Shown: piece by piece, positions 1 to 62,521 of the stretch | Layout of the letters: each line of letters starts with the position of its first letter | How positions within the stretch are numbered: the stretch's first letter is position 1 | NCBI RefSeq assembly: GCF_026126405.1 | Contig: NZ_JAFMTQ010000016.1 | Location: 1 to 62,521 of the forward strand | Length of the DNA: 62,521 nucleotides | Reading direction: 5' to 3' | DNA from: Aureitalea sp. L0-47 | GTDB taxonomy: Bacteria; Bacteroidota; Bacteroidia; Flavobacteriales; Flavobacteriaceae | Made by a program: the position numbers and the translations under genes | Notes under the pieces: model-generated | Seen by the model: only the letters and a program-made list of their open reading frames with translations | Databases searched by the model: none | Told to the model about the DNA's origin: nothing

Positions 1-134
1 GAAGGGTCGAGAGCCTTTCAGTTGAAGATCAAACTTCATTATCAATGAATATATCTTCCTACAGAAGCGGAGTATATTTTGTAAAAATAAATACCATAGG
101 TGGGTCTGTAACTCGAAAGATTATCAAAAGATAG
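1..134 (+). CDS. C-terminal end of a T9SS cargo protein (type A sorting domain), partial
   Basis: Only the last 43 codons are in the window; the reading frame is open at base 1 and stops at TAG 132-134. The visible end has the pattern of a type IX secretion type A sorting domain: a short strand ending in SYRSGVYFVKI, a turn, then a strand with a basic end (TRKIIKR). Such domains direct export of the passenger across the outer membrane, where they are removed. The passenger lies upstream of the window, so its function cannot be told. A strong terminator follows directly. Confidence 0.75.
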   Translation, partial: RVESLSVEDQTSLSMNISSYRSGVYFVKINTIGGSVTRKIIKR

Positions 135-157
135 TCACAGATCAATCTCGATTAGAA

Positions 158-186
158 AACCCCGGTGCAACACCGGGGTTTTTTTA
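158..186 (+). terminator. Rho-independent terminator
   Basis: An 8-bp GC-rich stem (CCCCGGTG at 160-167 paired with CACCGGGG at 171-178) with a 3-nt loop is followed by a run of T. It lies 25 bp after the stop of the T9SS cargo gene and closes that transcript. Confidence 0.9.
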
Positions 187-335
187 TTCTCAGCAGTTAA
201 GTTCTTTCTGTGTTGATATGATAACAGTTTAACGAATATTTTGTTCGCCTTCTCGAAAACAACCTATTTCATTCTAAAATCACTATTATTTTTTAGTTCG
301 GATTTATAACTTTATAAGTCTGTAAAGAATTTAAT

Positions 336-1118
336 ATGAAAACGATTATCTCATCTAGAGTCCCCAAATTGTTTTCCACCTGCTTACTACTATTCTTCTG
401 TTCCATAGTTATGGGTCAAGTGGGAATTAACACTGTTAATCCTGGTGATGGATCGATCATGGATGTCAATAGTACAGATAAAGGGATTTTTATTCCAAGA
501 ATAAATATTTCTGCCTTAAGTACAATTGATCCTGTAACCGGCATCACAAACACCCCAGCTGCCTTAGCAGCCGCTGAAGGTCTCTTAGTCTATAATACGA
601 ATACCTCAACTGGTCCCGGATTCTTCTATTGGGATGGAACAACATGGGCAGCTGTGAATCCTGGAAGCGTCACAGAGCCGGCAATTGATGCCGTATCACT
701 CACTACCGACGAAACGCTTGATTCGACGGGCTATACGGATATCCCCGGAATGTCCGTAACTTTCACTGCTAGGAAAACCTCGGCTTTGGTGAATTTAACA
801 GCTTCGGGTTTCGGAACCACGAACTCTGCCTCTATTGCCTTTCTAAGAGTATATAATGTGACCTCGGCATCGGTAGTTGGAGGAACTGCAGAAAAGGTCC
901 AAAGTCATCTTGAACGAGGAAATCCTGGTGGGTTTAGTATTTGGTTGACCACATGGAGTTCGAACTTCTCTAAGAAGATAACCGGACTCGTTATTGGAAA
1001 CAGCTATACCATTAAAGTTCAGGGATATGCTGAGCCTGTATCAACTGGAGCAGGTGCCGTTATCAGACCTGTTACCGAGCCTGATTCAAATCACCTTACT
1101 TTGTCCGTTCAACAATAG
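336..1118 (+). CDS. Secreted protein of unknown function
   Basis: 260 residues with an N-terminal signal peptide (hydrophobic core about residues 11-26, likely cut after VMGQ). The segment just after it, QVGINTVNPGDGSIMDVNS, resembles the opening of many flavobacterial surface proteins that carry the pattern VGINT-P....LDV.S..KG..IPR. The C-terminal half is rich in Ser, Thr, Gly and Val and looks like a beta-sandwich. No sorting domain is seen at the C-terminus. A weak -7-like element (TAACTTTA, 307-314) lies about 20 bp upstream of the ATG. The gene is followed without a gap by another small secreted protein, so the two are probably co-transcribed and the products may act together at the cell surface. 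The function is unknown. Confidence 0.7.
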   Translation: MKTIISSRVPKLFSTCLLLFFCSIVMGQVGINTVNPGDGSIMDVNSTDKGIFIPRINISALSTIDPVTGITNTPAALAAAEGLLVYNTNTSTGPGFFYWDGTTWAAVNPGSVTEPAIDAVSLTTDETLDSTGYTDIPGMSVTFTARKTSALVNLTASGFGTTNSASIAFLRVYNVTSASVVGGTAEKVQSHLERGNPGGFSIWLTTWSSNFSKKITGLVIGNSYTIKVQGYAEPVSTGAGAVIRPVTEPDSNHLTLSVQQ

Positions 1119-1127
1119 ATGCACGTT

Positions 1128-1442
1128 ATGAAAAATATTTTGGCCTTGTTCTTTATTGCTCCATTCATTGGATGGTTTCCGTCTTATGGCCAAAATACTT
1201 CTGGAAAAAAGAATAATACTATTTCCATGGAAATGAGCTCTGTTTCGATCAGTGATTCAAAGGATAATCTAAAAGTTGACAAAAACCGAAAAATCATTTA
1301 TTCCAAAAGCGAAAAAATATCGGTTAAAAACTCAGAAACAGGTCATCAAAATTTAGATTCCATAGCGATTGAACAGAACGCTTCTTTCAAATTTACCGAT
1401 TCATCTAACTTTGAAAAGGAGCTTTATAGACAGGAACAATGA
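1128..1442 (+). CDS. Small secreted hypothetical protein
   Basis: 104 residues starting at the second ATG. An ATG at 1119 adds only MHV and abuts the stop of the previous gene, so it is an alternative start. Residues 1-22 form a signal peptide ending SYGQ. The mature part is polar and rich in Lys, Ser and Asn, with no recognised domain, cysteine pattern or sorting signal. The tight coupling to the preceding secreted protein suggests a joint role, but nothing in the sequence identifies it. Confidence 0.55.
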   Translation: MKNILALFFIAPFIGWFPSYGQNTSGKKNNTISMEMSSVSISDSKDNLKVDKNRKIIYSKSEKISVKNSETGHQNLDSIAIEQNASFKFTDSSNFEKELYRQEQ

Positions 1443-1443
1443 A

Positions 1444-1773
1444 TCACTGGATATATAACAAGAACTTCCAAAAAGACCTCTTTTTTAAATAATCGAGGTC
1501 TTTTTCATTTTGGTAAGCTTCCCTTTCAAAACTAATATTACGGTACGCTTCCTTCCTTTTTCTGTATTGCAACAGCCGAACTAGGTATTCTGTACCATAC
1601 CAAATATAGAAAGGCAGGATCAGTAACTCGATCTGCTGTCGCAGATGGATTCGCTCGTGATTGAGAAAAACTTCGTCCTCCTTTAGAGCTGAATATTTCA
1701 GGATAATAAAAGGCCACAGCACCATCCCGGTAAATTTCTTCGGAATAAGATGGCGATTCACGAATACGAACAT
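1444..1773 (-). CDS. Small membrane-associated protein with an HExxH motif
   Basis: About 109 residues from the ATG at 1773; a longer frame reaches 1935 but would run through the divergent gene. The core has two hydrophobic segments (near FTGMVLWPFIILK and LLILPFYIWYGTEY) around NHERIHLRQQ, which fits the HExxH zinc-binding signature of zincins and recalls the motif of M56/BlaR1-type membrane peptidases. The C-terminal third is basic with an FERE.Y..E stretch that could supply a third ligand. I recognise it as a conserved Bacteroidota type without an assigned function. Proteolytic activity is an inference from the motif. It diverges from the DUF5522/hutU pair and its exact start is uncertain. 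Confidence 0.6.
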   Translation of the reverse strand: MFVFVNRHLIPKKFTGMVLWPFIILKYSALKEDEVFLNHERIHLRQQIELLILPFYIWYGTEYLVRLLQYRKRKEAYRNISFEREAYQNEKDLDYLKKRSFWKFLLYIQ

Positions 1774-1806
1774 GAATACAAGATAGGAAATTGGTATTTT
1801 TGTATA

Positions 1807-1980
1807 ATGACTTTCTTTAAGAAAAAAGTGGAGCTGGAAGAAGGAGATTTTTACATCACTCCGGAAGGATACAAATGCTTCACCGAACAATATCACCTGA
1901 AACGCGGGTACTGCTGTGAAAGCGGTTGCAGGCACTGCCCCTACGGTTTCGACAAAAAGACGAACTCACAGAAAAAATGA
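1807..1980 (+). CDS. DUF5522-like Cys-rich small protein
   Basis: 57 residues from the ATG at 1807. An in-frame ATG at 1750 is less likely because it lies inside the divergent gene and upstream of a TATTTTTG -7-like element at 1795-1802. The C-terminal half carries YCCESGCRHCPYGF, four clustered cysteines plus a histidine as in DUF5522 proteins, suggesting a bound metal or Fe-S site. Its stop codon overlaps the ATG of urocanate hydratase (ATGA at 1977-1980), so the two are translationally coupled. The molecular role is unknown. Confidence 0.75.
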   Translation: MTFFKKKVELEEGDFYITPEGYKCFTEQYHLKRGYCCESGCRHCPYGFDKKTNSQKK

Positions 1981-3959
1981 CCTTTTCAGAAGAAATAAAA
2001 CAGGGTATACCAAATTATCTGCCGGATCCGAAACCTTACGATCCCAACTTGAACCACGCGCCCAAGCGAAAGGATATCCTCAATGATCACGAGCAGGAAC
2101 TAGCCCTGCGCAATGCACTCCGCTACTTTCCCGAGGCGCTGCACCCTGACCTGCTTCCTGAATTTCGTGACGAGCTGGAAACCTACGGACGAATTTATAT
2201 GTATCGCTATCGTCCGGAGCATCCTATTTTCGCGCGGGCCCTGGATGAATATCCCGGCAAAACGAATCAGGCAAAAGCCATCATGCTCATGATCCAAAAC
2301 AACCTGGACCATGCGGTGGCTCAACATCCACATGAGTTGATCACGTATGGCGGAAACGGGGCTGTATTTCAGAATTGGGCGCAGTACAGGTTATGCATGC
2401 AGTACCTTTCGCAAATGACCGATGAACAAACATTGGTGATGTACTCCGGACATCCGATGGGACTGTTCCCCTCACACAAAGACGCACCCAGAGTCGTTGT
2501 AACCAATGGAATGATGATCCCGAATTATTCGAGTCAGGACGACTGGGAAAAATTCAATGCCATGGGTGTTACTCAATATGGGCAGATGACAGCAGGCAGT
2601 TATATGTACATCGGTCCGCAAGGAATCGTTCACGGAACCACAATTACTGTCCTAAACGGATTCAGAAAAATAAACAAAGACCCACACGGTGGACTCTTTG
2701 TTACTTCGGGCTTAGGAGGAATGAGCGGTGCTCAGCCGAAAGCAGGGAATATTGCCGGCTGCGTGACGGTCTGTGCGGAAGTAAACAAAAAAGCGACACA
2801 AACAAGACATTCCCAGGGATGGGTAGATGAAGTCATTTCGGATCTTCCTCAACTGGCCCAAAGAGTGAAACAAGCTGTCGCAAACAAGGAAACGGTATCC
2901 ATCGCTTACGACGGTAACATCGTAGAGGTTTGGGAATATTTTGACGAGGCCAATATCCGGATCGATCTTGGTAGCGACCAGACTTCCCTGCACAATCCAT
3001 GGGCCGGCGGCTATTACCCGGTTGGACTGAGCTACGAAGAGTCGAATGAAATGATGGCCAACAACCCGGAGCAATTCAAGGAGAAAGTTCAGGAAAGTCT
3101 GAGAAGGCATGCTGCGGCTATCAACAAACACACGGCTAAGGGTACTTACTTCTTCGATTACGGAAATGCGTTCTTACTGGAAGCCTCCAGGGCCGGGGCA
3201 GATGTACTTTCCGACGACCCGAAACGGGAATTCAAATACCCGAGCTACGTTCAGGATATCATGGGTCCCATGTGTTTCGATTTCGGGTTCGGACCCTTCC
3301 GTTGGGTATGTGCTTCGGGCACTGAGGAGGATCTCGCGCTTACTGATAGCATAGCTACGGAGGTGCTTGAGGAACTCAAGTCTAACTCACCTGAAGAAAT
3401 TCAGCAACAAATGGCCGATAATATCACCTGGATAAAAGGTGCACGAGAAAACAAATTGGTCGTAGGATCCAAGGCCAGAATCTTATATGCCGATTCCGAT
3501 GGAAGAATAAAGATCGCTTCTGCCTTCAACAAGGCGATTTCCGAAGGAAAACTAGGCACTGTGATATTGGGGCGCGACCACCACGATGTCTCGGGAACGG
3601 ATTCTCCATACCGGGAAACATCAAATATCTACGACGGTAGCAGATTTACGGCTGATATGGCCATTCAGAATGTAATAGGGGATAGTTTCCGGGGAGCTAC
3701 CTGGGTGAGCATTCACAATGGTGGAGGTGTTGGCTGGGGAGAGGTTATAAACGGTGGTTTCGGTATGGTTCTTGATGGTAGTATAGATGCCCAGCGTCGC
3801 CTGGAAAACATGCTTTTCTGGGATGTTAACAATGGGATTGCCCGAAGAAGTTGGGCAAGAAATGAAGAAGCTGTTTTCGCCATCAAACGAGCCATGAGAC
3901 ACAATCCAAACCTAAAAGTAACACTTCCGAATTTCGTCGATAACAATTTGTTTAAGTAA
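1977..3959 (+). CDS. hutU: Urocanate hydratase
   Basis: 660 residues. Urocanase converts urocanate to imidazolonepropionate in cytosolic histidine breakdown, using tightly bound NAD+. The nucleotide-site segment GLGGMSGAQPKAG (near residue 245) and the segment FRWVCASG with the conserved active-site-loop cysteine (near residue 445) are intact. The start at 1977 is chosen because it overlaps the preceding stop as ATGA and gives MTFSEEIKQGIPNYLP; an upstream ATG at 1926 would read through the DUF5522 gene. The protein is about 100 residues longer than the classical 550-residue enzyme, as I believe is usual for the Bacteroidota form. No hutH, hutI or hutG lies nearby, so the other steps must be encoded elsewhere. 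Confidence 0.93.
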   Translation: MTFSEEIKQGIPNYLPDPKPYDPNLNHAPKRKDILNDHEQELALRNALRYFPEALHPDLLPEFRDELETYGRIYMYRYRPEHPIFARALDEYPGKTNQAKAIMLMIQNNLDHAVAQHPHELITYGGNGAVFQNWAQYRLCMQYLSQMTDEQTLVMYSGHPMGLFPSHKDAPRVVVTNGMMIPNYSSQDDWEKFNAMGVTQYGQMTAGSYMYIGPQGIVHGTTITVLNGFRKINKDPHGGLFVTSGLGGMSGAQPKAGNIAGCVTVCAEVNKKATQTRHSQGWVDEVISDLPQLAQRVKQAVANKETVSIAYDGNIVEVWEYFDEANIRIDLGSDQTSLHNPWAGGYYPVGLSYEESNEMMANNPEQFKEKVQESLRRHAAAINKHTAKGTYFFDYGNAFLLEASRAGADVLSDDPKREFKYPSYVQDIMGPMCFDFGFGPFRWVCASGTEEDLALTDSIATEVLEELKSNSPEEIQQQMADNITWIKGARENKLVVGSKARILYADSDGRIKIASAFNKAISEGKLGTVILGRDHHDVSGTDSPYRETSNIYDGSRFTADMAIQNVIGDSFRGATWVSIHNGGGVGWGEVINGGFGMVLDGSIDAQRRLENMLFWDVNNGIARRSWARNEEAVFAIKRAMRHNPNLKVTLPNFVDNNLFK

Positions 3960-3969
3960 ACCATACGCT

Positions 3970-4512
3970 ATGAAAAAACTTAAATTCACACCATTACTAC
4001 TTTTAGTTTTAGTATTTACCTCCTGTACATCCGTTCGGGTGGTGAGTGATTACGATCGTGAGGCGAACTTCAGTGAGTACAAAACATTCGCCTTTTACAA
4101 ACCGGGAATTGACAAAGCCGAAATTTCCGATCTTGACAAGAAACGGATCTTGCGCGCCATTAATTCCGAACTGGCAGCCAAAGGCATGGCCAAAGGGGAA
4201 CCCGCCGATCTTCTGGTCAGTATCTTTACGAAAGAAAGAGAACGAGTTGACGTGTACAACAACAACTTCGGATGGGGTTGGGGATGGAACCCATGGTGGT
4301 ACGGAGGAGGCTGGGGTAATACGGTTTCAAGGTCAACCGAAGGTTCCCTCTATATCGACCTCATCGATGCAAAAAAGAATGAATTGATCTGGCAGGGAAT
4401 TGGAACAGCACGGCTAATTACCAGCGGCAACATCGACAAAAAAGAGGAAAGGATTCGTGAGATCGTCAGCGAGATCATGAAGACATACCCGCCGGGTGCA
4501 GATCAGAACTAA
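3970..4512 (+). CDS. DUF4136 lipoprotein
   Basis: 180 residues. A lipoprotein signal peptide ends at LVFTSC, with the lipidated Cys near residue 19. The mature part matches DUF4136: an N-terminal VVSDYDREANFSEYKTFAFY segment, a helix, a Gly/Trp-rich loop (GWGWGWNPWWYGGGW), then SLYIDLIDAKKNELIWQG. Proteins of this family are envelope lipoproteins of unknown function. It begins 10 bp after hutU and probably shares its transcript. A terminator follows directly. Confidence 0.88.
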   Translation: MKKLKFTPLLLLVLVFTSCTSVRVVSDYDREANFSEYKTFAFYKPGIDKAEISDLDKKRILRAINSELAAKGMAKGEPADLLVSIFTKERERVDVYNNNFGWGWGWNPWWYGGGWGNTVSRSTEGSLYIDLIDAKKNELIWQGIGTARLITSGNIDKKEERIREIVSEIMKTYPPGADQN

Positions 4513-4514
4513 TT

Positions 4515-4545
4515 AAAAAAACCCTCCGAATTGGAGGGTTTTTTA
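4515..4545. terminator. Bidirectional terminator between convergent genes
   Basis: The stem AACCCTCC (4520-4527) pairs with GGAGGGTT (4533-4540) and is flanked by A-rich and T-rich tracts on either side, so it can stop both the rightward hutU/DUF4136 transcript and the long leftward operon that ends at 4546. Confidence 0.9.
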
Positions 4546-6633
4546 TTAATATCCCATTATCTCCTCGACCTTCTCCTTCACTTTTTCTACGGAAGGGATC
4601 ATGGTTTGTTCTAAAGTACTGTTTAGCGGTATTGCCGGCATGTTCTCACTTCCGATCACCATTACCGGACCATCAAGTTCCCGGAAACATTCTTCCTGTA
4701 TCCTACCCTGTAATGCTCTGCTGAAGCTGTTTTCCGACGGCTCTTCAGTAACTACAAGGGCCTTTCCACACTTCTTCACGCTCTTAAAGACGGTTTCATA
4801 GTCGAGCGGATGTAACGTTCTCAGGTCAATTATTTCAATCCTGTCTTGCAGTCCGAGTTCTTCTGAAGCGTTCATCGCCCAGTGTACACCCATTCCGTAG
4901 GTGATAATAGACAAAGTCTCTTCATGTTCCTGTTTCCATATTTCCTGCAGTACCCATGCCTTTCCGAATGGTAAAATATAGTCCTCCGCTGGCTCCACCG
5001 AAGTCGCGCCTTTGGTTCCGGGAACCTTACTCCAATACAAGCCTTTGTGTTCGAAGATCACAACAGGATTCGGATCGTAATAAGCGGCTTTCATAAGTCC
5101 TTTCAAATCGGCACCGTTACTTGGATATGCGATCTTGAGTCCACGGATGTTGCACACCACACTCTCCACAGAGGAAGAATGATAGGGCCCTCCACTTCCG
5201 TAGGCGCCAATTGGCACCCTAAGGATCATCGACACAGGCCACTTACCGTTCGACAAATAACAGCTTCGGCTTACTTCAGTAAAAAGCTGATTGAGCCCCG
5301 GCCAGATATAATCGGCGAATTGTACTTCAACGATCGGCTTCAACCCAACAGCACTCATCCCAACCGTGGAACCCACTATAAAGGCTTCCTGTATGGGTGT
5401 ATTAAACACCCGGTTATCACCAAATTTTTGTGCCAGGGTAGCTGCTTCCCGGAACACTCCACCTAGCCTGCCACCTACATCCTGTCCGTAAAGTAAACAC
5501 TCCTGGTGTTTGGCCATTAATTCTTCGATCGCGAACAACGCGCAATCTACCATCACAACCTTATCGGCTCCTTCAGGGCTTCGATCCCCTACTTCTTCTG
5601 TGACTGTTGTAGGCGCGAAATCATGTGTAAACAAATCCTCCGGCTTTGGGTCTTCTGCTTTGAGGGCTTCTTCAAAGTCGGCGCGAACAATGTCAATACA
5701 TTCATTTTCGAAACCTTGTATCTCGTCTTCGCTGAAACCATTTTCAGCAAGTAGTTTTTTCATCTTCGGATACGGATCCCTGGATCTGGCTTCATCCAGG
5801 TCATCCCTGTACCATTCCATACGAACTCCCGAGGTGTGGTGATTCAGTAAAGGAACCTTAGCGTGCACCAATATTGGCCGCCGCTCCGTTCGAATAGTAT
5901 CAATTACTTCGGAAATGGTCCTGTAAGATTCCTCAAAGTCGGTACCGTCAATGGAAACGGCGTCCAGTCCGTGGAAACCAGCCGCATACTCAAAGGCATT
6001 CTGAGCTCTTGTCTCTTCCTCGTTAGCCGAAATATCCCAGCCATTATCCTGAACCAGGTAAAGAATAGGTAGTTGTTTCAGGGCTGCCATTTGAAAGGCT
6101 TCGGAAATTTCTCCTTCGGTCACTGATGCATCCCCTAAGGAACAAACCACAATTGGTTTTTCTTCCGACGTGTCCAAACCTTCCGCTTCCTTATACCAGA
6201 AGCCCATGGCCACACCCGTGGCCGGGATTGCTTGCATCCCAGTTGCAGAACTTTGATGCGGGATCTTCGGTTTGTCGTCATCCTTCAAACTGGGGTGACA
6301 ATAATAGGTTCTCCCACCGGAAAACGGGTCATCTCGTTTAGCAAGCACCTGCAGCATTAACTCATAGGGTCTCATTCCAATGGCCAATAGCATAGAATCG
6401 TCCCGGTAATAAGGAAAGGCGTAATCGATTGGTTTTAGCTGCATTCCAACAGCTGTCTGAATAACTTCATGACCCCTGGATGTGGCATGCACATATTTTG
6501 AGACAGTTTTGAAATTCTCTTCGTACAAGAAGGTAAGTGCCTTTGCGGTGCACAGATTCTTAAATCCCTTTATGAGCGTTTCCTTATCCAGTGTATTCGG
6601 TTTTAGTGTATTTTTCACTTCTTCGATCATCAT
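4546..6633 (-). CDS. Branched-chain 2-oxoacid dehydrogenase E1, fused alpha-beta chain
   Basis: 695 residues. The N-terminal ~340 residues are the E1 alpha thiamine-diphosphate domain (GDASVTEGE ... QDNGWDIS is the cofactor motif) and the C-terminal ~330 are the E1 beta transketolase-like domain (GQDVGGRLGGVFR, VPIGAYGSGGPYHS). This single-chain E1 decarboxylates the 2-keto acids from Leu, Ile and Val and passes the acyl group to E2. ATG 6633 is preferred since it overlaps the aminotransferase stop as ATGA; an ATG at 6654 would extend the overlap to 25 bp. It is the last gene of the long operon, with the matching E2 and aminotransferase just upstream. No E3 (lipoamide dehydrogenase) is in the window. 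The branched-chain assignment rests on the neighbouring aminotransferase; a pyruvate-type substrate is less likely. Confidence 0.87.
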   Translation of the reverse strand: MMIEEVKNTLKPNTLDKETLIKGFKNLCTAKALTFLYEENFKTVSKYVHATSRGHEVIQTAVGMQLKPIDYAFPYYRDDSMLLAIGMRPYELMLQVLAKRDDPFSGGRTYYCHPSLKDDDKPKIPHQSSATGMQAIPATGVAMGFWYKEAEGLDTSEEKPIVVCSLGDASVTEGEISEAFQMAALKQLPILYLVQDNGWDISANEEETRAQNAFEYAAGFHGLDAVSIDGTDFEESYRTISEVIDTIRTERRPILVHAKVPLLNHHTSGVRMEWYRDDLDEARSRDPYPKMKKLLAENGFSEDEIQGFENECIDIVRADFEEALKAEDPKPEDLFTHDFAPTTVTEEVGDRSPEGADKVVMVDCALFAIEELMAKHQECLLYGQDVGGRLGGVFREAATLAQKFGDNRVFNTPIQEAFIVGSTVGMSAVGLKPIVEVQFADYIWPGLNQLFTEVSRSCYLSNGKWPVSMILRVPIGAYGSGGPYHSSSVESVVCNIRGLKIAYPSNGADLKGLMKAAYYDPNPVVIFEHKGLYWSKVPGTKGATSVEPAEDYILPFGKAWVLQEIWKQEHEETLSIITYGMGVHWAMNASEELGLQDRIEIIDLRTLHPLDYETVFKSVKKCGKALVVTEEPSENSFSRALQGRIQEECFRELDGPVMVIGSENMPAIPLNSTLEQTMIPSVEKVKEKVEEIMGY

Positions 6634-7697
6634 CGTGGAATTTGCACCATCCATCCAAACGGATCTTCCATCTTACCCATTTTTATTGCGTTCAGGCTGT
6701 CATTTACGTCTAATCCGAGTGTGTGATCTTCAGATACCTTAATTACACCATCTTCGGTTCCAATAGTTTCTATATAGGCTATTCCAACAGCTGTACCGGT
6801 TCCAAATGCCTCCTCAAGGGTTCCATTTTTCTCGGCTTCGATGATCTCGTCCAGTGTGATTGGCCTCTCAGTTACCTCATAGCCTTTGTGACGTAGCAGA
6901 TCGATCACACTCATACGTGTGATACCGCTTAATATAGCTCCATCAAGACTAGGCGTGATGATCTTTCCATCGATCTTAAAGAAGATATTCATGGTACCCA
7001 CCTCCTGGATATAATTGTGCTCCATTGCGTCCAACCATAGTACCTGGTCATATCCCTTTTCTTTGGCGAGTTCTGTAGGTCGGATAGCTGCGGCGTAGTT
7101 TCCTGCAGCCTTTGCCTCACCGGTTCCTCCTTCTACAGCACGTATGAATTTTTTCTCGGCCCAAAGGTTAATAGGTTTGCTGAATAAAGGCGCCGAAGGT
7201 GATGCGATGATCATGAACTTGTATGAAGTAGCCGCACGCATTCCAATAAATGGTTCATCGGCATACATGAACGGACGCAGATAGAGGGCGCTTCCTTCCA
7301 TAGGAGGGATCCAGTCCCTTTCCATATCCACAAAGGTTTTAAGTCCTTCAACGAACAGTTCCTCCGGAAATTCCGGCATACCCATTCGCCTTGCGCTGAA
7401 ATTCAAACGTTCTGCATTCTTCTTTGGCCGAAAAAGCATGGGGTTTCCTTCGGGGTCAACCGTAGCTTTCATCCCTTCAAATATCGCCTGGCCATAGTGA
7501 AGTGCCATGGCCGCGGGATGCGTTGGAATATCGTAAAGTGATACTATCCTTGGACTGTGCCATTGTCCGTTATCATAGTCGCAAATGAACATATGATCGG
7601 TGAAAGTTCTACCAAGCGGAATATTGTTGAAATCCAGGCTCGGTAACCTTGAATTGGTGGTTTTTTTAATGCTGATTTTATCCATGATCTCCATCAT
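6630..7697 (-). CDS. ilvE: Branched-chain amino acid aminotransferase
   Basis: 355 residues, class IV PLP fold. It interconverts Leu, Ile and Val with their 2-keto acids using 2-oxoglutarate. The PLP lysine lies in GEAKAAGNYAAA, and downstream EVGTMNIFF and GTGTAVGIAYIET are typical of the eukaryotic-like BCAT group. An upstream ATG at 7748 would overlap the E2 gene. Starts at 7697, 7694 or 7685 are all possible; a GGAG sits just before the 7685 ATG. It lies between E2 and E1 of the keto acid dehydrogenase, so in this operon it probably works in the breakdown direction and feeds E1. Confidence 0.9.
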   Translation of the reverse strand: MMEIMDKISIKKTTNSRLPSLDFNNIPLGRTFTDHMFICDYDNGQWHSPRIVSLYDIPTHPAAMALHYGQAIFEGMKATVDPEGNPMLFRPKKNAERLNFSARRMGMPEFPEELFVEGLKTFVDMERDWIPPMEGSALYLRPFMYADEPFIGMRAATSYKFMIIASPSAPLFSKPINLWAEKKFIRAVEGGTGEAKAAGNYAAAIRPTELAKEKGYDQVLWLDAMEHNYIQEVGTMNIFFKIDGKIITPSLDGAILSGITRMSVIDLLRHKGYEVTERPITLDEIIEAEKNGTLEEAFGTGTAVGIAYIETIGTEDGVIKVSEDHTLGLDVNDSLNAIKMGKMEDPFGWMVQIPR

Positions 7698-7704
7698 AAT
7701 TCCT

Positions 7705-8994
7705 TTATATTTTTCTGGTTTGATTGATTTGTTCCATCTCATCGGCAATCCTTCGTAAGAATGATCCCGCTAAATATCCGTCTACTATTCGATGATCGAA
7801 GGACAATGACAGGTACATCATCTGCCTTATCTCTATTTTATCTCCGTCCTCGTGCTCCATCACTTCCGCCCTTTTCTTTATAATACCTGTCGCGAGTATG
7901 GCCGCTTCAGGCTGATTGATGATGGGCGTTCCCATCAAACTTCCGAAGGTTCCAACATTGCTTATCGTAAACGAGCTTCCGCTGGTATCATCCGCCGCCA
8001 GTTTTCCTTCCCTCGCCTTCATAGCTAGCTCATTGGTCTTGGCAGCCAGTTCCTGAAGGTTTAGCTTATCGGCATCCCTCACAACAGGAACGATAAGATT
8101 ACCAGAAGGTAGAGCTGTTGCCATCCCAATATTGATATGCTCCTTCACTATGATGTTCTTTCCATCCAGTGATGAATTGATCATTGGGAATGCCTTTATT
8201 GCTTTTGCTATGCATTCGATGAACAGTGGTGTATACGTTAGTTTCTGATTGTATTTCTTCTGAAAATCCGCCTTAACCTTATTACGCCAGTTTACCATTT
8301 CAGTGAGATCGGCCTCAACGTAGGCCGTGACATGTGGAGAGGTATGTTTACTGAAGACCATGTGGTCCGCGATCATCTGCCGCATTCGGTCCATTTCCAC
8401 GATCTTCCCTTCTCCTTTATCAAATTGCAGGTCGGGCACCTTAAATCCGGTACTTTCTGTAACGGGTTGAGCGAATTTGAAGGGCCTGCCATCGTCTATG
8501 TAGTTCATCACATCGCTCTTCCGCAACCTTCTGTCTTTTCCAGTTCCCGGAATACGAGCTAATTCTTCGTAGCTGATATGGTGTTCCCTGGCAATACTAT
8601 CTACAAGCGGACTCACAAATAGGTCCTCATTCACCTGGAAGGATGCCGCCTGAACCGATTTCTTCTTTCTTTTTGTTTCTGAAGTTGACTTAGGAGCTTC
8701 CTTTTTGGAAGGTTTTGATTTTCTAGTTTCCGAAGGAATCACAGGCAGTTCGCCATTGGTTTCAATTATCGCGATCACCGAACCAATATCAACCACGTCA
8801 TTCGGCTCGTATAAAAGTTCAACGATCTCTCCAGATACGGTAGAAGGCACTTCAGAATCCACCTTATCAGTAGCCACTTCGAGCAAAATTTCGTCAAATT
8901 CAATAGTATCCCCTACACCTTTGAACCATTTAATAATGGCGGCTTGCGTAATACTCTCGCCCATCCTGGGCATTTTAAATTCAAACTGACTCAT
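7705..8994 (-). CDS. 2-oxoacid dehydrogenase E2 (dihydrolipoamide acyltransferase)
   Basis: 429 residues in the standard E2 order: a lipoyl domain (residues 1-78, lipoylated Lys in EVATDKVDSEVP), a Pro/Lys/Ser-rich linker, a peripheral subunit-binding domain (FVSPLVDSIAREHHISYEEL), a second linker and the catalytic acyltransferase domain ending in DHRIVDGYLAGSFL with the catalytic His and Asp. It transfers acyl groups from E1 to CoA and forms the core of the complex. Its ATG overlaps the paaY stop by one base (TGATG). Together with the downstream aminotransferase and fused E1 it forms a branched-chain catabolism module at the end of the phenylacetate operon. Confidence 0.9.
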   Translation of the reverse strand: MSQFEFKMPRMGESITQAAIIKWFKGVGDTIEFDEILLEVATDKVDSEVPSTVSGEIVELLYEPNDVVDIGSVIAIIETNGELPVIPSETRKSKPSKKEAPKSTSETKRKKKSVQAASFQVNEDLFVSPLVDSIAREHHISYEELARIPGTGKDRRLRKSDVMNYIDDGRPFKFAQPVTESTGFKVPDLQFDKGEGKIVEMDRMRQMIADHMVFSKHTSPHVTAYVEADLTEMVNWRNKVKADFQKKYNQKLTYTPLFIECIAKAIKAFPMINSSLDGKNIIVKEHINIGMATALPSGNLIVPVVRDADKLNLQELAAKTNELAMKAREGKLAADDTSGSSFTISNVGTFGSLMGTPIINQPEAAILATGIIKKRAEVMEHEDGDKIEIRQMMYLSLSFDHRIVDGYLAGSFLRRIADEMEQINQTRKI

Positions 8995-9593
8995 CAGCTT
9001 CTTTTAAACTCTTTCAACGTTTTATAAAAATCTTCTTGTTCGGGTCTCTCTTGGGGAATTTCCCTAAGCGGTTCAACCTCCCATAAACTGTCGTGACAGT
9101 CTTTAGGCAACTGCTGATACAATCGTGTACCTGCCGTTTTCCATGCTATCATTTCTTCCGAAACTTCCTTGATCGCTTTAGCGGGATTACCTACTATTAA
9201 TTGTCTTTTTTCAAACTTCGACTCCGCCTTTACAAAGCTCATGGCGCCAACGATACACTCATCGCCAATTTCAGAATCATCCATAATCACCGAGTTCATC
9301 CCGATAAGGCAATTTCGCCCGAGGTTCGCTCCGTGTATAACCGCTCCGTGCCCTACATGAGCACCTTCTTTCAGCACAATGCTTTTCCCCGGAAACATGT
9401 GTACCGTACAATTCTCCTGCACATTCACACCGTCTTCCAGGATGATCTCACCCCAGTCGCCTCTTATGGCAGCTCCGGGACCTATATAACAGTCTTTTCC
9501 AATGATCACATTCCCGGTGACCGCAGCAAGCGGGTGCACGAAACTGGATTCGTGGATTACTGGTATATGTCTTTTAAAACTGTATATCATCAC
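8994..9593 (-). CDS. paaY: PaaY-like hexapeptide-repeat thioesterase
   Basis: 199 residues. Left-handed beta-helix hexapeptide repeats fill residues ~12-150 (GNVIIGKDCYIGPGAAIRGD, VGHGAVIHG, VGAMSFVKAE), with the histidines expected for the gamma-carbonic-anhydrase-like metal site. The C-terminal tail (AWKTAGTRLYQ..., WEVEPLREI) is characteristic of PaaY rather than plain carbonic anhydrase homologues. PaaY is a thioesterase thought to clear dead-end CoA adducts in phenylacetate degradation. Two in-frame ATGs (9593 and 9590) are possible. The gene begins directly beside the GIY-YIG gene's last codon, and without that insert it would adjoin paaF. Confidence 0.88.
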   Translation of the reverse strand: MMIYSFKRHIPVIHESSFVHPLAAVTGNVIIGKDCYIGPGAAIRGDWGEIILEDGVNVQENCTVHMFPGKSIVLKEGAHVGHGAVIHGANLGRNCLIGMNSVIMDDSEIGDECIVGAMSFVKAESKFEKRQLIVGNPAKAIKEVSEEMIAWKTAGTRLYQQLPKDCHDSLWEVEPLREIPQERPEQEDFYKTLKEFKRS

Positions 9594-9935
9594 TTATTCC
9601 TGCGTAGGCAGGAATCTTTTTGTTTTTAATACTGAATTTTCAATTTGATGCCAATTCAGGGCAATATCCATCCAACCTGGATTCATTTCTTCTATAAGCC
9701 TAACTTTCCACTCACGCTTCCACTTTTTCATACGCTTCTCTCTCAATGCCGCTTCAGATCCTGAATCAAATTCCTCAAAACAAACCAGCTTATCACAATT
9801 GTATCTAGCACTGAACGCATTTTTGAAAACCTTTAATTTATGTTCCCAAACTCGGGATTCGAGATCATCCGTGACGCCAGTATAAATAACACCATTCTGT
9901 TTATTCGTCATTATATACACATACCAGTTATTCAT
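9594..9935 (-). CDS. Single-domain GIY-YIG nuclease-family protein
   Basis: 113 residues. The GIY-YIG core opens the protein (WYVYIMTNKQNGVIYTGVTD, followed by the helix with Arg and His in SRVWEHK), then REKRMKKWKREWKVRLIEE as in the small YhbQ/UPF0213-like group. The conserved Tyr, Arg and Glu positions look intact, so nuclease activity is possible but unproven. The gene sits in the middle of an otherwise uninterrupted catabolic operon, between the paaF stop and the paaY start. It is bracketed by two 20-bp palindromes with identical arms; the one at its 3' end encodes its final residues (FLPTQE). It is unrelated to phenylacetate metabolism and looks like a mobile passenger. Confidence 0.88.
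   Translation of the reverse strand: MNNWYVYIMTNKQNGVIYTGVTDDLESRVWEHKLKVFKNAFSARYNCDKLVCFEEFDSGSEAALREKRMKKWKREWKVRLIEEMNPGWMDIALNWHQIENSVLKTKRFLPTQE
9596..9615. repeat. Palindrome at the 3' end of the GIY-YIG gene
   Basis: A perfect inverted repeat: ATTCCTGC (9596-9603) and GCAGGAAT (9608-9615) around the tetraloop GTAG. It overlaps the last codons of the GIY-YIG gene. Both arms are identical to those of the second copy at 9951-9970. Confidence 0.9.
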
Positions 9936-9950
9936 CTCTAATCCAATGAG

Positions 9951-9970
9951 ATTCCTGCCTTCGCAGGAAT
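9951..9970. repeat. Palindrome upstream of the GIY-YIG gene
   Basis: A perfect inverted repeat with the same arms, ATTCCTGC (9951-9958) and GCAGGAAT (9963-9970), around the different tetraloop CTTC. It touches the paaF stop codon (TAA, 9972-9970). Two matching hairpins bracketing one gene suggest a REP-like unit. Confidence 0.9.
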
Positions 9971-10722
9971 TATTTAAAACGCTTCAATGTCTCTTTAGTA
10001 AACTCAGAAAGCACTAATCTCCCGCTAATTGCAGCTCTTTCTGCCAACAATTCATCCCAGTTCTCAGTGCCTTGCCAGAATACTTTCTTCATCTCCCGCA
10101 TGGCTTCGGGGTTGTAACCGCAAAGTTGTTCAGCGAAAGCGCGAACTGCTTCATCTAATTCTTCGGTAGAATCAAAAACTTTTGCAAACAAGCCTTTCTG
10201 CCGGGCCCATTCCGCGTCGTAAAAAGCATTGGCGTCTATGGCGATCTGAGACATTCCGCTCAATCCAAGTTTACGTTCTACGGCCGGACCTACTACAAAT
10301 GGGCCAATACCCACATTCAACTCGCTCAATTTAATCGAAGCATATTTTGTTGCCATGCAAAAGTCGGTAGCCGAAGCCACACCAACTCCTCCTCCAACTG
10401 TCTTTCCCTGTATGCGCCCGATGATGAATTTCGGACACTTACGCATAGAATTGATCACATTTGCAAATCCACTGAAAAAGACCTTACCTGTCTCCGCATC
10501 TTCGATATTGATCAATTCCTTGAAGCTGGCTCCTGCACAAAAGGTGCGGTCACCGCCACTTTTCAGAATAATTACTTTTACATCATCGTTCTCCCCTGCC
10601 TCGGTAATAGTTGCCGCAAGCTTGGCCAGGATATCTCCCGGAAGACTGTTATGCGCAGGATGAAAAAACTCAATGGTTGCGATTCCGCTGCCTATATGTT
10701 CTTTGACGTAGGGTGCTGTCAT
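9970..10722 (-). CDS. paaF: Enoyl-CoA hydratase/isomerase family, PaaF-like
   Basis: 250 residues with the crotonase fold: an oxyanion-hole segment (TFCAGASFKEL, residues ~61-71) and the second loop (GKTVGGGVGVASATDF, ~105-120). By position it should hydrate 2,3-dehydroadipyl-CoA late in phenylacetate catabolism, because the better PaaG candidate lies at 16013-16795. The region where hydratases carry the second catalytic Glu reads LNVGIGPFVVGPAVERKLG and deviates from the usual pattern, so the exact reaction is less certain than the family. It lies 10 bp after paaZ. Confidence 0.78.
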   Translation of the reverse strand: MTAPYVKEHIGSGIATIEFFHPAHNSLPGDILAKLAATITEAGENDDVKVIILKSGGDRTFCAGASFKELINIEDAETGKVFFSGFANVINSMRKCPKFIIGRIQGKTVGGGVGVASATDFCMATKYASIKLSELNVGIGPFVVGPAVERKLGLSGMSQIAIDANAFYDAEWARQKGLFAKVFDSTEELDEAVRAFAEQLCGYNPEAMREMKKVFWQGTENWDELLAERAAISGRLVLSEFTKETLKRFK

Positions 10723-10732
10723 AAATTCAATC

Positions 10733-13228
10733 TTAGATCAATCCGAATTGTTCGAAATGATGGTTCAGGTGTTTGCGTTCAAGCAGGTACCATTCGAAAC
10801 GGTTCAATTCTCCAAACACCACATTCTTAGTTACCGCTTCAGGGTTTTCTTTAAAGAAATCCAGGTATTCCTGTCGCGCTTCAAGCAATCTCGCTTTTGC
10901 AGTGGCAAGGTCCGGATGCCTTAATTTCGCCATTTCAGATTTCTCCCTCAATGGGAAGTCGTACCCTTGGGGCATTTTTTCATAATTGTACAAAGTGGCG
11001 TGAACCTTTTCCAATATCTTTTCCGGGGTTGAGATCTCAAAATCCTGTATCTCTCCAGAAGCTATCCTGTAAGTATACTCCAAATGCTCCAGCATATGTT
11101 GTGGCATTAAGTCACCCCAGGCCGGCTTGGAATCCTCAGTTAGATTCGCCAGGCATTCGGCTATCTTCTCATCAGTCATCTCCACGAAAGTGGTTTGTTT
11201 CTTCTGAACCATCGTAAGAACGGTAACAACTGCCACCAATTCATCTTCCTGATCGAAGACCTCTCCGTACCACTTCACAATTCCGCTAGGCAATTCTGTT
11301 CCGCGCTGCTCGCGATCAATCTTCTGTTTACAGGTAAGTCGGACGTAAATAGTATCGTTATGATAGATCGGCCGAAGGAAACGGCAATCTTCCAGTCCGT
11401 AATTCGCTGCGACAGGTCCTTTATTTGGGTATACGAACAATCCAGCAGCCGCGGCTAGCAGAAAATATCCGTGCGCCGTTCGCTTTTCGAATATGCTACC
11501 GTCCAAAGAGGTGATATCGGTATGCGCATAGAAGTGATCCCAGGTAAGGTTTGCGAAATTAACGATATCTCCATCCGTGATGGTGCGTTTATGTGTTTTA
11601 AGCGACATGCCCGCTTCAATATCTTCCCAATAATATTTAAACGGGTGTTGCTCTGCTTCTTTATAGGCTCCTTTCGGCTGGTAAATTCCTGTAACTTCGG
11701 TAAGTGTGGTTGGTGTGCCCTGTACGGCACAACGTTGCAGATAGTGCTTAACACCGCGCATTCCACCCATTTCTTCTCCTCCTCCTGCTCGTCCGGGACC
11801 TCCGTGAATAAGCGTGGGTAGTGGCGACCCATGGCCCGTACTCACCCTGGCATTCTCCCGGTTCAGTACTAAAATTCGTCCGTGATGTGAGGCTGCGCCA
11901 ATCACATAATCTTTAGCTATCGAATCGTCATAGGTAGCAATCGAGGAAACCAGCGATCCTTTTCCCATCTGTGAAAGAGTGATCGCTTCCTGCAGGTCTT
12001 TATAAGGCATTAATGTGCTCACTGGGCCAAATGCTTCGGTAATATGAGCTGCCTCGTTTTTGAACGGGTCGTTCTCCCTAAGTAGGATCGGCTTCAAAAA
12101 TGCACCTTTTTGGGCATCAGCACCAATGGTTTCAACTGAATCGAGATCACCATATACTATATCAGCGGTCTTAGCGATCTTAGCTACCTGTTCTCTAACT
12201 GACTGCCGTTGCGCATCACTAACCAGGGCTCCCATTCGGACTTCCTGTAGTCTCGGGTCTCCAATGGTAACCTTATCCAGCTGCTGCCCGAGTGCGATCT
12301 GAACATCCTCCATTAGTTTTTCAGGAACAATGATCCGGCGAATGGCGGTACATTTCTGTCCTGCCTTCACCGTCATCTCCTTACGAACCTCTTTTATGAA
12401 AAGGTCGAATTCCGGTGTACCCGGAACAGCATCTTCTCCCAGGATAGAGGCATTCAGGGAATCGGCCTCCATAGTGAATGGAACTGATTCTTCGATTAGC
12501 TGCGGATGATTTCTAAGTTGTTTTCCAGTAATGGCAGATCCCGTGAAGGTAACCACATCCTGTGATTGCACTGTATCTAATATATTTCTTGCAGTGCCAC
12601 TGATCAACTGTAAGGCACCTTCAGGAAGAATTCCCGAAGTCACTATCTCCCTAACCACAGCTTCGGCTAAGTAAGCCGTTTGTGGAGCGGGTAGCACCAC
12701 GGCGGGCATTCCGGCCATCCAGTTCACGGCACATTTCTCCAGCATTCCCCAAACCGGGAAGTTAAAAGCGTTTATGTGAACCGCCACCCCTCTTCTCGGG
12801 ACCATGATGTGATGTGCCATAAACCTACCCCCGCGGGACAAGTCAATAGGCTCACCTTCTACATGATAAGACTGATTTGGAAACAATTTCCGAAGAGAGG
12901 CATTGGCAAATAGGTTTCCAAAACCACCCTCTATATCGATCCAGCTATCTACCTTGGTAGCCCCGGTTCGAAAGCTGAGGTCGTAAAAGGAATCTTTGTG
13001 TTTGGTGAGGTATAGCGCGAGTTTCTTCAGCATTAATCCACGTTGCTGAAAGGTCATTCTGCGAAGTGTTTCTCCTTTATCGCGTCCATATTGCAAGATG
13101 GATGGAACATCCAGGCCTTCAACAGTCACAGAAGTGAATTGCTCACCCGTAACGGCGTCAAATACCGGAGCTCCGTCACCCGATCCGTCTAGCCATTTTC
13201 CCGAAACGTAATGTTGTGTTTTTTTCAT
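10733..13228 (-). CDS. paaZ: PaaZ ring-opening enzyme with an extra C-terminal domain
   Basis: 831 residues. Residues 1-~520 form an aldehyde dehydrogenase with Glu254 (FTMEADSLN) and nucleophile Cys293 (GQKCTAIRR). Residues ~535-675 form a MaoC-like hot-dog hydratase (DIVNFANLTWDHFYAHTD). In known PaaZ the hydratase opens the oxepin-CoA ring and the dehydrogenase oxidises the semialdehyde. The E. coli protein ends here, near residue 680. This one adds ~150 residues with MPQHMLEHLEYTY and a terminal RKHLNHHFEQFGL, histidine-bearing helices like those of DUF1569/DinB-type four-helix proteins. The extra domain's role is unknown; it might bind metal or stabilise the assembly. The gene starts 2 bp after paaJ. 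Confidence 0.92.
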   Translation of the reverse strand: MKKTQHYVSGKWLDGSGDGAPVFDAVTGEQFTSVTVEGLDVPSILQYGRDKGETLRRMTFQQRGLMLKKLALYLTKHKDSFYDLSFRTGATKVDSWIDIEGGFGNLFANASLRKLFPNQSYHVEGEPIDLSRGGRFMAHHIMVPRRGVAVHINAFNFPVWGMLEKCAVNWMAGMPAVVLPAPQTAYLAEAVVREIVTSGILPEGALQLISGTARNILDTVQSQDVVTFTGSAITGKQLRNHPQLIEESVPFTMEADSLNASILGEDAVPGTPEFDLFIKEVRKEMTVKAGQKCTAIRRIIVPEKLMEDVQIALGQQLDKVTIGDPRLQEVRMGALVSDAQRQSVREQVAKIAKTADIVYGDLDSVETIGADAQKGAFLKPILLRENDPFKNEAAHITEAFGPVSTLMPYKDLQEAITLSQMGKGSLVSSIATYDDSIAKDYVIGAASHHGRILVLNRENARVSTGHGSPLPTLIHGGPGRAGGGEEMGGMRGVKHYLQRCAVQGTPTTLTEVTGIYQPKGAYKEAEQHPFKYYWEDIEAGMSLKTHKRTITDGDIVNFANLTWDHFYAHTDITSLDGSIFEKRTAHGYFLLAAAAGLFVYPNKGPVAANYGLEDCRFLRPIYHNDTIYVRLTCKQKIDREQRGTELPSGIVKWYGEVFDQEDELVAVVTVLTMVQKKQTTFVEMTDEKIAECLANLTEDSKPAWGDLMPQHMLEHLEYTYRIASGEIQDFEISTPEKILEKVHATLYNYEKMPQGYDFPLREKSEMAKLRHPDLATAKARLLEARQEYLDFFKENPEAVTKNVVFGELNRFEWYLLERKHLNHHFEQFGLI

Positions 13229-13230
13229 GC

Positions 13231-14442
13231 TTAGAAATTTGCGTTTTCAATCACCGCTGCATATCCCTGGCCCACTCCCACACACATGGTGATAAGAGCG
13301 TAGCGCTTATTTTGTTCTCTTAATTCCAAGGCAGCCGAATAGGCAATTCGCGCTCCGGTTACTCCCAGTGGGTGGCCGATAGCTATCGAGCCGCCGTTCG
13401 GGTTGATTCTTGGGTCATCATCGTCAAGCCCCCATTCCCGTATGCAAGCAAGCGCCTGGGAGGCAAATGCTTCATTCAATTCTATTATATCGATGTCATC
13501 CATCGATAGTCCGGCTTTCTCCAATGCTTTATTACTGGCTTCAACCGGGCCTATTCCCATGATCCTTGGTTCAACACCAACCACAGCCGAACTAACGATT
13601 CGCGCCAGTGGATTCAGATTGTATTTCTGAACGGCCTCTTCCGAAGCTATAATAGTAGCCGCAGCACCATCATTTAATCCGGAACTATTTCCAGCCGTAA
13701 CACTACCCTCCTTTTTGAAAGCAGGTCTGAGTTTCGCAAGCACCTCCTTGGTAGTACCTGGCTTGACAAATTCATCTTCAGAAAAGATAATTGGATCCTT
13801 TTTTCGCTGCGGAATAGACACCTCAACGATCTCCATACCTAGTCGGCCATTTTGCTGGGCCTTGGCAGCCTTCATTTGACTCCAATACGCAAATGCATCC
13901 TGGTCCTCCCGAGAGATATTGTATTTTTCCACCAGGTTTTCGGCCGTGTTCCCCATACCATCTGTTCCGTACATTTCGTGCATCTTCGCATTTACAAATC
14001 GCCAACCAAAACTGGAATCGTACATCTTCGAATCATTTCCGAAGGCTGAAGATGGCTTAGCGATCACATAGGGTCCGCGAGTCATATTTTCCACTCCCCC
14101 TGATATAAACAGGTCACCATCACCGGCTTTGATCGCTCTGTTCGCCTGGATAATAGCAGAAAGTCCGCTGCTGCACAGTCTGTTGACTGTTTCACCGGGC
14201 ACGGTGAATGGCAGTCCTGCCAGCAGCAGCGCCATACGCGCTACATTCCTGTTATCTTCGCCTGCCTGGTTGGCACATCCCATGATCACGTCGTCATAGG
14301 CATCCTTAGGTATGCCAGGATTTCGCTCCACCACTTCTTTAATCACATGAGCCGCAAGATCGTCAGTACGAACCTTGCTAAGTGTACCTTTGTAATTCCC
14401 GATAGGTGTTCGAACACCGTCTATGATATATGCTTCTTTCAT
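13231..14442 (-). CDS. paaJ: 3-oxoadipyl-CoA thiolase
   Basis: 403 residues, thiolase fold. The nucleophilic Cys is in VNRLCSSGLSAI (near residue 91), the catalytic His in GGSIAIGHPLGVTGARI and the second Cys in TMCVGVGQGYA. In the phenylacetate pathway it cleaves 3-oxoadipyl-CoA to succinyl-CoA and acetyl-CoA and also acts one step earlier on the 3-oxo-dehydrosuberyl-CoA intermediate. Flanking paaI and paaZ support PaaJ over a general acetyl-CoA acetyltransferase. It starts 1 bp after the paaI stop. Confidence 0.9.
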   Translation of the reverse strand: MKEAYIIDGVRTPIGNYKGTLSKVRTDDLAAHVIKEVVERNPGIPKDAYDDVIMGCANQAGEDNRNVARMALLLAGLPFTVPGETVNRLCSSGLSAIIQANRAIKAGDGDLFISGGVENMTRGPYVIAKPSSAFGNDSKMYDSSFGWRFVNAKMHEMYGTDGMGNTAENLVEKYNISREDQDAFAYWSQMKAAKAQQNGRLGMEIVEVSIPQRKKDPIIFSEDEFVKPGTTKEVLAKLRPAFKKEGSVTAGNSSGLNDGAAATIIASEEAVQKYNLNPLARIVSSAVVGVEPRIMGIGPVEASNKALEKAGLSMDDIDIIELNEAFASQALACIREWGLDDDDPRINPNGGSIAIGHPLGVTGARIAYSAALELREQNKRYALITMCVGVGQGYAAVIENANF

Positions 14443-14443
14443 A

Positions 14444-14851
14444 TTATTTCCAATCTAAGGACGATCGATAAACCATTCCTTTGAACAACGCAACGATCTC
14501 GTCGCCCCGTCGTACTTCGATAACATTAAATGCCACCTTTGTTTTAACTATATCGATGATCGCCTCTGCTTCCAGGTAATCACCAACTTTTATCTCGGCC
14601 ACATGATTAATGGATGTTTCAATGGAAACCGCCATTTTTCCATGGGAGTTGGCCGCAAAGCCAAAGGCAGTATCAGCTAAGGAATAACTGATGCCTCCAT
14701 GCGCATTTCCCATACTGTTCAGCATCTCCTCACGTACCGTCATCCCCACCTTGCACCTGCCAATTTCAGATTCCACGATCTCTATCCCCAACCAGCTACT
14801 AAAAGCATCCTGGGATAACATCTTATGTGGAATCTTCTTACCTTCTATCAT
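14444..14851 (-). CDS. paaI: PaaI-type hot-dog thioesterase
   Basis: 135 residues, single hot-dog domain. The motif NSMGNAHGGISYSLADTAFG carries the catalytic Asn/Asp region of PaaI. The enzyme hydrolyses ring-hydroxylated phenylacetyl-CoA side products and frees CoA. It sits 1 bp after paaH and 1 bp before paaJ, as expected for a co-translated paa gene. Confidence 0.9.
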   Translation of the reverse strand: MIEGKKIPHKMLSQDAFSSWLGIEIVESEIGRCKVGMTVREEMLNSMGNAHGGISYSLADTAFGFAANSHGKMAVSIETSINHVAEIKVGDYLEAEAIIDIVKTKVAFNVIEVRRGDEIVALFKGMVYRSSLDWK

Positions 14852-14852
14852 T

Positions 14853-16013
14853 TTAAAAGAAGGTTTTTTGTTCTTTGTTCATTCTTCTTAGCATTGGACT
14901 GCAACGATACCGGTCTTCCCGGTATTCATCATACAGGCCGTCCAGTTTGTTCACACACCATTCGATACCTTTTTCATCGGCCCAGGCAAGCAGACCTTTA
15001 GGGTAATTTACTCCCTTGGTCATGGCATTGTCTATATCGTCGGCACTGGCGATATTCCAGAATAGGGCATCCGCCGCCTCGTTAATTAGCATGACAAGGA
15101 TTCGATCGAATATCTTTTGGGCCAACCCAACATTTTCATGTACTTCGGGATTGGTCGCCCCTTCTTTGTAGTTGTAATAACCTTTTCCTGTTTTTCTACC
15201 GAAATAACCGGCTTCGGCCAGGCGTTTCTGTGTGAAGGAAGGCGTGTAGCGAGGGTCGTAATAGAAAGCTTCGAATACGGTTTCGGTTACGGTATAATTG
15301 ATGTCATTTCCAATAAAATCCATCAATTCAAAAGGACCCATTCTGAAACCACCAATAGATTTCATAGCCCAGTCGATAGTTGCAACGTTGGCAATTCCTT
15401 CTTCATAGATCCGCAGTGCTTCACCATAAAAAGGTCGAGCAACACGGTTTACGATGAATCCGGGCGTGTCCTTCACCACTGCAATTGTTTTTCCCCAGGA
15501 TTCTATGGTCTCAATTGCAATGTTCTTTGTTTTGTCTGAAGTCTGAACCGCAGGTACGATCTCTACCAGCCTCATTAGTGGTGCTGGGTTGAAGAAGTGG
15601 ATACCTATACATCGTTTCGGACTCTTTAAAGCCGATGCAATAGACGCAATAGAAAGGGAGGATGTATTGGATGCGAAGATTGTCTTTTTGGAGACGATCT
15701 TCTGTAATTTCTGAAACAACTCCTGCTTGATCTTGAGGTCTTCGATGATGGCTTCGATCACCAGGTCTGAATCTGATAAAGCATCTAATGCATTTACGTA
15801 CTTTATGTTACCGTGTATCCTTTCTTTTTCTTCTGAAGTGATCCGGCCTTTTTCAATTAGTCGGTTGAGAATTTTGATCAGGGCTTGTTCCGCCTTTTGC
15901 AGTGCCTCAGGGTTTGTATCGTAAAGGCATACATTACATCCTGCCGTTGCCGCTACCTGGGCAATACCCGAACCCATGGTTCCCGAACCGATAATACCTA
16001 CGTTCTTTATCAT
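14853..16013 (-). CDS. paaH: 3-hydroxyacyl-CoA dehydrogenase, PaaH-like
   Basis: 386 residues. An N-terminal Rossmann domain (VGIIGSGTMGSGIAQVAA) binds NAD+, and a helical C-terminal domain follows. The NTSSLSI and IGIHFFNPAPLMRLVE segments carry the conserved Ser and catalytic His of the family. It oxidises 3-hydroxyadipyl-CoA to 3-oxoadipyl-CoA. Its ATG overlaps the paaG stop (TAATG at 16015-16011), so the two are coupled. It has a single dehydrogenase unit rather than the ~500-residue duplicated form of E. coli PaaH. Confidence 0.9.
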   Translation of the reverse strand: MIKNVGIIGSGTMGSGIAQVAATAGCNVCLYDTNPEALQKAEQALIKILNRLIEKGRITSEEKERIHGNIKYVNALDALSDSDLVIEAIIEDLKIKQELFQKLQKIVSKKTIFASNTSSLSIASIASALKSPKRCIGIHFFNPAPLMRLVEIVPAVQTSDKTKNIAIETIESWGKTIAVVKDTPGFIVNRVARPFYGEALRIYEEGIANVATIDWAMKSIGGFRMGPFELMDFIGNDINYTVTETVFEAFYYDPRYTPSFTQKRLAEAGYFGRKTGKGYYNYKEGATNPEVHENVGLAQKIFDRILVMLINEAADALFWNIASADDIDNAMTKGVNYPKGLLAWADEKGIEWCVNKLDGLYDEYREDRYRCSPMLRRMNKEQKTFF

Positions 16014-16795
16014 TATTTTCCTTTGAAGACAGGTTTACGTTTTTCAACAAAAGCGGCTACGCCTTCTGCATAATCTTCACTTTGTGCCGACTCGATCTGG
16101 TATTCTGATTCCATGTCCAATTGTTGATCCAGCGTATTGGACATAGACGCGTTCAATAACTTCTTTGTATATCCCAGAGCTTGGGTAGGCATCTTGGCCA
16201 ATGTATTCGCGGTTTTCTCAACGGTTTCTCTAAAGTCTTCAGCAGAAACCACCTTGTACACCATTCCCAATCGCTCCGCTTCTTCGGCGCTAACCTTATC
16301 ACCTAACATCATCAAAGCAGAGGCTTTTTGGAAACCGATCAATCTCGGTAAAAAGAAAGTTCCCGCACTATCGGGAACCAAACCTATTTTACTAAATGCC
16401 TGTATGAAACTCGATCCTTCGGAAGCAATTACAATATCACAGGCCAATGCAATATTGGCGCCGGCCCCCGCAGCAACGCCATTCACCGCGGCGATTACAG
16501 GTTTTTCAATGGCCCGGATCCGCCTGATGATTGGATTGTAATGTTCTTCAAGTATTTTTTTGAATCCTGGATTGAGGTCGGGAGTAGTTACTTCCTTCAG
16601 GTCCTGTCCGGCGCAAAAGGCCTTACCATTTCCCGTGATCACTAAAGCGCGAACCTCGGCATCAGCCTCACATACATCCAGTTCATCCTGGAACAGCAAA
16701 GCCATTTCCCTGTTGAAGCTGTTGAATACTTCAGGTCGGTTCAAATGAAGCCACGCCACGCCATCGGTGATCTTTTTTTCTATTGATACACTCAT
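16013..16795 (-). CDS. paaG: Epoxyphenylacetyl-CoA isomerase (crotonase family)
   Basis: 260 residues, crotonase fold with FCAGQDLKEV (oxyanion hole) and FSKIGLVPDSAGTFFLPRLI. The Asp in VPDSAGT replaces the hydratase Glu and is the expected catalytic acid of PaaG. It isomerises the ring-1,2-epoxide to the oxepin-CoA. The position between paaD and paaH fits. It lies 1 bp after the paaD stop. Confidence 0.9.
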   Translation of the reverse strand: MSVSIEKKITDGVAWLHLNRPEVFNSFNREMALLFQDELDVCEADAEVRALVITGNGKAFCAGQDLKEVTTPDLNPGFKKILEEHYNPIIRRIRAIEKPVIAAVNGVAAGAGANIALACDIVIASEGSSFIQAFSKIGLVPDSAGTFFLPRLIGFQKASALMMLGDKVSAEEAERLGMVYKVVSAEDFRETVEKTANTLAKMPTQALGYTKKLLNASMSNTLDQQLDMESEYQIESAQSEDYAEGVAAFVEKRKPVFKGK

Positions 16796-16796
16796 A

Positions 16797-17300
16797 TTAT
16801 TTCAAACATTTAAAATAATCGAAAGGCTCCTTGCAATCATCACACTGAAACAGTGCTTTACAGGCGGTGGAACCAAACTGACTCACAACATGGGTATTGG
16901 TGCTACCACAGTTGGTACATTTTACTATTCGCTGATTGCCCAGCAAGGCATCTTTATCGGCAGTTTCCTCCAGTGGAGGCGCGATTCCGTAGGCTTCCAT
17001 CTTCTGTTTGCCTTCCTCACTCATCCAATCGGTGGTCCACGCCGGAGCTAATACAAGTTCCACTGTGGCCTCCATTCCATGTACTTTGAAGGCCGCTTTC
17101 AGGTCATCGCTTATTACATCCATGGCCGGGCAACCCGAGTAGGTTGGTGTGAGTTTTATCTGCACTATTCCATCCTTCAATACAGCTTCACGGATCACCC
17201 CCATGTCCAAAACGGTAAGCACCGGGATCTCAGGGTCTGCTACTTCCTGGAGTATAGGGATCAATTCGCGTTCAATATTCGGATGAAGATCTATTGTCAT
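16797..17300 (-). CDS. paaD: Phenylacetyl-CoA epoxidase subunit PaaD
   Basis: 167 residues. The N-terminal two-thirds is a MIP18/DUF59-type domain (VADPEIPVLTVLDMGVIRE and the TYSGCPAM cysteine). The C-terminus has four cysteines in two pairs (CTNCGS and CDDCKE), typical of PaaD. PaaD is needed for Fe-S or di-iron maturation of the epoxidase rather than catalysis. It lies 1 bp after paaC and before paaG. Confidence 0.93.
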   Translation of the reverse strand: MTIDLHPNIERELIPILQEVADPEIPVLTVLDMGVIREAVLKDGIVQIKLTPTYSGCPAMDVISDDLKAAFKVHGMEATVELVLAPAWTTDWMSEEGKQKMEAYGIAPPLEETADKDALLGNQRIVKCTNCGSTNTHVVSQFGSTACKALFQCDDCKEPFDYFKCLK

Positions 17301-17301
17301 A

Positions 17302-18057
17302 TTACCACGTCATATTTGGATAGGTTCGCTGCATATATTGTAATTCGGTAAGGATATAGCCCATGTGTTCTGAGTGGATCCCTTCTTTCCCTCCTTTTTT
17401 GAAATATGGATTGGCCGGAACTTCCAGAGTTGCTTCTTCCAGTAAATCTGAAACTTCTTTGTAATAGGATTCTTTAAATTCTGAAACATCTACTCCAATT
17501 CCTTCGGCTGCCATCTTCACATCAGACTCAGTCATATCGAATAACTCATCTGTGTACGGCCAGTAATGATCGATAGCTTCCTGCATTTTCTCGTGGCTTT
17601 CTTCGGTTCCGTCACCAAGGCGTTTCAGCCAGTCGCCTGAAAAACGCTTGTGGTAACTAACTTCCTTAATGCTTTTGGCTGCAATTGCCGCCAGGGTTTC
17701 ATCATTGCTATTCAGAAGTGCTGTCATCAATTGATAGTGAAACACATCAAAGAGATATTGCCTGGCGATCACATGTCCGAAATGTGTATTCGGCTGTTCC
17801 ACCAGCAATACGTTCTTGTAGTCGCGCTCCAAACGCAGCATAGCAACATCGTCTTCTGTTTTACCATTTCCTTCCAGTTTGGCTGCATACTGATAGTAGC
17901 TCCTGGTTTGACCGAAGAGATCCAGGGCTATATTGGTAAGGGCTATATCGGTTTCCAAATTGGGTCCATGGCCACAAAGTTCTCCCAATCGCTGTCCGAG
18001 GATGAGGGAATTATCGGCTACACCTAATACGTACTTATATAAATCCTGATTTTTCAT
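17302..18057 (-). CDS. paaC: Phenylacetyl-CoA epoxidase structural subunit PaaC
   Basis: 251 residues, all-helical ferritin-like fold (LGQRLGELCGHGPNLETDIA; VSYHKRFSGDWLKRLGDGT). PaaC pairs with catalytic PaaA in the epoxidase and lacks a functional di-iron centre in known systems. Tight packing between paaB and paaD supports the call. Confidence 0.93.
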   Translation of the reverse strand: MKNQDLYKYVLGVADNSLILGQRLGELCGHGPNLETDIALTNIALDLFGQTRSYYQYAAKLEGNGKTEDDVAMLRLERDYKNVLLVEQPNTHFGHVIARQYLFDVFHYQLMTALLNSNDETLAAIAAKSIKEVSYHKRFSGDWLKRLGDGTEESHEKMQEAIDHYWPYTDELFDMTESDVKMAAEGIGVDVSEFKESYYKEVSDLLEEATLEVPANPYFKKGGKEGIHSEHMGYILTELQYMQRTYPNMTW

Positions 18058-18342
18058 TTACATATGTTTTACTTCATCGGGGAGGTCGTAAAATGTGGGG
18101 TGTCGATACACCTTATCCTGAGCGGGTTCGAACAACTCACCGTTATCTTCAGGATTGGAGGCAGTGATATACTTACTTTCCACCACCCAAATACTCACTC
18201 CTTCGCTTCTTCGTGTATATACGTCCCGGGCATTTTCCAGAGCCATTTCAGCATCGGCAGCATGTAAGCTCCCAAAATGCCTGTGTTCCAGACCATTCTT
18301 TGATCTAACGAATACTTCCCATAAAGGCCATTCTTTCTTCAT
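18058..18342 (-). CDS. paaB: Phenylacetyl-CoA epoxidase subunit PaaB
   Basis: 94 residues. The opening WPLWEVFVRSKNGLEHRHFG and the following HAADAEMALENARDVYTRR segment are diagnostic of PaaB, the small bridging subunit of the epoxidase. It directly abuts paaC without intervening bases and follows paaA by 10 bp. Confidence 0.95.
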   Translation of the reverse strand: MKKEWPLWEVFVRSKNGLEHRHFGSLHAADAEMALENARDVYTRRSEGVSIWVVESKYITASNPEDNGELFEPAQDKVYRHPTFYDLPDEVKHM

Positions 18343-18352
18343 ATTCTTAAGT

Positions 18353-19309
18353 TTAACTCGCTTTTGCTACTTTTCTTTTCTCTTGTTTTTCAGCATACGC
18401 CATGGCTGCATCTCTAACCCAGGCACCGCCTTCCCAGGCACCTACTCTGGCTTCCATACGTTCCTTGTTACAAGGTCCATGTCCCTTAACAACTTGCCAG
18501 AATTCATCCCAGTTTATTTCCCCGAATTCGTAGTGTCCGGTTTCTGAATTGAACTTAAGATCCGGGTCCGGAACGGAAATTCCCAGTATATCAGCCTGAG
18601 GCACTGTCTGATCTACAAATTGCTGCCGCAATTCGTCATTAGTCTTACGTTTGAGCTTCCATTTCATGGATTGAGCCGTATGAGGAGAGTCCTCATCACG
18701 AGGCCCGAACATCATCAAACTCGGCCACCACCATCGGTTGAGGGCATCCTGAGCCATCGCCTTTTGTTCTTCAGTTCCACGGCTAAGGGTTAGCATGATC
18801 TCGTATCCCTGGCGTTGGTGAAAGCTCTCTTCTTTACAGATACGTACCATGGCTCGGGCGTAAGGACCAAATGAAGTACCACACAAAGCCACCTGGTTGA
18901 TGATGGCTGCTCCGTCTACAAGCCAACCAATCGCACCGATATCGGCCCAGGTGATCGATGGATAGTTGAATATGGATGAATATTTTGCTTTTCCACTATG
19001 CAACTGCTCGTACATTTCTTCTCTTGAGATTCCAAGTGTTTCAGCAGCGGAATAAAGGTATAATCCGTGCCCGCCCTCATCCTGAACTTTCGCCAGGAGT
19101 GCGGCTTTTCTTCGTAGTGATGGTGCCCTGGTGATCCAGTTACCCTCCGGCAACATTCCAACAACTTCTGAATGCGCGTGCTGGGATATCTGCCGAATAT
19201 GGGTTTTTCTATATTTTTCAGGCATCCAGTCTTTGGGTTCGATCTTATCATCTCGTGCTATCCGGGCTTCGAAGATCTCCTCCAGGTTTTTAATTTCTTT
19301 TTCACTCAT
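18353..19309 (-). CDS. paaA: Phenylacetyl-CoA epoxidase catalytic subunit PaaA
   Basis: 318 residues, ferritin-like di-iron oxygenase. Carboxylate and histidine ligands are expected in the helices with [17 protein letters not shown] and [15 protein letters not shown], both intact. With PaaB, PaaC and PaaE it inserts one oxygen atom into the phenylacetyl-CoA ring to form the 1,2-epoxide. The C-terminus is Lys/Ala rich, as often seen. It lies 11 bp after paaE, which here precedes paaA instead of following paaD as in E. coli. Confidence 0.95.
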
Positions 19310-19320
19310 ATCTTCAATTT

Positions 19321-20394
19321 TTAAACATCAAAATCAACTTTTACTTTTTCTGAAAGTGGCACTGCCTGGCAGCTGAGAACGAAGTCCTGATCCAGATCGT
19401 CCTCTTCCAGGGCGTAATTCACCTTCATTTCTACGGTACCCTCGAGTACTTTACACTTACAGGTACTACAAACTCCTCCTTTACAAGCAAAGGGCAGGTC
19501 GGCACCTGCACCCAGGGCTGCGTCCAGTATATTGTCGTAGTCCTTCGTCATTGTAAAATGAAACTCTTTACCTCCATCAATGATGGTGAGATTCACTCCT
19601 TCAACGTTCTGCTGCGACAGTCGTTCCGCTCTCGCTTTATCTTCTTCTGAAAGACCTTTTACAAATAATTCAAAATGAATAAGTTCTTTTGGCAAACCTG
19701 CGTTTACGAGGTACTCGCTCACATAATTCACCATATCTTCAGGGCCACATAGGAATACCTCGCTGGTATCCGGAATATCGATAAAGGTCTTACACAACAC
19801 CTCCATACGCTCATCGTCGAACCTTCCGTTGAACAGTTCGATATCGCGACGCTCGCGAGTGAGAAAGTAGTAGATCTCCAGTCGCCCAAAATAGGCGTTC
19901 CGAAGCTGTTCCAGTTCTTCCTTAAAGATAATGGATTTAGCTGTTTTATTCACATAAAAAAGCTTACAAGTGGAATGGGGTTCCTGCTTTAAATGCGTTT
20001 TTATCATCGAAAGTATAGGAGTAATTCCACTACCAGCAGCGAAGAAGAGATAGTTCTTGGCTTTATCCGGATTCACTTCCACACCAAAACGCCCACTAGG
20101 AGCCAGCGCTTCTAAGTAGTCCCCGGTTTTCAATTCGGAGTTTACAAAGGTTGAAAATTTTCCTTCCGGGATAAGTTTAACTGCTACTCTCCATTCCGCT
20201 TCGCTGGGTCCGGAACACAAACTGTAATTTCGTCTTACCTTCTCGCCGTTTATCTCAGCTCTGAGCGTTAAATGCTGGCCCTGACGATAGGCGAAATCAT
20301 CTTGAAGTTCCTCGGGAATGTCCAGCGTAACCACCGAACAATCATCGGTTTCTTTGTAAATATCTTTAACTCGTAAATTGTGAAATGTAGCCAC
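19321..20394 (-). CDS. paaE: Phenylacetyl-CoA epoxidase reductase PaaE
   Basis: 357 residues from the GTG at 20394. An ATG at 20421 lies within the promoter -7 element and operator, so it cannot serve a transcript from that promoter. Order of domains: an FAD-binding barrel ([10 protein letters not shown]), an NAD(P)H domain ([14 protein letters not shown]), then a plant-type 2Fe-2S ferredoxin domain with [11 protein letters not shown] and the distal Cys in FVLSCQA. It passes electrons from NADPH to the di-iron site of PaaA. It is the first structural gene of the operon, directly downstream of its TetR regulator gene. Length fits E. coli PaaE. Confidence 0.93.
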
Positions 20395-20413
20395 TGTTAA
20401 CCGCTGTTTTAGG

Positions 20414-20438
20414 ACTAACAAAACTAACGTTTGTTAGT
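20414..20438. promoter_or_regulatory. Inverted-repeat operator, probable TetR (PaaR) site
   Basis: ACTAACAAA (20414-20422) is the exact inverse of TTTGTTAGT (20430-20438), and a second nested pair ACTAAC/GTTAGT (20423-20428 and 20433-20438) lies inside. The site covers the -7 element of the paaE promoter, so a bound repressor would block transcription of the whole paa operon. The adjacent tetR gene is the obvious candidate for its reader. Confidence 0.75.
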
Positions 20439-20449
20439 CTATTTTGCAA
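20419..20449 (-). promoter_or_regulatory. Bacteroidota-type promoter of the paa operon
   Basis: On the minus strand a -33 TTG (20449-20447) is followed after 20 nt by a perfect TAnnTTTG -7 element, TAGTTTTG (20426-20419). Predicted transcription starts near 20412, leaving about 18 nt before the GTG start of paaE. Confidence 0.7.
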
Positions 20450-20458
20450 GTTTATTTT

Positions 20459-21031
20459 TTAACGCATTATCCCCTCCAGCATAACCGCTACCATGTCCTT
20501 TTTCAGCACGTTAACATCCAATTTTCCGCGCTTCTGATACCAGAGGTACAGAGTCCGTAAGGTTGATAAAATTGAGAACAGTATTACTTCAGGATGACGC
20601 GGTTTCAGATCACCCACCTCAATGCCTTCTTTTATGATTCTTCTAAAATTTTCCTCGTACTCCTCGCGCATCCTTACAAAATAAATCAGGTCTTCATCCT
20701 CGAGGTGCATCCAGTCGTTGTTGAGGGCCGCAAGGGCTTCGGAATGATTAACCGTGATATCGATGTGCATTTCGATCACACTCTTGATCTTGTCCAGGGG
20801 GCTTCCTTCGGAAGTCACCACGGCATTCATTCCACGGGTGAATTCTTCAGCAAGAAAAAGAATCAATGTGGAAAGGATCTCCTGCTTACCTGAAATATGA
20901 TTGTATAGGCTGGCAGCCTTGATCCCCATCTCCTGGGCAATATCTCTCATCGAAACGGCATTGTATCCTTTTTCCTTGAAAAGGGAGGACGCCACTGCTA
21001 CAATTTCGTCTTTCCGGGTTGCAGTATTCAT
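20459..21031 (-). CDS. paaR: TetR-family regulator, probable PaaR
   Basis: 190 residues. An N-terminal TetR helix-turn-helix (residues ~8-55: VSMRDIAQEMGIKAASLYNH) is followed by an all-helical ligand domain. It precedes paaE by 65 bp in the same orientation, and an inverted repeat lies in that gap. TetR-type PaaR proteins of other bacteria repress paa genes until phenylacetyl-CoA binds; the same is inferred here. A TATCTTTG -7-like element just before the ATG lies inside a CTATC/GATAG inverted repeat, which suggests control of its own gene. Whether the whole catabolic operon, including the branched-chain genes, answers to it is untested. Confidence 0.85.
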   Translation of the reverse strand: MNTATRKDEIVAVASSLFKEKGYNAVSMRDIAQEMGIKAASLYNHISGKQEILSTLILFLAEEFTRGMNAVVTSEGSPLDKIKSVIEMHIDITVNHSEALAALNNDWMHLEDEDLIYFVRMREEYEENFRRIIKEGIEVGDLKPRHPEVILFSILSTLRTLYLWYQKRGKLDVNVLKKDMVAVMLEGIMR

Positions 21032-21034
21032 AGA

Positions 21035-21047
21035 CTATCAAAGATAG
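21035..21047. promoter_or_regulatory. Inverted repeat over the -7 region of the tetR gene
   Basis: CTATC (21035-21039) and GATAG (21043-21047) flank AAA. On the minus strand this contains TATCTTTG (21046-21039), a perfect TAnnTTTG -7 element ending 7 nt before the tetR ATG. No clear -33 TTG is visible. The palindrome could be an operator for autoregulation, but it does not resemble the paaE operator. Confidence 0.4.
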
Positions 21048-21073
21048 CGAAATCGAGCTTAAAAGCCGCAGAC

Positions 21074-21105
21074 TTTGGAAAGCTGAAACCGCTGTAGTAC
21101 ATTTG
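21074..21105 (+). promoter_or_regulatory. Promoter of the aromatic amino acid hydroxylase gene
   Basis: A -33 TTTG (21074-21077), a 20-nt spacer and a perfect -7 TACATTTG (21098-21105). The -7 ends 7 nt before the ATG at 21113, so the start of transcription should nearly coincide with the start codon, giving a leaderless or almost leaderless mRNA. Confidence 0.7.
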
Positions 21106-21112
21106 ATGCCTT

Positions 21113-22876
21113 ATGGAAGCTAGCTACGAAAGCAATGAATTGATAGATCGGTTACCACCCCATCTAAAGCAATTCATAAAACCACAAAATTACGATGACT
21201 ACACCCCGATCAACCAGGCGGTGTGGCGTTATGTGATGCGTAAAAATGTGGATTACCTCAGTAAGGTTGCGCACGAGAGTTATTTGGACGGCCTTCGCAG
21301 AACCGGGATCTCGATAGACCGTATTCCTTCGATGTACGGGATGAATCGGATTCTTAAAGAGATCGGCTGGGCAGCGGTTGCTGTGGATGGCTTTATTCCG
21401 CCAAATGCATTTATGGAATTCCAGGCCTACAAGATCCTTGTGATAGCAAGCGATATCCGGCAGCTGGAAAATATCGAATACACACCGGCACCGGACATCA
21501 TTCACGAAGGAGCAGGTCATGCTCCTATCATTGCGAGTCCCGACTACGCAGAGTACCTGAGACGTTTCGGTGAGGTAGGTGCCAAGGCGATCACCAGTGC
21601 CCACGACAATGAAATGTACGAGGCAGTGAGGCAATTATCTATTCTGAAAGAGGCCAATCCATTATCTGTTGAAAACCTTGAAACCAAGATTACAGCCGCA
21701 GAAGAACGAGTGAACGTGCTTCAACAGAAAAAAGTAGCCCCTTCCGAAATGGCTCTCATACGCAACCTGCATTGGTGGACAGTAGAATACGGACTTGTGG
21801 GAAAAGTAGAGGATCCCAAGATCTATGGAGCCGGATTACTTTCCTCGATTGGAGAAAGTGCCTGGTGCATGCAGGATGAAGTAAAGAAAATACCTTACTC
21901 CATCGATGCCGCCTACCAGGAATTCGACATAACTAAACCGCAACCTCAGCTATATGTAACTCCTGATTTCGCTTACCTCCAGGAAGTGCTTGAAGAATTC
22001 GCCAATACGATGGCGGTTAGAAAAGGTGGCTGGCGCGGACTCAAAAAGCTAATTGGCAGTAAGCAAATTGGCACCATCGAACTAAGTACCGGTCTTCAGG
22101 TGAGTGGTATTTTCACCAGGATGATCCAGAACGAGGACAATGAAGTGGTCTATTTTGAAACCGAAGGGGAAACCGCCCTCGCCTATCGCGAAAAAGAAGT
22201 GATCGGTCATGGAATCAGCAGGCACTCGAACGGATTCAGGTCTCCGCTGGGGAAACTGAAAGGAATCAATCTTTCGATCGAAAATATGGGGCCTCGTGAC
22301 CTGCAAGCCTATAATTTCTACGATGGCAAACCTATCTCCTTCGAGTTTGAAAGCGGCATTACCGTTGACGGACTGAACGTTACGGGAATGCGAAATATCA
22401 GTGGTAAACTGATGCTTATCCAATTCACGAATTGTACGGTTAAATTCAAGGATGAGATATTATTCTCTCCGGAGATGGGTGACTTCGACATGGCTGTTGG
22501 TAAAGAGATCGTTTCCGCCTTTGCCGGGGCAGCCGACTACCACTCCTTCAATATCCTGGCTCACAAGGTGAGCGAGACCGAAACAGTTCGAACTCAGTTA
22601 TCTTCCGAAGAACAAAAATTGAACGACCTCTACCAGGGGGTTCGGGACTTTAGGGAATCAGATAGTAAGGAAATATCTTCGTTGGAGACTATTTTCAAAA
22701 GTGTGAAGCATGATTTTTCGGATGACTGGCTACTTTCTTTGGAGATCTGCGAACTTGCTTCGGAACTGGACAAGGAATTTGCCGGAATTGTTCGAAACTA
22801 CCTGGAAAACGTTAGAACGAATCGCCCGGAAGTAGCACATTTAATTGATAACGGACTCAAACTTATTAAAACCTAA
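21113..22876 (+). CDS. Biopterin-dependent aromatic amino acid hydroxylase with a long C-terminal extension
   Basis: 587 residues. The catalytic fold occupies about residues 20-310: iron ligands His131 and His136 in DIIHEGAGHAP, and Glu near 225 in WWTVEYGLVGK. It most likely hydroxylates phenylalanine to tyrosine with a pterin cofactor; tryptophan cannot be excluded from sequence alone. Ordinary bacterial enzymes stop near 260-300 residues. Here another ~270 follow, starting with a beta-rich part (TIELSTGLQVSGIFTRM) and ending in a helical segment, with no recognised domain. Long forms are, as far as I know, common in Bacteroidota. The gene diverges from the tetR/paa cluster and has its own promoter, so phenylalanine breakdown genes are grouped here. 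Confidence 0.9.
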   Translation: MEASYESNELIDRLPPHLKQFIKPQNYDDYTPINQAVWRYVMRKNVDYLSKVAHESYLDGLRRTGISIDRIPSMYGMNRILKEIGWAAVAVDGFIPPNAFMEFQAYKILVIASDIRQLENIEYTPAPDIIHEGAGHAPIIASPDYAEYLRRFGEVGAKAITSAHDNEMYEAVRQLSILKEANPLSVENLETKITAAEERVNVLQQKKVAPSEMALIRNLHWWTVEYGLVGKVEDPKIYGAGLLSSIGESAWCMQDEVKKIPYSIDAAYQEFDITKPQPQLYVTPDFAYLQEVLEEFANTMAVRKGGWRGLKKLIGSKQIGTIELSTGLQVSGIFTRMIQNEDNEVVYFETEGETALAYREKEVIGHGISRHSNGFRSPLGKLKGINLSIENMGPRDLQAYNFYDGKPISFEFESGITVDGLNVTGMRNISGKLMLIQFTNCTVKFKDEILFSPEMGDFDMAVGKEIVSAFAGAADYHSFNILAHKVSETETVRTQLSSEEQKLNDLYQGVRDFRESDSKEISSLETIFKSVKHDFSDDWLLSLEICELASELDKEFAGIVRNYLENVRTNRPEVAHLIDNGLKLIKT

Positions 22877-22881
22877 ACGAT

Positions 22882-23187
22882 ATGGGAATTTTTAGTTTTC
22901 TATTCGGAAATAAAACCAAAAAGATAAAGGAATTCATTGCCCGCGATGCTATTATCATCGACGTGAGAACCAAGGCAGAATACGATAACGGGGCCATTCC
23001 CGGCTCTCGGAATATTCCCCTTCAGCAGTTGTCCGGAAAGATTTCAGAAATAAGAAAAACGAATAAACCGGTCATTACCTGTTGTGCCAGCGGCATGCGC
23101 TCCGGTAGTGCCGCTGGAATCTTGAAAAGTCAGGGAATCGAAGCTATGAACGGCGGTGGTTGGGCAAGCCTCTACGGAAAAATGTAA
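22882..23187 (+). CDS. Single-domain rhodanese
   Basis: 101 residues. One rhodanese domain with the DVRTKAEYDNGAIPGSRNIP entry motif and the active-site loop CCASGMRSG, whose catalytic Cys is intact. It would carry persulfide sulfur in the cytosol. The start is 5 bp after the hydroxylase stop, so the two are one transcript. The link between the two activities is not obvious. Confidence 0.9.
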   Translation: MGIFSFLFGNKTKKIKEFIARDAIIIDVRTKAEYDNGAIPGSRNIPLQQLSGKISEIRKTNKPVITCCASGMRSGSAAGILKSQGIEAMNGGGWASLYGKM

Positions 23188-23232
23188 ACCCCCGAAGATG
23201 CTATTGGCCTGATTGCTATTTCAAAAGTTGAC

Positions 23233-25962
23233 CTACAGGTCGTATTTCACCACGAACATCACAATTCTCGGCAGAACAAAATACTGAGAAGTAGTGTTAA
23301 ACTGCTCGTTAAAACTGTCGTTATTGGTGAACTCCGTGTCCAGGATGTTCGTCGCCTGAATTGAAAATTCCCAAGGGCTATCGCCTTTCTGGTAATATAG
23401 AGTAGAATTAAGGAAGGAATACGTATTGTCTACTGTATTAGCTTCGTTAGTGTAGTTATAATAATCCCAGGTTGCGTTTAGTGAAAAATGCTTGAGGAAA
23501 TTAATATCCATATTGGCATACGGCCTTTGGGTGTAGAAAGTCTGTTCCAAACCACCATTGTCGTATTGATTCACGGCGAGTCGATAGCCTACTTCAAAAT
23601 TTGGCCAATCCCTGAAGTTGGAGCGAACACTTGCCCTATACGACTGGGTAAAACTCTCACTTTGCGTGATCGCGTCGTTAATAAGGTTATTCGACTGACT
23701 TAATGAGAGGTTTCCATTCAGATTGAATTGGATCTTCTTCACGGTTTTACTGAAACGGAAGAAAGCCGAGTAGGTCTCATCGGGAAAATCGCTGTCGATA
23801 TTGATGATAGTTCCTACCCTGTTGATCCCCACGATCTGTGAATTGTTTTTGAATCCTTCTATCCTTCGATTGTAGTTCAGAGATGCACTAATATTGGTGT
23901 AGTTGAATAGGTTAAAGCTGAAATAAGTAAGTGAATACTGATGAGACATGGCGTTCTCCAGGTTTCGGTTACCACCAAACAAACTGTTATAGTTGTTAAA
24001 GATGAGGGCCTCAGCATAGTTGTTTATGTCTGTATATTCGGCAGACATCGCATAATTGAACCGTAGGCTCTCACTTTTCTTAATGTTCCATATTGCGTTG
24101 AAATCGGGCAGCAGCATCCAGTCGTTTTGAGTTACAGAAGCACCCAATTGCCGGTTTCTCAAATAGTAGTTGTGAAGCGTTGCACCGGGTGTGAAAATGA
24201 ACTGTCCTGTTTTGATTTTGTAATGGAGTCCCAGGAATGCATCGGTAAACAGATAAGAAACATCATTCACCAATGGTGTGGTTTCGCCATTCACGGGATT
24301 CGTTTGGTTGAGATCCACTTCATTCCCATTATTCAGAATTTGAAAAATGTTTGAGTCGAATTGCTGATGACTGTAAGTGGTACCTAGAGTGAAATTAAGA
24401 TTACTGGTATTGTTCAGTACATAATAGTAATCGATCTTTCCATCGATCTTGTTGGTCTTCACGTTGCGCTGCTGATTGATGTCAAAACGATTATCCGGCA
24501 TCACAGGCAGCAGGTTTCTGAAAGGGAGCGAATCTGTGATCGCCTTGTAGAACGGATCCTCATCCTGCCATAGATGTTGAATTTGTCCGGCGAATATGTT
24601 CTTATCGTCTAAAGTGTAATAAGCGTTTACATTTTGATTGATTGATACAGGCTGATTTTCCAGCTCTTCCTCAATCTCGTTTAGACCGTCGGGTCCGAAG
24701 ATCGAAAGGGTATTGTCGTCTTCATTCTGGTTCGATATTTTCCCCAGTACATCGTAATCCAATTGGAAGTCGGCGCTTGGTTTGTACACACTACTAAGCT
24801 TTAGCATGGCCAATTGGTTCTGCTGATCGTTTACGCTTTCGGTGGTCTCGGTGAAGCCCGAAGCAATATATTGCCTGATCGAATTATTTACAATATTGGT
24901 ACTGTTATCCGAAAGAATTGTAAAGCCGCTTAGATCCAATGATTTGCTGGCTCTCCAGCTGAAATTTCCAGCCAGGAATTTGGTTTCTATAGCGTTGGCC
25001 CTGTTGTTCTGTGCAACGGCGAAGCCAAGGTCACTCTGACTAATATTGAAATTGGTCCCACCACCCCTGTTGAAGTTTCTGAAGCCACCCGTAAAGTTGA
25101 AATAATCCCGCCAGGTGAACGGCACCTCGCCGATATCGTTTAGATCGGTAATGATGTTAATGCTGTATTCGGGGCTGTAATAAAACAGTTTTGGATGCAC
25201 CAGGTAGCGAGGATCCGTGTTACTGTCGAGTCCGGAACCAGCCGTAACTTCTCCGAACCAGAATTTTTTCTTGCCTTCTTTTAATCTGATGTTAATGGCA
25301 ACATTGTCCTGATCGTTACCAAGTCCGCGCATCTGGTCTACTTCGTTGTAATTCCTAAGCACCTCCACTTTGTCTACTGCATCCGCCGGAATATTCTTGG
25401 TAGCTAGTTTTGAATCCCCATCGAAGAAATCTTTTCCTTCAACCATGACCTTAGTAACAGCCTTCCCTTCCACCTCGATCTCGCCATCATCGTTCACTTC
25501 AACTCCCGGAAGCTTCTTCATTACGTCCCCAAGTTTACGTTCATCCCCGGTAGTAAAGGCATCGGTATTGTACACTATGGTATCTCCTTTCACCGTTACT
25601 GGCATCTCGTAGACAATTTCCACGCCATCCAGTTCGGTAGAGATCGCTTTCAGCTCGAAATCCACACGCATATTCTCGGCATCTTCTGGTACAGTAAGAG
25701 ACCGGGTTACTGTTTCAAAACCCAGAAAACTTGCCTTTAAGGAATAGGTTTTTCCTTTGGGTAGGCTCAACTGGAATAATCCCTCCTGGTTGGTGATCCC
25801 GTAAGACTCAATGTCTCCGCTATCCTGTACCGTAGCGATCACGTTTGCAAACTCCAGGGGTTTGTTAAGGGTGTCGGTAATAACACCTCGAACTTTTATA
25901 CTTTGGGCAGTAAGAGTGCTTGCGAACAGCAGAACTGTCGCCAGGGTTAGTAGTCTTCTCAT
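23233..25962 (-). CDS. Outer-membrane beta-barrel receptor (TonB-receptor type) with carboxypeptidase-like N-domain
   Basis: 909 residues with a signal peptide (cut near LTAQS). Residues ~22-110 are a CarboxypepD_reg-like beta-sandwich (VRGVITDTLNKPLEFANVIA). A plug-like region follows (LGDVMKKLPGVEVNDDGEIE, VMVEGKDFFDG, VDKVEVLRNYNEVDQ). The rest is a large barrel rich in Asn and aromatic residues of the OMP_b-brl family, ending in IVMFVVKYDL. It lies 17 bp after the first GLPGLI gene and is likely its operon partner. The substrate is unknown, and no SusD-like partner is present, which argues against a polysaccharide uptake system. Confidence 0.87.
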   Translation of the reverse strand: MRRLLTLATVLLFASTLTAQSIKVRGVITDTLNKPLEFANVIATVQDSGDIESYGITNQEGLFQLSLPKGKTYSLKASFLGFETVTRSLTVPEDAENMRVDFELKAISTELDGVEIVYEMPVTVKGDTIVYNTDAFTTGDERKLGDVMKKLPGVEVNDDGEIEVEGKAVTKVMVEGKDFFDGDSKLATKNIPADAVDKVEVLRNYNEVDQMRGLGNDQDNVAINIRLKEGKKKFWFGEVTAGSGLDSNTDPRYLVHPKLFYYSPEYSINIITDLNDIGEVPFTWRDYFNFTGGFRNFNRGGGTNFNISQSDLGFAVAQNNRANAIETKFLAGNFSWRASKSLDLSGFTILSDNSTNIVNNSIRQYIASGFTETTESVNDQQNQLAMLKLSSVYKPSADFQLDYDVLGKISNQNEDDNTLSIFGPDGLNEIEEELENQPVSINQNVNAYYTLDDKNIFAGQIQHLWQDEDPFYKAITDSLPFRNLLPVMPDNRFDINQQRNVKTNKIDGKIDYYYVLNNTSNLNFTLGTTYSHQQFDSNIFQILNNGNEVDLNQTNPVNGETTPLVNDVSYLFTDAFLGLHYKIKTGQFIFTPGATLHNYYLRNRQLGASVTQNDWMLLPDFNAIWNIKKSESLRFNYAMSAEYTDINNYAEALIFNNYNSLFGGNRNLENAMSHQYSLTYFSFNLFNYTNISASLNYNRRIEGFKNNSQIVGINRVGTIINIDSDFPDETYSAFFRFSKTVKKIQFNLNGNLSLSQSNNLINDAITQSESFTQSYRASVRSNFRDWPNFEVGYRLAVNQYDNGGLEQTFYTQRPYANMDINFLKHFSLNATWDYYNYTNEANTVDNTYSFLNSTLYYQKGDSPWEFSIQATNILDTEFTNNDSFNEQFNTTSQYFVLPRIVMFVVKYDL

Positions 25963-25979
25963 TTAGATTGGTATGTTGT

Positions 25980-26900
25980 TTATCCTCCGAAACGCCTTCC
26001 TCCGCCGCCTCTTCTTCCTCCGCGACCTCGGAAATTCTCACGCATTTCGTCCATTTTTTCTTTTACGATCTTGTTGTATTCTTCCCGGGTAACACCTTTT
26101 CCTTTACTAGGAGGAACTATCTCCTCTCGTTCTTTGGGATTGAGGATGATCTTAGAACATAAAAGTGTGGTTCTATGCACATTCAACTCCAGGATCAATC
26201 CGGGCAATCCGGCATATTCTCCCGGGCCATTCCCAACAGGGATCTGAGGAGTGAACCATGCCGTCACTTCCACAGTTTTCGGGATCTCTATTTCTTCCCA
26301 TGGATCTGTGGGTTCTGCATTGGTACTATCTGTGGCCTTTTCTCCTTCTGCTTGCTCACCTTCTTTCTTGTCATCATCATTGTCGCTGTCGCTGTCTCTA
26401 TTTCTTCGTCTGGCAAGGCTGAAATCATTTTCATCAACAGGTTTCATGGCTGTCGCTTTTATTGCCAGATACTGTCCGATCATCTTCGACTCCTTGGTAA
26501 CCTGCCAGTCCAGTTTGGTCACCGTATCATTGATAAGAAATTGCTTTCCAAAGAACTCTCTCTCCTCCAGGATCTGGTTTTCAGCAAGATTTTTGTACTG
26601 AGCTCCCGGTGAAAAACTTCCCATCATCATTCCGAATCCACGCCCTCCGGGTCCTGCCTCCAGTTTTTCCTGTTCCTTGTAAATGGACTCCTGCCCATTG
26701 AACGTTAAGATATATGTTTTCTCCAGGTAGCTTTTCATTCGATCCATGATCTGTCGCTTCATTTCTTCACTCATCTCCCTATTGCCCCATTCGTCCATGT
26801 TGACAGTGGTCTTGGATTCGTAATAGGCTACTCCGCTTATGTTTTGGGAAAATGCATTCAGGGTTAGAAATAGAATGAATAGTAAGGATAGTTTTTTCAT
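25980..26900 (-). CDS. GLPGLI family protein with an acidic insert
   Basis: 306 residues from the ATG at 26900, which begins a clear signal peptide (KKLSLLFILFLTLNAFSQ); upstream in-frame ATGs do not. The family motif GLPGLILELNV is present in the C-terminal half. Residues ~155-190 form a strongly acidic insert (RDSDSDNDDDKKEGE), and the C-terminus is Gly/Arg rich (RGGRRGGGGRRFGG). GLPGLI proteins are Bacteroidota-specific, predicted to be periplasmic or surface-located, and have no known function. It is the first gene of an operon with the receptor, downstream of a pair of GTTAA/TTTAA half-sites at 26961-26980. Confidence 0.88.
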   Translation of the reverse strand: MKKLSLLFILFLTLNAFSQNISGVAYYESKTTVNMDEWGNREMSEEMKRQIMDRMKSYLEKTYILTFNGQESIYKEQEKLEAGPGGRGFGMMMGSFSPGAQYKNLAENQILEEREFFGKQFLINDTVTKLDWQVTKESKMIGQYLAIKATAMKPVDENDFSLARRRNRDSDSDNDDDKKEGEQAEGEKATDSTNAEPTDPWEEIEIPKTVEVTAWFTPQIPVGNGPGEYAGLPGLILELNVHRTTLLCSKIILNPKEREEIVPPSKGKGVTREEYNKIVKEKMDEMRENFRGRGGRRGGGGRRFGG

Positions 26901-26960
26901 CACAGGTTGTATTGATTGAATAACAAAGTAAGCGATTACTTCAAAATCCTTAGACAATTT

Positions 26961-26980
26961 ATTGTTAAAAAGGTTTAATG
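26961..26980. promoter_or_regulatory. Pair of 10-bp-spaced TTAA half-sites upstream of the GLPGLI/receptor operon
   Basis: Two 10-mers in register carry TTAA at 26965-26968 and 26975-26978, the same spacing as in the four-copy array at 27871-27910. A -7-like element (TTACTTTG on the minus strand, 26931-26924) lies 29 bp closer to the gene. That is close to the 28 bp separating the larger array from the -7 element of the kinase gene. The short, AT-rich match makes this a tentative call. Confidence 0.4.
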
Positions 26981-26996
26981 CCTCTCAATAAATATA

Positions 26997-27827
26997 CTAT
27001 CCACCTATTCGGATCATCATGCGGTTGCCATCTTCACCTCTTCTTCCGGAACTTTCGAATTGCTCCTGCATCTCCTTCATCTTCTTATCCTGGATGGCTC
27101 TGAATTCATCCCTGGTCACCACTTTACCTTTCTTAGGCGCCACGATCTCATCTGCTTTTTCCGGGTTTAAAACGATTTTTGAACAAAGGATGGTCTGATC
27201 TTCATCACTCACCTCCATGATAAGCCCAGGCAAGCCCCAATAATCATCCGGCCCATGCTGCACCGGAATATCGAGGGTATACCAGGCGGTGGTAGTACGA
27301 AGTTTTGTTGTAGTTACAACGCTATCCACTTCACTACTGAACATCTGCTCTTCTACTTCTTCGTTAGAGGTTGCCTTAAAACAGGTGTATTCTCCAATGG
27401 ACTTTGTCTCTTTTGTAAGTTCCCATTCGCGTTTTTCCGGTTTATCCCTAATAAGGAATGGTTTACTCATGATCTCGGTTTCCCTCACCAGTTTATTCTC
27501 CGCGGTATTTCGATAAAGTATGTCCGTATTTCCCGCAACTACAATATTGATTCCTCCTGAAGCCGCTGGGGCGGGCGCATCCAGTTTCTCTACTTCAGTA
27601 TAAATAGATTCCCTGGAATTGAAATTAAGGGTATATTCCCGCTGAAACTGCTTCCGAAGCTGTGCCTCGATCTGCTTGTGCATTTCGTTGTCCACCATGG
27701 ATGCACTATCTAACCTAAGGTTCACTTTTCTATCGGTCTTATAAGTCGCCACTCCACGGAAATCCTGGGCAAAAAGTGAAGTGATGAAAAGCGATAAGAG
27801 TAAGGTAAGTGTAACTTGAATTTTCAT
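26997..27827 (-). CDS. GLPGLI family protein
   Basis: 276 residues from the ATG at 27827, which gives a signal peptide (KIQVTLTLLLSLFITSLFAQ). The diagnostic GLPGLIMEVS occurs in the C-terminal half. It aligns well with the GLPGLI protein downstream: both open FRGVATYKT/ISGVAYYES, share ES.YTEVEKL-like segments and end with a KGK.VTR.E.....KMKEM region, so they are paralogues. This copy lacks the long acidic insert. It shares its upstream region with the divergent histidine kinase gene, including the direct-repeat array. Confidence 0.88.
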   Translation of the reverse strand: MKIQVTLTLLLSLFITSLFAQDFRGVATYKTDRKVNLRLDSASMVDNEMHKQIEAQLRKQFQREYTLNFNSRESIYTEVEKLDAPAPAASGGINIVVAGNTDILYRNTAENKLVRETEIMSKPFLIRDKPEKREWELTKETKSIGEYTCFKATSNEEVEEQMFSSEVDSVVTTTKLRTTTAWYTLDIPVQHGPDDYWGLPGLIMEVSDEDQTILCSKIVLNPEKADEIVAPKKGKVVTRDEFRAIQDKKMKEMQEQFESSGRRGEDGNRMMIRIGG

Positions 27828-27870
27828 AATTGTCGTATTTCGATTAATGCAATACAAAGATGAATCAACT

Positions 27871-27910
27871 TAGTGGTAATATGGGTTAAGCAGTGTTAAC
27901 TAGTGTTAAC
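27871..27910. promoter_or_regulatory. Four tandem 10-bp direct repeats, candidate response-regulator operator
   Basis: Four consecutive 10-mers (27871-27880, 27881-27890, 27891-27900, 27901-27910). The last two share nAGTGTTAAC exactly, and the first two are degenerate copies. GTTAA recurs at 27885, 27895 and 27905, and GGTAA at 27875. Ten-bp-period direct repeats are the usual binding format of OmpR/PhoB-type regulators, and one is encoded in the divergent operon. The array ends 28 bp before the kinase gene's -7 element (TACTTTTG, 27939-27946) and starts 9 bp from a CATCTTTG-like element for the GLPGLI gene on the other strand. Confidence 0.65.
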
Positions 27911-27950
27911 GCATAGCATACACCTTATAAATACTTCCTACTTTTGAGTC

Positions 27951-29426
27951 ATGAATAACCTGAAATACAAAGGTATATTATATTTCATCGCCCTTGTGAT
28001 ACTGGCCACGCTGTGTATCCAGGGATACTGGAATTATAAGAATTACCAGGCAGGTAAACAGCAACTGATGAACGATGTGCAGACCAGCCTGGACAATGCT
28101 GTGGACAGCTACTATACTAATCTCGCAAAATCCAGGTCCTTCAACATCCTTGCAGACAGTATGCATTTCGACCAGAAGCACTGGGTAAATTCCGAGTTTC
28201 ATGTAAAAGATTCGTTCCCAAGTAATGCGCGCTTCGAGTTGAATGTCACCAAAACTCCCGAGCGACTTTCTCTATTAAGAACAAACAGTGGTAAGGACAG
28301 TGGTGATGTTAGAATTACCATCATAGACACACTCAACCCGCAACTCAAGAGGTTCGCATTTAGGGATAGTCTGACTAAGCCTGTTGAATTGCTCTCTTCC
28401 AAGATCATCTTGTCATTTCAGGAAGACAGTCTTTCACTAAAGAAAATGGACAGCCTGCTGCTCAACGAATTGAAACGCAAAAATCTAAAGATCGATTACG
28501 GACTTACACACAAAGGATTCCTGAACAAGACTCAAAAGCTAAGGCCCAAATTCATCAAAAATGCCAAACTGAGTACTTCCTCTAAATCTGATTTCTCTTT
28601 TTATGAAAATTCTCTCACTATCCATTTCAGTAATATCACACTCTCCATACTGAAACGTAACTTCGTTGGGATTCTACTTTCATTTATACTTGTAGCCGGA
28701 GTTATAGCCTGTTTGATGTATTTACTGAAAGTAATTCGCCATCAGAAACAACTTTCAGAAGTAAAAAACGACCTGATAAGCAATATTACCCATGAGTTCA
28801 AAACACCAATTGCTACCATAGGAGTTGCCATGGAGGCCATACAGGATTTCAATACTGAAAAGGATCCGGAGAAAAACCTTCGCTACGCTAGAATGTCCTT
28901 GGAACAGGTGGACAAGCTCAATGGTATGGTAGAAAAATTACTCGAAACCGCAACACTCGACAGTGAGAGCCTTCAGCTTCAGAAGGAAAAAACAGACTTG
29001 GTATCAATGCTGGAAAAAGTGACCCTGAAAGAGATCTACGCCACCTCCGGGAAAGTGATCAATTTTGAAAATGAAGCTTCAGAAATATTTTTCAATGTAG
29101 ATGTTTTCCATTTCGAAAACGCCCTGAACAACGTGATCGACAACGCTGTGAAATACGGCGGAAACACTATCGACGTAAGCGTTCGAAAAAAGGACCATTC
29201 AGTAGAGATCAATGTTCACGATAACGGAAACAGCCTTTCCGAGCAGCATAAAAAGCATATTTTTGAGAAGTTCTATCGGGTGCCGAAAGGAAATACACAT
29301 GATGTTAAGGGCTTTGGTATCGGGTTGTATTACACCCGTAAGATCATAGAAAAACATGGTGGAAAGATAGAACTCGACCTGAAGCACGGTACCAATTTTA
29401 AAATTGTACTTCCGAATGAACAATAA
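27951..29426 (+). CDS. Membrane sensor histidine kinase
   Basis: 491 residues. TM1 is at about 8-25 and TM2 at about 235-260, enclosing a ~210-residue periplasmic sensor part of no recognised family. Then come a HisKA dimerisation domain with phospho-acceptor His near 281 (ISNITHEFKTPIATIG) and a HATPase domain (NVIDNAVKYGG, VHDNGNS, GFGIGLYYTRKI). There is no HAMP domain. A perfect TAnnTTTG -7 element ends 4 nt before the ATG, which suggests a leaderless start. The stop overlaps the response regulator gene by 11 bp. Its signal is unknown; linked receptor and GLPGLI genes suggest an envelope stimulus. Confidence 0.93.
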   Translation: MNNLKYKGILYFIALVILATLCIQGYWNYKNYQAGKQQLMNDVQTSLDNAVDSYYTNLAKSRSFNILADSMHFDQKHWVNSEFHVKDSFPSNARFELNVTKTPERLSLLRTNSGKDSGDVRITIIDTLNPQLKRFAFRDSLTKPVELLSSKIILSFQEDSLSLKKMDSLLLNELKRKNLKIDYGLTHKGFLNKTQKLRPKFIKNAKLSTSSKSDFSFYENSLTIHFSNITLSILKRNFVGILLSFILVAGVIACLMYLLKVIRHQKQLSEVKNDLISNITHEFKTPIATIGVAMEAIQDFNTEKDPEKNLRYARMSLEQVDKLNGMVEKLLETATLDSESLQLQKEKTDLVSMLEKVTLKEIYATSGKVINFENEASEIFFNVDVFHFENALNNVIDNAVKYGGNTIDVSVRKKDHSVEINVHDNGNSLSEQHKKHIFEKFYRVPKGNTHDVKGFGIGLYYTRKIIEKHGGKIELDLKHGTNFKIVLPNEQ

Positions 29427-30099
29427 AACCAGGATACTGTTAGCAGAAGATGAGCCTTCCCTGGGTCAGATCGTTAAGGAAAGCCTTGAAAGCAGGGGAT
29501 ACGATGTGATTCTTTGTTCGGATGGGAAGGAAGCAGAATCCAAATACCACGAGACAGAACCTCATTTACTGGTCCTGGATGTTATGATGCCTAAAAAAGA
29601 CGGTTTTACACTGGCCAAGGACATCAGGAGCCAGGATACCGAAATTCCCATCATTTTTCTTACCGCCAAATCCCAAACCCGTGATGTGGTAGAGGGATTC
29701 ACCCTTGGAGGTAATGATTACCTGAAGAAACCATTCAGCATGGAGGAACTCATTGTTCGCATTGAAAACCTGCTGAATACCAAACGTACAGACAAAAACG
29801 AGACGGAGAGTAGTATTGGTAACTACATCTTTAATTCGAAAAAGCAGTCGCTTCAGTATAAAGATGAAGACGCAGTGGCCCTAACCTACCGTGAGTCTCA
29901 GTTGTTATTTCACCTATATGTGAATCGAAACGAAGTACTGGACCGTTCCTTTATTCTGAAGAAGCTCTGGCACGACGACGATTTTTTCAGTGCTCGGAGT
30001 ATGGATGTGTTCATTAGCCGACTTCGGAAAAAACTAAAACAGGATGAAACAGTGCAGATCGTCAATGTTCGAGGGTTCGGGTATAAACTAATCTGCTGA
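29416..30099 (+). CDS. OmpR/PhoB-family response regulator
   Basis: 227 residues from the ATG at 29416 (MNNKTRILLAEDEPS); an ATG at 29404 adds four residues and is less likely. The receiver domain has the acidic pair in LLAEDEPS, phospho-acceptor Asp55 (LLVLDVMMPKKDG) and the Lys in FLTAKSQ. A winged-helix DNA-binding domain ends the protein (SARSMDVFISRLRKKLKQD, IVNVRGFGYKLI). It overlaps the kinase gene and is its partner. The direct-repeat array upstream of the kinase is a plausible binding site. Confidence 0.93.
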   Translation: MNNKTRILLAEDEPSLGQIVKESLESRGYDVILCSDGKEAESKYHETEPHLLVLDVMMPKKDGFTLAKDIRSQDTEIPIIFLTAKSQTRDVVEGFTLGGNDYLKKPFSMEELIVRIENLLNTKRTDKNETESSIGNYIFNSKKQSLQYKDEDAVALTYRESQLLFHLYVNRNEVLDRSFILKKLWHDDDFFSARSMDVFISRLRKKLKQDETVQIVNVRGFGYKLIC

Positions 30100-30130
30100 T
30101 TTCTACGTTGCTTTTTGTATATTGTCGTAT

Positions 30131-30925
30131 ATGAAAAGCCTTGCCTTTTTATTCCTGTTCTTATGTCTGTCAGCCACTGCCCAAACCCTGACAAAAGTAG
30201 ATTCCATTCCCCTGGATGCCGAAGCTTTCGTAGGTAAGGATTCGTATCAGAACCTATATTACATAAAAGATATGGTCTTGCATAAAACAGGACCGCTGGG
30301 CGATTTTGTCTTCAGGGATTATCAATTGGGACCACCGGCCTCAGTTGATATTATAAATCCCTTGAACGTTGTCGTTTACTACGAAGAGGCCAACACGGTA
30401 GTAAGGGTAGACAATCGTCTGAACGAACTGGAGCGGATCAATTTCAATACCGTTGAAGATTTCGTGAACATTGGTGCCGCGAGGAATGCCGGGAATAACA
30501 GGCTCTGGGTATTCAATATTGACACCCAACAACTCGAACTCTACAATTACAGAAGTGGATCGAGGCTTCCTATTTCACAACCTATTTCGGAGGAAGTCAT
30601 CGGACTAGCCAATGATTTTAACTATTGCTATGTTCTTACTTCTGAATCCATTCAGAAATACAATGTATACGGAAGCTTCTTGTCTGAATCGGGCGCTGAA
30701 AATTTTGAGAAAATTGTTCAGCAAAACGAATGGCTGTTTGCCTTAAAAGAAGGTATACTGTACCTTGAGGCCAAGTTGGATGAAGACACTATAATCTTAC
30801 TTAATCCGATAAATCCCCCAATCCCCGAAAACCCCATTCTAGACTTGCAGCTTACCCAAGATTTCCTGTATATTTATGACGGAAATTTCGTCCAGGCTTA
30901 TACACTAACCAAACCCAAGCAATAA
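30131..30925 (+). CDS. Secreted protein of unknown function, possible beta-propeller
   Basis: 264 residues from the ATG at 30131 (an ATG at 30122 adds three residues). The N-terminus is a signal peptide ending LSATAQ. The mature part consists of repeated short beta-strand units with motifs such as NRLWVFNIDTQQLELYNY and NYCYVLTSESIQKYNVYG, which suggests a WD40/PQQ-like propeller, but no family signature is definite. It precedes the deoxynucleoside kinase gene by 5 bp. Confidence 0.7.
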   Translation: MKSLAFLFLFLCLSATAQTLTKVDSIPLDAEAFVGKDSYQNLYYIKDMVLHKTGPLGDFVFRDYQLGPPASVDIINPLNVVVYYEEANTVVRVDNRLNELERINFNTVEDFVNIGAARNAGNNRLWVFNIDTQQLELYNYRSGSRLPISQPISEEVIGLANDFNYCYVLTSESIQKYNVYGSFLSESGAENFEKIVQQNEWLFALKEGILYLEAKLDEDTIILLNPINPPIPENPILDLQLTQDFLYIYDGNFVQAYTLTKPKQ

Positions 30926-30930
30926 TAGCT

Positions 30931-31551
30931 ATGCACGTCGCAATTGCAGGAAACATCGGTTCAGGAAAAACCACGCTTACAAGGCTACTCTCCAAACACT
31001 ACAAATGGAAGGCACATTATGAAGATGTAGAGGACAATCCCTATCTGGACGATTTTTACAACCAGATGGCACGTTGGAGTTTTAACCTTCAGGTGTATTT
31101 CCTCAATAGCAGGTTCCGCCAATTGCTCGATATACGTGAAAGCGGCAAGAATATCATCCAGGACAGAACGATCTACGAGGACGCATATATTTTTGCACCC
31201 AACCTTCACGCTATGGGATTGATGACAAACCGTGACTTTGAAAATTATCGATCACTTTTCGATCTGATGGAAAGTGTTACAAAAGGTCCGGACCTACTCA
31301 TTTACCTTAGAAGTTCCATTCCAAACCTCGTTCAGCAGATTCATGCAAGAGGAAGAGAATATGAAAATTCTATAAGTATTGACTATCTAAGCCGTCTGAA
31401 CGAACGCTACGAGGCATGGATACAGCAATACGATAAAGGCAACCTCATCGTCCTGGACGTGGATAACATAAATTTCGTTGATAATCCGGAACATTTGGGA
31501 GAAGTAATTGAAAAGATCGACGCCGAAATACACGGTTTATTTCAGGATTAA
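30931..31551 (+). CDS. Deoxynucleoside kinase
   Basis: 206 residues. The P-loop GNIGSGKTT lies at residues 7-15, and the DRTIYEDAYIFA motif (ED/DRS-like) and lid-region arginines (ARGREYENSI) match the dCK/dGK/TK2-like family. It phosphorylates deoxynucleosides for dNTP salvage; the base preference cannot be told. It ends at a strong terminator shared with the convergent pyrophosphatase gene. A nucleoside transporter and thyA are encoded further on, but not in the same operon. Confidence 0.92.
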   Translation: MHVAIAGNIGSGKTTLTRLLSKHYKWKAHYEDVEDNPYLDDFYNQMARWSFNLQVYFLNSRFRQLLDIRESGKNIIQDRTIYEDAYIFAPNLHAMGLMTNRDFENYRSLFDLMESVTKGPDLLIYLRSSIPNLVQQIHARGREYENSISIDYLSRLNERYEAWIQQYDKGNLIVLDVDNINFVDNPEHLGEVIEKIDAEIHGLFQD

Positions 31552-31570
31552 ATAAAAACAACGCATAAAA

Positions 31571-31598
31571 AAACCCGGACTAAACGCCCGGGTTTTTA
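31571..31598. terminator. Bidirectional terminator
   Basis: AAACCCGG (31571-31578) pairs with CCGGGTTT (31588-31595), with A-rich and T-rich flanks on the two sides. It lies between the convergent deoxynucleoside kinase and pyrophosphatase genes. Confidence 0.88.
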
Positions 31599-31614
31599 TT
31601 TTATTTGAAGTTGA

Positions 31615-34116
31615 TTACAAATTCTCCTCAACTTCTTCAATCACTTCATTGATTACTTTCTCACCTTTTTCGATGTTAATATCAACATCTTTATAGGCTT
31701 CGATCTGAGCTTTCACTTCTTCCTCAGTGCCAGTGAACGTTTTAGTTTCTGAATTGGTCTCACCATCTTTAGTAGTTTTGATAGTAACGTTTGCAGTTAC
31801 TTCCTCACCTTCAGTTGACATCTCAACCATTACTTCTTTCTTAACTTCAGATTTTTCACCAACCCATTTATTGGCTTCCTTATCGGTTAGGACAGTTTTA
31901 TTGCCATCCGCATCGATAAACACCATTTCCTGATCGGCATCCATATTCTTAGCGTGATCACTCCCGTGGCCTTCTCCTAAGATTGGAGCAATTACAAGAC
32001 CAACAAGACAAGTTAACTTAATAAGGATATTCATAGAAGGACCTGAAGTATCTTTAAAAGGATCACCTACGGTATCACCGGTAACAGCAGCTTTGTGTGC
32101 GTCACTTCCCTTGTATGTCATTTCTCCGTCGATCATCACACCAGCTTCGAAGGATTTCTTAGCGTTGTCCCAGGCACCTCCGGCGTTGTTCTGGAAGATC
32201 GCCCACATCACACCGCTCACACAAACTCCGGCCATATAACCACCTAATGGTTCCGGTCCGAAGAACAATCCAACAAGAACAGGAGTCACAATGGTCAATA
32301 ATCCTGGGAGCAGCATTTCTCTTAATGCTGCTTTTGTTGAAATATCAACACATTTCGCGTATTCAGGAGTACCTGTACCTTCCATGATACCGGGGATCTC
32401 TTTAAACTGGCGACGTACTTCTTTTACCATTTCCATGGCTGCTTTCCCTACCGACTTCATTGCCAGGGCTGAGAACACCACAGGAATCATACCTCCCACA
32501 AACAGCATAGCCAATACATCGGCACGGAAAATATTAATACCATCGATTCCAGTGAAGGTAACGTAAGCGGCGAAAAGCGCTAAAGCGGTTAAGGCTGCAG
32601 ATGCAATAGCAAATCCTTTACCAACTGCTGCAGTTGTATTTCCTACGGAATCCAAAATATCTGTACGCTCACGAACGTGAGGTTCCAATTCGCTCATTTC
32701 AGCAACACCACCTGCATTATCGGCAATAGGCCCGAAGGCATCGATAGCAAGCTGCATAGCTGTAGTCGCCATCATGGCTGAAGCAGCCAAAGCAACCCCG
32801 TAGAATCCAGCTAATTCATATGAACCGTAGATAGCAGCTGCAAATAGCAACACGCTCCAGAATGTAGATTTCATTCCAACTGCAAGTCCGGCTATAATAT
32901 TAGTGGCCGCTCCCGTAGATGAATTCTTCACGATATCGAGAACAGGTTTTTTACCCAAACTCGTATAGTGAGCCGTTACAAAAGAGATCAATGCTCCAAC
33001 TGCTAACCCGATCATACAGGAATAGAAAACATGACGAGACGGAATCTCCTTCAAACCTTCACCGAAGAAATTAAGCGACATGGTTTCCGGTAGCATCCAG
33101 CGGATCAGGAACCATGAGGCGATCAACGTAAGGATGATCGCAGTCCAGTTACCGAGGTCAAGCGCTCTCTGAACCTGAGCTTCCCTGGCGTCGTTATTCT
33201 TTATTTTTACTATTAAGGTACCAACTATAGAGGCTAGTATACCAACTCCGGCAATTACCAAAGGAAGAAGGATGGGCCCCATATTGTTGAAGGCATCCGT
33301 AAATTGTGCACCCACGCTCATGTCGCGGATCACATAGTTACCTAATACCATGGATGCAAGTACCGTTGCTACGTAACTACCGAAAAGATCGGCACCCATA
33401 CCGGCTACATCTCCTACGTTGTCACCAACGTTATCTGCGATAGTAGCAGGGTTACGAGGATCGTCTTCAGGAATACCCGCTTCAACTTTACCTACAAGAT
33501 CGGCTCCTACGTCGGCAGCCTTAGTGTAGATACCTCCACCTACACGGGCAAAAAGCGCAATACTTTCAGCACCTAATGAGAAACCGGCAAGCGCTTCCAG
33601 CACCACTGTCATATTATCGTAAAAGGAACCATCATTACCCATAAACTGTCCCACGAAGAAAAGGAAGAACAAACTGAGTCCTAATACAGCAAGTCCTGCA
33701 ACTCCAAGCCCCATAACCGTTCCACCACCAAAAGATACTTTTAATGCCTTAGGTAAGCTGGTTTTAGCGGCTTCCGCTGTTCTCGTATTAGCTTCAGTAG
33801 CTACACGCATCCCGATATTACCCGCAGATGCAGAAAAGATCGCCCCGAAGATAAATGCCGGTACGATCATCCAGCTTGTAGATTCAACCTGGGTAGAGAT
33901 AAAAAAGAGCAATCCAGCGGCTACGACCGCGAAGATCAATAGTAAGCGATACTCTGCATTCAGGAAAGCAAGTGCTCCATCTTTAATACTCTTGGAAATA
34001 AATTGCATTCGCTCACTTCCGGCTGCTTGTTTCTTAACCCAACTCATTTTCACCAACATGAATAACAAGCCCAGCACAGACAAGGCGATAGGTACATAGA
34101 TAATGTTCTGTTCCAT
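31615..34116 (-). CDS. hppA: Membrane ion-pumping pyrophosphatase with a C-terminal extension
   Basis: 833 residues from the ATG at 34116 ([12 protein letters not shown]); an ATG at 34161 would add 15 basic residues. It has about 16 membrane helices with the pyrophosphate and Mg2+ sites in [20 protein letters not shown] and [30 protein letters not shown] carries Ala where K+-independent enzymes have Lys, so the enzyme is predicted to be K+-dependent. Whether it moves H+ or Na+ is not settled. After the last helix ([17 protein letters not shown]) come ~110 extra residues, acidic and strand-rich ([19 protein letters not shown]), not part of the standard family. Since the C-terminus of known enzymes lies outside the cytoplasm, this tail is probably periplasmic. 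Confidence 0.93.
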
Positions 34117-34205
34117 TATAGTCTTTTTAGTTAGAAATCTCTTTCTTTTTTGCGGTTGCAAAAGTAAGAAAATTTTCGAGGGTTGATAGGATAAATCAGA
34201 TGTTT

Positions 34206-36686
34206 TTAAAACGAAAACCCAAAGGTCCCTGTCACCCCGAACCTACGCGCATCGGGGTTGTCGAGGTAATTTCCGCGGAAGTTGAAATCGAGACGGAAAA
34301 TGCGGAAGATGTTTCCTACTCCAACACTCCACTCCCAATAGATATCCTCGGGAGCCTGAAGCATTAGCGTATTAGGAGCATTCAGCGCTATGTTTTCGTC
34401 GGAAATAGTTCCGTAAGCAGCCCTGAATCCCACCACTTCCCGTAGGTCAAGATCCCGCAATAGCGGCACTCGAGAAAAGATCCTTCCACCGAAATTGTGC
34501 TGTAAGTGAAGGCTCGCATAACTATCTGTTACGAATTCATAGAAATCAAGATTCGTAAAGGCGTTGTAAATACTGAAAAGTGTCTGGTTGCCGGGAATCG
34601 GACTCAACAGCCCAAGCGGAACGGGATCGTAGATCTTGCCAACCTCTATAGTACTCCAAAGACGGCCAATCCCACCAATATTCCAGGGTTGTGTATATAA
34701 CGCCTGAAGTTTGTTGTATTCAAAATCCCCTCCTAATACGTCCTTTAAGCCGTAGGTATAACCCAGGTAAAAGGAAGGAAAATCTCCATCGTTAATAATG
34801 GTTCGTTCTACCCCGTAGCCAGATGTCTTTCGTTTGGGAGTATAGAAGATCGCAAATTCGATCTCCGGCTGGGAGATCTCACTTTGAACTACACCATCTT
34901 CATCCAGGTAGTCCAGGCTAAATGTATCTGTAGCCGATTCAAGCGTGCGATATGAACCGGTAACCTGGAATTTCAGGTTTTTGGCCGGCTCCATGCTGAA
35001 ACCTGCCGTACTCAGGTTTATTCGTGAGAGCTTGTCATTAGCACCTACTGTAATAAGCGCAGAAGATGCTAGGCTACGGCCTAAGACATCGTTACTGGTG
35101 GTTAGACTGGCACCGGTTTGTTCTACGTCCTTTCTATTCCCGCCGAAAATGGTGAGCCTGGATTTTCGGTCGAGCAGCCATTTTCCCGAAACACCGTATT
35201 TAAACCGTTCGTCTCTAAATCCGTACGCACCGAATGCTTCGATCCGCCAGGGGTCGTTCTGACTAAAATAGGTCCTTCCACCCAGCCGAATCCTCATTCC
35301 TTCAGCTTCATTAAAGCCGAATACAGAAAACACAGGTCCGATATCAAAATTTCCAACCTCATAATATCCGGAAGCCAATGTGGAAGCTATATTGTACAGA
35401 GACTTGAACCTGGGTATGGTCTTTAACGTATCCAGCATTTTATAAACACCTTTTTCATCTTTACTAAGACTTTCCATTCTGCGTTCATCCCAGAATTCAT
35501 CCGGCCTGTTGTAGATCTCGTAGGCATAGGGATCGGTTTGTTCACCGTAGAATTTCTTGTCCTTTTCAATATCGAACTCGTAATTATCGTACAAGGTAGT
35601 TCGCTTTCCGTAGATCCCCCTGGCACCTTCTTTTTTCTTTAAACTGAAGTCGGAAAGAAAATAATCCCGCGTAATAAGGAAGATTGAATCATTGAGTACA
35701 TCGAATTCCTGCTCGATATACACTTCCCGCACCCAATTCAGGTTTGCACTCTTGGAAGCCTGTAGATTTATCTCCTTGATCGCCCAGGTCGTATCATTTA
35801 CCCAAAAATCACCCTTAAAGGTAAGTTCGTTCTTTCGGCGAGGGTAATAGACAATATTGTAACACCACTTATTATCCCGGTACGCGCTGTCCAACAGCAC
35901 ATAATTATATACGTCTATCCCTGTTTTCGACAGTGGACTGGTAAAGGCCTTATCGAAGAACTTCATATAATTATCGTAGACATCATACTCCTTGTAGAGG
36001 TCTTTGATAAAAGCGATAAGTGTTTGATTGTTTTCGAAGCCCGAGTTTTTGTTTCCTTCGAGCATCTCCTTTTCATTATTGAGCAGGTTGTCTCCATAGA
36101 CCTTGGAATAAGCCTCATTAATGAATATGGGCAAGTAACTATTACCGGTGATGTTGGAGGTGTCGATCTGCTCCCAGACGAACTCCATTCCTTTGAAAAC
36201 TTTACTCTTTATTAGTCCTGAATCGATGGTATTAAGATCGAATTCGAGTTTTTCGTATTTATCGTACTGATATTGGTTGAATTTTTTAACTCCGTTCTCC
36301 CTCCGATTTTCCCATATCTTCCGAAGGATCACAAGTGCCGGATTATCTTTTTTTGAAGTTTTCCCGCTATATACCACTACCTCATCCAGGCTATCGACGG
36401 ATTCTTTCAATACTATGGTAAGATCGTAGGTAGTCTTTTTGGATAGTTCAATTGTAAGTAATTCATACCCCACAAAACTCACCCACAGGGCATCAAAATC
36501 TTCACTACTTTCGAGGTAGAACCTACCATCTTCATTGGAAATAGTACCCTCGTTCGAATCTTTGAAGATCACATTTGCGAATGCCACAGGATCACCGTAT
36601 TCATCTTTCACTAAACCGCTTACCTTTGTTTGGGAAAAGGCAGAAATTGATGCGAGAAAAAGAAAAGCGAGTAGAAGCTTTTTCAT
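34206..36686 (-). CDS. DUF5686 outer-membrane protein with carboxypeptidase-like N-domain
   Basis: 826 residues from the ATG at 36686, which starts a signal peptide (KKLLLAFLFLASISAFSQ). Residues ~20-105 are a CarboxypepD_reg-like domain (VSGLVKDEYGDPVAFANVIF). The remainder matches the large DUF5686 family, with a helical/strand middle and a barrel-like C-terminus ending GVTGTFGFSF. The family is confined to Bacteroidota and its function is unknown. The barrel-like end, terminal Phe and absence of sorting domains suggest an integral outer-membrane protein. Confidence 0.88.
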   Translation of the reverse strand: MKKLLLAFLFLASISAFSQTKVSGLVKDEYGDPVAFANVIFKDSNEGTISNEDGRFYLESSEDFDALWVSFVGYELLTIELSKKTTYDLTIVLKESVDSLDEVVVYSGKTSKKDNPALVILRKIWENRRENGVKKFNQYQYDKYEKLEFDLNTIDSGLIKSKVFKGMEFVWEQIDTSNITGNSYLPIFINEAYSKVYGDNLLNNEKEMLEGNKNSGFENNQTLIAFIKDLYKEYDVYDNYMKFFDKAFTSPLSKTGIDVYNYVLLDSAYRDNKWCYNIVYYPRRKNELTFKGDFWVNDTTWAIKEINLQASKSANLNWVREVYIEQEFDVLNDSIFLITRDYFLSDFSLKKKEGARGIYGKRTTLYDNYEFDIEKDKKFYGEQTDPYAYEIYNRPDEFWDERRMESLSKDEKGVYKMLDTLKTIPRFKSLYNIASTLASGYYEVGNFDIGPVFSVFGFNEAEGMRIRLGGRTYFSQNDPWRIEAFGAYGFRDERFKYGVSGKWLLDRKSRLTIFGGNRKDVEQTGASLTTSNDVLGRSLASSALITVGANDKLSRINLSTAGFSMEPAKNLKFQVTGSYRTLESATDTFSLDYLDEDGVVQSEISQPEIEFAIFYTPKRKTSGYGVERTIINDGDFPSFYLGYTYGLKDVLGGDFEYNKLQALYTQPWNIGGIGRLWSTIEVGKIYDPVPLGLLSPIPGNQTLFSIYNAFTNLDFYEFVTDSYASLHLQHNFGGRIFSRVPLLRDLDLREVVGFRAAYGTISDENIALNAPNTLMLQAPEDIYWEWSVGVGNIFRIFRLDFNFRGNYLDNPDARRFGVTGTFGFSF

Positions 36687-36828
36687 AAGTAGGAAACGCA
36701 TGGCTGGCGAAAAAATTTTAGAATTTTTCGGAAATGCAAAGAAACAATAAATAGAAGGAAATGTATTAATTGAAATCACAAAAAACAATTAACAAACCAC
36801 AAATAAATTCCAAAAGCCAAGAAGTTTG

Positions 36829-37191
36829 TTACTTTGATTTTTCAACTATGGCTGAAAGAATTTTCTTTAACTCCTGTCCTTCCCGAATCAAGGACGAAAG
36901 CTCCGAGTCTGACTCTAGTCTATTTGTTCCTGATATCAAACGAAGCCAGTATACACTTTCTTTTGCCTCCTTTCGACTTAATCGAATTATATATAAGAAG
37001 TCCTTCCTGCTTACAGCTTCATTTGCTTCAATATAATTTGCTCCTACCGATCCTGAAGATCGAATAAGTTGTTTAGAATCTTCACGATTAGAAATTGTTC
37101 CTGGCAACTTAACAATGAACTGTCTAACGTTCTTGGCGAATAATAGAGTCCTTTCCTCCAGATTGAAGGGTTTTCTTTTCGAGTTGTCCAT
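36829..37191 (-). CDS. Four-helix-bundle protein (S23/avd-like family)
   Basis: 120 residues. The segments IRSSGSVGANYIEANEAVSR and LSRKEAKESVYWLRLI are hallmarks of the TIGR02436-type four-helix-bundle family, first found within 23S rRNA intervening sequences and related to diversity-retroelement Avd proteins. The function of stand-alone copies is unknown. It sits alone between DUF5686 and pdhB, next to a stretch of TTTGGGA-like repeats, and may be a mobile passenger. Confidence 0.9.
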   Translation of the reverse strand: MDNSKRKPFNLEERTLLFAKNVRQFIVKLPGTISNREDSKQLIRSSGSVGANYIEANEAVSRKDFLYIIRLSRKEAKESVYWLRLISGTNRLESDSELSSLIREGQELKKILSAIVEKSK

Positions 37192-37204
37192 TTCCCGTAT
37201 ATCT

Positions 37205-37272
37205 AATTTTGGGAGTTAGAACTTGAAATTTGAGAGTTATTTGATATTTGGAGCTTGTGATTTGGGATTTAT
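37205..37272. repeat. Degenerate TTTGGGA/TTTGAGA-like short repeats
   Basis: Between the four-helix-bundle gene and pdhB, words such as TTTTGGGAGTT, AATTTGAGAGTT, ATTTGGAGCTT and GATTTGGGATTT recur about every 12-20 bp. No coding potential or stem is evident. Similar low-complexity TTTGGAA-type stretches are, as I recall, often seen beside this gene family in Bacteroidota. Confidence 0.5.
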
Positions 37273-37284
37273 GCAAGTAGAGAT

Positions 37285-38262
37285 CTACTTGTACATAACC
37301 TTCTTCACTGCTTTAATAACATCGTTACTATTTGGCAACCATTCTGCCAAAAGTACCGGTGAATAAGGCGCCGGAGTATCACCCGTATTTAGCTTAACAA
37401 CCGGTGCGTCCAGGTAGTCGAAGGCCTGCGTCTGAACCTGGTAAGCTATTTCTGTAGCAACATTACCAAATGGCCAAGCTTCTTCAAGTACTACCAGCCT
37501 ATTGGTTTTCTTTACTGAATCGATGATAGTTTTGTGATCCATCGGTCTAACAGTTCGCAGATCGATGATCTCGCACTCAATACCTTCCTTGGTAAGCTCA
37601 TCGGCTGCTTTGTAGGCTTCTTTGATGATCTTTCCGAAGGAAACAATCGTAACGTCGGTTCCTTCTCGCTTTATTTCAGCGACACCTAAAGGAATCAGAT
37701 ATTCACCTTCAGGCACTTCCCCTTTATCACCATACATCTGCTCACTTTCCATAAAGATGACCGGATCGTCATCGCGGATGGAACTTTTCAATAGACCCTT
37801 TGCATCGGCAGGATTACTGGGAACCACTACTTTAAGACCGGGACAGTTGGCGTACCAGCTTTCAAAGGCCTGGGAGTGGGTTGCTGCCAATTGTCCAGCT
37901 GAAGCCGTTGGACCTCTGAAAACCATAGGAATATTAAACTGACCACCACTCATCTGCCGCATTTTGGCAGCGTTATTTATGATCTGGTCGATACCTACCA
38001 ATGAAAAGTTAAAGGTCATGAATTCGATAATGGGACGATTTCCGTTCATTGCACTACCCACACCAATTCCGGCAAAACCAAGTTCAGAAATCGGTGTATC
38101 GATCACACGCTTTGGTCCAAACTCATCCAACATCCCTTTACTGGCTTTATAGGCACCGTTGTATTCGGCTACCTCCTCACCCATAAGATAAATGGATTCG
38201 TCGCGGCGCATCTCTTCAGTCATGGCTTCGCATATCGCTTCACGGAATTGTATCGTCTTCAT
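37285..38262 (-). CDS. pdhB: Pyruvate dehydrogenase E1 component, beta subunit
   Basis: 325 residues, transketolase-like beta chain: LMGEEVAEYNGAYKASKG with the conserved cofactor-binding Glu, FNFSLVGIDQIINNAAK and the C-terminal swivel domain (IIDLRTVRPMDHKTI, VVLEEAWPFGNV). With PdhA it decarboxylates pyruvate with thiamine diphosphate. No alpha subunit or E2 is adjacent, so the complex genes are split in this genome. A TATTTTTG -7-like element on the minus strand (38299-38292) lies about 30 bp upstream. The high similarity to PDH rather than branched-chain E1 beta supports the call. Confidence 0.92.
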   Translation of the reverse strand: MKTIQFREAICEAMTEEMRRDESIYLMGEEVAEYNGAYKASKGMLDEFGPKRVIDTPISELGFAGIGVGSAMNGNRPIIEFMTFNFSLVGIDQIINNAAKMRQMSGGQFNIPMVFRGPTASAGQLAATHSQAFESWYANCPGLKVVVPSNPADAKGLLKSSIRDDDPVIFMESEQMYGDKGEVPEGEYLIPLGVAEIKREGTDVTIVSFGKIIKEAYKAADELTKEGIECEIIDLRTVRPMDHKTIIDSVKKTNRLVVLEEAWPFGNVATEIAYQVQTQAFDYLDAPVVKLNTGDTPAPYSPVLLAEWLPNSNDVIKAVKKVMYK

Positions 38263-38453
38263 ACCTGTGTTCTCGAATTATTTCAGAATGACAAAAATAA
38301 CACAAATATTATTTTCAGATACACAATATTGTTAAAAACCGCCGCATTCCAAAGCCATCTGTTAATTGGGCAATTTCTCAAGTCCTGCGTTTTGAGTTAA
38401 AATTTTTATTATGCATGCATAGGAGTTTTACGAATATAGTTGTATCTTCGTAA

Positions 38454-38488
38454 GCGCAAAAAACGGGAGCGTATTTGCGCTATATTTG
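38454..38488 (+). promoter_or_regulatory. Promoter region of etfBA with an inverted repeat
   Basis: A perfect -7 element TATATTTG (38481-38488) lies 30 bp before the etfB ATG. Just upstream, GCGCAAA (38454-38460) and TTTGCGC (38474-38480) form a perfect inverted repeat 27 bp long that covers the place where the -33 element would be, and no TTG is found there. A regulator binding this site would control etfBA. Confidence 0.45.
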
Positions 38489-38518
38489 CCCGGAATTTTC
38501 AACACAAAAAAAGATTTT

Positions 38519-39259
38519 ATGAAGATAGCAGTGTGCATTAGCCATGTGCCGGACACCACCTCTAAGATCAACTTCACGGATGGTGATACTAAATTCGATA
38601 CGAACGGAGTTCAGTTCGTGATCAATCCAAACGATGAATTTGGCCTTACTCGGGCCATGTGGTTCAAAGAAAAGCAGGGAGCAACCGTGCATGTATTAAA
38701 CGTGGGGGGACCGGAAACCGAACCTACTCTTAGAAAAGCCCTTGCCATAGGAGCCGATGAGGCGATTCGAGTGAATACAGCCGCTACCGACGGATTTTCT
38801 GTAGCAAAACAGCTGGCGAATATTATCTCGGAAGGCGGATACGACCTGGTAATAGCAGGGCGCGAATCCATCGATTATAACGGCGGAATGGTGCCCGGAA
38901 TGATCGCTAAATTAAATGGGGCGAATTTCGTCAATACTTGTATCGGACTCGAAGTTGAAGGATACGGTGTCACAGCTGTTCGTGAGATCGATGGCGGAAA
39001 AGAAACTATAAAAACCAGCCTTCCCCTGGTAATCGGCGGACAAAAAGGACTGGTTGAGGAGAGTGATCTTCGTATCCCGAATATGAGAGGGATCATGCAG
39101 GCACGATCAAAACCACTACATGTAAAAGAGCCGGTTGACGCCAATACTGAAACCAAAGCGGTTTCTTTTGAAAAACCAGCACCTAAGGGAGCTGTAAAAT
39201 TGGTCGACAATGTTAATGACCTCGTTAACCTATTACACAACGAAGCAAAAGTGATTTAA
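38519..39259 (+). CDS. etfB: Electron transfer flavoprotein, beta subunit
   Basis: 246 residues from the ATG at 38519 (MKIAVCISHVPDTTSKINF); an in-frame ATG at 38486 overlaps the promoter and is rejected. The AMP-binding ETF domain shows VINPNDEFGLTRA and VIAGRESIDYNGGMVPGMIA. ETF takes electrons from acyl-CoA dehydrogenases and passes them to ETF-quinone oxidoreductase. The alpha subunit follows after 2 bp. Confidence 0.95.
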   Translation: MKIAVCISHVPDTTSKINFTDGDTKFDTNGVQFVINPNDEFGLTRAMWFKEKQGATVHVLNVGGPETEPTLRKALAIGADEAIRVNTAATDGFSVAKQLANIISEGGYDLVIAGRESIDYNGGMVPGMIAKLNGANFVNTCIGLEVEGYGVTAVREIDGGKETIKTSLPLVIGGQKGLVEESDLRIPNMRGIMQARSKPLHVKEPVDANTETKAVSFEKPAPKGAVKLVDNVNDLVNLLHNEAKVI

Positions 39260-39261
39260 AA

Positions 39262-40221
39262 ATGGTACTAGTATATACAGAATCAGAAGGAGGAAAATTT
39301 AAAAAGATCGCACACGAAGCGGTCTCTTACGCGAAAGGTGTTGCAGATATGCTGGGTACCGGTGTTACAGCAGTATCTATAAATGCTACGGATGCGTCCG
39401 AACTGGGAACTTTCGGAGCTTCCAAAGTACTTAACCTAGAAAACGATACGCTCAACAATTTTAATGCCGAAGCCTATGCAGGAATTGTTTCTGAAGCTGC
39501 CAAGGCAGAAGGCGCACAGGTAGTTATACTCACCTCAAGTGCGAACAGTAAATTCATTGCGCCACTGGTTGCAGTGAATCTGAATGCCGGCTATGTTGCT
39601 AACGTAACCGAATTACCCGGAAGTGCCTCACCATTCACGGTGAAACACAGTGTGTTCACAAACAAAGCCTTTGCAAACACCGAGATCAATACAGACGTCA
39701 AAGTTATCGGCCTAGCTAAGAACACCTATGGTGTGAATGAAAATCCAACAACAACCGAGGTATCTTCATTTAGCGCTGAAATTTCGATGGGAGGAAACGA
39801 ATTGGTTTCTGTGGATAAAGCTTCAGACAAAGTAACCATCGCCGACGCCGAGATCGTAGTTTCCGCCGGTCGTGGAATGAAAGGCCCGGAAAACTGGGGA
39901 TTGATCGAGGAATTAGCCGAAACCTTAGGTGCAGCAACCGCCTGCTCTAAACCGGTAAGTGATATGGGCTGGAGGCCTCACTCCGAACACGTAGGACAGA
40001 CTGGAAAGCCAGTGGCTTCAAATCTGTACATCGCAATCGGTATCTCGGGTGCCATTCAGCACCTGGCAGGAATCAACGCTTCCAAAGTAAAAGTTGTGAT
40101 CAATAACGATCCCGAGGCTCCTTTCTTTAAAGCAGCCGACTACGGAATCGTAGGTGATGCCTTCGAAGTGGTTCCGCAATTGACAGAAAAATTAAAAGCG
40201 TTTAAAGCTCAAAACGCATAA
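39262..40221 (+). CDS. etfA: Electron transfer flavoprotein, alpha subunit
   Basis: 319 residues. The C-terminal FAD domain has SAGRGMKGPENWGLIEELAE, SKPVSDMGWRPHSEHVGQTG and GISGAIQHLAGINAS, all conserved FAD-contact segments. It forms the heterodimer with EtfB and would receive electrons from fatty acid and branched-chain acyl-CoA oxidation. A terminator follows at 40249-40290. Confidence 0.95.
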   Translation: MVLVYTESEGGKFKKIAHEAVSYAKGVADMLGTGVTAVSINATDASELGTFGASKVLNLENDTLNNFNAEAYAGIVSEAAKAEGAQVVILTSSANSKFIAPLVAVNLNAGYVANVTELPGSASPFTVKHSVFTNKAFANTEINTDVKVIGLAKNTYGVNENPTTTEVSSFSAEISMGGNELVSVDKASDKVTIADAEIVVSAGRGMKGPENWGLIEELAETLGAATACSKPVSDMGWRPHSEHVGQTGKPVASNLYIAIGISGAIQHLAGINASKVKVVINNDPEAPFFKAADYGIVGDAFEVVPQLTEKLKAFKAQNA

Positions 40222-40243
40222 ATTTTAGTAATTTGTGCCTTGA

Positions 40244-40290
40244 AAAAGGGCTGTTTAAATAAGTAAATCCCTTGTTTAAACAGCCTTTTA
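40244..40290 (+). terminator. Terminator after etfBA
   Basis: GGCTGTTTAAA (40249-40259) and TTTAAACAGCC (40275-40285) form a perfect 11-bp stem with a 15-nt loop, followed by TTTTA. It ends the etfBA transcript before the bifunctional nuclease gene. Confidence 0.85.
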
Positions 40291-40314
40291 TTATCTTATA
40301 GATTTGTTGCTGAA

Positions 40315-40938
40315 ATGAGCTTAGTACGGCTGAACATAAAAGGTATATCGTATAGTCAGACACAAAACGGTGCATATGCCTTAATCCTTAGTGAAGTAGA
40401 CGGTGATCGTAAACTACCGATCGTCATTGGAGCCTTTGAGGCGCAGAGCATTGCAATCGCCCTTGAAAAAGAGATAAAACCACCAAGGCCCTTAACTCAC
40501 GACCTCTTTAAGAACTTTGCCGATCACTTCGACATAGTCGTGAAACAGGTCATTATCCATAAACTTGTGGACGGTGTTTTCTATTCCAGCATTATTTGTG
40601 AAAGGGAGACCATAGAAGAGATCATAGATGCACGCACCAGTGACGCGATTGCGCTGGCGCTTCGTTTCAAAGCGCCGATCTTCACTTACAAGAACATCCT
40701 CGATAAAGCAGGAATTTACCTGAAAACTCAAAAGAAAACAGAAGACATTTCCGTGGAAGAAGAAGCCGTGATAGAGGAATTGTTGACTGGTGACGATAAG
40801 GAATCAATCACTCCTCAGGGTGGGGAAGATTTCAGTGGTTATAGCATGAAGGAATTGAACGAAATGCTGGACCAGGCCGTAGCCAATGAAAATTACGAAA
40901 AAGCCGCTGCGATACGAGACGAAATTTCCAAAAGGTAA
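40315..40938 (+). CDS. Bifunctional nuclease-family protein with UvrB/UvrC motif
   Basis: 207 residues. Residues ~1-135 form the DUF151/BFN domain (LPIVIGAFEAQSIAIALE, ARTSDAIALALRFKAPI). The C-terminus carries a UvrB/UvrC interaction helix (LNEMLDQAVANENYEKAAAI). The family takes its name from a plant protein with RNase/DNase activity; the bacterial function is unclear. It is the first gene of a short run with the nucleoside transporter, which begins 7 bp later. Confidence 0.9.
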   Translation: MSLVRLNIKGISYSQTQNGAYALILSEVDGDRKLPIVIGAFEAQSIAIALEKEIKPPRPLTHDLFKNFADHFDIVVKQVIIHKLVDGVFYSSIICERETIEEIIDARTSDAIALALRFKAPIFTYKNILDKAGIYLKTQKKTEDISVEEEAVIEELLTGDDKESITPQGGEDFSGYSMKELNEMLDQAVANENYEKAAAIRDEISKR

Positions 40939-40945
40939 TCCCGCC

Positions 40946-42721
40946 ATGCGCGCACTATCCATTCTCTTTTTTTTTCTGTTTTCCTTCGGAACGCTATTCG
41001 CACAGGAAATCGAACAGAGATGGAAGTTTACTTCTATTGAAAACGAAGAAGGACAATCGCTGGTACCAGTAAACCCGGAAGTTGATTTTATCACCTTTAG
41101 CGATGGAAAATTCACCTACGAACTCGCCGCCAAGGATAGTCTGAAAGCCTCTGGAGACTATATCCTTCAAAATAAATTATTAGTCTTTTTCTACGACCAT
41201 CCCAACGATACCATTCGTCGATATCGTATCACACAACATACCGACAGTACCCTGGTATTTACAGAAAATCAAGTTCGTTACGTATACGAAGCCGCCGATG
41301 GCAAGTTGGAAACAGCTATAATTTCAAAAGAGAATAAACGAATAGCTATCGATCCTTCCAAAGGCATGGGCATAACCTTTAACAGTGTTCTTAGAGGAGC
41401 ATTGGGTATGATTTTTCTGTTACTCGTATGCTATCTGCTAAGCAGTAATCGCAGGCAGATCAATTGGCGTCTGGTTCTTACAGGTCTAATACTTCAGCTT
41501 GGTTTTGCGGTGCTCGTGCTTAAAGTTCCTTTTATCGCGACCATTTTTGAGTGGTTTTCCGAAAAAGTAGTGGCCTTCCTGGCACTGGCCGACGTAGGAG
41601 CGAATTTCGTTCTGGGGGCCTGGCCGGACCTGGCGGAGATCTTCCAGGTGCGCATTGATGAAAACGGTGAGGTTGTCAAGGAATCCTTTACCATTGGTTA
41701 TATTTTCGCTTTTAAAGTACTCCCTACAATTGTATTTTTCTCTGCTTTCACTTCCCTGCTCTATTACCTGGGGATTCTTCAGAAGATAGTTTATGGTTTT
41801 GCGTGGGTGATGAGCAAGACCATGCGTCTTTCCGGTGCAGAAAGTCTTGCGGCCGCAGCGAATATTTTTATCGGACAAACCGAAGCACCCCTGGTAGTTA
41901 AACCCTATCTGGAAAAAATGACCAAAAGTGAGATGCTCTGCCTTATGGTGGGAGGCATGGCAACCATTGCCGGAGGAGTGTTAGCTGCCTTTATAGCATT
42001 CCTTGGCGGTGACAGTGATGCAGAAAGGGTGATCTTTGCCAAACATTTGCTTACCGCTTCTATCATGTCGGCACCTGCTGCCATAATTATCGCCAAAATG
42101 CTGTATCCTGAAGTACAGACAGTAAATACCTCCTTGAATATTTCAAGAGACAAAATAGGATCGAATGTACTGGATGCTATTTCCAAAGGAACCACAGATG
42201 GCGTAAAACTTGCTGTGAATGTTGGGGCAATGCTCCTGGTTTTCACATCCCTAATGGCAGTACTGAACTGGATCTCGGCCGATCTTATCGGCTCGGCTAC
42301 CGGTTTGAACGATAAAATTGCTGAAGCTACCAGTGGGCGATATGAAGAATTATCGATGCAATACCTCCTTGGAAATATCTTCGCACCCGTGGCCTGGATA
42401 ATCGGAGTGCCTGCCGAAGATATCACAGTAGTGGGGCAACTCCTGGGAGAAAAGACCATCCTGAACGAATTCTTCGCCTATGCCACCCTGAGTGACCTCA
42501 AGAATACCGGCGCTATCACCAACTATCGATCTATCGTAATTGCCACCTACGCCCTTTGCGGGTTTGCCAATTTTGCCTCTATCGGAATCCAGATTGGTGG
42601 AATCGGGGTACTGGCGCCGTCACAGCGAAAAGTACTGGCTGCTTTCGGAGTTAAGGCACTAATTGGAGGAACGGTCGCGGCCTTGCTTACTGCTACCATA
42701 GCCGGAATGCTGATAGGTTAA
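40946..42721 (+). CDS. CNT-family nucleoside transporter with an N-terminal secreted domain
   Basis: 591 residues from the ATG at 40946 (MRALSILFFFLFSFGTLFAQ, a signal peptide); a frame start at 40886 overlaps the previous gene. Residues ~20-135 form a soluble, strand-rich domain (IEQRWKFTSIENEEGQSLVP) that looks like a lipocalin-like envelope domain. The following ~440 residues are the concentrative nucleoside transporter: an ANIFIGQTEAPLVVKPYL core motif and many helices. It imports nucleosides with Na+ or H+. The added periplasmic domain is not part of ordinary NupC. thyA follows with 100 bp between. Confidence 0.9.
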   Translation: MRALSILFFFLFSFGTLFAQEIEQRWKFTSIENEEGQSLVPVNPEVDFITFSDGKFTYELAAKDSLKASGDYILQNKLLVFFYDHPNDTIRRYRITQHTDSTLVFTENQVRYVYEAADGKLETAIISKENKRIAIDPSKGMGITFNSVLRGALGMIFLLLVCYLLSSNRRQINWRLVLTGLILQLGFAVLVLKVPFIATIFEWFSEKVVAFLALADVGANFVLGAWPDLAEIFQVRIDENGEVVKESFTIGYIFAFKVLPTIVFFSAFTSLLYYLGILQKIVYGFAWVMSKTMRLSGAESLAAAANIFIGQTEAPLVVKPYLEKMTKSEMLCLMVGGMATIAGGVLAAFIAFLGGDSDAERVIFAKHLLTASIMSAPAAIIIAKMLYPEVQTVNTSLNISRDKIGSNVLDAISKGTTDGVKLAVNVGAMLLVFTSLMAVLNWISADLIGSATGLNDKIAEATSGRYEELSMQYLLGNIFAPVAWIIGVPAEDITVVGQLLGEKTILNEFFAYATLSDLKNTGAITNYRSIVIATYALCGFANFASIGIQIGGIGVLAPSQRKVLAAFGVKALIGGTVAALLTATIAGMLIG

Positions 42722-42823
42722 AATTCCGAATAAAAACCGTTGATAACTTATAATAAAAGAAGCGATCAAGGGTTCTTTTAAAAGTACTTGTTTTATATTT
42801 TTAATTCCTGAAATTAATTCAGC

Positions 42824-43648
42824 ATGAAGCAATACCACGACCTCGTAAAACACATATTAGAGCACGGAACGGAAAAGAACGATCGTACCGGTACAGGAAC
42901 AAAAGCAGTATTTGGGTACCAGATGCGATTTGACCTGAGCGAAGGATTTCCGATGGTCACAACGAAAAAACTGCACCTGAAATCTATCATCTATGAATTA
43001 CTTTGGTTTCTGAATGGTGACACCAATGTGAAATACCTGCAGGAAAACGGGGTGCGGATATGGAACGAATGGGCCGATGAAAACGGAGACCTGGGGCCTG
43101 TATATGGTCATCAATGGCGTAACTGGAACAGCGAGGAGATCGACCAGATCAAGCAAGTTATTCATACACTGAAAACGAATCCCGATAGCCGACGAATGAT
43201 CGTGAGTGCATGGAATCCTTCGGTAATGCCCGACACCTCAAAACCTTTTTCCGAAAACGTAGCCAATGGAAAAGCAGCACTTCCACCTTGCCATGCGTTC
43301 TTCCAATTCTACGTGGCCGATGGTAAATTGTCTTGTCAGCTATATCAACGAAGTGCCGATGTATTCCTCGGCGTGCCTTTTAATATAGCCAGCTATGCAC
43401 TGCTCACCCTGATGATGGCGCAGGTTTGTGGTTTTGAGCCCGGTGACTTTATACACACCTTCGGTGATGCTCATATCTACAGCAATCACATGGAGCAATT
43501 GGAGCTTCAACTGTCCCGCGATCCTCGCCCTTTACCTCAAATGTTGTTAAATCCGGAAGTAAAAGATATCTTTGGCTTTAAATTTGATGACTTTACCTTA
43601 ATGAATTACGATCCGCATCCACATATTAAAGGTGCTGTTGCGGTTTAA
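42824..43648 (+). CDS. thyA: Thymidylate synthase
   Basis: 274 residues. The catalytic Cys lies in [12 protein letters not shown], the folate/dUMP contacts in [20 protein letters not shown] and the C-terminus is HIKGAVAV. It methylates dUMP to dTMP with methylenetetrahydrofolate; folA, which regenerates folate, is ~5 kb away. The usual deletion relative to the longer Lactobacillus type is present, as in E. coli. Confidence 0.96.
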
Positions 43649-43659
43649 ACAACCTACAT

Positions 43660-44091
43660 ATGAAACAACTACTTATTATACTATGCCTGTTGGCGGCTAC
43701 TAATGGTTTTGCCCAGGAATGGGGAAACTTTGATAAGAACAAACTTACCATGAAGGAATTGGCGCCAATATGGCCTGGCTGTGAAAAAGGCAACGCCGCT
43801 CAACGAGACAACTGTTTTAACACCCAGCTGGCAACACATATTGCTAAAAATTTCCGTTACCCCGCAGAAGAATACAAAAAGAACATTCAGGGCCGTGTAG
43901 TAGTCACCTTTATTGTGAATACTGAAGGTGTTATCGAGATCAAAAAGATTACTGGAGGAAATGAAGGCTTACAAGCCGAAGCAAAGCGAAATATCATGTC
44001 CATGCCTAAAATGGCCAAACCTGGTATGTTAGCTGGCAAACCCAAGGCGATAGAGTATACTGTACCCATTACCTTTAAGACCGGGAAGTAA
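43660..44091 (+). CDS. Secreted TonB C-terminal-domain protein
   Basis: 143 residues. A signal peptide (KQLLIILCLLAATNGFAQ) precedes a TonB_C-like domain: IWPGCEKGNAAQRDNCFNTQ with the two cysteines common to these small proteins, then GRVVVTFIVNTEGVIEIKKI. Unlike true TonB it has no membrane anchor plus proline-rich linker, so it is probably a free periplasmic or envelope protein of unknown role. It follows thyA by 11 bp. Confidence 0.8.
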   Translation: MKQLLIILCLLAATNGFAQEWGNFDKNKLTMKELAPIWPGCEKGNAAQRDNCFNTQLATHIAKNFRYPAEEYKKNIQGRVVVTFIVNTEGVIEIKKITGGNEGLQAEAKRNIMSMPKMAKPGMLAGKPKAIEYTVPITFKTGK

Positions 44092-44092
44092 G

Positions 44093-44572
44093 GTGGGTGT
44101 TCGACTCTCCCTTCTTCTAATTCTCTGCTGTTCCATAACCTTTGCACAAAAGCATGTCACAGAGGGTGTTCAAGATGCAGCTGTTCCTTTTGCTATTGTT
44201 GAAACCCCACCTGCCTATCCGGGATGTGATTTATCCGATACTAGAAATTCGAAGGCCTGCACCTCAAAACGAATACAGCGATTCTTCGAAAAAAATTTTG
44301 ATTTGCAAAAGATCAAAGCACTGGGATTAAGCCCTGGACGTTATCGCACCTCTATGATTTTCAAAATTACTAAGGAAGGAAAAGTCACAGATATAAAAGC
44401 GAATAATTACCGGGAGGTGCCGGAAATTGAGGAGGAAGCTGTCCGCGTAGCTTCTCTACTACCCGAATTCAAGCCCGGGGATCAAAGGGGTGAGATTGTT
44501 TCCGTTATGTATGGGCTCCCAATAGTTTTCGACATAGAACCGGAGCGAAAAAGGCAAAGAAAAAAGGGTTGA
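44093..44572 (+). CDS. Second secreted TonB-C-like protein
   Basis: 159 residues from a GTG start 1 bp after the previous stop. A short signal peptide (VRLSLLLILCCSITFAQ) leads to a mature part with PPAYPGCDLSDTRNSKACTS (the same Cys-Cys spacing type as its neighbour) and a domain resembling TonB_C (MIFKITKEGKVTDIKANN). It is a diverged paralogue of the preceding gene. The C-terminus is very basic (ERKRQRKKG). No closer ATG fits. Confidence 0.7.
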   Translation: MGVRLSLLLILCCSITFAQKHVTEGVQDAAVPFAIVETPPAYPGCDLSDTRNSKACTSKRIQRFFEKNFDLQKIKALGLSPGRYRTSMIFKITKEGKVTDIKANNYREVPEIEEEAVRVASLLPEFKPGDQRGEIVSVMYGLPIVFDIEPERKRQRKKG

Positions 44573-44634
44573 TTATCCGTTTAAATCTTTAACATCCTCT
44601 AAACACAATACAAAAATTCATTTGATATCTTTAA

Positions 44635-44663
44635 GGGTCGGGATAAATTTCCGACTCTTTTTT
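44635..44663 (+). terminator. Hairpin and T-run directly before egtB
   Basis: GGGTCGG (44635-44641) pairs with CCGACTC (44651-44657) with one G-T wobble, followed by TTTTTT (44658-44663), ending 2 nt before the egtB ATG. It may terminate the upstream TonB-C transcript. A TATCTTTA -7-like element at 44626-44633 would instead place the hairpin in the egtB leader, as an attenuator. Confidence 0.55.
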
Positions 44664-44665
44664 AT

Positions 44666-45829
44666 ATGAATCAAACCCAAAACAGCATCTCCTTCTTCCT
44701 GGAGACGCGCGCGCACACCGAAGCATTGTGTAAACCCCTGGAGATCGAAGACTATGTAGTCCAGCCCGTAGTGGATGTTTCTCCTCCTAAATGGCATCTT
44801 GGCCATACAACCTGGTTTTTCGAGGAATTTATTCTGAAACCATATAAGCCCGACTACAGGATCTTCAATGAAGATTTTGCCTATGTTTTCAATAGTTACT
44901 ATGAAACCGTTGGGAAACGAGTAGTTCGGAGCGACCGGGGCAACCTCTCGCGGCCTGGCGTTGCCCAGGTATACGATTACAGGCATTATGTTACCAACGA
45001 GCTGGCGGAATTTCTTTCTTCGGAAAAGATTTCAGAAAAAATAATGAACCTGCTTGAAATAGGGATCCATCACGAAAAACAACACCAGGAATTACTACTT
45101 ACCGATATAAAATACATACTCGGGAACAATCCACTGCTTCCGGTATATAATTCAGACTTTAAAGAAGATTCCATTGATGAAACACCTTCAACCTGGATTG
45201 CAATGGACGAGGGGATATATGAAATTGGCCATAATAGCGACGAATTTTGCTATGACAATGAACTAGCACACCATAAGGTCTACCTTCACGATTACGAAAT
45301 CTCAAACAAACTGGTAAACAATGCTGAATTCATTGAATTCATTGAAGCGGGAGGCTATCAGGATTTTAGCTTATGGCATGCTGAAGGCTGGGACTGGGTT
45401 CAGCAACAAGGCATAAAACGACCTATGTATTGGCATAAGATCGACGGAACTTGGTATCGATATACCCTGGCAGGTTTGAAAAAGATTCAACCTGACGCTT
45501 CGGTAACACATGTTTCCTACTTTGAAGCCTTTGCATTCGCGGAGTGGAAAGGCTGCAGGCTTCCAACTGAATTCGAATGGGAAGCCGCCCAGGAGCACTT
45601 TCAGTGGGGAGATCGATGGGAATGGACGGAAAGCGCCTATCTACCCTATCCCGGATATAAAAAACCTGAAGGCGCCATTGGTGAATACAATGGAAAATTC
45701 ATGGTGAATCAAAAGGTGTTACGCGGAGGATCCGTGGCTACGCCTGAAAAACATACCCGACACACCTACAGAAACTTTTTTCATACCAACCTACGCTGGC
45801 AGTTCACCGGATTAAGGTTAGCGAAGTAA
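44666..45829 (+). CDS. egtB: Ergothioneine-type sulfoxide synthase
   Basis: 387 residues. The N-terminal DinB-like domain carries the three iron His ligands expected from known EgtB: His47 (WHLGHTTWFFEE) and His136/His140 in HHEKQHQELLLTDI. The C-terminal FGE-sulfatase domain has GCRLPTEFEWEAA and VLRGGSVATP. EgtB joins a thiol to trimethylhistidine with O2. No egtA or egtC is nearby, so the thiol donor may be cysteine rather than gamma-glutamylcysteine. OvoA is the alternative, but the adjacent egtD, which makes the trimethylated substrate, supports EgtB. Confidence 0.9.
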   Translation: MNQTQNSISFFLETRAHTEALCKPLEIEDYVVQPVVDVSPPKWHLGHTTWFFEEFILKPYKPDYRIFNEDFAYVFNSYYETVGKRVVRSDRGNLSRPGVAQVYDYRHYVTNELAEFLSSEKISEKIMNLLEIGIHHEKQHQELLLTDIKYILGNNPLLPVYNSDFKEDSIDETPSTWIAMDEGIYEIGHNSDEFCYDNELAHHKVYLHDYEISNKLVNNAEFIEFIEAGGYQDFSLWHAEGWDWVQQQGIKRPMYWHKIDGTWYRYTLAGLKKIQPDASVTHVSYFEAFAFAEWKGCRLPTEFEWEAAQEHFQWGDRWEWTESAYLPYPGYKKPEGAIGEYNGKFMVNQKVLRGGSVATPEKHTRHTYRNFFHTNLRWQFTGLRLAK

Positions 45830-45845
45830 ATCCGACTACGACTCT

Positions 45846-46817
45846 ATGAACACGACTACAGAAACGATCCTGGATACGGAATTCAAAAAGGATGTGTATG
45901 CCGGACTTACGGCATTTCCTAAATACTTGTTTTCCAAATATATCTATGACAAAAAAGGTGATAAATTATTCCAGGATATCATGGACCTGGAGGAATATTA
46001 TCTAACAAACAGCGAATTCGAGATCTTCACAGAAAACAAAAAGGCGATCTGCGAACTGTTTCGTGGAAATGGTCATGGATTCGACCTGATCGAACTTGGC
46101 GCAGGAGATGGAAAGAAAACCAAAGTCTTGCTCCGTCATTTGGACGAGGATGGGTTCGATTTCATCTACAAGCCGATTGATATTAGCGAAAACGCTATAA
46201 ACCGCTTACGCGACGATCTAGCCAAGGAACTTCCAAATGTCCCGGTTCATCCCGAGAAAGGAGAATATTTTGAAGTCCTGGAGAGATTGCACCTATACAA
46301 GGTGCGCAAGAAAGTAATTATGGTTTTAGGGTCCAACATTGGAAATCTGTTACATCCGAGAGCCATAGATTTCCTGGCCCATCTAAGAGATACGATGAAT
46401 AGCGAGGACCTGATATTTATGGGTTTCGATCAAAAAAAGGAACCCCAGACTATTCTTGACGCCTATAACGACCCACACGGCGTCACTGAGACGTTTAATA
46501 AGAATTTACTGGAACGAATAAATAAGGAAATGGGTGGAAATTTCGATTTGGATAAATTCAAACACTGGGAAGTTTACGATCCTGAATCAGGCACCGCTAA
46601 GAGCTATCTCATCGCTAAAGAAGCTATGTCTGTTAGAATAGATGCCATAGATCTTTCAGTTCAGTTCGACCCATGGGAAACGATTCATACGGAGATCTCT
46701 CAAAAATACGACTATAAGATAGTGGAGTGGCTCGCTGAGGAGTCCGGACTTGAAATTGTGACCTCATTCGTCGATAGCAGGAATTATTTTAAAGATTATG
46801 TATTCCGAAGAAAATGA
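45846..46817 (+). CDS. egtD: Histidine N-alpha-methyltransferase
   Basis: 323 residues. The SAM-binding segment LIELGAGDGKKTKVLLRHL and the EgtD-specific region LGSNIGNLLHPRAIDFLAHL are intact. The C-terminus FKDYVFRRK is typical. It trimethylates histidine to hercynine, the substrate for EgtB encoded 16 bp upstream. It converges with the EgtE-like gene after a gap of 5 bp. Confidence 0.93.
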   Translation: MNTTTETILDTEFKKDVYAGLTAFPKYLFSKYIYDKKGDKLFQDIMDLEEYYLTNSEFEIFTENKKAICELFRGNGHGFDLIELGAGDGKKTKVLLRHLDEDGFDFIYKPIDISENAINRLRDDLAKELPNVPVHPEKGEYFEVLERLHLYKVRKKVIMVLGSNIGNLLHPRAIDFLAHLRDTMNSEDLIFMGFDQKKEPQTILDAYNDPHGVTETFNKNLLERINKEMGGNFDLDKFKHWEVYDPESGTAKSYLIAKEAMSVRIDAIDLSVQFDPWETIHTEISQKYDYKIVEWLAEESGLEIVTSFVDSRNYFKDYVFRRK

Positions 46818-46822
46818 ATTGA

Positions 46823-47902
46823 TCACTGATCGATCACTTCCAATAGTTTATTTAAATCATCAATAGTGTTATAAAGGTGAAAACTCACTCGAATTCCATC
46901 ACCTCGAAGTGAACAGATAATGTTGTTTTCCTTTAATTTTTCGAACAATTCCTTATCACCTTTTAGATTAAAGATCGTGGAGTGGTTTTCTCTAACAGTC
47001 ACAGCTTTTTCTAACAACCCGCGTTTTTCAAATTCCTTTTTAGCTTCAGATTTCAGGCTGGAAAGATGATTCTCAACCTCTTCCATTCCTATATTCTGAA
47101 GGAAGGCAACCGATTCTCCCAGGCTCCCGTAGTTTAGTGTATCCTGGTGTCCCGGCTCCATATGACCAATCAAACCGATCTCGTCCTTATTTCCGAAGGT
47201 GAAATCGGCCGAATTGTACCCTATGGTTCGAGGAAGAATTTGCGACTGTACTTCCGGTTTGATCATAAAAAACCCATTGCCATAACCTGCCAGCATCCAT
47301 TTATAAGCGCTAGCTCCCATCACATCTATCGGACTTTCGGTAAAGTTGAAATCAACGGTCCCGAGATATTGGGTAGCATCTGCGATTAGCAATAAATCCG
47401 GATGATAAGCTTTGAGTCGGTGAAGAAACTCGGTATCCATCAGTACCCCGCTTATATACTGCACCATACTAAAGGCAAAGATATCAGGATGGTGTTCTGC
47501 CATTGCCTGCTCGATATTGCCTTCCAGGTTCTCATCAATGTTCGCATAGCAGACCTCAAATTCCCTGGTCTCAACTGGCCAGCTGATGGACGGATAGTCT
47601 CCGTTGAGTAATAGTATTTTTTTATTCTTCGGAAGGCCGCTTAGGATCGTATTCATTCCGAAAGAAAAGTTGGGAACAAGGGCTATGGTATCTTCTGGTG
47701 TGGATAAAAAATCGGCTAATCTACCCCTTATCTCACGAATATGAGCTTTGTGCTTATCGCGAAAAATACTTCCACCTTCCATGAGGTTGAGATCGTGCTG
47801 ATGCCGCCATGCTACCAAAGACCTTGAAAACAAGCCACAGGAAGCAGTATTGAGATAAGTGTAGCTTTCGGTAACGGGGAACTCTTTTCTAAAATCTTCC
47901 AT
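46823..47902 (-). CDS. Class V aminotransferase-fold PLP enzyme, candidate EgtE
   Basis: 359 residues from the ATG at 47902 (MEDFRKEFPVTES); a frame start at 47974 crosses the divergent 2TM gene. The fold is of the cysteine desulfurase/class V type: TYLNTASCGLFSRS, ADATQYLGTVDFNF and the PLP-binding Lys in GASAYKWMLAGYGNG. Ergothioneine synthesis needs a PLP C-S lyase, EgtE, and this enzyme sits right beside egtBD though on the other strand. The role is inferred from position; cysteine desulfurase or kynureninase-like functions remain possible. Confidence 0.75.
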   Translation of the reverse strand: MEDFRKEFPVTESYTYLNTASCGLFSRSLVAWRHQHDLNLMEGGSIFRDKHKAHIREIRGRLADFLSTPEDTIALVPNFSFGMNTILSGLPKNKKILLLNGDYPSISWPVETREFEVCYANIDENLEGNIEQAMAEHHPDIFAFSMVQYISGVLMDTEFLHRLKAYHPDLLLIADATQYLGTVDFNFTESPIDVMGASAYKWMLAGYGNGFFMIKPEVQSQILPRTIGYNSADFTFGNKDEIGLIGHMEPGHQDTLNYGSLGESVAFLQNIGMEEVENHLSSLKSEAKKEFEKRGLLEKAVTVRENHSTIFNLKGDKELFEKLKENNIICSLRGDGIRVSFHLYNTIDDLNKLLEVIDQ

Positions 47903-47964
47903 CAGATAAGGCAGGTAAACCCGCGATTTTTCAATATTTTTACAATAGCCTAAAAGTAGTGCGC

Positions 47965-48393
47965 ATGTTTTCAAAAAACAAAAAAACCGAAGAATTCGAC
48001 CACGAGCAGCGTTTACAGTACGAATACGCTCGTAAGAGGATCGTTCAGAAGAAAAAGCTAATGCGGCATTTCATCGTATTCCTGGCTGGATCTCTGCTGC
48101 TAATTATCATCAACCCGGTTTTGGGAATTGGTAAAGATTTCTTTATAGAAAACTGGTTTGTATGGGCCATACTTATCTGGGCATTCCTATTCCTGGTGCA
48201 TCTTCTGAATGTATTCATCATGAATAAATTCATGGGCAAAGAATGGGAAGACAAGCAACTGGAAAAGCTGAAAGCCAGGCAAACGGAAAGAATCTCAGAG
48301 CTTCAAAAACAAGTGGACAGTAAGCTGCTTCAAAAAGAAACGGAAGTAAAAAAAAACGAAGAGCTGAATCTTCAAAACCCGGAGAACGAATGA
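47965..48393 (+). CDS. 2TM-domain protein
   Basis: 142 residues from the ATG at 47965. Two hydrophobic segments (~27-50 and ~56-80) carry the 2TM pattern (RKRIVQKKKLMRHFIVFL, NWFVWAILIWAFLFLVHLLN), and the C-terminal half is a charged coiled-coil-like tail. Such proteins are common in flavobacteria, often as the membrane part of LytTR regulators, but no such domain is present here. Its stop overlaps the folA ATG (ATGA). Confidence 0.82.
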   Translation: MFSKNKKTEEFDHEQRLQYEYARKRIVQKKKLMRHFIVFLAGSLLLIIINPVLGIGKDFFIENWFVWAILIWAFLFLVHLLNVFIMNKFMGKEWEDKQLEKLKARQTERISELQKQVDSKLLQKETEVKKNEELNLQNPENE

Positions 48394-48872
48394 TCACAAT
48401 GATTGCAGCGGCGGGAGAGAACAATGAACTCGGCCTCAATAATATGCTGGTGTGGCACTTGCCAGATGATTTCAGAAGATTTAAACAACTTACTACCGGC
48501 CATCATATCATCATGGGGCGCAAAACCTTTGAGTCCTTCCCCAGTCCGCTACCCAACAGAACGCATATTGTTATTAGTCGAAATAAAGACTTCAACAGTG
48601 ACGGTATCAGAGTAGTTCATTCCATAGAGGAAGCGCTGGAAAGCTCAAAACCCGATCCACAACCATTTATCATTGGTGGTGGAGAGATCTACGAACAGGG
48701 AATGGCTGTTGCAAAGAAGATCGAACTCACACGGGTACACGGAACTTTTGATGCGGACACCTTCTTCCCGGACATTCCGGAAAGCCACTGGGAACTGGCG
48801 GAAGAACACTATCATCCTATCGACGACAGGCATGATTACGCCTTCACATACGAAACCTGGATACGCAGGTAA
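48390..48872 (+). CDS. folA: Dihydrofolate reductase
   Basis: 160 residues. It has MIAAAGENNELGLNNMLVWHLPDD (in the first ~30 residues), HIIMGRKTFESFP and FIIGGGEIYEQG in the usual order; the acidic active-site Asp follows Pro in LPDD. It reduces dihydrofolate to tetrahydrofolate. Its ATG overlaps the stop of the preceding 2TM gene by 4 bp. Confidence 0.95.
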   Translation: MITMIAAAGENNELGLNNMLVWHLPDDFRRFKQLTTGHHIIMGRKTFESFPSPLPNRTHIVISRNKDFNSDGIRVVHSIEEALESSKPDPQPFIIGGGEIYEQGMAVAKKIELTRVHGTFDADTFFPDIPESHWELAEEHYHPIDDRHDYAFTYETWIRR

Positions 48873-48880
48873 TTACAGAC

Positions 48881-49726
48881 TTGGAGTCCTTATTAAGAAA
48901 GATCGCCGAAAATCACGGGTTGAATATCCAATCACACCATAGATTGTTTGGTGGTGACATCAATACCGTTGTTCTACTTGAATGTGCTAATGAAAAGATC
49001 GTTGCAAAGATCAACAGCGAGGCAGATTATCCGCGTATGTTCTCAGCTGAAAGACAAGGCCTTGAATTGTTGGGGCAAACAAACACCTTACGTATTCCGA
49101 AGGTAATTGGACATGGAGTAATCGAGGATGATTCCTTCCTGCTACTGGAATATATTCCCTCGGCAGCTAGAAAAAATGATTTCTGGATCGATTTCGGACA
49201 AAATCTTGCGCGGCTTCATAAGCATACCCGGGATTCTTTCGGACTCGACATCGATAATTACATTGGCAGCCTACCTCAGCCAAATTCATCGGCTACTACC
49301 CCGACCGACTTTTACATTACCCAAAGACTGGAACCACAATTCAAAATGGCGCAGGACAGCGGCAAACTTTCATTCGAAACGGATGGTTTCTATAAAACCG
49401 TTTCAGAAATAATACCCGATGAACCACCAGCGCTAATTCACGGCGATCTTTGGAATGGAAACTATATGGTGGATATCAAAGGCGAGCCAGTGCTGATAGA
49501 CCCTGCCGTGGCTTATTCGATTCGAGAGATGGACCTGGGAATGATGCAATTGTTCGGGGGATTTCCGGAAGAGGTGTTTTCGGCCTATAACGAAGTCTAT
49601 CCGCTGGTTTCAGAATGGAGGGAACGAACCTCATTATGGCAGCTTTATTACCTGTTGGTGCATCTTAATCTATTCGGAAGTGGATACCTCGGCCAGGTGA
49701 AATCGGCCATTGCAAAATATTCTTAA
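48881..49726 (+). CDS. Fructosamine kinase-family protein
   Basis: 281 residues from a TTG start 8 bp after folA; the next ATG is ~50 codons in and would cut away the ATP-binding FGGDINTVVLLE segment. The catalytic loop is IHGDLWNGNYMV and the Mg-binding region is LIDPAVAYSIREMDLGMMQL. The family phosphorylates sugar-amine adducts on proteins for their removal. A promoter for fabD lies within its last codons. Confidence 0.87.
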   Translation: MESLLRKIAENHGLNIQSHHRLFGGDINTVVLLECANEKIVAKINSEADYPRMFSAERQGLELLGQTNTLRIPKVIGHGVIEDDSFLLLEYIPSAARKNDFWIDFGQNLARLHKHTRDSFGLDIDNYIGSLPQPNSSATTPTDFYITQRLEPQFKMAQDSGKLSFETDGFYKTVSEIIPDEPPALIHGDLWNGNYMVDIKGEPVLIDPAVAYSIREMDLGMMQLFGGFPEEVFSAYNEVYPLVSEWRERTSLWQLYYLLVHLNLFGSGYLGQVKSAIAKYS

Positions 49727-49742
49727 GATTGCTGTATTTTTG
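49710..49742 (+). promoter_or_regulatory. Promoter of fabD
   Basis: -33 TTG (49710-49712), a 22-nt spacer and a perfect -7 TATTTTTG (49735-49742), 18 bp before the fabD ATG. The spacer is at the long end of the Bacteroidota range. The -33 lies within the end of the previous gene. Confidence 0.6.
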
Positions 49743-49760
49743 TAACCTCAACCAAAGACA

Positions 49761-50645
49761 ATGAAAGCATATTTATTTCCAGGACAGGGAGCTCAATTCA
49801 GCGGAATGGGGCTCGACCTATACGAAAATTCAAGCCGAGCCAAAGAACTTTTTGAAGAAGCCAACAAGGTACTTGGCTTTGATATCACAAAAATCATGTT
49901 CGAGGGCAGTGCTGAAGAACTCAAAGAAACTAAGGTTACCCAACCCGCCATTTTTCTTCACTCTACCATACTTGCCGAAGTGATGGGGGACGCATTTCAA
50001 CCTGATATGGTTGCAGGGCATTCCCTGGGTGAATTTTCAGCACTAGTTGCGAATCGAACCCTTGCCTTTAACGATGGATTAACTCTTGTTTCCAAGCGCG
50101 CTCAGGCCATGCAGAAGGCCTGTGAGCTGGAACCTTCTACCATGGCGGCTGTTCTCGGACTGGAAGATGAGGTAGTTGAACGCATCTGTGCAGAAACCGA
50201 AGGCATTGTTGTAGCTGCTAACTACAATTGTCCCGGACAACTGGTAATAAGTGGAGAGATAGATGCCGTTGGCAAAGCCTGTGAGACCCTTACCGAAGCA
50301 GGAGCCCGCCGTGCGTTGATCTTACCGGTAGGAGGTGCTTTTCACAGTCCGTTGATGGAACCCGCGCGTGAAGAACTAGCGGCTGCCATTGAAAATACAC
50401 AGTTTAGGGCACCAGCCTGCCCTATCTATCAAAATGTGAGCACAACGGCGGTGACGGATGCTTCAGAAATAAAAAAGAATCTAATGCTTCAGTTGACCGC
50501 ACCGGTTAAATGGACGCAAAGTATTCAGCAGATGATCGCCGATGGCGGAACTTCCTTTACTGAAGTTGGACCAGGCAATGTATTGCAGGGATTAATGCGT
50601 AAGATTGATCGATCTGTGGAAACGGGGAAAGCCGAAGTTCAATAA
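49761..50645 (+). CDS. fabD: Malonyl-CoA:ACP transacylase
   Basis: 294 residues. The active-site Ser is in GHSLGEFSAL, the start is LFPGQGAQFSGM and the catalytic His lies in GGAFHSPLMEPA. It loads malonate onto acyl carrier protein for fatty acid synthesis. No other fab gene is adjacent. It has its own promoter. Confidence 0.95.
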   Translation: MKAYLFPGQGAQFSGMGLDLYENSSRAKELFEEANKVLGFDITKIMFEGSAEELKETKVTQPAIFLHSTILAEVMGDAFQPDMVAGHSLGEFSALVANRTLAFNDGLTLVSKRAQAMQKACELEPSTMAAVLGLEDEVVERICAETEGIVVAANYNCPGQLVISGEIDAVGKACETLTEAGARRALILPVGGAFHSPLMEPAREELAAAIENTQFRAPACPIYQNVSTTAVTDASEIKKNLMLQLTAPVKWTQSIQQMIADGGTSFTEVGPGNVLQGLMRKIDRSVETGKAEVQ

Positions 50646-50648
50646 TCT

Positions 50649-50685
50649 TATCAACCTAATGATTATTATATATTAGGCTGATAAT
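50649..50685. terminator. Hairpin between convergent fabD and a small gene
   Basis: TTATCAACCTAAT (50649-50661) pairs with ATTAGGCTGATAA (50673-50685) with one mismatch around an 11-nt AT loop. It lacks a long T-run, so it is a weak terminator at best, but its position between converging genes fits. Confidence 0.45.
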
Positions 50686-50864
50686 CTACAATCTTCACAA
50701 TCTTTGATTTCACCGTAGTAGGTCTCCCTGTATTTGTGAAGTGTTTTATAAGGAATAGATAGAAAGGCTTTTTTAATATAAACTACCCTTGTAGTAAGCA
50801 TACCCATTTTCTCAGTGAATCGCTTTTCTCTTTTTACTTGTCGTTTTACGGAAATTAGTTTCAT
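50673..50864 (-). CDS. Small basic protein of unknown function
   Basis: 63 residues from the ATG at 50864 (MKLISVKRQVKREKRFTEKM). It is strongly basic with a C-terminal CEDC pair (EIKDCEDCRLSA) and no signal peptide. The composition, internal methionine start and tail suggest a real conserved small cytosolic protein, perhaps nucleic-acid binding, but no family is recognised. An ATG at 50894 adds ten residues. Confidence 0.55.
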   Translation of the reverse strand: MKLISVKRQVKREKRFTEKMGMLTTRVVYIKKAFLSIPYKTLHKYRETYYGEIKDCEDCRLSA

Positions 50865-50955
50865 AATCGAATTCGCTTTTCGCAAAAGAAGCAAGATGAA
50901 ATTTCAATAGCAAGATATCAGGGTTAAAATGCCGTTAAAGTCTTGTTAAGATGGC

Positions 50956-51978
50956 TTAATCAATCCCGCGAACCTGCTTCTCCCACTCCCAGGCGGATGA
51001 CAGGGCATCTTTTATGCTGCGCGAAGCTTTCCAACCAAGTTCGCTATTCGCTTTTGTAGTATCGGCATAGACTTTGGTTACATCACCGGGGCGTCTGTCC
51101 ACGATCTTGTAGTTGAGTTTCAAACCGGTTGCTTCCTCGAAGGATCTTATCACCTCTAGTACCGAACTGCCTTTACCTGTTCCAATATTGAATATTTCAA
51201 AGCGTTCTTTATTCTCTTCTGAAAGTAATCGCTTCAAAGCCACAACATGGGCTTCTGCCAGGTCTTCGATATGAATATAATCCCGAACGCAGCTACCATC
51301 AGGAGTTGGGTAATCATCACCGAACACGGAAAGTTGTTCTCTAACGCCAGCCGCAGTCTGGGTAATGAAAGGCACTAAATTTTGTGGAACACCCAATGGC
51401 AATTCGCCTATCTCGGCCGATTCGTGTGCTCCAATTGGATTAAAATAGCGCAGTGATATTGATCGGATATCCGAAACATTACAAAGGTCGGCCAATATTT
51501 CTTCGCTGATCTGTTTGGTGTTTCCGTAAGGGGACAAAGCAGGTTTCACAGGAGCATCTTCGGTAATGGGAAGGCTGTCCGGCTGACCATAAACTGTACA
51601 GGACGAACTGAAAATGAAGTTTTTAATTCCCCTGTCACTGCATTCCTTCAGCAAATAAACCAGCGTGCCCACATTGTTTTCATAGTAGAGTAATGGATTC
51701 TCAACACTTTCACCTACAGCTTTGCTCGCGGCAAAATGTATCACTCCGGTTATATCCGTGTACTTGTTGAAGAATTCGGAAACGGCTTCCTTTTCCTTAA
51801 GATCCAGGATCTCAAGATCAGGACGTTCTCCTGTGATATTGGTTATGCCATCCAATACATCAACTGATGCATTGGACAGATCGTCAATGATAACTGTTTT
51901 AAAACCTGCTTTTTGCAACTCGACCACCGTGTGCGAGCCGATATATCCGAGGCCACCGGTAACGAGGATCTTTTTCAT
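50956..51978 (-). CDS. galE: UDP-glucose 4-epimerase
   Basis: 340 residues, extended SDR. NAD motif VTGGLGYIGSHTV at the N-terminus, and the catalytic YxxxK in SPYGNTKQISEEI. It interconverts UDP-glucose and UDP-galactose for envelope glycans. Its ATG overlaps the stop of the upstream aminotransferase (TAATG), so the two are coupled and probably supply sugars for surface polysaccharide or LPS. Confidence 0.93.
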   Translation of the reverse strand: MKKILVTGGLGYIGSHTVVELQKAGFKTVIIDDLSNASVDVLDGITNITGERPDLEILDLKEKEAVSEFFNKYTDITGVIHFAASKAVGESVENPLLYYENNVGTLVYLLKECSDRGIKNFIFSSSCTVYGQPDSLPITEDAPVKPALSPYGNTKQISEEILADLCNVSDIRSISLRYFNPIGAHESAEIGELPLGVPQNLVPFITQTAAGVREQLSVFGDDYPTPDGSCVRDYIHIEDLAEAHVVALKRLLSEENKERFEIFNIGTGKGSSVLEVIRSFEEATGLKLNYKIVDRRPGDVTKVYADTTKANSELGWKASRSIKDALSSAWEWEKQVRGID

Positions 51979-53135
51979 TAGCTTGTTACAAAGTTAATTA
52001 CCGTACTTGTGATAAATTCAATTTGCTCATCATCCAGCTCGGTATGCATAGGTAATGAGATCACTTCTTTCACCAGCTGATTGGTTACTCCAAAATCTTC
52101 TTCCTTGTAGCGTTCGTCTTTGTAGGCCTTCTGAAGATGCAGCGGTATCGGGTAATACACTCCACAAGGTATTCCCTGCTCGTTCAAATGCGTAACCAGG
52201 GCGTCACGATCACAGTTCTGAACACGTAGGGTATACTGGTGAAACACATGGCAATCACAGGTATCACAAACAGGGTTTGCATCTTCGCAGGGACCCGAAG
52301 GTGTGATGATATTCGTTATGCCCGTAAACGCTTTGTTGTATTTTTTAGCGGCTTCGCGCCTGCTTTTGTTATAGTCGTCCAAATTCGGCAGTTTCACCCG
52401 AAGTACGGTTGCCTGGATCGAATCCAGTCGTGAGTTTACTCCAACCACATCATGATGATAGCGAACGTACATGCCGTGATTTACAATACCTCGTATGGTA
52501 TGTGCCAGGTCGTCGTCATTGGTAAATATGGCGCCTCCATCTCCATAGCATCCCAGGTTCTTGGAGGGGAAGAATGAAGTGGAACCTACATGACCAATAG
52601 CGCCGGTCATTGTTTTGGTTCCATCCTTAGAAGTATAAGTAGCACCTATTCCCTGGGCATTGTCCTCAATCACATAAAGATCGTGCTCCTCAGCCAGTGC
52701 CATGATCTCGTCCATCGGCGCGGGTAGACCGAACAGGTGGACAGGCACAATGGCTTTGGTTTTTGGCGTGATAGCTCGTTTAATGGCCTCAACATCGATA
52801 TTAAAATTCAGTGGGTCTACGTCTACCAGTACAGGTGTTAGTCCCAGTAACGCGATCACTTCAACGGTAGCAGCAAAGGTGAAATCGGCAGTGATCACCT
52901 CATCTCCGGGTTTAAGTCCAAGACCCATCATACAAATCTGCAGGGCATCCGTGCCATTGGCACATGGGATAACATGTTTTACACCCAGGTACTCTTCCAG
53001 TTCTTTCTGAAATTTATGAACCTCAGGGCCGTTAATAAAGGCACTCGACTCCACAACTTCCAGTATCGAACTATCCACACGCTCCTTTATTTTTTCATAC
53101 TGACCCTTAAGGTCTACCATCTGAATTTTACGCAT
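51978..53135 (-). CDS. DegT/DnrJ/EryC1-type sugar aminotransferase
   Basis: 385 residues. The PLP Lys is in FFPSKNLGCYGDGGA, with IPCANGTDALQICMMGLGLK and VPVHLFGLPAPMDEI typical of the family. It transfers an amino group to a nucleotide keto sugar, for example in amino-sugar O-antigen synthesis. An unusual insert near residue 280 has four cysteines and a His (CEDANPVCDTCDCH). A TAAGTTTG -7-like element on the minus strand (53166-53159) lies 23 bp upstream. Confidence 0.9.
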   Translation of the reverse strand: MRKIQMVDLKGQYEKIKERVDSSILEVVESSAFINGPEVHKFQKELEEYLGVKHVIPCANGTDALQICMMGLGLKPGDEVITADFTFAATVEVIALLGLTPVLVDVDPLNFNIDVEAIKRAITPKTKAIVPVHLFGLPAPMDEIMALAEEHDLYVIEDNAQGIGATYTSKDGTKTMTGAIGHVGSTSFFPSKNLGCYGDGGAIFTNDDDLAHTIRGIVNHGMYVRYHHDVVGVNSRLDSIQATVLRVKLPNLDDYNKSRREAAKKYNKAFTGITNIITPSGPCEDANPVCDTCDCHVFHQYTLRVQNCDRDALVTHLNEQGIPCGVYYPIPLHLQKAYKDERYKEEDFGVTNQLVKEVISLPMHTELDDEQIEFITSTVINFVTS

Positions 53136-53251
53136 CGTATCAATGAAAATTTTGTTGTCAAACTTACGAAATTGTTTTGTTGTTCTTGGTGTGTGTGACC
53201 GTATTTAACCATGGCTTTACCTTGAAATTTCTGAAATTAGACCCTGGTCTT

Positions 53252-53278
53252 TTGACAAATTGAATTTTGGTAAATTTG
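53252..53278 (+). promoter_or_regulatory. Promoter-like element of kdtA
   Basis: A perfect -7 TAAATTTG (53271-53278) ends 5 nt before the ATG at 53284, with a TTG at 53252-53254 upstream (spacer 16 nt, slightly short). This spacing would give an almost leaderless transcript. Confidence 0.45.
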
Positions 53279-53283
53279 TCCTG

Positions 53284-54537
53284 ATGCGATCGCTCTACAA
53301 CTTTCTTACCCACATGAGTTATCCTTTTCTGTGGGGATCTTCCATTTTCAGTATGAAAATGAAGCAATTCATTGAAGGGCGCAAGGATGTGATGGATCGC
53401 TTATCGGAAAACATTGAGACCAACGACAAAACAATATGGTTCCACTGTGCTTCCCTGGGTGAATATGAGCAGGGCCTCCCTATCATGGAGTCGGTACGGG
53501 AACTATTCCCAGGGTACAAACTGGTTCTTACATTTTTCTCGCCTTCCGGGTACGAGGTTCGAAAAGATACTGAACTCGCCGAGGTAGTTTGCTACCTTCC
53601 TTTGGACACCAAAAAAAATGCAAGAAAGTTTCTCAAGCTAGTACATCCCTCGTTGGCCATATTTGTAAAATATGAATTCTGGCCAAATTATCTATTCGAA
53701 TTGGAAGAACGGCAAATACCTTCTTTACTTATCTCGGGTTTGTTCCGTCCGAACCAGGTTTTCTTTAAACCCAGGGGATTCTTTATGCGAAAAGCCCTGG
53801 CAACCATCGATCACTTCTTTGTTCAGAATACAGAATCGATGGATTTATTGAATTCTATAAAGATCGATAATGTGAGCCTAAGCGGTGATACTCGTTTCGA
53901 CCGGGTTTGCAGGCAAATAGAACAGGACAACACACTTTCCTATATCGAAACCTTCAAAGGTGAGAATCTTTGCGTGGTGTGCGGAAGCACCTGGCCCGAA
54001 GATGAAGCATTATTACTCAACTTTATCAACGAATCCGATTCTAATGTGAAATTTGTGATCGCGCCTCACATTATCGATGCATCCAAAATTGAACTTTTCA
54101 GAAACAAACTGAAAAAAGTTTCCGTATGCTATTCAGCAATGGAAAAGCAAGATCTCGAAAATGCCTCCGTCTTTATCCTGGATACCATTGGGTTACTAAC
54201 CCGGGTGTATAGCTATGCGGATATGGCGTACGTAGGAGGAGGAATGGGCACTTCCGGACTACACAACATCCTGGAACCGGCTACTTTCGGAGTTCCTATT
54301 ATTATTGGGAAGAATTACAAGAAATTTCCGGAAGCCATCCGACTCGAGTCCCTGGCAGGGCTATTCAGCGTGAGTACTTCAGAAGAATTAAGCAGCATAA
54401 TGAATAAGCTAATTCGCGATAAAGATCTCAGGAATAAAACAGGAATGATCTGTGGTCATTTCGTGAATAGCAACACCGGGGCCACAGAGATTATCATGAA
54501 ACATATATCGTCACTCCACGGTGACAGCCTCATTTAA
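53284..54537 (+). CDS. kdtA: Kdo transferase (3-deoxy-D-manno-octulosonic-acid transferase)
   Basis: 417 residues from the ATG at 53284; a frame start at 53260 would precede the promoter. The N-terminal domain has WFHCASLGEYEQGLPIME, with the Glu of the acceptor site, and KYEFWPNYLFEL. The C-terminal GT-B domain has YVGGGMGTSGLHNILEPATF. It adds Kdo to lipid A precursor in the inner leaflet. The C-terminal 27 bp overlap the convergent DUF2461 gene. Confidence 0.93.
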   Translation: MRSLYNFLTHMSYPFLWGSSIFSMKMKQFIEGRKDVMDRLSENIETNDKTIWFHCASLGEYEQGLPIMESVRELFPGYKLVLTFFSPSGYEVRKDTELAEVVCYLPLDTKKNARKFLKLVHPSLAIFVKYEFWPNYLFELEERQIPSLLISGLFRPNQVFFKPRGFFMRKALATIDHFFVQNTESMDLLNSIKIDNVSLSGDTRFDRVCRQIEQDNTLSYIETFKGENLCVVCGSTWPEDEALLLNFINESDSNVKFVIAPHIIDASKIELFRNKLKKVSVCYSAMEKQDLENASVFILDTIGLLTRVYSYADMAYVGGGMGTSGLHNILEPATFGVPIIIGKNYKKFPEAIRLESLAGLFSVSTSEELSSIMNKLIRDKDLRNKTGMICGHFVNSNTGATEIIMKHISSLHGDSLI

Positions 54538-55167
54538 ATACCTCCGGAACGGGAGCATCTCTTTGTAGATTTCAATAACTTTCTTCTCTAGATCGGAACT
54601 CACAATCTCTCCTCTTGATAGATGATGTACTACGGCAAATGACCGTCTTCGCAAAAGATCAATATGTTCGTGATCCACTGAAAAGCCTTTTGGAGCAGTC
54701 TTTAGAGGATCATCTTCCACCATTTCACCAAACATTTTACGGAACGAAGGTTTCTTTAAGATTGCTTTTAATTCTTCGCCATTGTAGTCGATGGCATTTC
54801 TTATTCGGCGCAAAAGATCGGAAGACGGGTGCCAGTAACCTCCGCCTATGAAGGATTGTTCCACTCCCAGCTCGATATAAAAATCCCCTTGCTTGCTTAC
54901 CTGGTCAAGACCTGCGCCAAAATGATCTTTGTAGACCGGCCGGTTTGGGTGATAGAGCAAATTATTGTTAATACGGTTTATGGCTTTTTTGCCGGGGGTA
55001 TCGAAGTAATCATCATCTATGGCTGCCAATTGTTCATTCATACGATCCAACCATGCAATGAAGAAATCACGCACAGCGAAGTATTCCTTGCGATGGATAT
55101 CCATCCAGTCTTTGGAGTTGTTTTTCTGAAGTCGTTGAAGGAATTCGAATAGTTCCTGAAAGCCCAT
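54511..55167 (-). CDS. DUF2461 protein
   Basis: 218 residues. It carries the full DUF2461 pattern: the opening FLQRLQKNNSKDWMDIHRKE, the middle INRINNNLLYHPNRPVYKDH, YIELGVEQSFIGGGYWHPSS and the LRRRSFAVVHHLS region. The family is widespread and has no known function. It follows the XRE/S24 regulator by 2 bp and overlaps kdtA tail to tail. Confidence 0.9.
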   Translation of the reverse strand: MGFQELFEFLQRLQKNNSKDWMDIHRKEYFAVRDFFIAWLDRMNEQLAAIDDDYFDTPGKKAINRINNNLLYHPNRPVYKDHFGAGLDQVSKQGDFYIELGVEQSFIGGGYWHPSSDLLRRIRNAIDYNGEELKAILKKPSFRKMFGEMVEDDPLKTAPKGFSVDHEHIDLLRRRSFAVVHHLSRGEIVSSDLEKKVIEIYKEMLPFRRYLNEAVTVE

Positions 55168-55169
55168 TA

Positions 55170-55940
55170 TTACGTGTTGAGGTGACGAATCTGGCCTTTT
55201 AGTTCCTCCATGGATGCCTGCAATTGCCGAAGTAAACTGCTGTCGGTTGGTTCTTCCAGACCAAAGGTGAGTTTACTGTTAACCAACCACAATTCCTGAA
55301 TATCTTTTACCTCAACATCGATAGGGAGGTACTCCGGATTAAGGGATACAAGGCGAACTCTATCCGGCGCATTCGGCACTTTCTGTAATTTTTTAACGAG
55401 AACGGAATCCATGAGCACGACAATGTAAATTCGGCTATCTGTTGCTTCGGAAATGCTTGGTACAGCTCGTCCCAGGACCCACTCATTCGGCCTAATATTG
55501 GGTAGCATACTGTCTCCTTCCACCTGGAAACCACGGTAGGTGGCATTGCGGTATTCGGGTAAAGGAATTGAAAAAGATGGTAGTGACCCATACCATTCCA
55601 CATCCTGAATATTGTGTGGATAACCAGCCGCAGCTTTTTGATTCACTAGAAGGATGTTATCATTGTCTTCTGCGTCGACTGTGATAACTTTCGGACTCAC
55701 ATCGCCTCCGCTCAGATCTACATATTGCGTAAAGCTATTTCCAAACAACCAAAGTGGATTTATTCTGAATTGCCGCAACAATTCCATCACAGCTTTTCCC
55801 GAGATCTTTGTTTTCCCGCGTTCGATATCAGCGGTGGTAGTTCCAATCCCCAACAATTCTGCGAAAGACTGTTGAGTATGGTGCTGTTCTTCCCGCACTT
55901 TCTTAAAACGTCTGGCTTCAACGGGTATGTTTTTTTCCAT
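55170..55940 (-). CDS. LexA/CI-like regulator: HTH plus S24 peptidase domain
   Basis: 256 residues from the ATG at 55940 (MEKNIPVEARRFK); an ATG at 55958 adds six. Residues ~8-60 form an XRE helix-turn-helix (QSFAELLGIGTTTADIERGK). From about 98 the protein is an S24/LexA-type domain with a possible Ala105-Gly106 cleavage site (KAAAGYP), Ser144 (EGDSMLPNIR) and Lys183/184 (VLVKKLQK), so self-cleavage is possible. The C-terminal ~25 residues are a helix. Two palindromes upstream are candidate operators. Confidence 0.88.
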   Translation of the reverse strand: MEKNIPVEARRFKKVREEQHHTQQSFAELLGIGTTTADIERGKTKISGKAVMELLRQFRINPLWLFGNSFTQYVDLSGGDVSPKVITVDAEDNDNILLVNQKAAAGYPHNIQDVEWYGSLPSFSIPLPEYRNATYRGFQVEGDSMLPNIRPNEWVLGRAVPSISEATDSRIYIVVLMDSVLVKKLQKVPNAPDRVRLVSLNPEYLPIDVEVKDIQELWLVNSKLTFGLEEPTDSSLLRQLQASMEELKGQIRHLNT

Positions 55941-55959
55941 ATTTCGAATATACAACATT

Positions 55960-55994
55960 TTGGAATATTTCCAAGTGCCTTCAGGAATTATTCC
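55960..55994. promoter_or_regulatory. Two palindromes upstream of the S24 regulator
   Basis: TTGGAA-TAT-TTCCAA (55960-55974) and GGAAT-T-ATTCC (55984-55994) have centres 22 bp apart, about two helical turns. They lie 20-54 bp before the regulator start and resemble paired operators of a CI/LexA-like repressor acting on its own gene. Confidence 0.5.
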
Positions 55995-56124
55995 GGATTG
56001 GATCCTTCCGACTTAATTAATTGACATTCAGAGATAAGCTTTCGATGAAATGATAAAATTTTGAGTTATTCTCTTTAAAAAATTAGTTACTTTTATCACC
56101 TATTAATCACTAATCCTATCACTT

Positions 56125-56391
56125 ATGAAAAAATTATTTGTATCACTGGCAGCCTTGGCGATGGTATTTGCTGTATACTCTTGTAGAGAGACAGAAAAGA
56201 AAGCCGAAGACATGGAAACGGAAGTTGAAAATGTAATGGAAGAGGCTGAAGAATCTGCTAACGAAGCTGCAGAAGAAGTTGAAAACGCTATGGAAGAAGC
56301 TGCGGAAGAGGTTGAAGGAGCTGCTGAAGAAGTGGAAGAAGCTGTTGAAAATGTAGTTGAAGAAGTTGAAGAAGCTGCAGGAGGCAATTAA
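56125..56391 (+). CDS. Small acidic lipoprotein, Glu/Ala/Val repeat
   Basis: 88 residues. A lipoprotein signal peptide ends at FAVYSC, with the lipidated Cys near residue 20. The rest is almost only Glu, Ala, Val, Met and Asn in a quasi-heptad pattern (EEVENAMEEAAEEVEGAAEE), so an extended or coiled-coil helix with a strong negative charge is expected. The function is unknown; it may be a structural envelope lipoprotein. A strong terminator follows, so the gene is a separate unit. Confidence 0.8.
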   Translation: MKKLFVSLAALAMVFAVYSCRETEKKAEDMETEVENVMEEAEESANEAAEEVENAMEEAAEEVEGAAEEVEEAVENVVEEVEEAAGGN

Positions 56392-56415
56392 GATCCTAAA
56401 ATCAAGAGTATAAAG

Positions 56416-56441
56416 AAGCCCCGTTTAACGGGGCTTTTTTT
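56416..56441 (+). terminator. Rho-independent terminator
   Basis: GCCCCGTT (56418-56425) pairs with AACGGGGC (56427-56434), followed by seven T. It lies 26 bp after the stop of the acidic lipoprotein gene. Confidence 0.9.
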
Positions 56442-56465
56442 ATTGGAATAACTCAGTAAACAAAG

Positions 56466-56494
56466 AAGACTCTCAGGAAATTCCCAAGAGTCTT
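56466..56494. other. Intergenic hairpin, possible terminator of the OmpA operon
   Basis: AAGACTCT (56466-56473) and AGAGTCTT (56487-56494) form a perfect 8-bp stem with a 13-nt loop. On the minus strand it is followed by CTTTGTTT. It is about 120 bp beyond the OmpA gene stop, so it may end that leftward transcript, but without a long T-run this is uncertain. The rest of the 56442-56615 gap shows nothing recognisable. Confidence 0.4.
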
Positions 56495-56615
56495 TGATTT
56501 AGGTCAATCCACTAATTACTTCGAGATATGTTAATGCAGTTGGGTAATTGAGCAGATAAGCATATCGTCTTTTACAATCAGTTGATGAATCTCCCCTATT
56601 GATCTTTTTATTTTC

Positions 56616-58592
56616 TTACTTCTGAACAATTATAAATTCAGATCGTCGGTTTAACTGGTGTTCATCTTCACTACAAGTCACGCCGTTCGCACAGCGATTC
56701 AGCAGTTGCGATTCCCCATAACCTCTTCCGGTAATGCGATCGCGGCTAACTCCCGCTCCTACAATATAATCTATGGTAGATTGCGCCCTGGCTTCCGACA
56801 ACCTCAGGTTGAAGGCGTCACTCGAACGACTGTCCGTATGAGATCGCACATCGATCTTAAGGTTAGGGAATTTATTCATAGCCTCAACGACCTTCAATAA
56901 TTCGATCTGTGCATCCGGACGGATATACGACTGACTAAGATCAAAGTAGATCGGGTTCAGGTTAAGTAACACACCCAGGTCTTCTCCTACCTTGGCATCA
57001 CGGATCTCTCTATCTTCTTCTGAAAGTAAGTAAAGCGTTTTCTTAACTTCAGATTCGTATTCCCCTGAAGTCACAAACGATTTTTCAGCCGTAGAGAAAT
57101 CCTCCTTCGAAGCTCTTATCGCGTATCCGGTTGAACATTCGATCACGTCGAAAGAGAAAGCACCGTTCATGTCGGACTTCGTCTCTTCGAGTACATTATT
57201 ATCATTGTCGAGTAGCACGACTTTCGCATCGGTAATGAGATCGTCCGAATCTTCATCTCTAACCTCACCGCTTAGTGACTGTCGACAGTTCTTGATCAAC
57301 TGCGCCGTTTGTTCGAATGAATAAATATCATCTTCTCCTTTTCCACCTTCACGATTCGAAGCAAAATAACCCAATCCGGTGGTGCTGTTGATAACAAAAG
57401 AGAAATCGTCTGCCTTACTGTTAATTGGCGCTCCAATATTGAATCCTTTCTCGTAGTTTCCTTCGGAATTCATTTCAGCAACAAAAACATCAAGTCCTCC
57501 AAGACCTACATGTCCATCGGAGGCAAAATAAAGGTCACCGTTAGTATCCACGAATGGGAAGGTCTCACGTCCTTCTGTGTTCACCGCATCTCCAAGGCTC
57601 TCAGGCTCTCCGAAGCTATCTCCTTCAATCTTCACCTTGTACAAGTCGCTTTGTCCCTCTCCTCCGGGTCTGTCACTCGCGAAGATCAGGTGTTTCCCGT
57701 CAGCAGTTAGCGTCGGATGTCCGTTGGAGAATTCGTCGCTATTAAAAGGAAGCTCTTCTGATTCGCTCCAGCCTTTCTCAGTTCTTTTTGATCGGTATAA
57801 TTTTAATAAGGTCTTACCCTCTCCATTTTTTCCTCGCTTGCGCTTGGTATAATTATTCCTGGTAAAATACATGGTCTGGCCATCTTTGGTAAAGACAGCG
57901 GAAGATTCATGATACCTGGAATTTACTTTGCTTCGGTAGCGATTCGGCTCACCTTCTTCGCTTACCGTAATACTGTATAATTCGGAAAACGGCTGGTCGT
58001 TCCAATCGTGCAGTCGTTGCGATGCGGTTCGCGTTTTCCTGTTGGAAGTGAAGATTACTTCGCCTCCGTTAAGCGTTGGTGCAAAATCTGATAATTCAGA
58101 ATTGAAAGGAACCGTAAACACATTAAATCTTCCGGATTGCAGCTCAATGAGCTTGAGATAATTTCTTTCTTCTGAAAACAACTCGGCACGATCATCGGTT
58201 GAAGCAACTTCGTTAAGTTTGTCCATTATCCTGTCGGCAGTTGCATACTTTCCGATGGTTTTAAGCGATTGTGCATACCTGTAGATATATTCAGATTCAA
58301 TCTCATCGGTAAATTCAAACAAGGCTCCATACCATTTGGCGGCATCTTCGTACTCCCCATTGAAGTAGTAAGAGTCTCCCAATCGTGATAGCACATTCAC
58401 CGAGCGGTAGCCACTCTCAACGGCTTTGATGTAAGAGTCCCTGGCATCTATGAATGCAAAGTTGCTATAGTGGGAATCTCCTTTCGCTTCTTTATTGTTA
58501 GCCGAAGAGGAAGTTTCCTGGGCTATTGAATCGTTGGCCGTGAACAATAGTCCGGCAATAATCAGTATAAAATAGTTTAGTCGTAATCTCAT
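56616..58592 (-). CDS. OmpA-family protein with PD40 repeats, SprD/PorE-like
   Basis: 658 residues with a signal peptide. Residues ~30-150 are TPR-like helices (YFNGEYEDAAKWYGALFEF). The middle has PD40/WD40-like beta-propeller blades (GEVIFTSNRKT, GHPTLTADGKHLIFASDRPG). A short carboxypeptidase-like domain (SLSGEVRDEDSDDLITDAKV) is followed by the OmpA peptidoglycan-binding domain (PNLKIDVRSHTDSRSSDAFN). It lies 11 bp after the PorP/SprF gene and downstream of a T9SS adhesin, the order of the spr cluster of gliding flavobacteria. It probably anchors or couples the surface machinery to peptidoglycan. Confidence 0.88.
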   Translation of the reverse strand: MRLRLNYFILIIAGLLFTANDSIAQETSSSANNKEAKGDSHYSNFAFIDARDSYIKAVESGYRSVNVLSRLGDSYYFNGEYEDAAKWYGALFEFTDEIESEYIYRYAQSLKTIGKYATADRIMDKLNEVASTDDRAELFSEERNYLKLIELQSGRFNVFTVPFNSELSDFAPTLNGGEVIFTSNRKTRTASQRLHDWNDQPFSELYSITVSEEGEPNRYRSKVNSRYHESSAVFTKDGQTMYFTRNNYTKRKRGKNGEGKTLLKLYRSKRTEKGWSESEELPFNSDEFSNGHPTLTADGKHLIFASDRPGGEGQSDLYKVKIEGDSFGEPESLGDAVNTEGRETFPFVDTNGDLYFASDGHVGLGGLDVFVAEMNSEGNYEKGFNIGAPINSKADDFSFVINSTTGLGYFASNREGGKGEDDIYSFEQTAQLIKNCRQSLSGEVRDEDSDDLITDAKVVLLDNDNNVLEETKSDMNGAFSFDVIECSTGYAIRASKEDFSTAEKSFVTSGEYESEVKKTLYLLSEEDREIRDAKVGEDLGVLLNLNPIYFDLSQSYIRPDAQIELLKVVEAMNKFPNLKIDVRSHTDSRSSDAFNLRLSEARAQSTIDYIVGAGVSRDRITGRGYGESQLLNRCANGVTCSEDEHQLNRRSEFIIVQK

Positions 58593-58603
58593 AGCCGTAA
58601 TTA

Positions 58604-59548
58604 TTAAAAGAATCGTGGATTTTTCATTCCTTCATCTCTCTTGAACAGTTCGAATCGAAGGAATACTTCATAAGAACCGTCGTTATATTGTTGTAGGTCT
58701 GTAGTTTCCCTGTCGTACGCAAATCCAACCATCACCTGGTCTGTTACCTGGAAACCTACCAGTGCACTAAGTGCAGCACTCCATCTATAGGCAGCTCCCA
58801 AAGTAAGTTTATCCTCGATCAGGAAGTTTGCAGACATATCAACCTGCAAAGGCGATCCCTGAACGATCTTGGTAAGCACAGCCGGTTTGAATTTTAGTCC
58901 TTCTGAAACATCAAAAACATAACCACTCATCAGGTAGAAGTTAACTCGTTCTTCGGCTGTTGCACTGGAGTTGTTAGAGTTAGACGACTCATCAAAATGC
59001 TCAGTCTCCAGGATATTCGGAACACTGGCACCCAGGTAGAACTTATCGGTGTAATAATAGGCACCGGCGCCCACCTGAGGAGAGAATCTATTATCAATAT
59101 TTATCTCAGTACCCGGATCACCGTTGTTAAACGGACCTGTATTGAGCCTGTTGCTATCTATATTCAGAAGATGGGCCCCACCCTTAATTCCGAGGGCTAA
59201 TCGTCCCCTTTCCGAAGTGTTTAAGGTATAGCTGAAATCAATATCTATATAGGTCTCTTCAGCAATGAATATCTCGTCGCGAGTAACATTTAATCCGAGC
59301 CCTACTTTTTTACCTATAGGCGAGTGCATAGCGAAGTTCAGGGTGGTTGGAGCTCCGTCCAGGCCTACCCACTGACTTCTGTACAAGCCAACAATACTAA
59401 GCACATCTCTTGTACCCGCATATGCAGGATTTACACTCAAAGGATTGTACATATACTGAGTGTACTGGGCATCCTGTTGCGCAAAGGTGCTCTCCGTATG
59501 GATTCCCAGGCAAAGTAGTACTAAAACTGTTGTGTAAAATCTTCTCAT
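58604..59548 (-). CDS. PorP/SprF-type outer-membrane protein
   Basis: 314 residues with a signal peptide (cut near STFAQQ). The mature N-terminus QDAQYTQYMYNPLSVNPAYA is the diagnostic opening of the PorP/SprF family, and the rest is a predicted barrel ending in FRLELF-like segments. Members act with a specific type IX-secreted cargo, helping to place it on the surface. Here the likely partner is the adhesin 54 bp upstream. Confidence 0.93.
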   Translation of the reverse strand: MRRFYTTVLVLLCLGIHTESTFAQQDAQYTQYMYNPLSVNPAYAGTRDVLSIVGLYRSQWVGLDGAPTTLNFAMHSPIGKKVGLGLNVTRDEIFIAEETYIDIDFSYTLNTSERGRLALGIKGGAHLLNIDSNRLNTGPFNNGDPGTEINIDNRFSPQVGAGAYYYTDKFYLGASVPNILETEHFDESSNSNNSSATAEERVNFYLMSGYVFDVSEGLKFKPAVLTKIVQGSPLQVDMSANFLIEDKLTLGAAYRWSAALSALVGFQVTDQVMVGFAYDRETTDLQQYNDGSYEVFLRFELFKRDEGMKNPRFF

Positions 59549-59562
59549 AGTTTTAATATTAG

Positions 59563-59588
59563 GCCTGCCAGGTCCTCACCCGGCAGGC
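59563..59588. other. Intergenic inverted repeat between adhesin and PorP/SprF genes
   Basis: GCCTGCC (59563-59569) and GGCAGGC (59582-59588) form a perfect GC-rich 7-bp stem with a 12-nt loop and no T-run. Its position suggests an RNA hairpin that might protect or separate segments of the operon mRNA and reduce expression of the downstream genes relative to the adhesin. Confidence 0.45.
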
Positions 59589-59602
59589 ATTATCTTTGAT
59601 TT

Positions 59603-62521
59603 TTATCTTCTGTTTATATAAAGTGGTCCAGCGAGTTGTTTAGTTTCACCATTGTCGTTCACATAGTTAAGAACGTAATAGTATGTACCTACTGGTAACT
59701 TCTCACCCTGGTCTATGGTTACACGTCCTTCTGAAATTCCTCGGAAAAACTTATCGTTCTGACCATAACCTTCAACTCCGTATACCTTCACACCCCATCG
59801 GTTGAATATCTCTAGAGTGTTGTTAGGATATCTGTGGATACCTCGGATCACGAACACGTCATTCAATCCGTCACCATTTGGCGTCATGATATCAAACACA
59901 TCCAGGTTATCTTCCGAATTCGGATTACCGTTGTTAGGCTCGATATAGTCAATGATTCCATTGTCGTTATCGTCACCTAGTTCATCACCGTTGGCAATTC
60001 CATCGTTATCACAATCAAGCTCTAACCACTCCTGGGTCACGATCGACAGATCCTGGCTTTCCACTAGGAAGTCACATGGGTCTGTTGGATCGGTTCCGTC
60101 GTTTACTTCTTCACCGTTCAATACTCCATCACCATCACAATCAGTCTCCAGCCATTCTACACTTGGTGGGAATGTCTGACTCTCATATACGAAGTCACAA
60201 AGATCAAGCGGATCGGTTCCGTCGTTCACCTCGTCACCATCGATAACTCCGTCACCGTCGGTATCCGGGTTAAGTGGATCGGTTCCTATCGCGATCTCCT
60301 GTCCGTTGGTCAGGCCGTCGCCGTCACAGTCGGTATCCAGCCACTCTTGTGTTGGATCAACTGTCTGGCTAGCCAGTACAAAGTCACAAAGATCAAGTGG
60401 GTTAGTTCCGTCGTTTATTTCGTCACGGTTGGTAACACCGTCACCATCACAGTCTAGAGCATCCCACTCTTCACTTGTAAGTGATAGGTCCTGACTTAGT
60501 GGATCGTAATCACATGGATCAACCGGATCGGTTCCATCAATGATCTCCTGACCATTGGTTACACCGTCACCGTCACAGTCTGCATCTAACCAAGCCTGGC
60601 TAGGTGGCACTGTCTGACTCATCCAATCAAGATCACATTCGTCTAGCGGATCGGTACCATCGTTCACCTCGTCACCATTAGTAACTCCGTCACCATCACA
60701 ATCAAGGTCTAGCCATTCTTGTGTTGGATCTACAGTTTGGTTTTCCAGGATGAATTCACAAGGATCAACCGGATCGGTTCCGTCGATAACTTCCTGACCG
60801 TTAGTTACACCGTCACCGTCACAGTCTCCGTCTAACCAAGCCTGGCTAGGTGGTACTGTCTGACTTGTATAGATAAGATCACACTCATCAAGAGGATCTG
60901 TACCGTCTATTAGTTCCTGTCCGTTGGTAACACCGTCACCATCACAATCAAGAGCTTCCCATTCCATCGTTTGTGGTAAGGTTGCATTCTCTAACATGAA
61001 GTCACAAGGATCAACAGGATCGGTTCCGTCTATTACTTCGTTTCCGTTGGTAACACCGTCACCATCACAATCTCCATCTATCCATGCCTGGCTTGGCGGT
61101 ACTGTCTGACTCGTGAAATCAAGATCACATTCGTCAAGTGGGTCTGTACCGTCGTTTATTTCATCACCATTCGTCACTCCGTCACCATCACAATCCAGGT
61201 CTAACCATTCTTGTGTTGGAGGAACCGTCTGACTTGCCAATACAAAGTCACAAGGATCAACCGGATCGGTTCCGTCAATAACTTCATCACCGTTGGTCAC
61301 ACCATCGCCATCACAATCGGCATCATTCCATGCCTGAGTTGGAGGAACAGTTTGATTAGCAACTACCAGGTCACAGAAATCAAGTGGATCAGTTCCGTCT
61401 ATAATTTCCTGTCCGTTAGTTACACCGTCACCGTCACAGTCTAGAGCTTCCCAGGCTGCTGTTGTTGGAACAGTCTGGCTGCTTAGCATGAAGTCACAAG
61501 GATCGGTTGGATCGGTACCATCGATGACCTCGTCACCATTGGTTACACCATCACCATCACAATCTCCGTCTATCCATGCCTGGCTAGGTGGTACTGTCTG
61601 ACTCGTGAAGTCAAGGTCACATTCATCTAGTGGATCCGTACCATCATTCAATTCATCACCATTCGTTACTCCGTCACCATCACAATCCAGATCAAGCCAC
61701 TCCTGTGTTGGAGGCACTGTCTGACTTGCAAGTACAAAGTCACAAGGATCAACAGGATCGGTTCCATCGATAACTTCCTGACCGTTGGTCACACCGTCAC
61801 CATCACAGTCCAGGGCTTCCCATGCTGCGCTTGGTGGAAGTGTTTGGTTTGTATATACCAGATCACACTCATCTAGTGGATCAGTTCCATCTATAATTTC
61901 TTGTCCATTGGTTACACCATCGCCATCACAATCAAGAGCTTCCCATGCTGCTGTAGTTGGCACACTCTGACTCGTTTGCTGGAAATCACAAGGATCGGTT
62001 GGATCGGTTCCATCGGTAATCTCATCACCGTTAGTTACACCGTCACCATCACAATCACCTGCTTCCCATGCCGCACTTGGTGGTACCGTCTGACTAGCCG
62101 CTACCAGGTCACACTCATCAAGTGGATCGGTTCCGTCGATGATCTCCTGACCATTGGTAACACCGTCTCCATCACAATCAAGGGCTTCCCAGGCTGCAGT
62201 TGGAGTAGTATTCTGACTTGCAAGTACAAAGTCACAAGGATCAACAGGATCGGTTCCGTCGATGATCTCCTGACCATTAGTTACACCGTCACCATCACAG
62301 TCCAGAGCTTCCCAGGCTGCTGTTGGCGTTGTATTCTGACTGGCCCCAACAAGATCACAAGGATCGAGTGGGTCTGTTCCATCTATAATTTCTTGTCCAT
62401 TGGTTACACCATCGCCATCACAATCAAGAGCTTCCCATGCCGCTGTAGTTGGCACGCTCTGACTGGTTTGCATAAAGTCACAAGGATCGGTTGGATCGGT
62501 ACCATCGATGATCTCATCACC
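59603..62521 (-). CDS. Giant T9SS adhesin with TSP3-like calcium repeats, partial
   Basis: At least 972 residues are visible; the frame remains open at 62521, so the N-terminus is outside. It consists of ~20 tandem units of 41 residues, each holding [19 protein letters not shown], the DxDxDG calcium-binding pattern of thrombospondin type 3 repeats plus a pair of cysteines. The last ~100 residues are a type B (gliding motility-associated) sorting domain: [37 protein letters not shown]. It is thus exported by type IX secretion. PorP/SprF and OmpA genes follow. It is likely a calcium-stabilised surface stalk or adhesin similar in layout to SprB; true SprB function is not shown. Confidence 0.88.
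60506..62473 (-). repeat. Sixteen in-register 123-bp repeats with a four-unit super-repeat
   Basis: Sixteen units of exactly 123 bp (41 codons) encode alternating DECDL- and DPCDF-type ends. Units 5-8 (61981-61490), 9-12 (61489-60998) and 13-16 (60997-60506) repeat as sets of four, with a tract-specific order of linker types (EALD, then QAW, then QEWLDLD, then SQAWxD). Units beyond 60506 are less regular (42 residues, or with a second EF-like loop). Confidence 0.85.

Follow-up and report, generated by a model that had tools for sequence, protein, structure and literature searches.

What is a small nuclease gene doing between two copies of one palindrome, in the middle of a tightly packed operon? 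The question is raised by a contig of Aureitalea sp. L0-47 (Flavobacteriaceae; NZ_JAFMTQ010000016.1), the whole 62,521-nucleotide stretch of which was analysed and is called the window here. An earlier note, made from the letters of the window, had read the arrangement as a unit resembling REPs that brings its own nuclease, a GIY-YIG enzyme taking the role of mobilising protein. The flanks of related genes, the pairing of protein with stem, additional copies of the hairpin and host junctions free of the insert uphold the unit; the mobilising role stays a prediction from sequence. In our judgement it is probable that positions 9596-9970 form a 375-bp cassette (REP, GIY-YIG gene, inverted REP) gained between the paaF- and paaY-like genes, that its predicted nuclease targets its own hairpin, and that nuclease and REP coevolve.

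The cassette lies in a minus-strand operon whose genes encode, in order, a 3-hydroxyacyl-CoA dehydrogenase, a thioesterase, a thiolase, an aldehyde dehydrogenase/MaoC fusion (paaZ-like), the paaF-like hydratase, the paaY-like protein and a 2-oxoacid dehydrogenase E2 (the labels paaF, paaY and paaZ are those of the earlier note or our own, and the searches give protein families only). The GIY-YIG reading frame is transcribed in the direction of the operon. All other junctions between 7705 and 16013 overlap or leave a gap of at most 10 bp, confirming that the gene sits between paaF and paaY in a tight operon; the further statement that it lies exactly between the paaF stop and the paaY start is right as to position and inexact as to spacing, 34 bp separating the stop from the ATG. 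The features are collected in Table 1.

Table 1. The cassette and the host genes on either side of it, in window positions.
Feature	Position	Strand	Description and evidence
paaY-like hexapeptide-repeat gene, downstream host gene	8994-9593	minus	Hexapep E 3e-20 and relatives; start GTG 9593 or ATG 9590
GIY-YIG nuclease gene	9594-9935	minus	single, 113 aa; 3' codons overlap the downstream hairpin; list of open reading frames and PF01541
Downstream hairpin REP	9596-9615		8-bp stem, 4-nt loop; tail CTTT on the side of the gene
Upstream hairpin REP	9951-9970		inverted copy of the downstream hairpin; tail CTCA on the side of the gene
paaF-like enoyl-CoA hydratase gene, upstream host gene	9970-10722	minus	ECH_1 E 5.6e-33 and relatives

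The bracketed frame matches PF01541 (GIY-YIG) with an E-value of 4e-17 over residues 3-77, and a domain search of the gene returned no domain other than this one. Residues Y7, Y18, G20, R28, K70, K77 and N85 are invariant in both alignments (the structure alignment keeping 31 rows of the 39 first tried) and E66 is invariant or nearly so; Y7, Y18, R28, N85 and E66 we take to be the catalytic positions. The AlphaFold model has a mean pLDDT of 85, with residues 98-113 predicted to be disordered, the last of them encoded by the hairpin itself. The best Foldseek matches, all weak, were UPF0213 (E 1.5e-3) followed by Slx1 and the UvrC nuclease domain, and the nearest solved sequences are again UPF0213 proteins (PDB 1zg2 and 1ywl; best sequence E 0.012, also weak). 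What these weak matches to UPF0213 and Slx1 have in common with the window protein is the GIY-YIG fold; Slx1 is larger and acts on branched DNA.

Both palindromes are present as first described, with matching arms and differing tetraloops: the downstream hairpin reads ATTCCTGC-GTAG-GCAGGAAT and the upstream one ATTCCTGC-CTTC-GCAGGAAT. That one overlaps the last codons of the gene and the other touches the paaF stop was borne out, the downstream hairpin lying within the final codons of the reading frame and sharing one base with its stop, and the outermost base of the upstream hairpin being the final base of the paaF stop. The hairpins are inverted copies, with 27-nt arms complementary at 24 of 27 positions (89%), hairpin-side tail included. 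A common orientation turns the loops into GTAG and GAAG, which differ at one base, so the loop difference, which had been offered as a sign of selection on the stem, is weak evidence for it. As single-stranded DNA the two 20-mers have fold energies of -7.5 and -7.1 kcal/mol, with z about -6. A scan of the 62.5-kb window allowing up to three mismatches found these two palindromes alone, both perfect; shuffled windows gave a mean of 0.33 such loose matches and at least two in 6 of 100 shuffles. By eye, AATAA is seen at both cassette edges, where it overlaps the stem in AT-rich sequence. Neither a clear target-site duplication nor a rule of insertion was found.

Beyond the window, the host genome (3.38 Mb in 67 contigs) contains five exact copies of the palindrome, two of them the window pair, along with two copies at one mismatch and three at two mismatches; the reversed pattern occurs nowhere in the same genome. 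The window stem is thus a small dispersed family. Six GIY-YIG matches are present in this genome, and none of them has beside it any of the five further copies (three exact, two with one mismatch). The additional copies for which the earlier note had proposed to search do exist, and the clustering beside GIY-YIG genes about which it had asked is not seen among them. Two of the five (L005:1501-1520 and L006:1501-1520) end 3 bp ahead of a tRNA gene, tRNA-Arg at 1524 of L005 and tRNA-Gly at 1524 of L006, the latter hairpin lying between two tRNA genes; a third copy (L001) has the tmRNA gene at a distance of about 250 bp.

The history of the junction was traced through relatives of paaY (E<=1e-60), which 28 of 59 genomes possess, counting that of the window; paaF was also present at 19 of these loci, at one of them (L055) only in part. 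Among the 19, the window alone has a GIY-YIG gene between paaF and paaY. In all six congeners searched, paaF and paaY either overlap or leave a spacer of 6 to 23 bp with no cassette, and in the sister species G001 (support 100/99 in a tree of paaF and paaY DNA) the junction is a TAATG overlap. Because the cassette is missing from all six, sister species included, it was probably gained on the window's own branch. The earlier note had asked whether orthologous junctions lack the insert, and those of 6/6 congeners do; neither a gene and palindromes fixed everywhere without mobility nor a palindrome placed at random with respect to GIY-YIG genes, the outcomes against which the earlier note had set its reading, occurred as stated. 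Elsewhere the paaF-paaY junction holds a 23S_rRNA_IVP gene (G033 and G016) or other sequence (G018 and G030). The 23S_rRNA_IVP genes (PF05635; L051:2147-2584 in G033, L056:2142-2513 in G016) have inverted repeats of 17-26 nt, of another kind. At the paaZ-paaF junction, four other genera (L021, L024, L033, L102) have a GIY-YIG gene with other stems, 43-57% identical to the window's. The sequence CCAGGAAT, which precedes paaY in the congeners G003, G005 and G006 and resembles the outer stem arm, may be a half-site, but the sister G001 has no such spacer.

Flanking repeats were then compared across related genes. Matches with E<=0.001 occur in 52 of 99 genomes (the window's own included), up to eight per genome, and since some contain stops, decayed copies exist. 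From these relatives, with weaker rows left out, 30 + 60 loci were taken together with 2 others, giving 92; L130, L133, L148 and L149 had no tblastn match, leaving 88 scored loci, 86 of which entered the count of GTC-headed hairpins. A strict twin-hairpin test was passed by 12/34 close, 2/22 middle and 2/32 distant genes and by 0/1,760 dinucleotide shuffles. When left and right flanks of the 88 loci were ranked against one another, a test blunted by repeats common to several loci, inverted similarity fell in the top 5% for 19/34, 8/22 and 4/32 of the same groups and direct similarity for 18/34, 8/22 and 13/32. Outward GTC hairpins were present on both sides of 10, and on one side of 6, of the 86 Flavobacteriales loci (window genome included). 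Weak GIY-YIG genes proved unusable as a negative control, many having other repeats in their flanks, and paaY loci were substituted. Among the matches listed, five distant UPF0213-like genes of the window's order (L136, L141, L142, L144, L145) have flank repeats such as TGTCAGGCTGAGCG.AGTCGAAGCC and GTCAGTTCGAGTGATCCGCC, and other distant GIY-YIG genes stand beside tRNA genes (L138, tRNA-Val at 1313 and 1578; L154 and L155, tRNA-Asp).

A scan of named genomes took the survey into many phyla, using the best 80 of at least 536 relatives. The left flank was compared with the reverse complement of the right at a cut-off of p<=0.01, and among these best 80 of at least 536, 62 loci had inverted flank similarity, as against 0/27 paaY control loci, whose flanks are mostly coding. 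Direct similarity was seen at 36/80 (controls again 0/27) and similarity in either orientation at 69/80. In the same best 80, a GTC-headed hairpin pointing outward was found on both sides of 47 and on at least one side of 67 (controls 0/27), more often than in the 86 loci of the window's order and genome, and an inward GTC head on both sides of 8 and one side of 15, 23 in all. The 47 both-sided loci have 13 phylum labels, many of them from metagenome bins whose labels may be wrong. Two relatives lie on viral contigs. Twelve loci of a second order were also scored, apart from L242, and inverted flanks rose above mononucleotide shuffles in 7/11; they did not in L240, L244, L245 and L247, and L239 is the same gene as L211. 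The upstream neighbour is on the same strand in 68/72 cassettes (8 of the best 80 of at least 536 had no reading frame on one side), a bias that we gave little weight as a cassette trait, the window's ordinary genes showing it in 44/56 (Fisher p 0.013). Judged by their sequences, related cassettes with other stems are present in many phyla, and most of the REPs in them look like members of the CGTC superfamily.

Stem class and protein vary together in these cassettes. For the pairing analysis and the protein tree, 83 of 168 loci were used (no internal stop, more than 70 aa), their stems classed by a hand-made rule. The nearest protein had the same stem class in 49/65 cases on the N side (shuffles: mean 12.8, maximum 24) and 55/75 on the C side (mean 15.0, maximum 29), figures to be read with the within-phylum statistic inflated by co-inheritance at one locus. 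The closest protein from another phylum shared the stem in 25/64 cases against 16.2 in within-phylum shuffles, and in 26/73 against 17.5 (p 0.002 each). In the tree, which has few columns and many open forks, a supported clade (97*) joins ATTGCGGG-type proteins of three Bacteroidota with one from a bin labelled Helicobacter, and the window and L018 form another clade (95*), separate from the main CCTGC group. The ATTGCGGG stem also turns up in L211 and L225, outside its main clade, and there are cassettes in which the two stems differ. From sequence comparison, then, stem type follows the protein, across phyla too, in a pairing that is not one to one.

The same correspondence was seen in the palindromes of whole genomes. 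Own-stem counts, copies beside the gene included, were made for 38 of the 80 genomes (the best 80 of at least 536). Genomes with a CCTGC-type gene had more ATTCCTGC than ATTCCCGC palindromes in 14/14 cases (medians 11.5 and 0), and those with a CCCGC-type gene had more ATTCCCGC than ATTCCTGC in 13/14 (medians 6.5 and 0), the remaining one being 0/0; in G099 all five copies lie within 1 kb of one another. For the 10 genomes with other stems the T/C counts were 1/2, 0/2, 0/0, 0/0, 0/0, 5/7, 0/3, 18/7, 0/2 and 0/0. Among the 99 relatives, with the copies flanking the gene subtracted, the 7 genomes with a ATTCCTGC-flanked gene have 1-28 further copies, and any ATTCCTGC copies were found in 16 of the 92 others, with a maximum of 4 (p 2e-8 for the contrast). 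Across 300 genomes of one proteobacterial order, the ATTCCCGC palindrome was found in 31/50 with the gene and 45/250 without it (odds ratio 7.4, p 1.2e-9), an association that is strong and not strict, 19 of the 50 gene carriers having no palindrome. Conversely, some palindrome-rich genomes (91, 72 and 47 copies) had no match to such a gene. A search for PF01541 in 12 of the palindrome-rich genomes with no match gave six small proteins besides long open frames, which resemble UvrC in length alone. The small proteins inspected, all but L263 (L252, L253, L254, L256 and L258), had no inverted flanks. Loss of the partner would explain palindrome-rich genomes that have no gene.

Among the matches listed, Winogradskyella cassettes that are 85-87% identical (L181/L185, L185/L187, L187/L217) have, within 1.5 kb, neighbours of entirely different families; neighbour families are shared by two pairs at 85% identity (L181/L187, L185/L217). 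Similar cassettes at differing loci, alongside others that share neighbours, suggest that cassettes move slowly, on the scale of a genus. Some sites are common to several genera among the matches listed, so cassettes can also stay put for long. By eye, and again among the matches listed, seven loci with three stem types (L103, L109, L115, L123, L161, L162, L189) have trpB/trpA-like neighbours, a second recurrent operon besides paa, and a dUTPase-like neighbour is common to L018, L019 and L126, a set that takes in the closest relatives.

How might such a cassette spread? GIY-YIG enzymes hydrolyse DNA, and we know of none that joins strands. The pairing of such a nuclease with a hairpin exposed in single-stranded DNA points to the extruded REP as the probable site of cutting. 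Most likely, the nuclease would cut the hairpin when the DNA is single-stranded, as on the lagging strand, in transformation or in repair; repair from a sister or incoming copy could then give new copies, host recombination or repair placing copies of solo REPs, or now and then of an entire cassette, at intergenic positions. We give close to an even chance to the broader proposal that CGTC REPs across bacteria have their missing autonomous partners in small GIY-YIG nucleases, every one of which would recognise its own REP hairpin, cassette and solo REPs forming a mobile class that would work by single-strand cutting and host repair with no transposase. GIY-YIG genes are often bracketed by CGTC-type REPs, stem and protein co-varying, which makes their product a candidate enzyme for those REPs, and the question can be tested with short oligonucleotides. 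If the proposal is true, it would account for where many short repeats of Bacteroidota and Proteobacteria come from, and a large set of site-specific nucleases, ready matched to their targets, would be at hand.

A reading to which we assign a sizeable probability, somewhat under one half, accepts the enzyme-repeat pair as real and denies that it is a mobile element: the nuclease would cut incoming single-stranded DNA at the repeats and so tune natural transformation, gene and repeats alike spreading solely by ordinary transfer and homologous recombination. Enzyme class and kind of repeat are reportedly those of Ssn in Neisseria, and the patchy distribution with relatives in many phyla would be expected. 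This account fits less well with the arrival of the cassette at a junction where the sister species has no room between the genes, with other cassettes in the neighbouring junction of the same operon, and with similar cassettes at differing loci within a genus among the matches listed.

It is improbable that the hairpins are RNA-level elements, serving in processing, mRNA stability, termination or as a ribosome site, that flank a small gene by chance. They do lie in a tightly packed operon, and by eye AGGA occurs in the outer arm of the downstream hairpin, ahead of the paaY start, where a ribosome site would be expected. No Rfam family reached threshold, however, and a gene-specific pairing of stem with protein across phyla would not be expected of RNA signals. 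In the scan of 9400-10200 no family came near threshold, and Francisella FtrB, which needs 66 bits and scored 24.5 and 21.6 at the two hairpins, was attributed to chance.

A homing endonuclease, spreading through cleavage of alleles that lack the insert, is a reading we think slightly less probable still. It would account for the GIY-YIG domain, for insert-free junctions in relatives and for a weak match to group I intron endonucleases (19 bits where the cut-off is 56). What speaks against it is that the protein is a single short domain of 113 aa with a disordered C-terminus (98-113) and no separate DNA-binding region, that the position is intergenic and the sites are many and unrelated, and that both hairpins are intact after insertion; were the hairpin the target, an allele holding the insert would go on being cut. 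That the gene is an ancient operon member lost elsewhere is most improbable, since despite its orientation and the GIY-YIG genes in the paaZ-paaF junction of four genera, it is absent at paaF-paaY in the 18 other loci, sister species included, and the paaZ-paaF genes are 43-57% identical to it and differ in stem.

The preferred reading, a REP cassette with its own nuclease, has counterparts among known systems. CGTC-tagged REPs are described, in the available part of the source, as repeats that "apparently lack a dedicated transposase", with a stem of 8-9 bp starting AT, a loop of 4-5 nt, an unpaired CGTC, TGTC or CCTC tag at one end and a CCA tail, often in inverted pairs and found in five phyla, Bacteroidetes included; no transposase gene is reported there as associated with them (Di Nocera 2013, PMC3733652). 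Against that partial description, the window stem ATTCCTGC with its 4-nt loops fits the form of stem and loop and likewise belongs to a dispersed family, whereas the window copies are few and have neither the CGTC/TGTC tag nor the CCA tail; many relatives of the window cassette do carry repeats of CGTC form. The outer bases of the window hairpins are CTT and ATA, with no GTC head at either, and the five further genomic copies have none; for this reason the window hairpins are taken, on their sequence, as a derived form of CGTC-type REP. Literature searches returned no paper, among the matches listed, that ties GIY-YIG enzymes to REPs, and a word search of the main text of the 2025 RepRanger paper found neither "GIY" nor "nuclease".

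In the RAYT/REP and REPIN systems of Proteobacteria, the RAYTs are HUH tyrosine transposases and the REPs are GTAG-tagged. The layout is the one seen here, a gene for a DNA-processing enzyme between inverted hairpins with solo copies elsewhere, but the enzyme there is an HUH transposase and here a GIY-YIG nuclease, and the tag differs. The closest parallel may be Ssn, reportedly a GIY-YIG family of wide distribution that is site-specific for single strands and cleaves them at the NTS repeat in Neisseria (Veyrier group, 2025, Nature Communications); the same study is said to show that the nuclease modulates transformation and that many homologues have their own repeats. Like the window protein, Ssn is reportedly a small stand-alone GIY-YIG protein with the conserved residues and a multi-copy repeat, and by analogy we regard it as an enzyme-repeat pair of this kind. 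The evidence gathered here differs: a cassette layout, a junction that in relatives lacks the insert, pairing across phyla, and a window hairpin, ATTCCTGC, that has no GTC head. Di Nocera's identification of the Neisseria CGTC-1 repeat with dRS3, in the part of that paper available to us (PMC3733652), fits the comparison with Ssn and also counts for the reading as a tuner of transformation. The link from GIY-YIG nucleases to CGTC REPs, and the cassette evidence for it, may be new.
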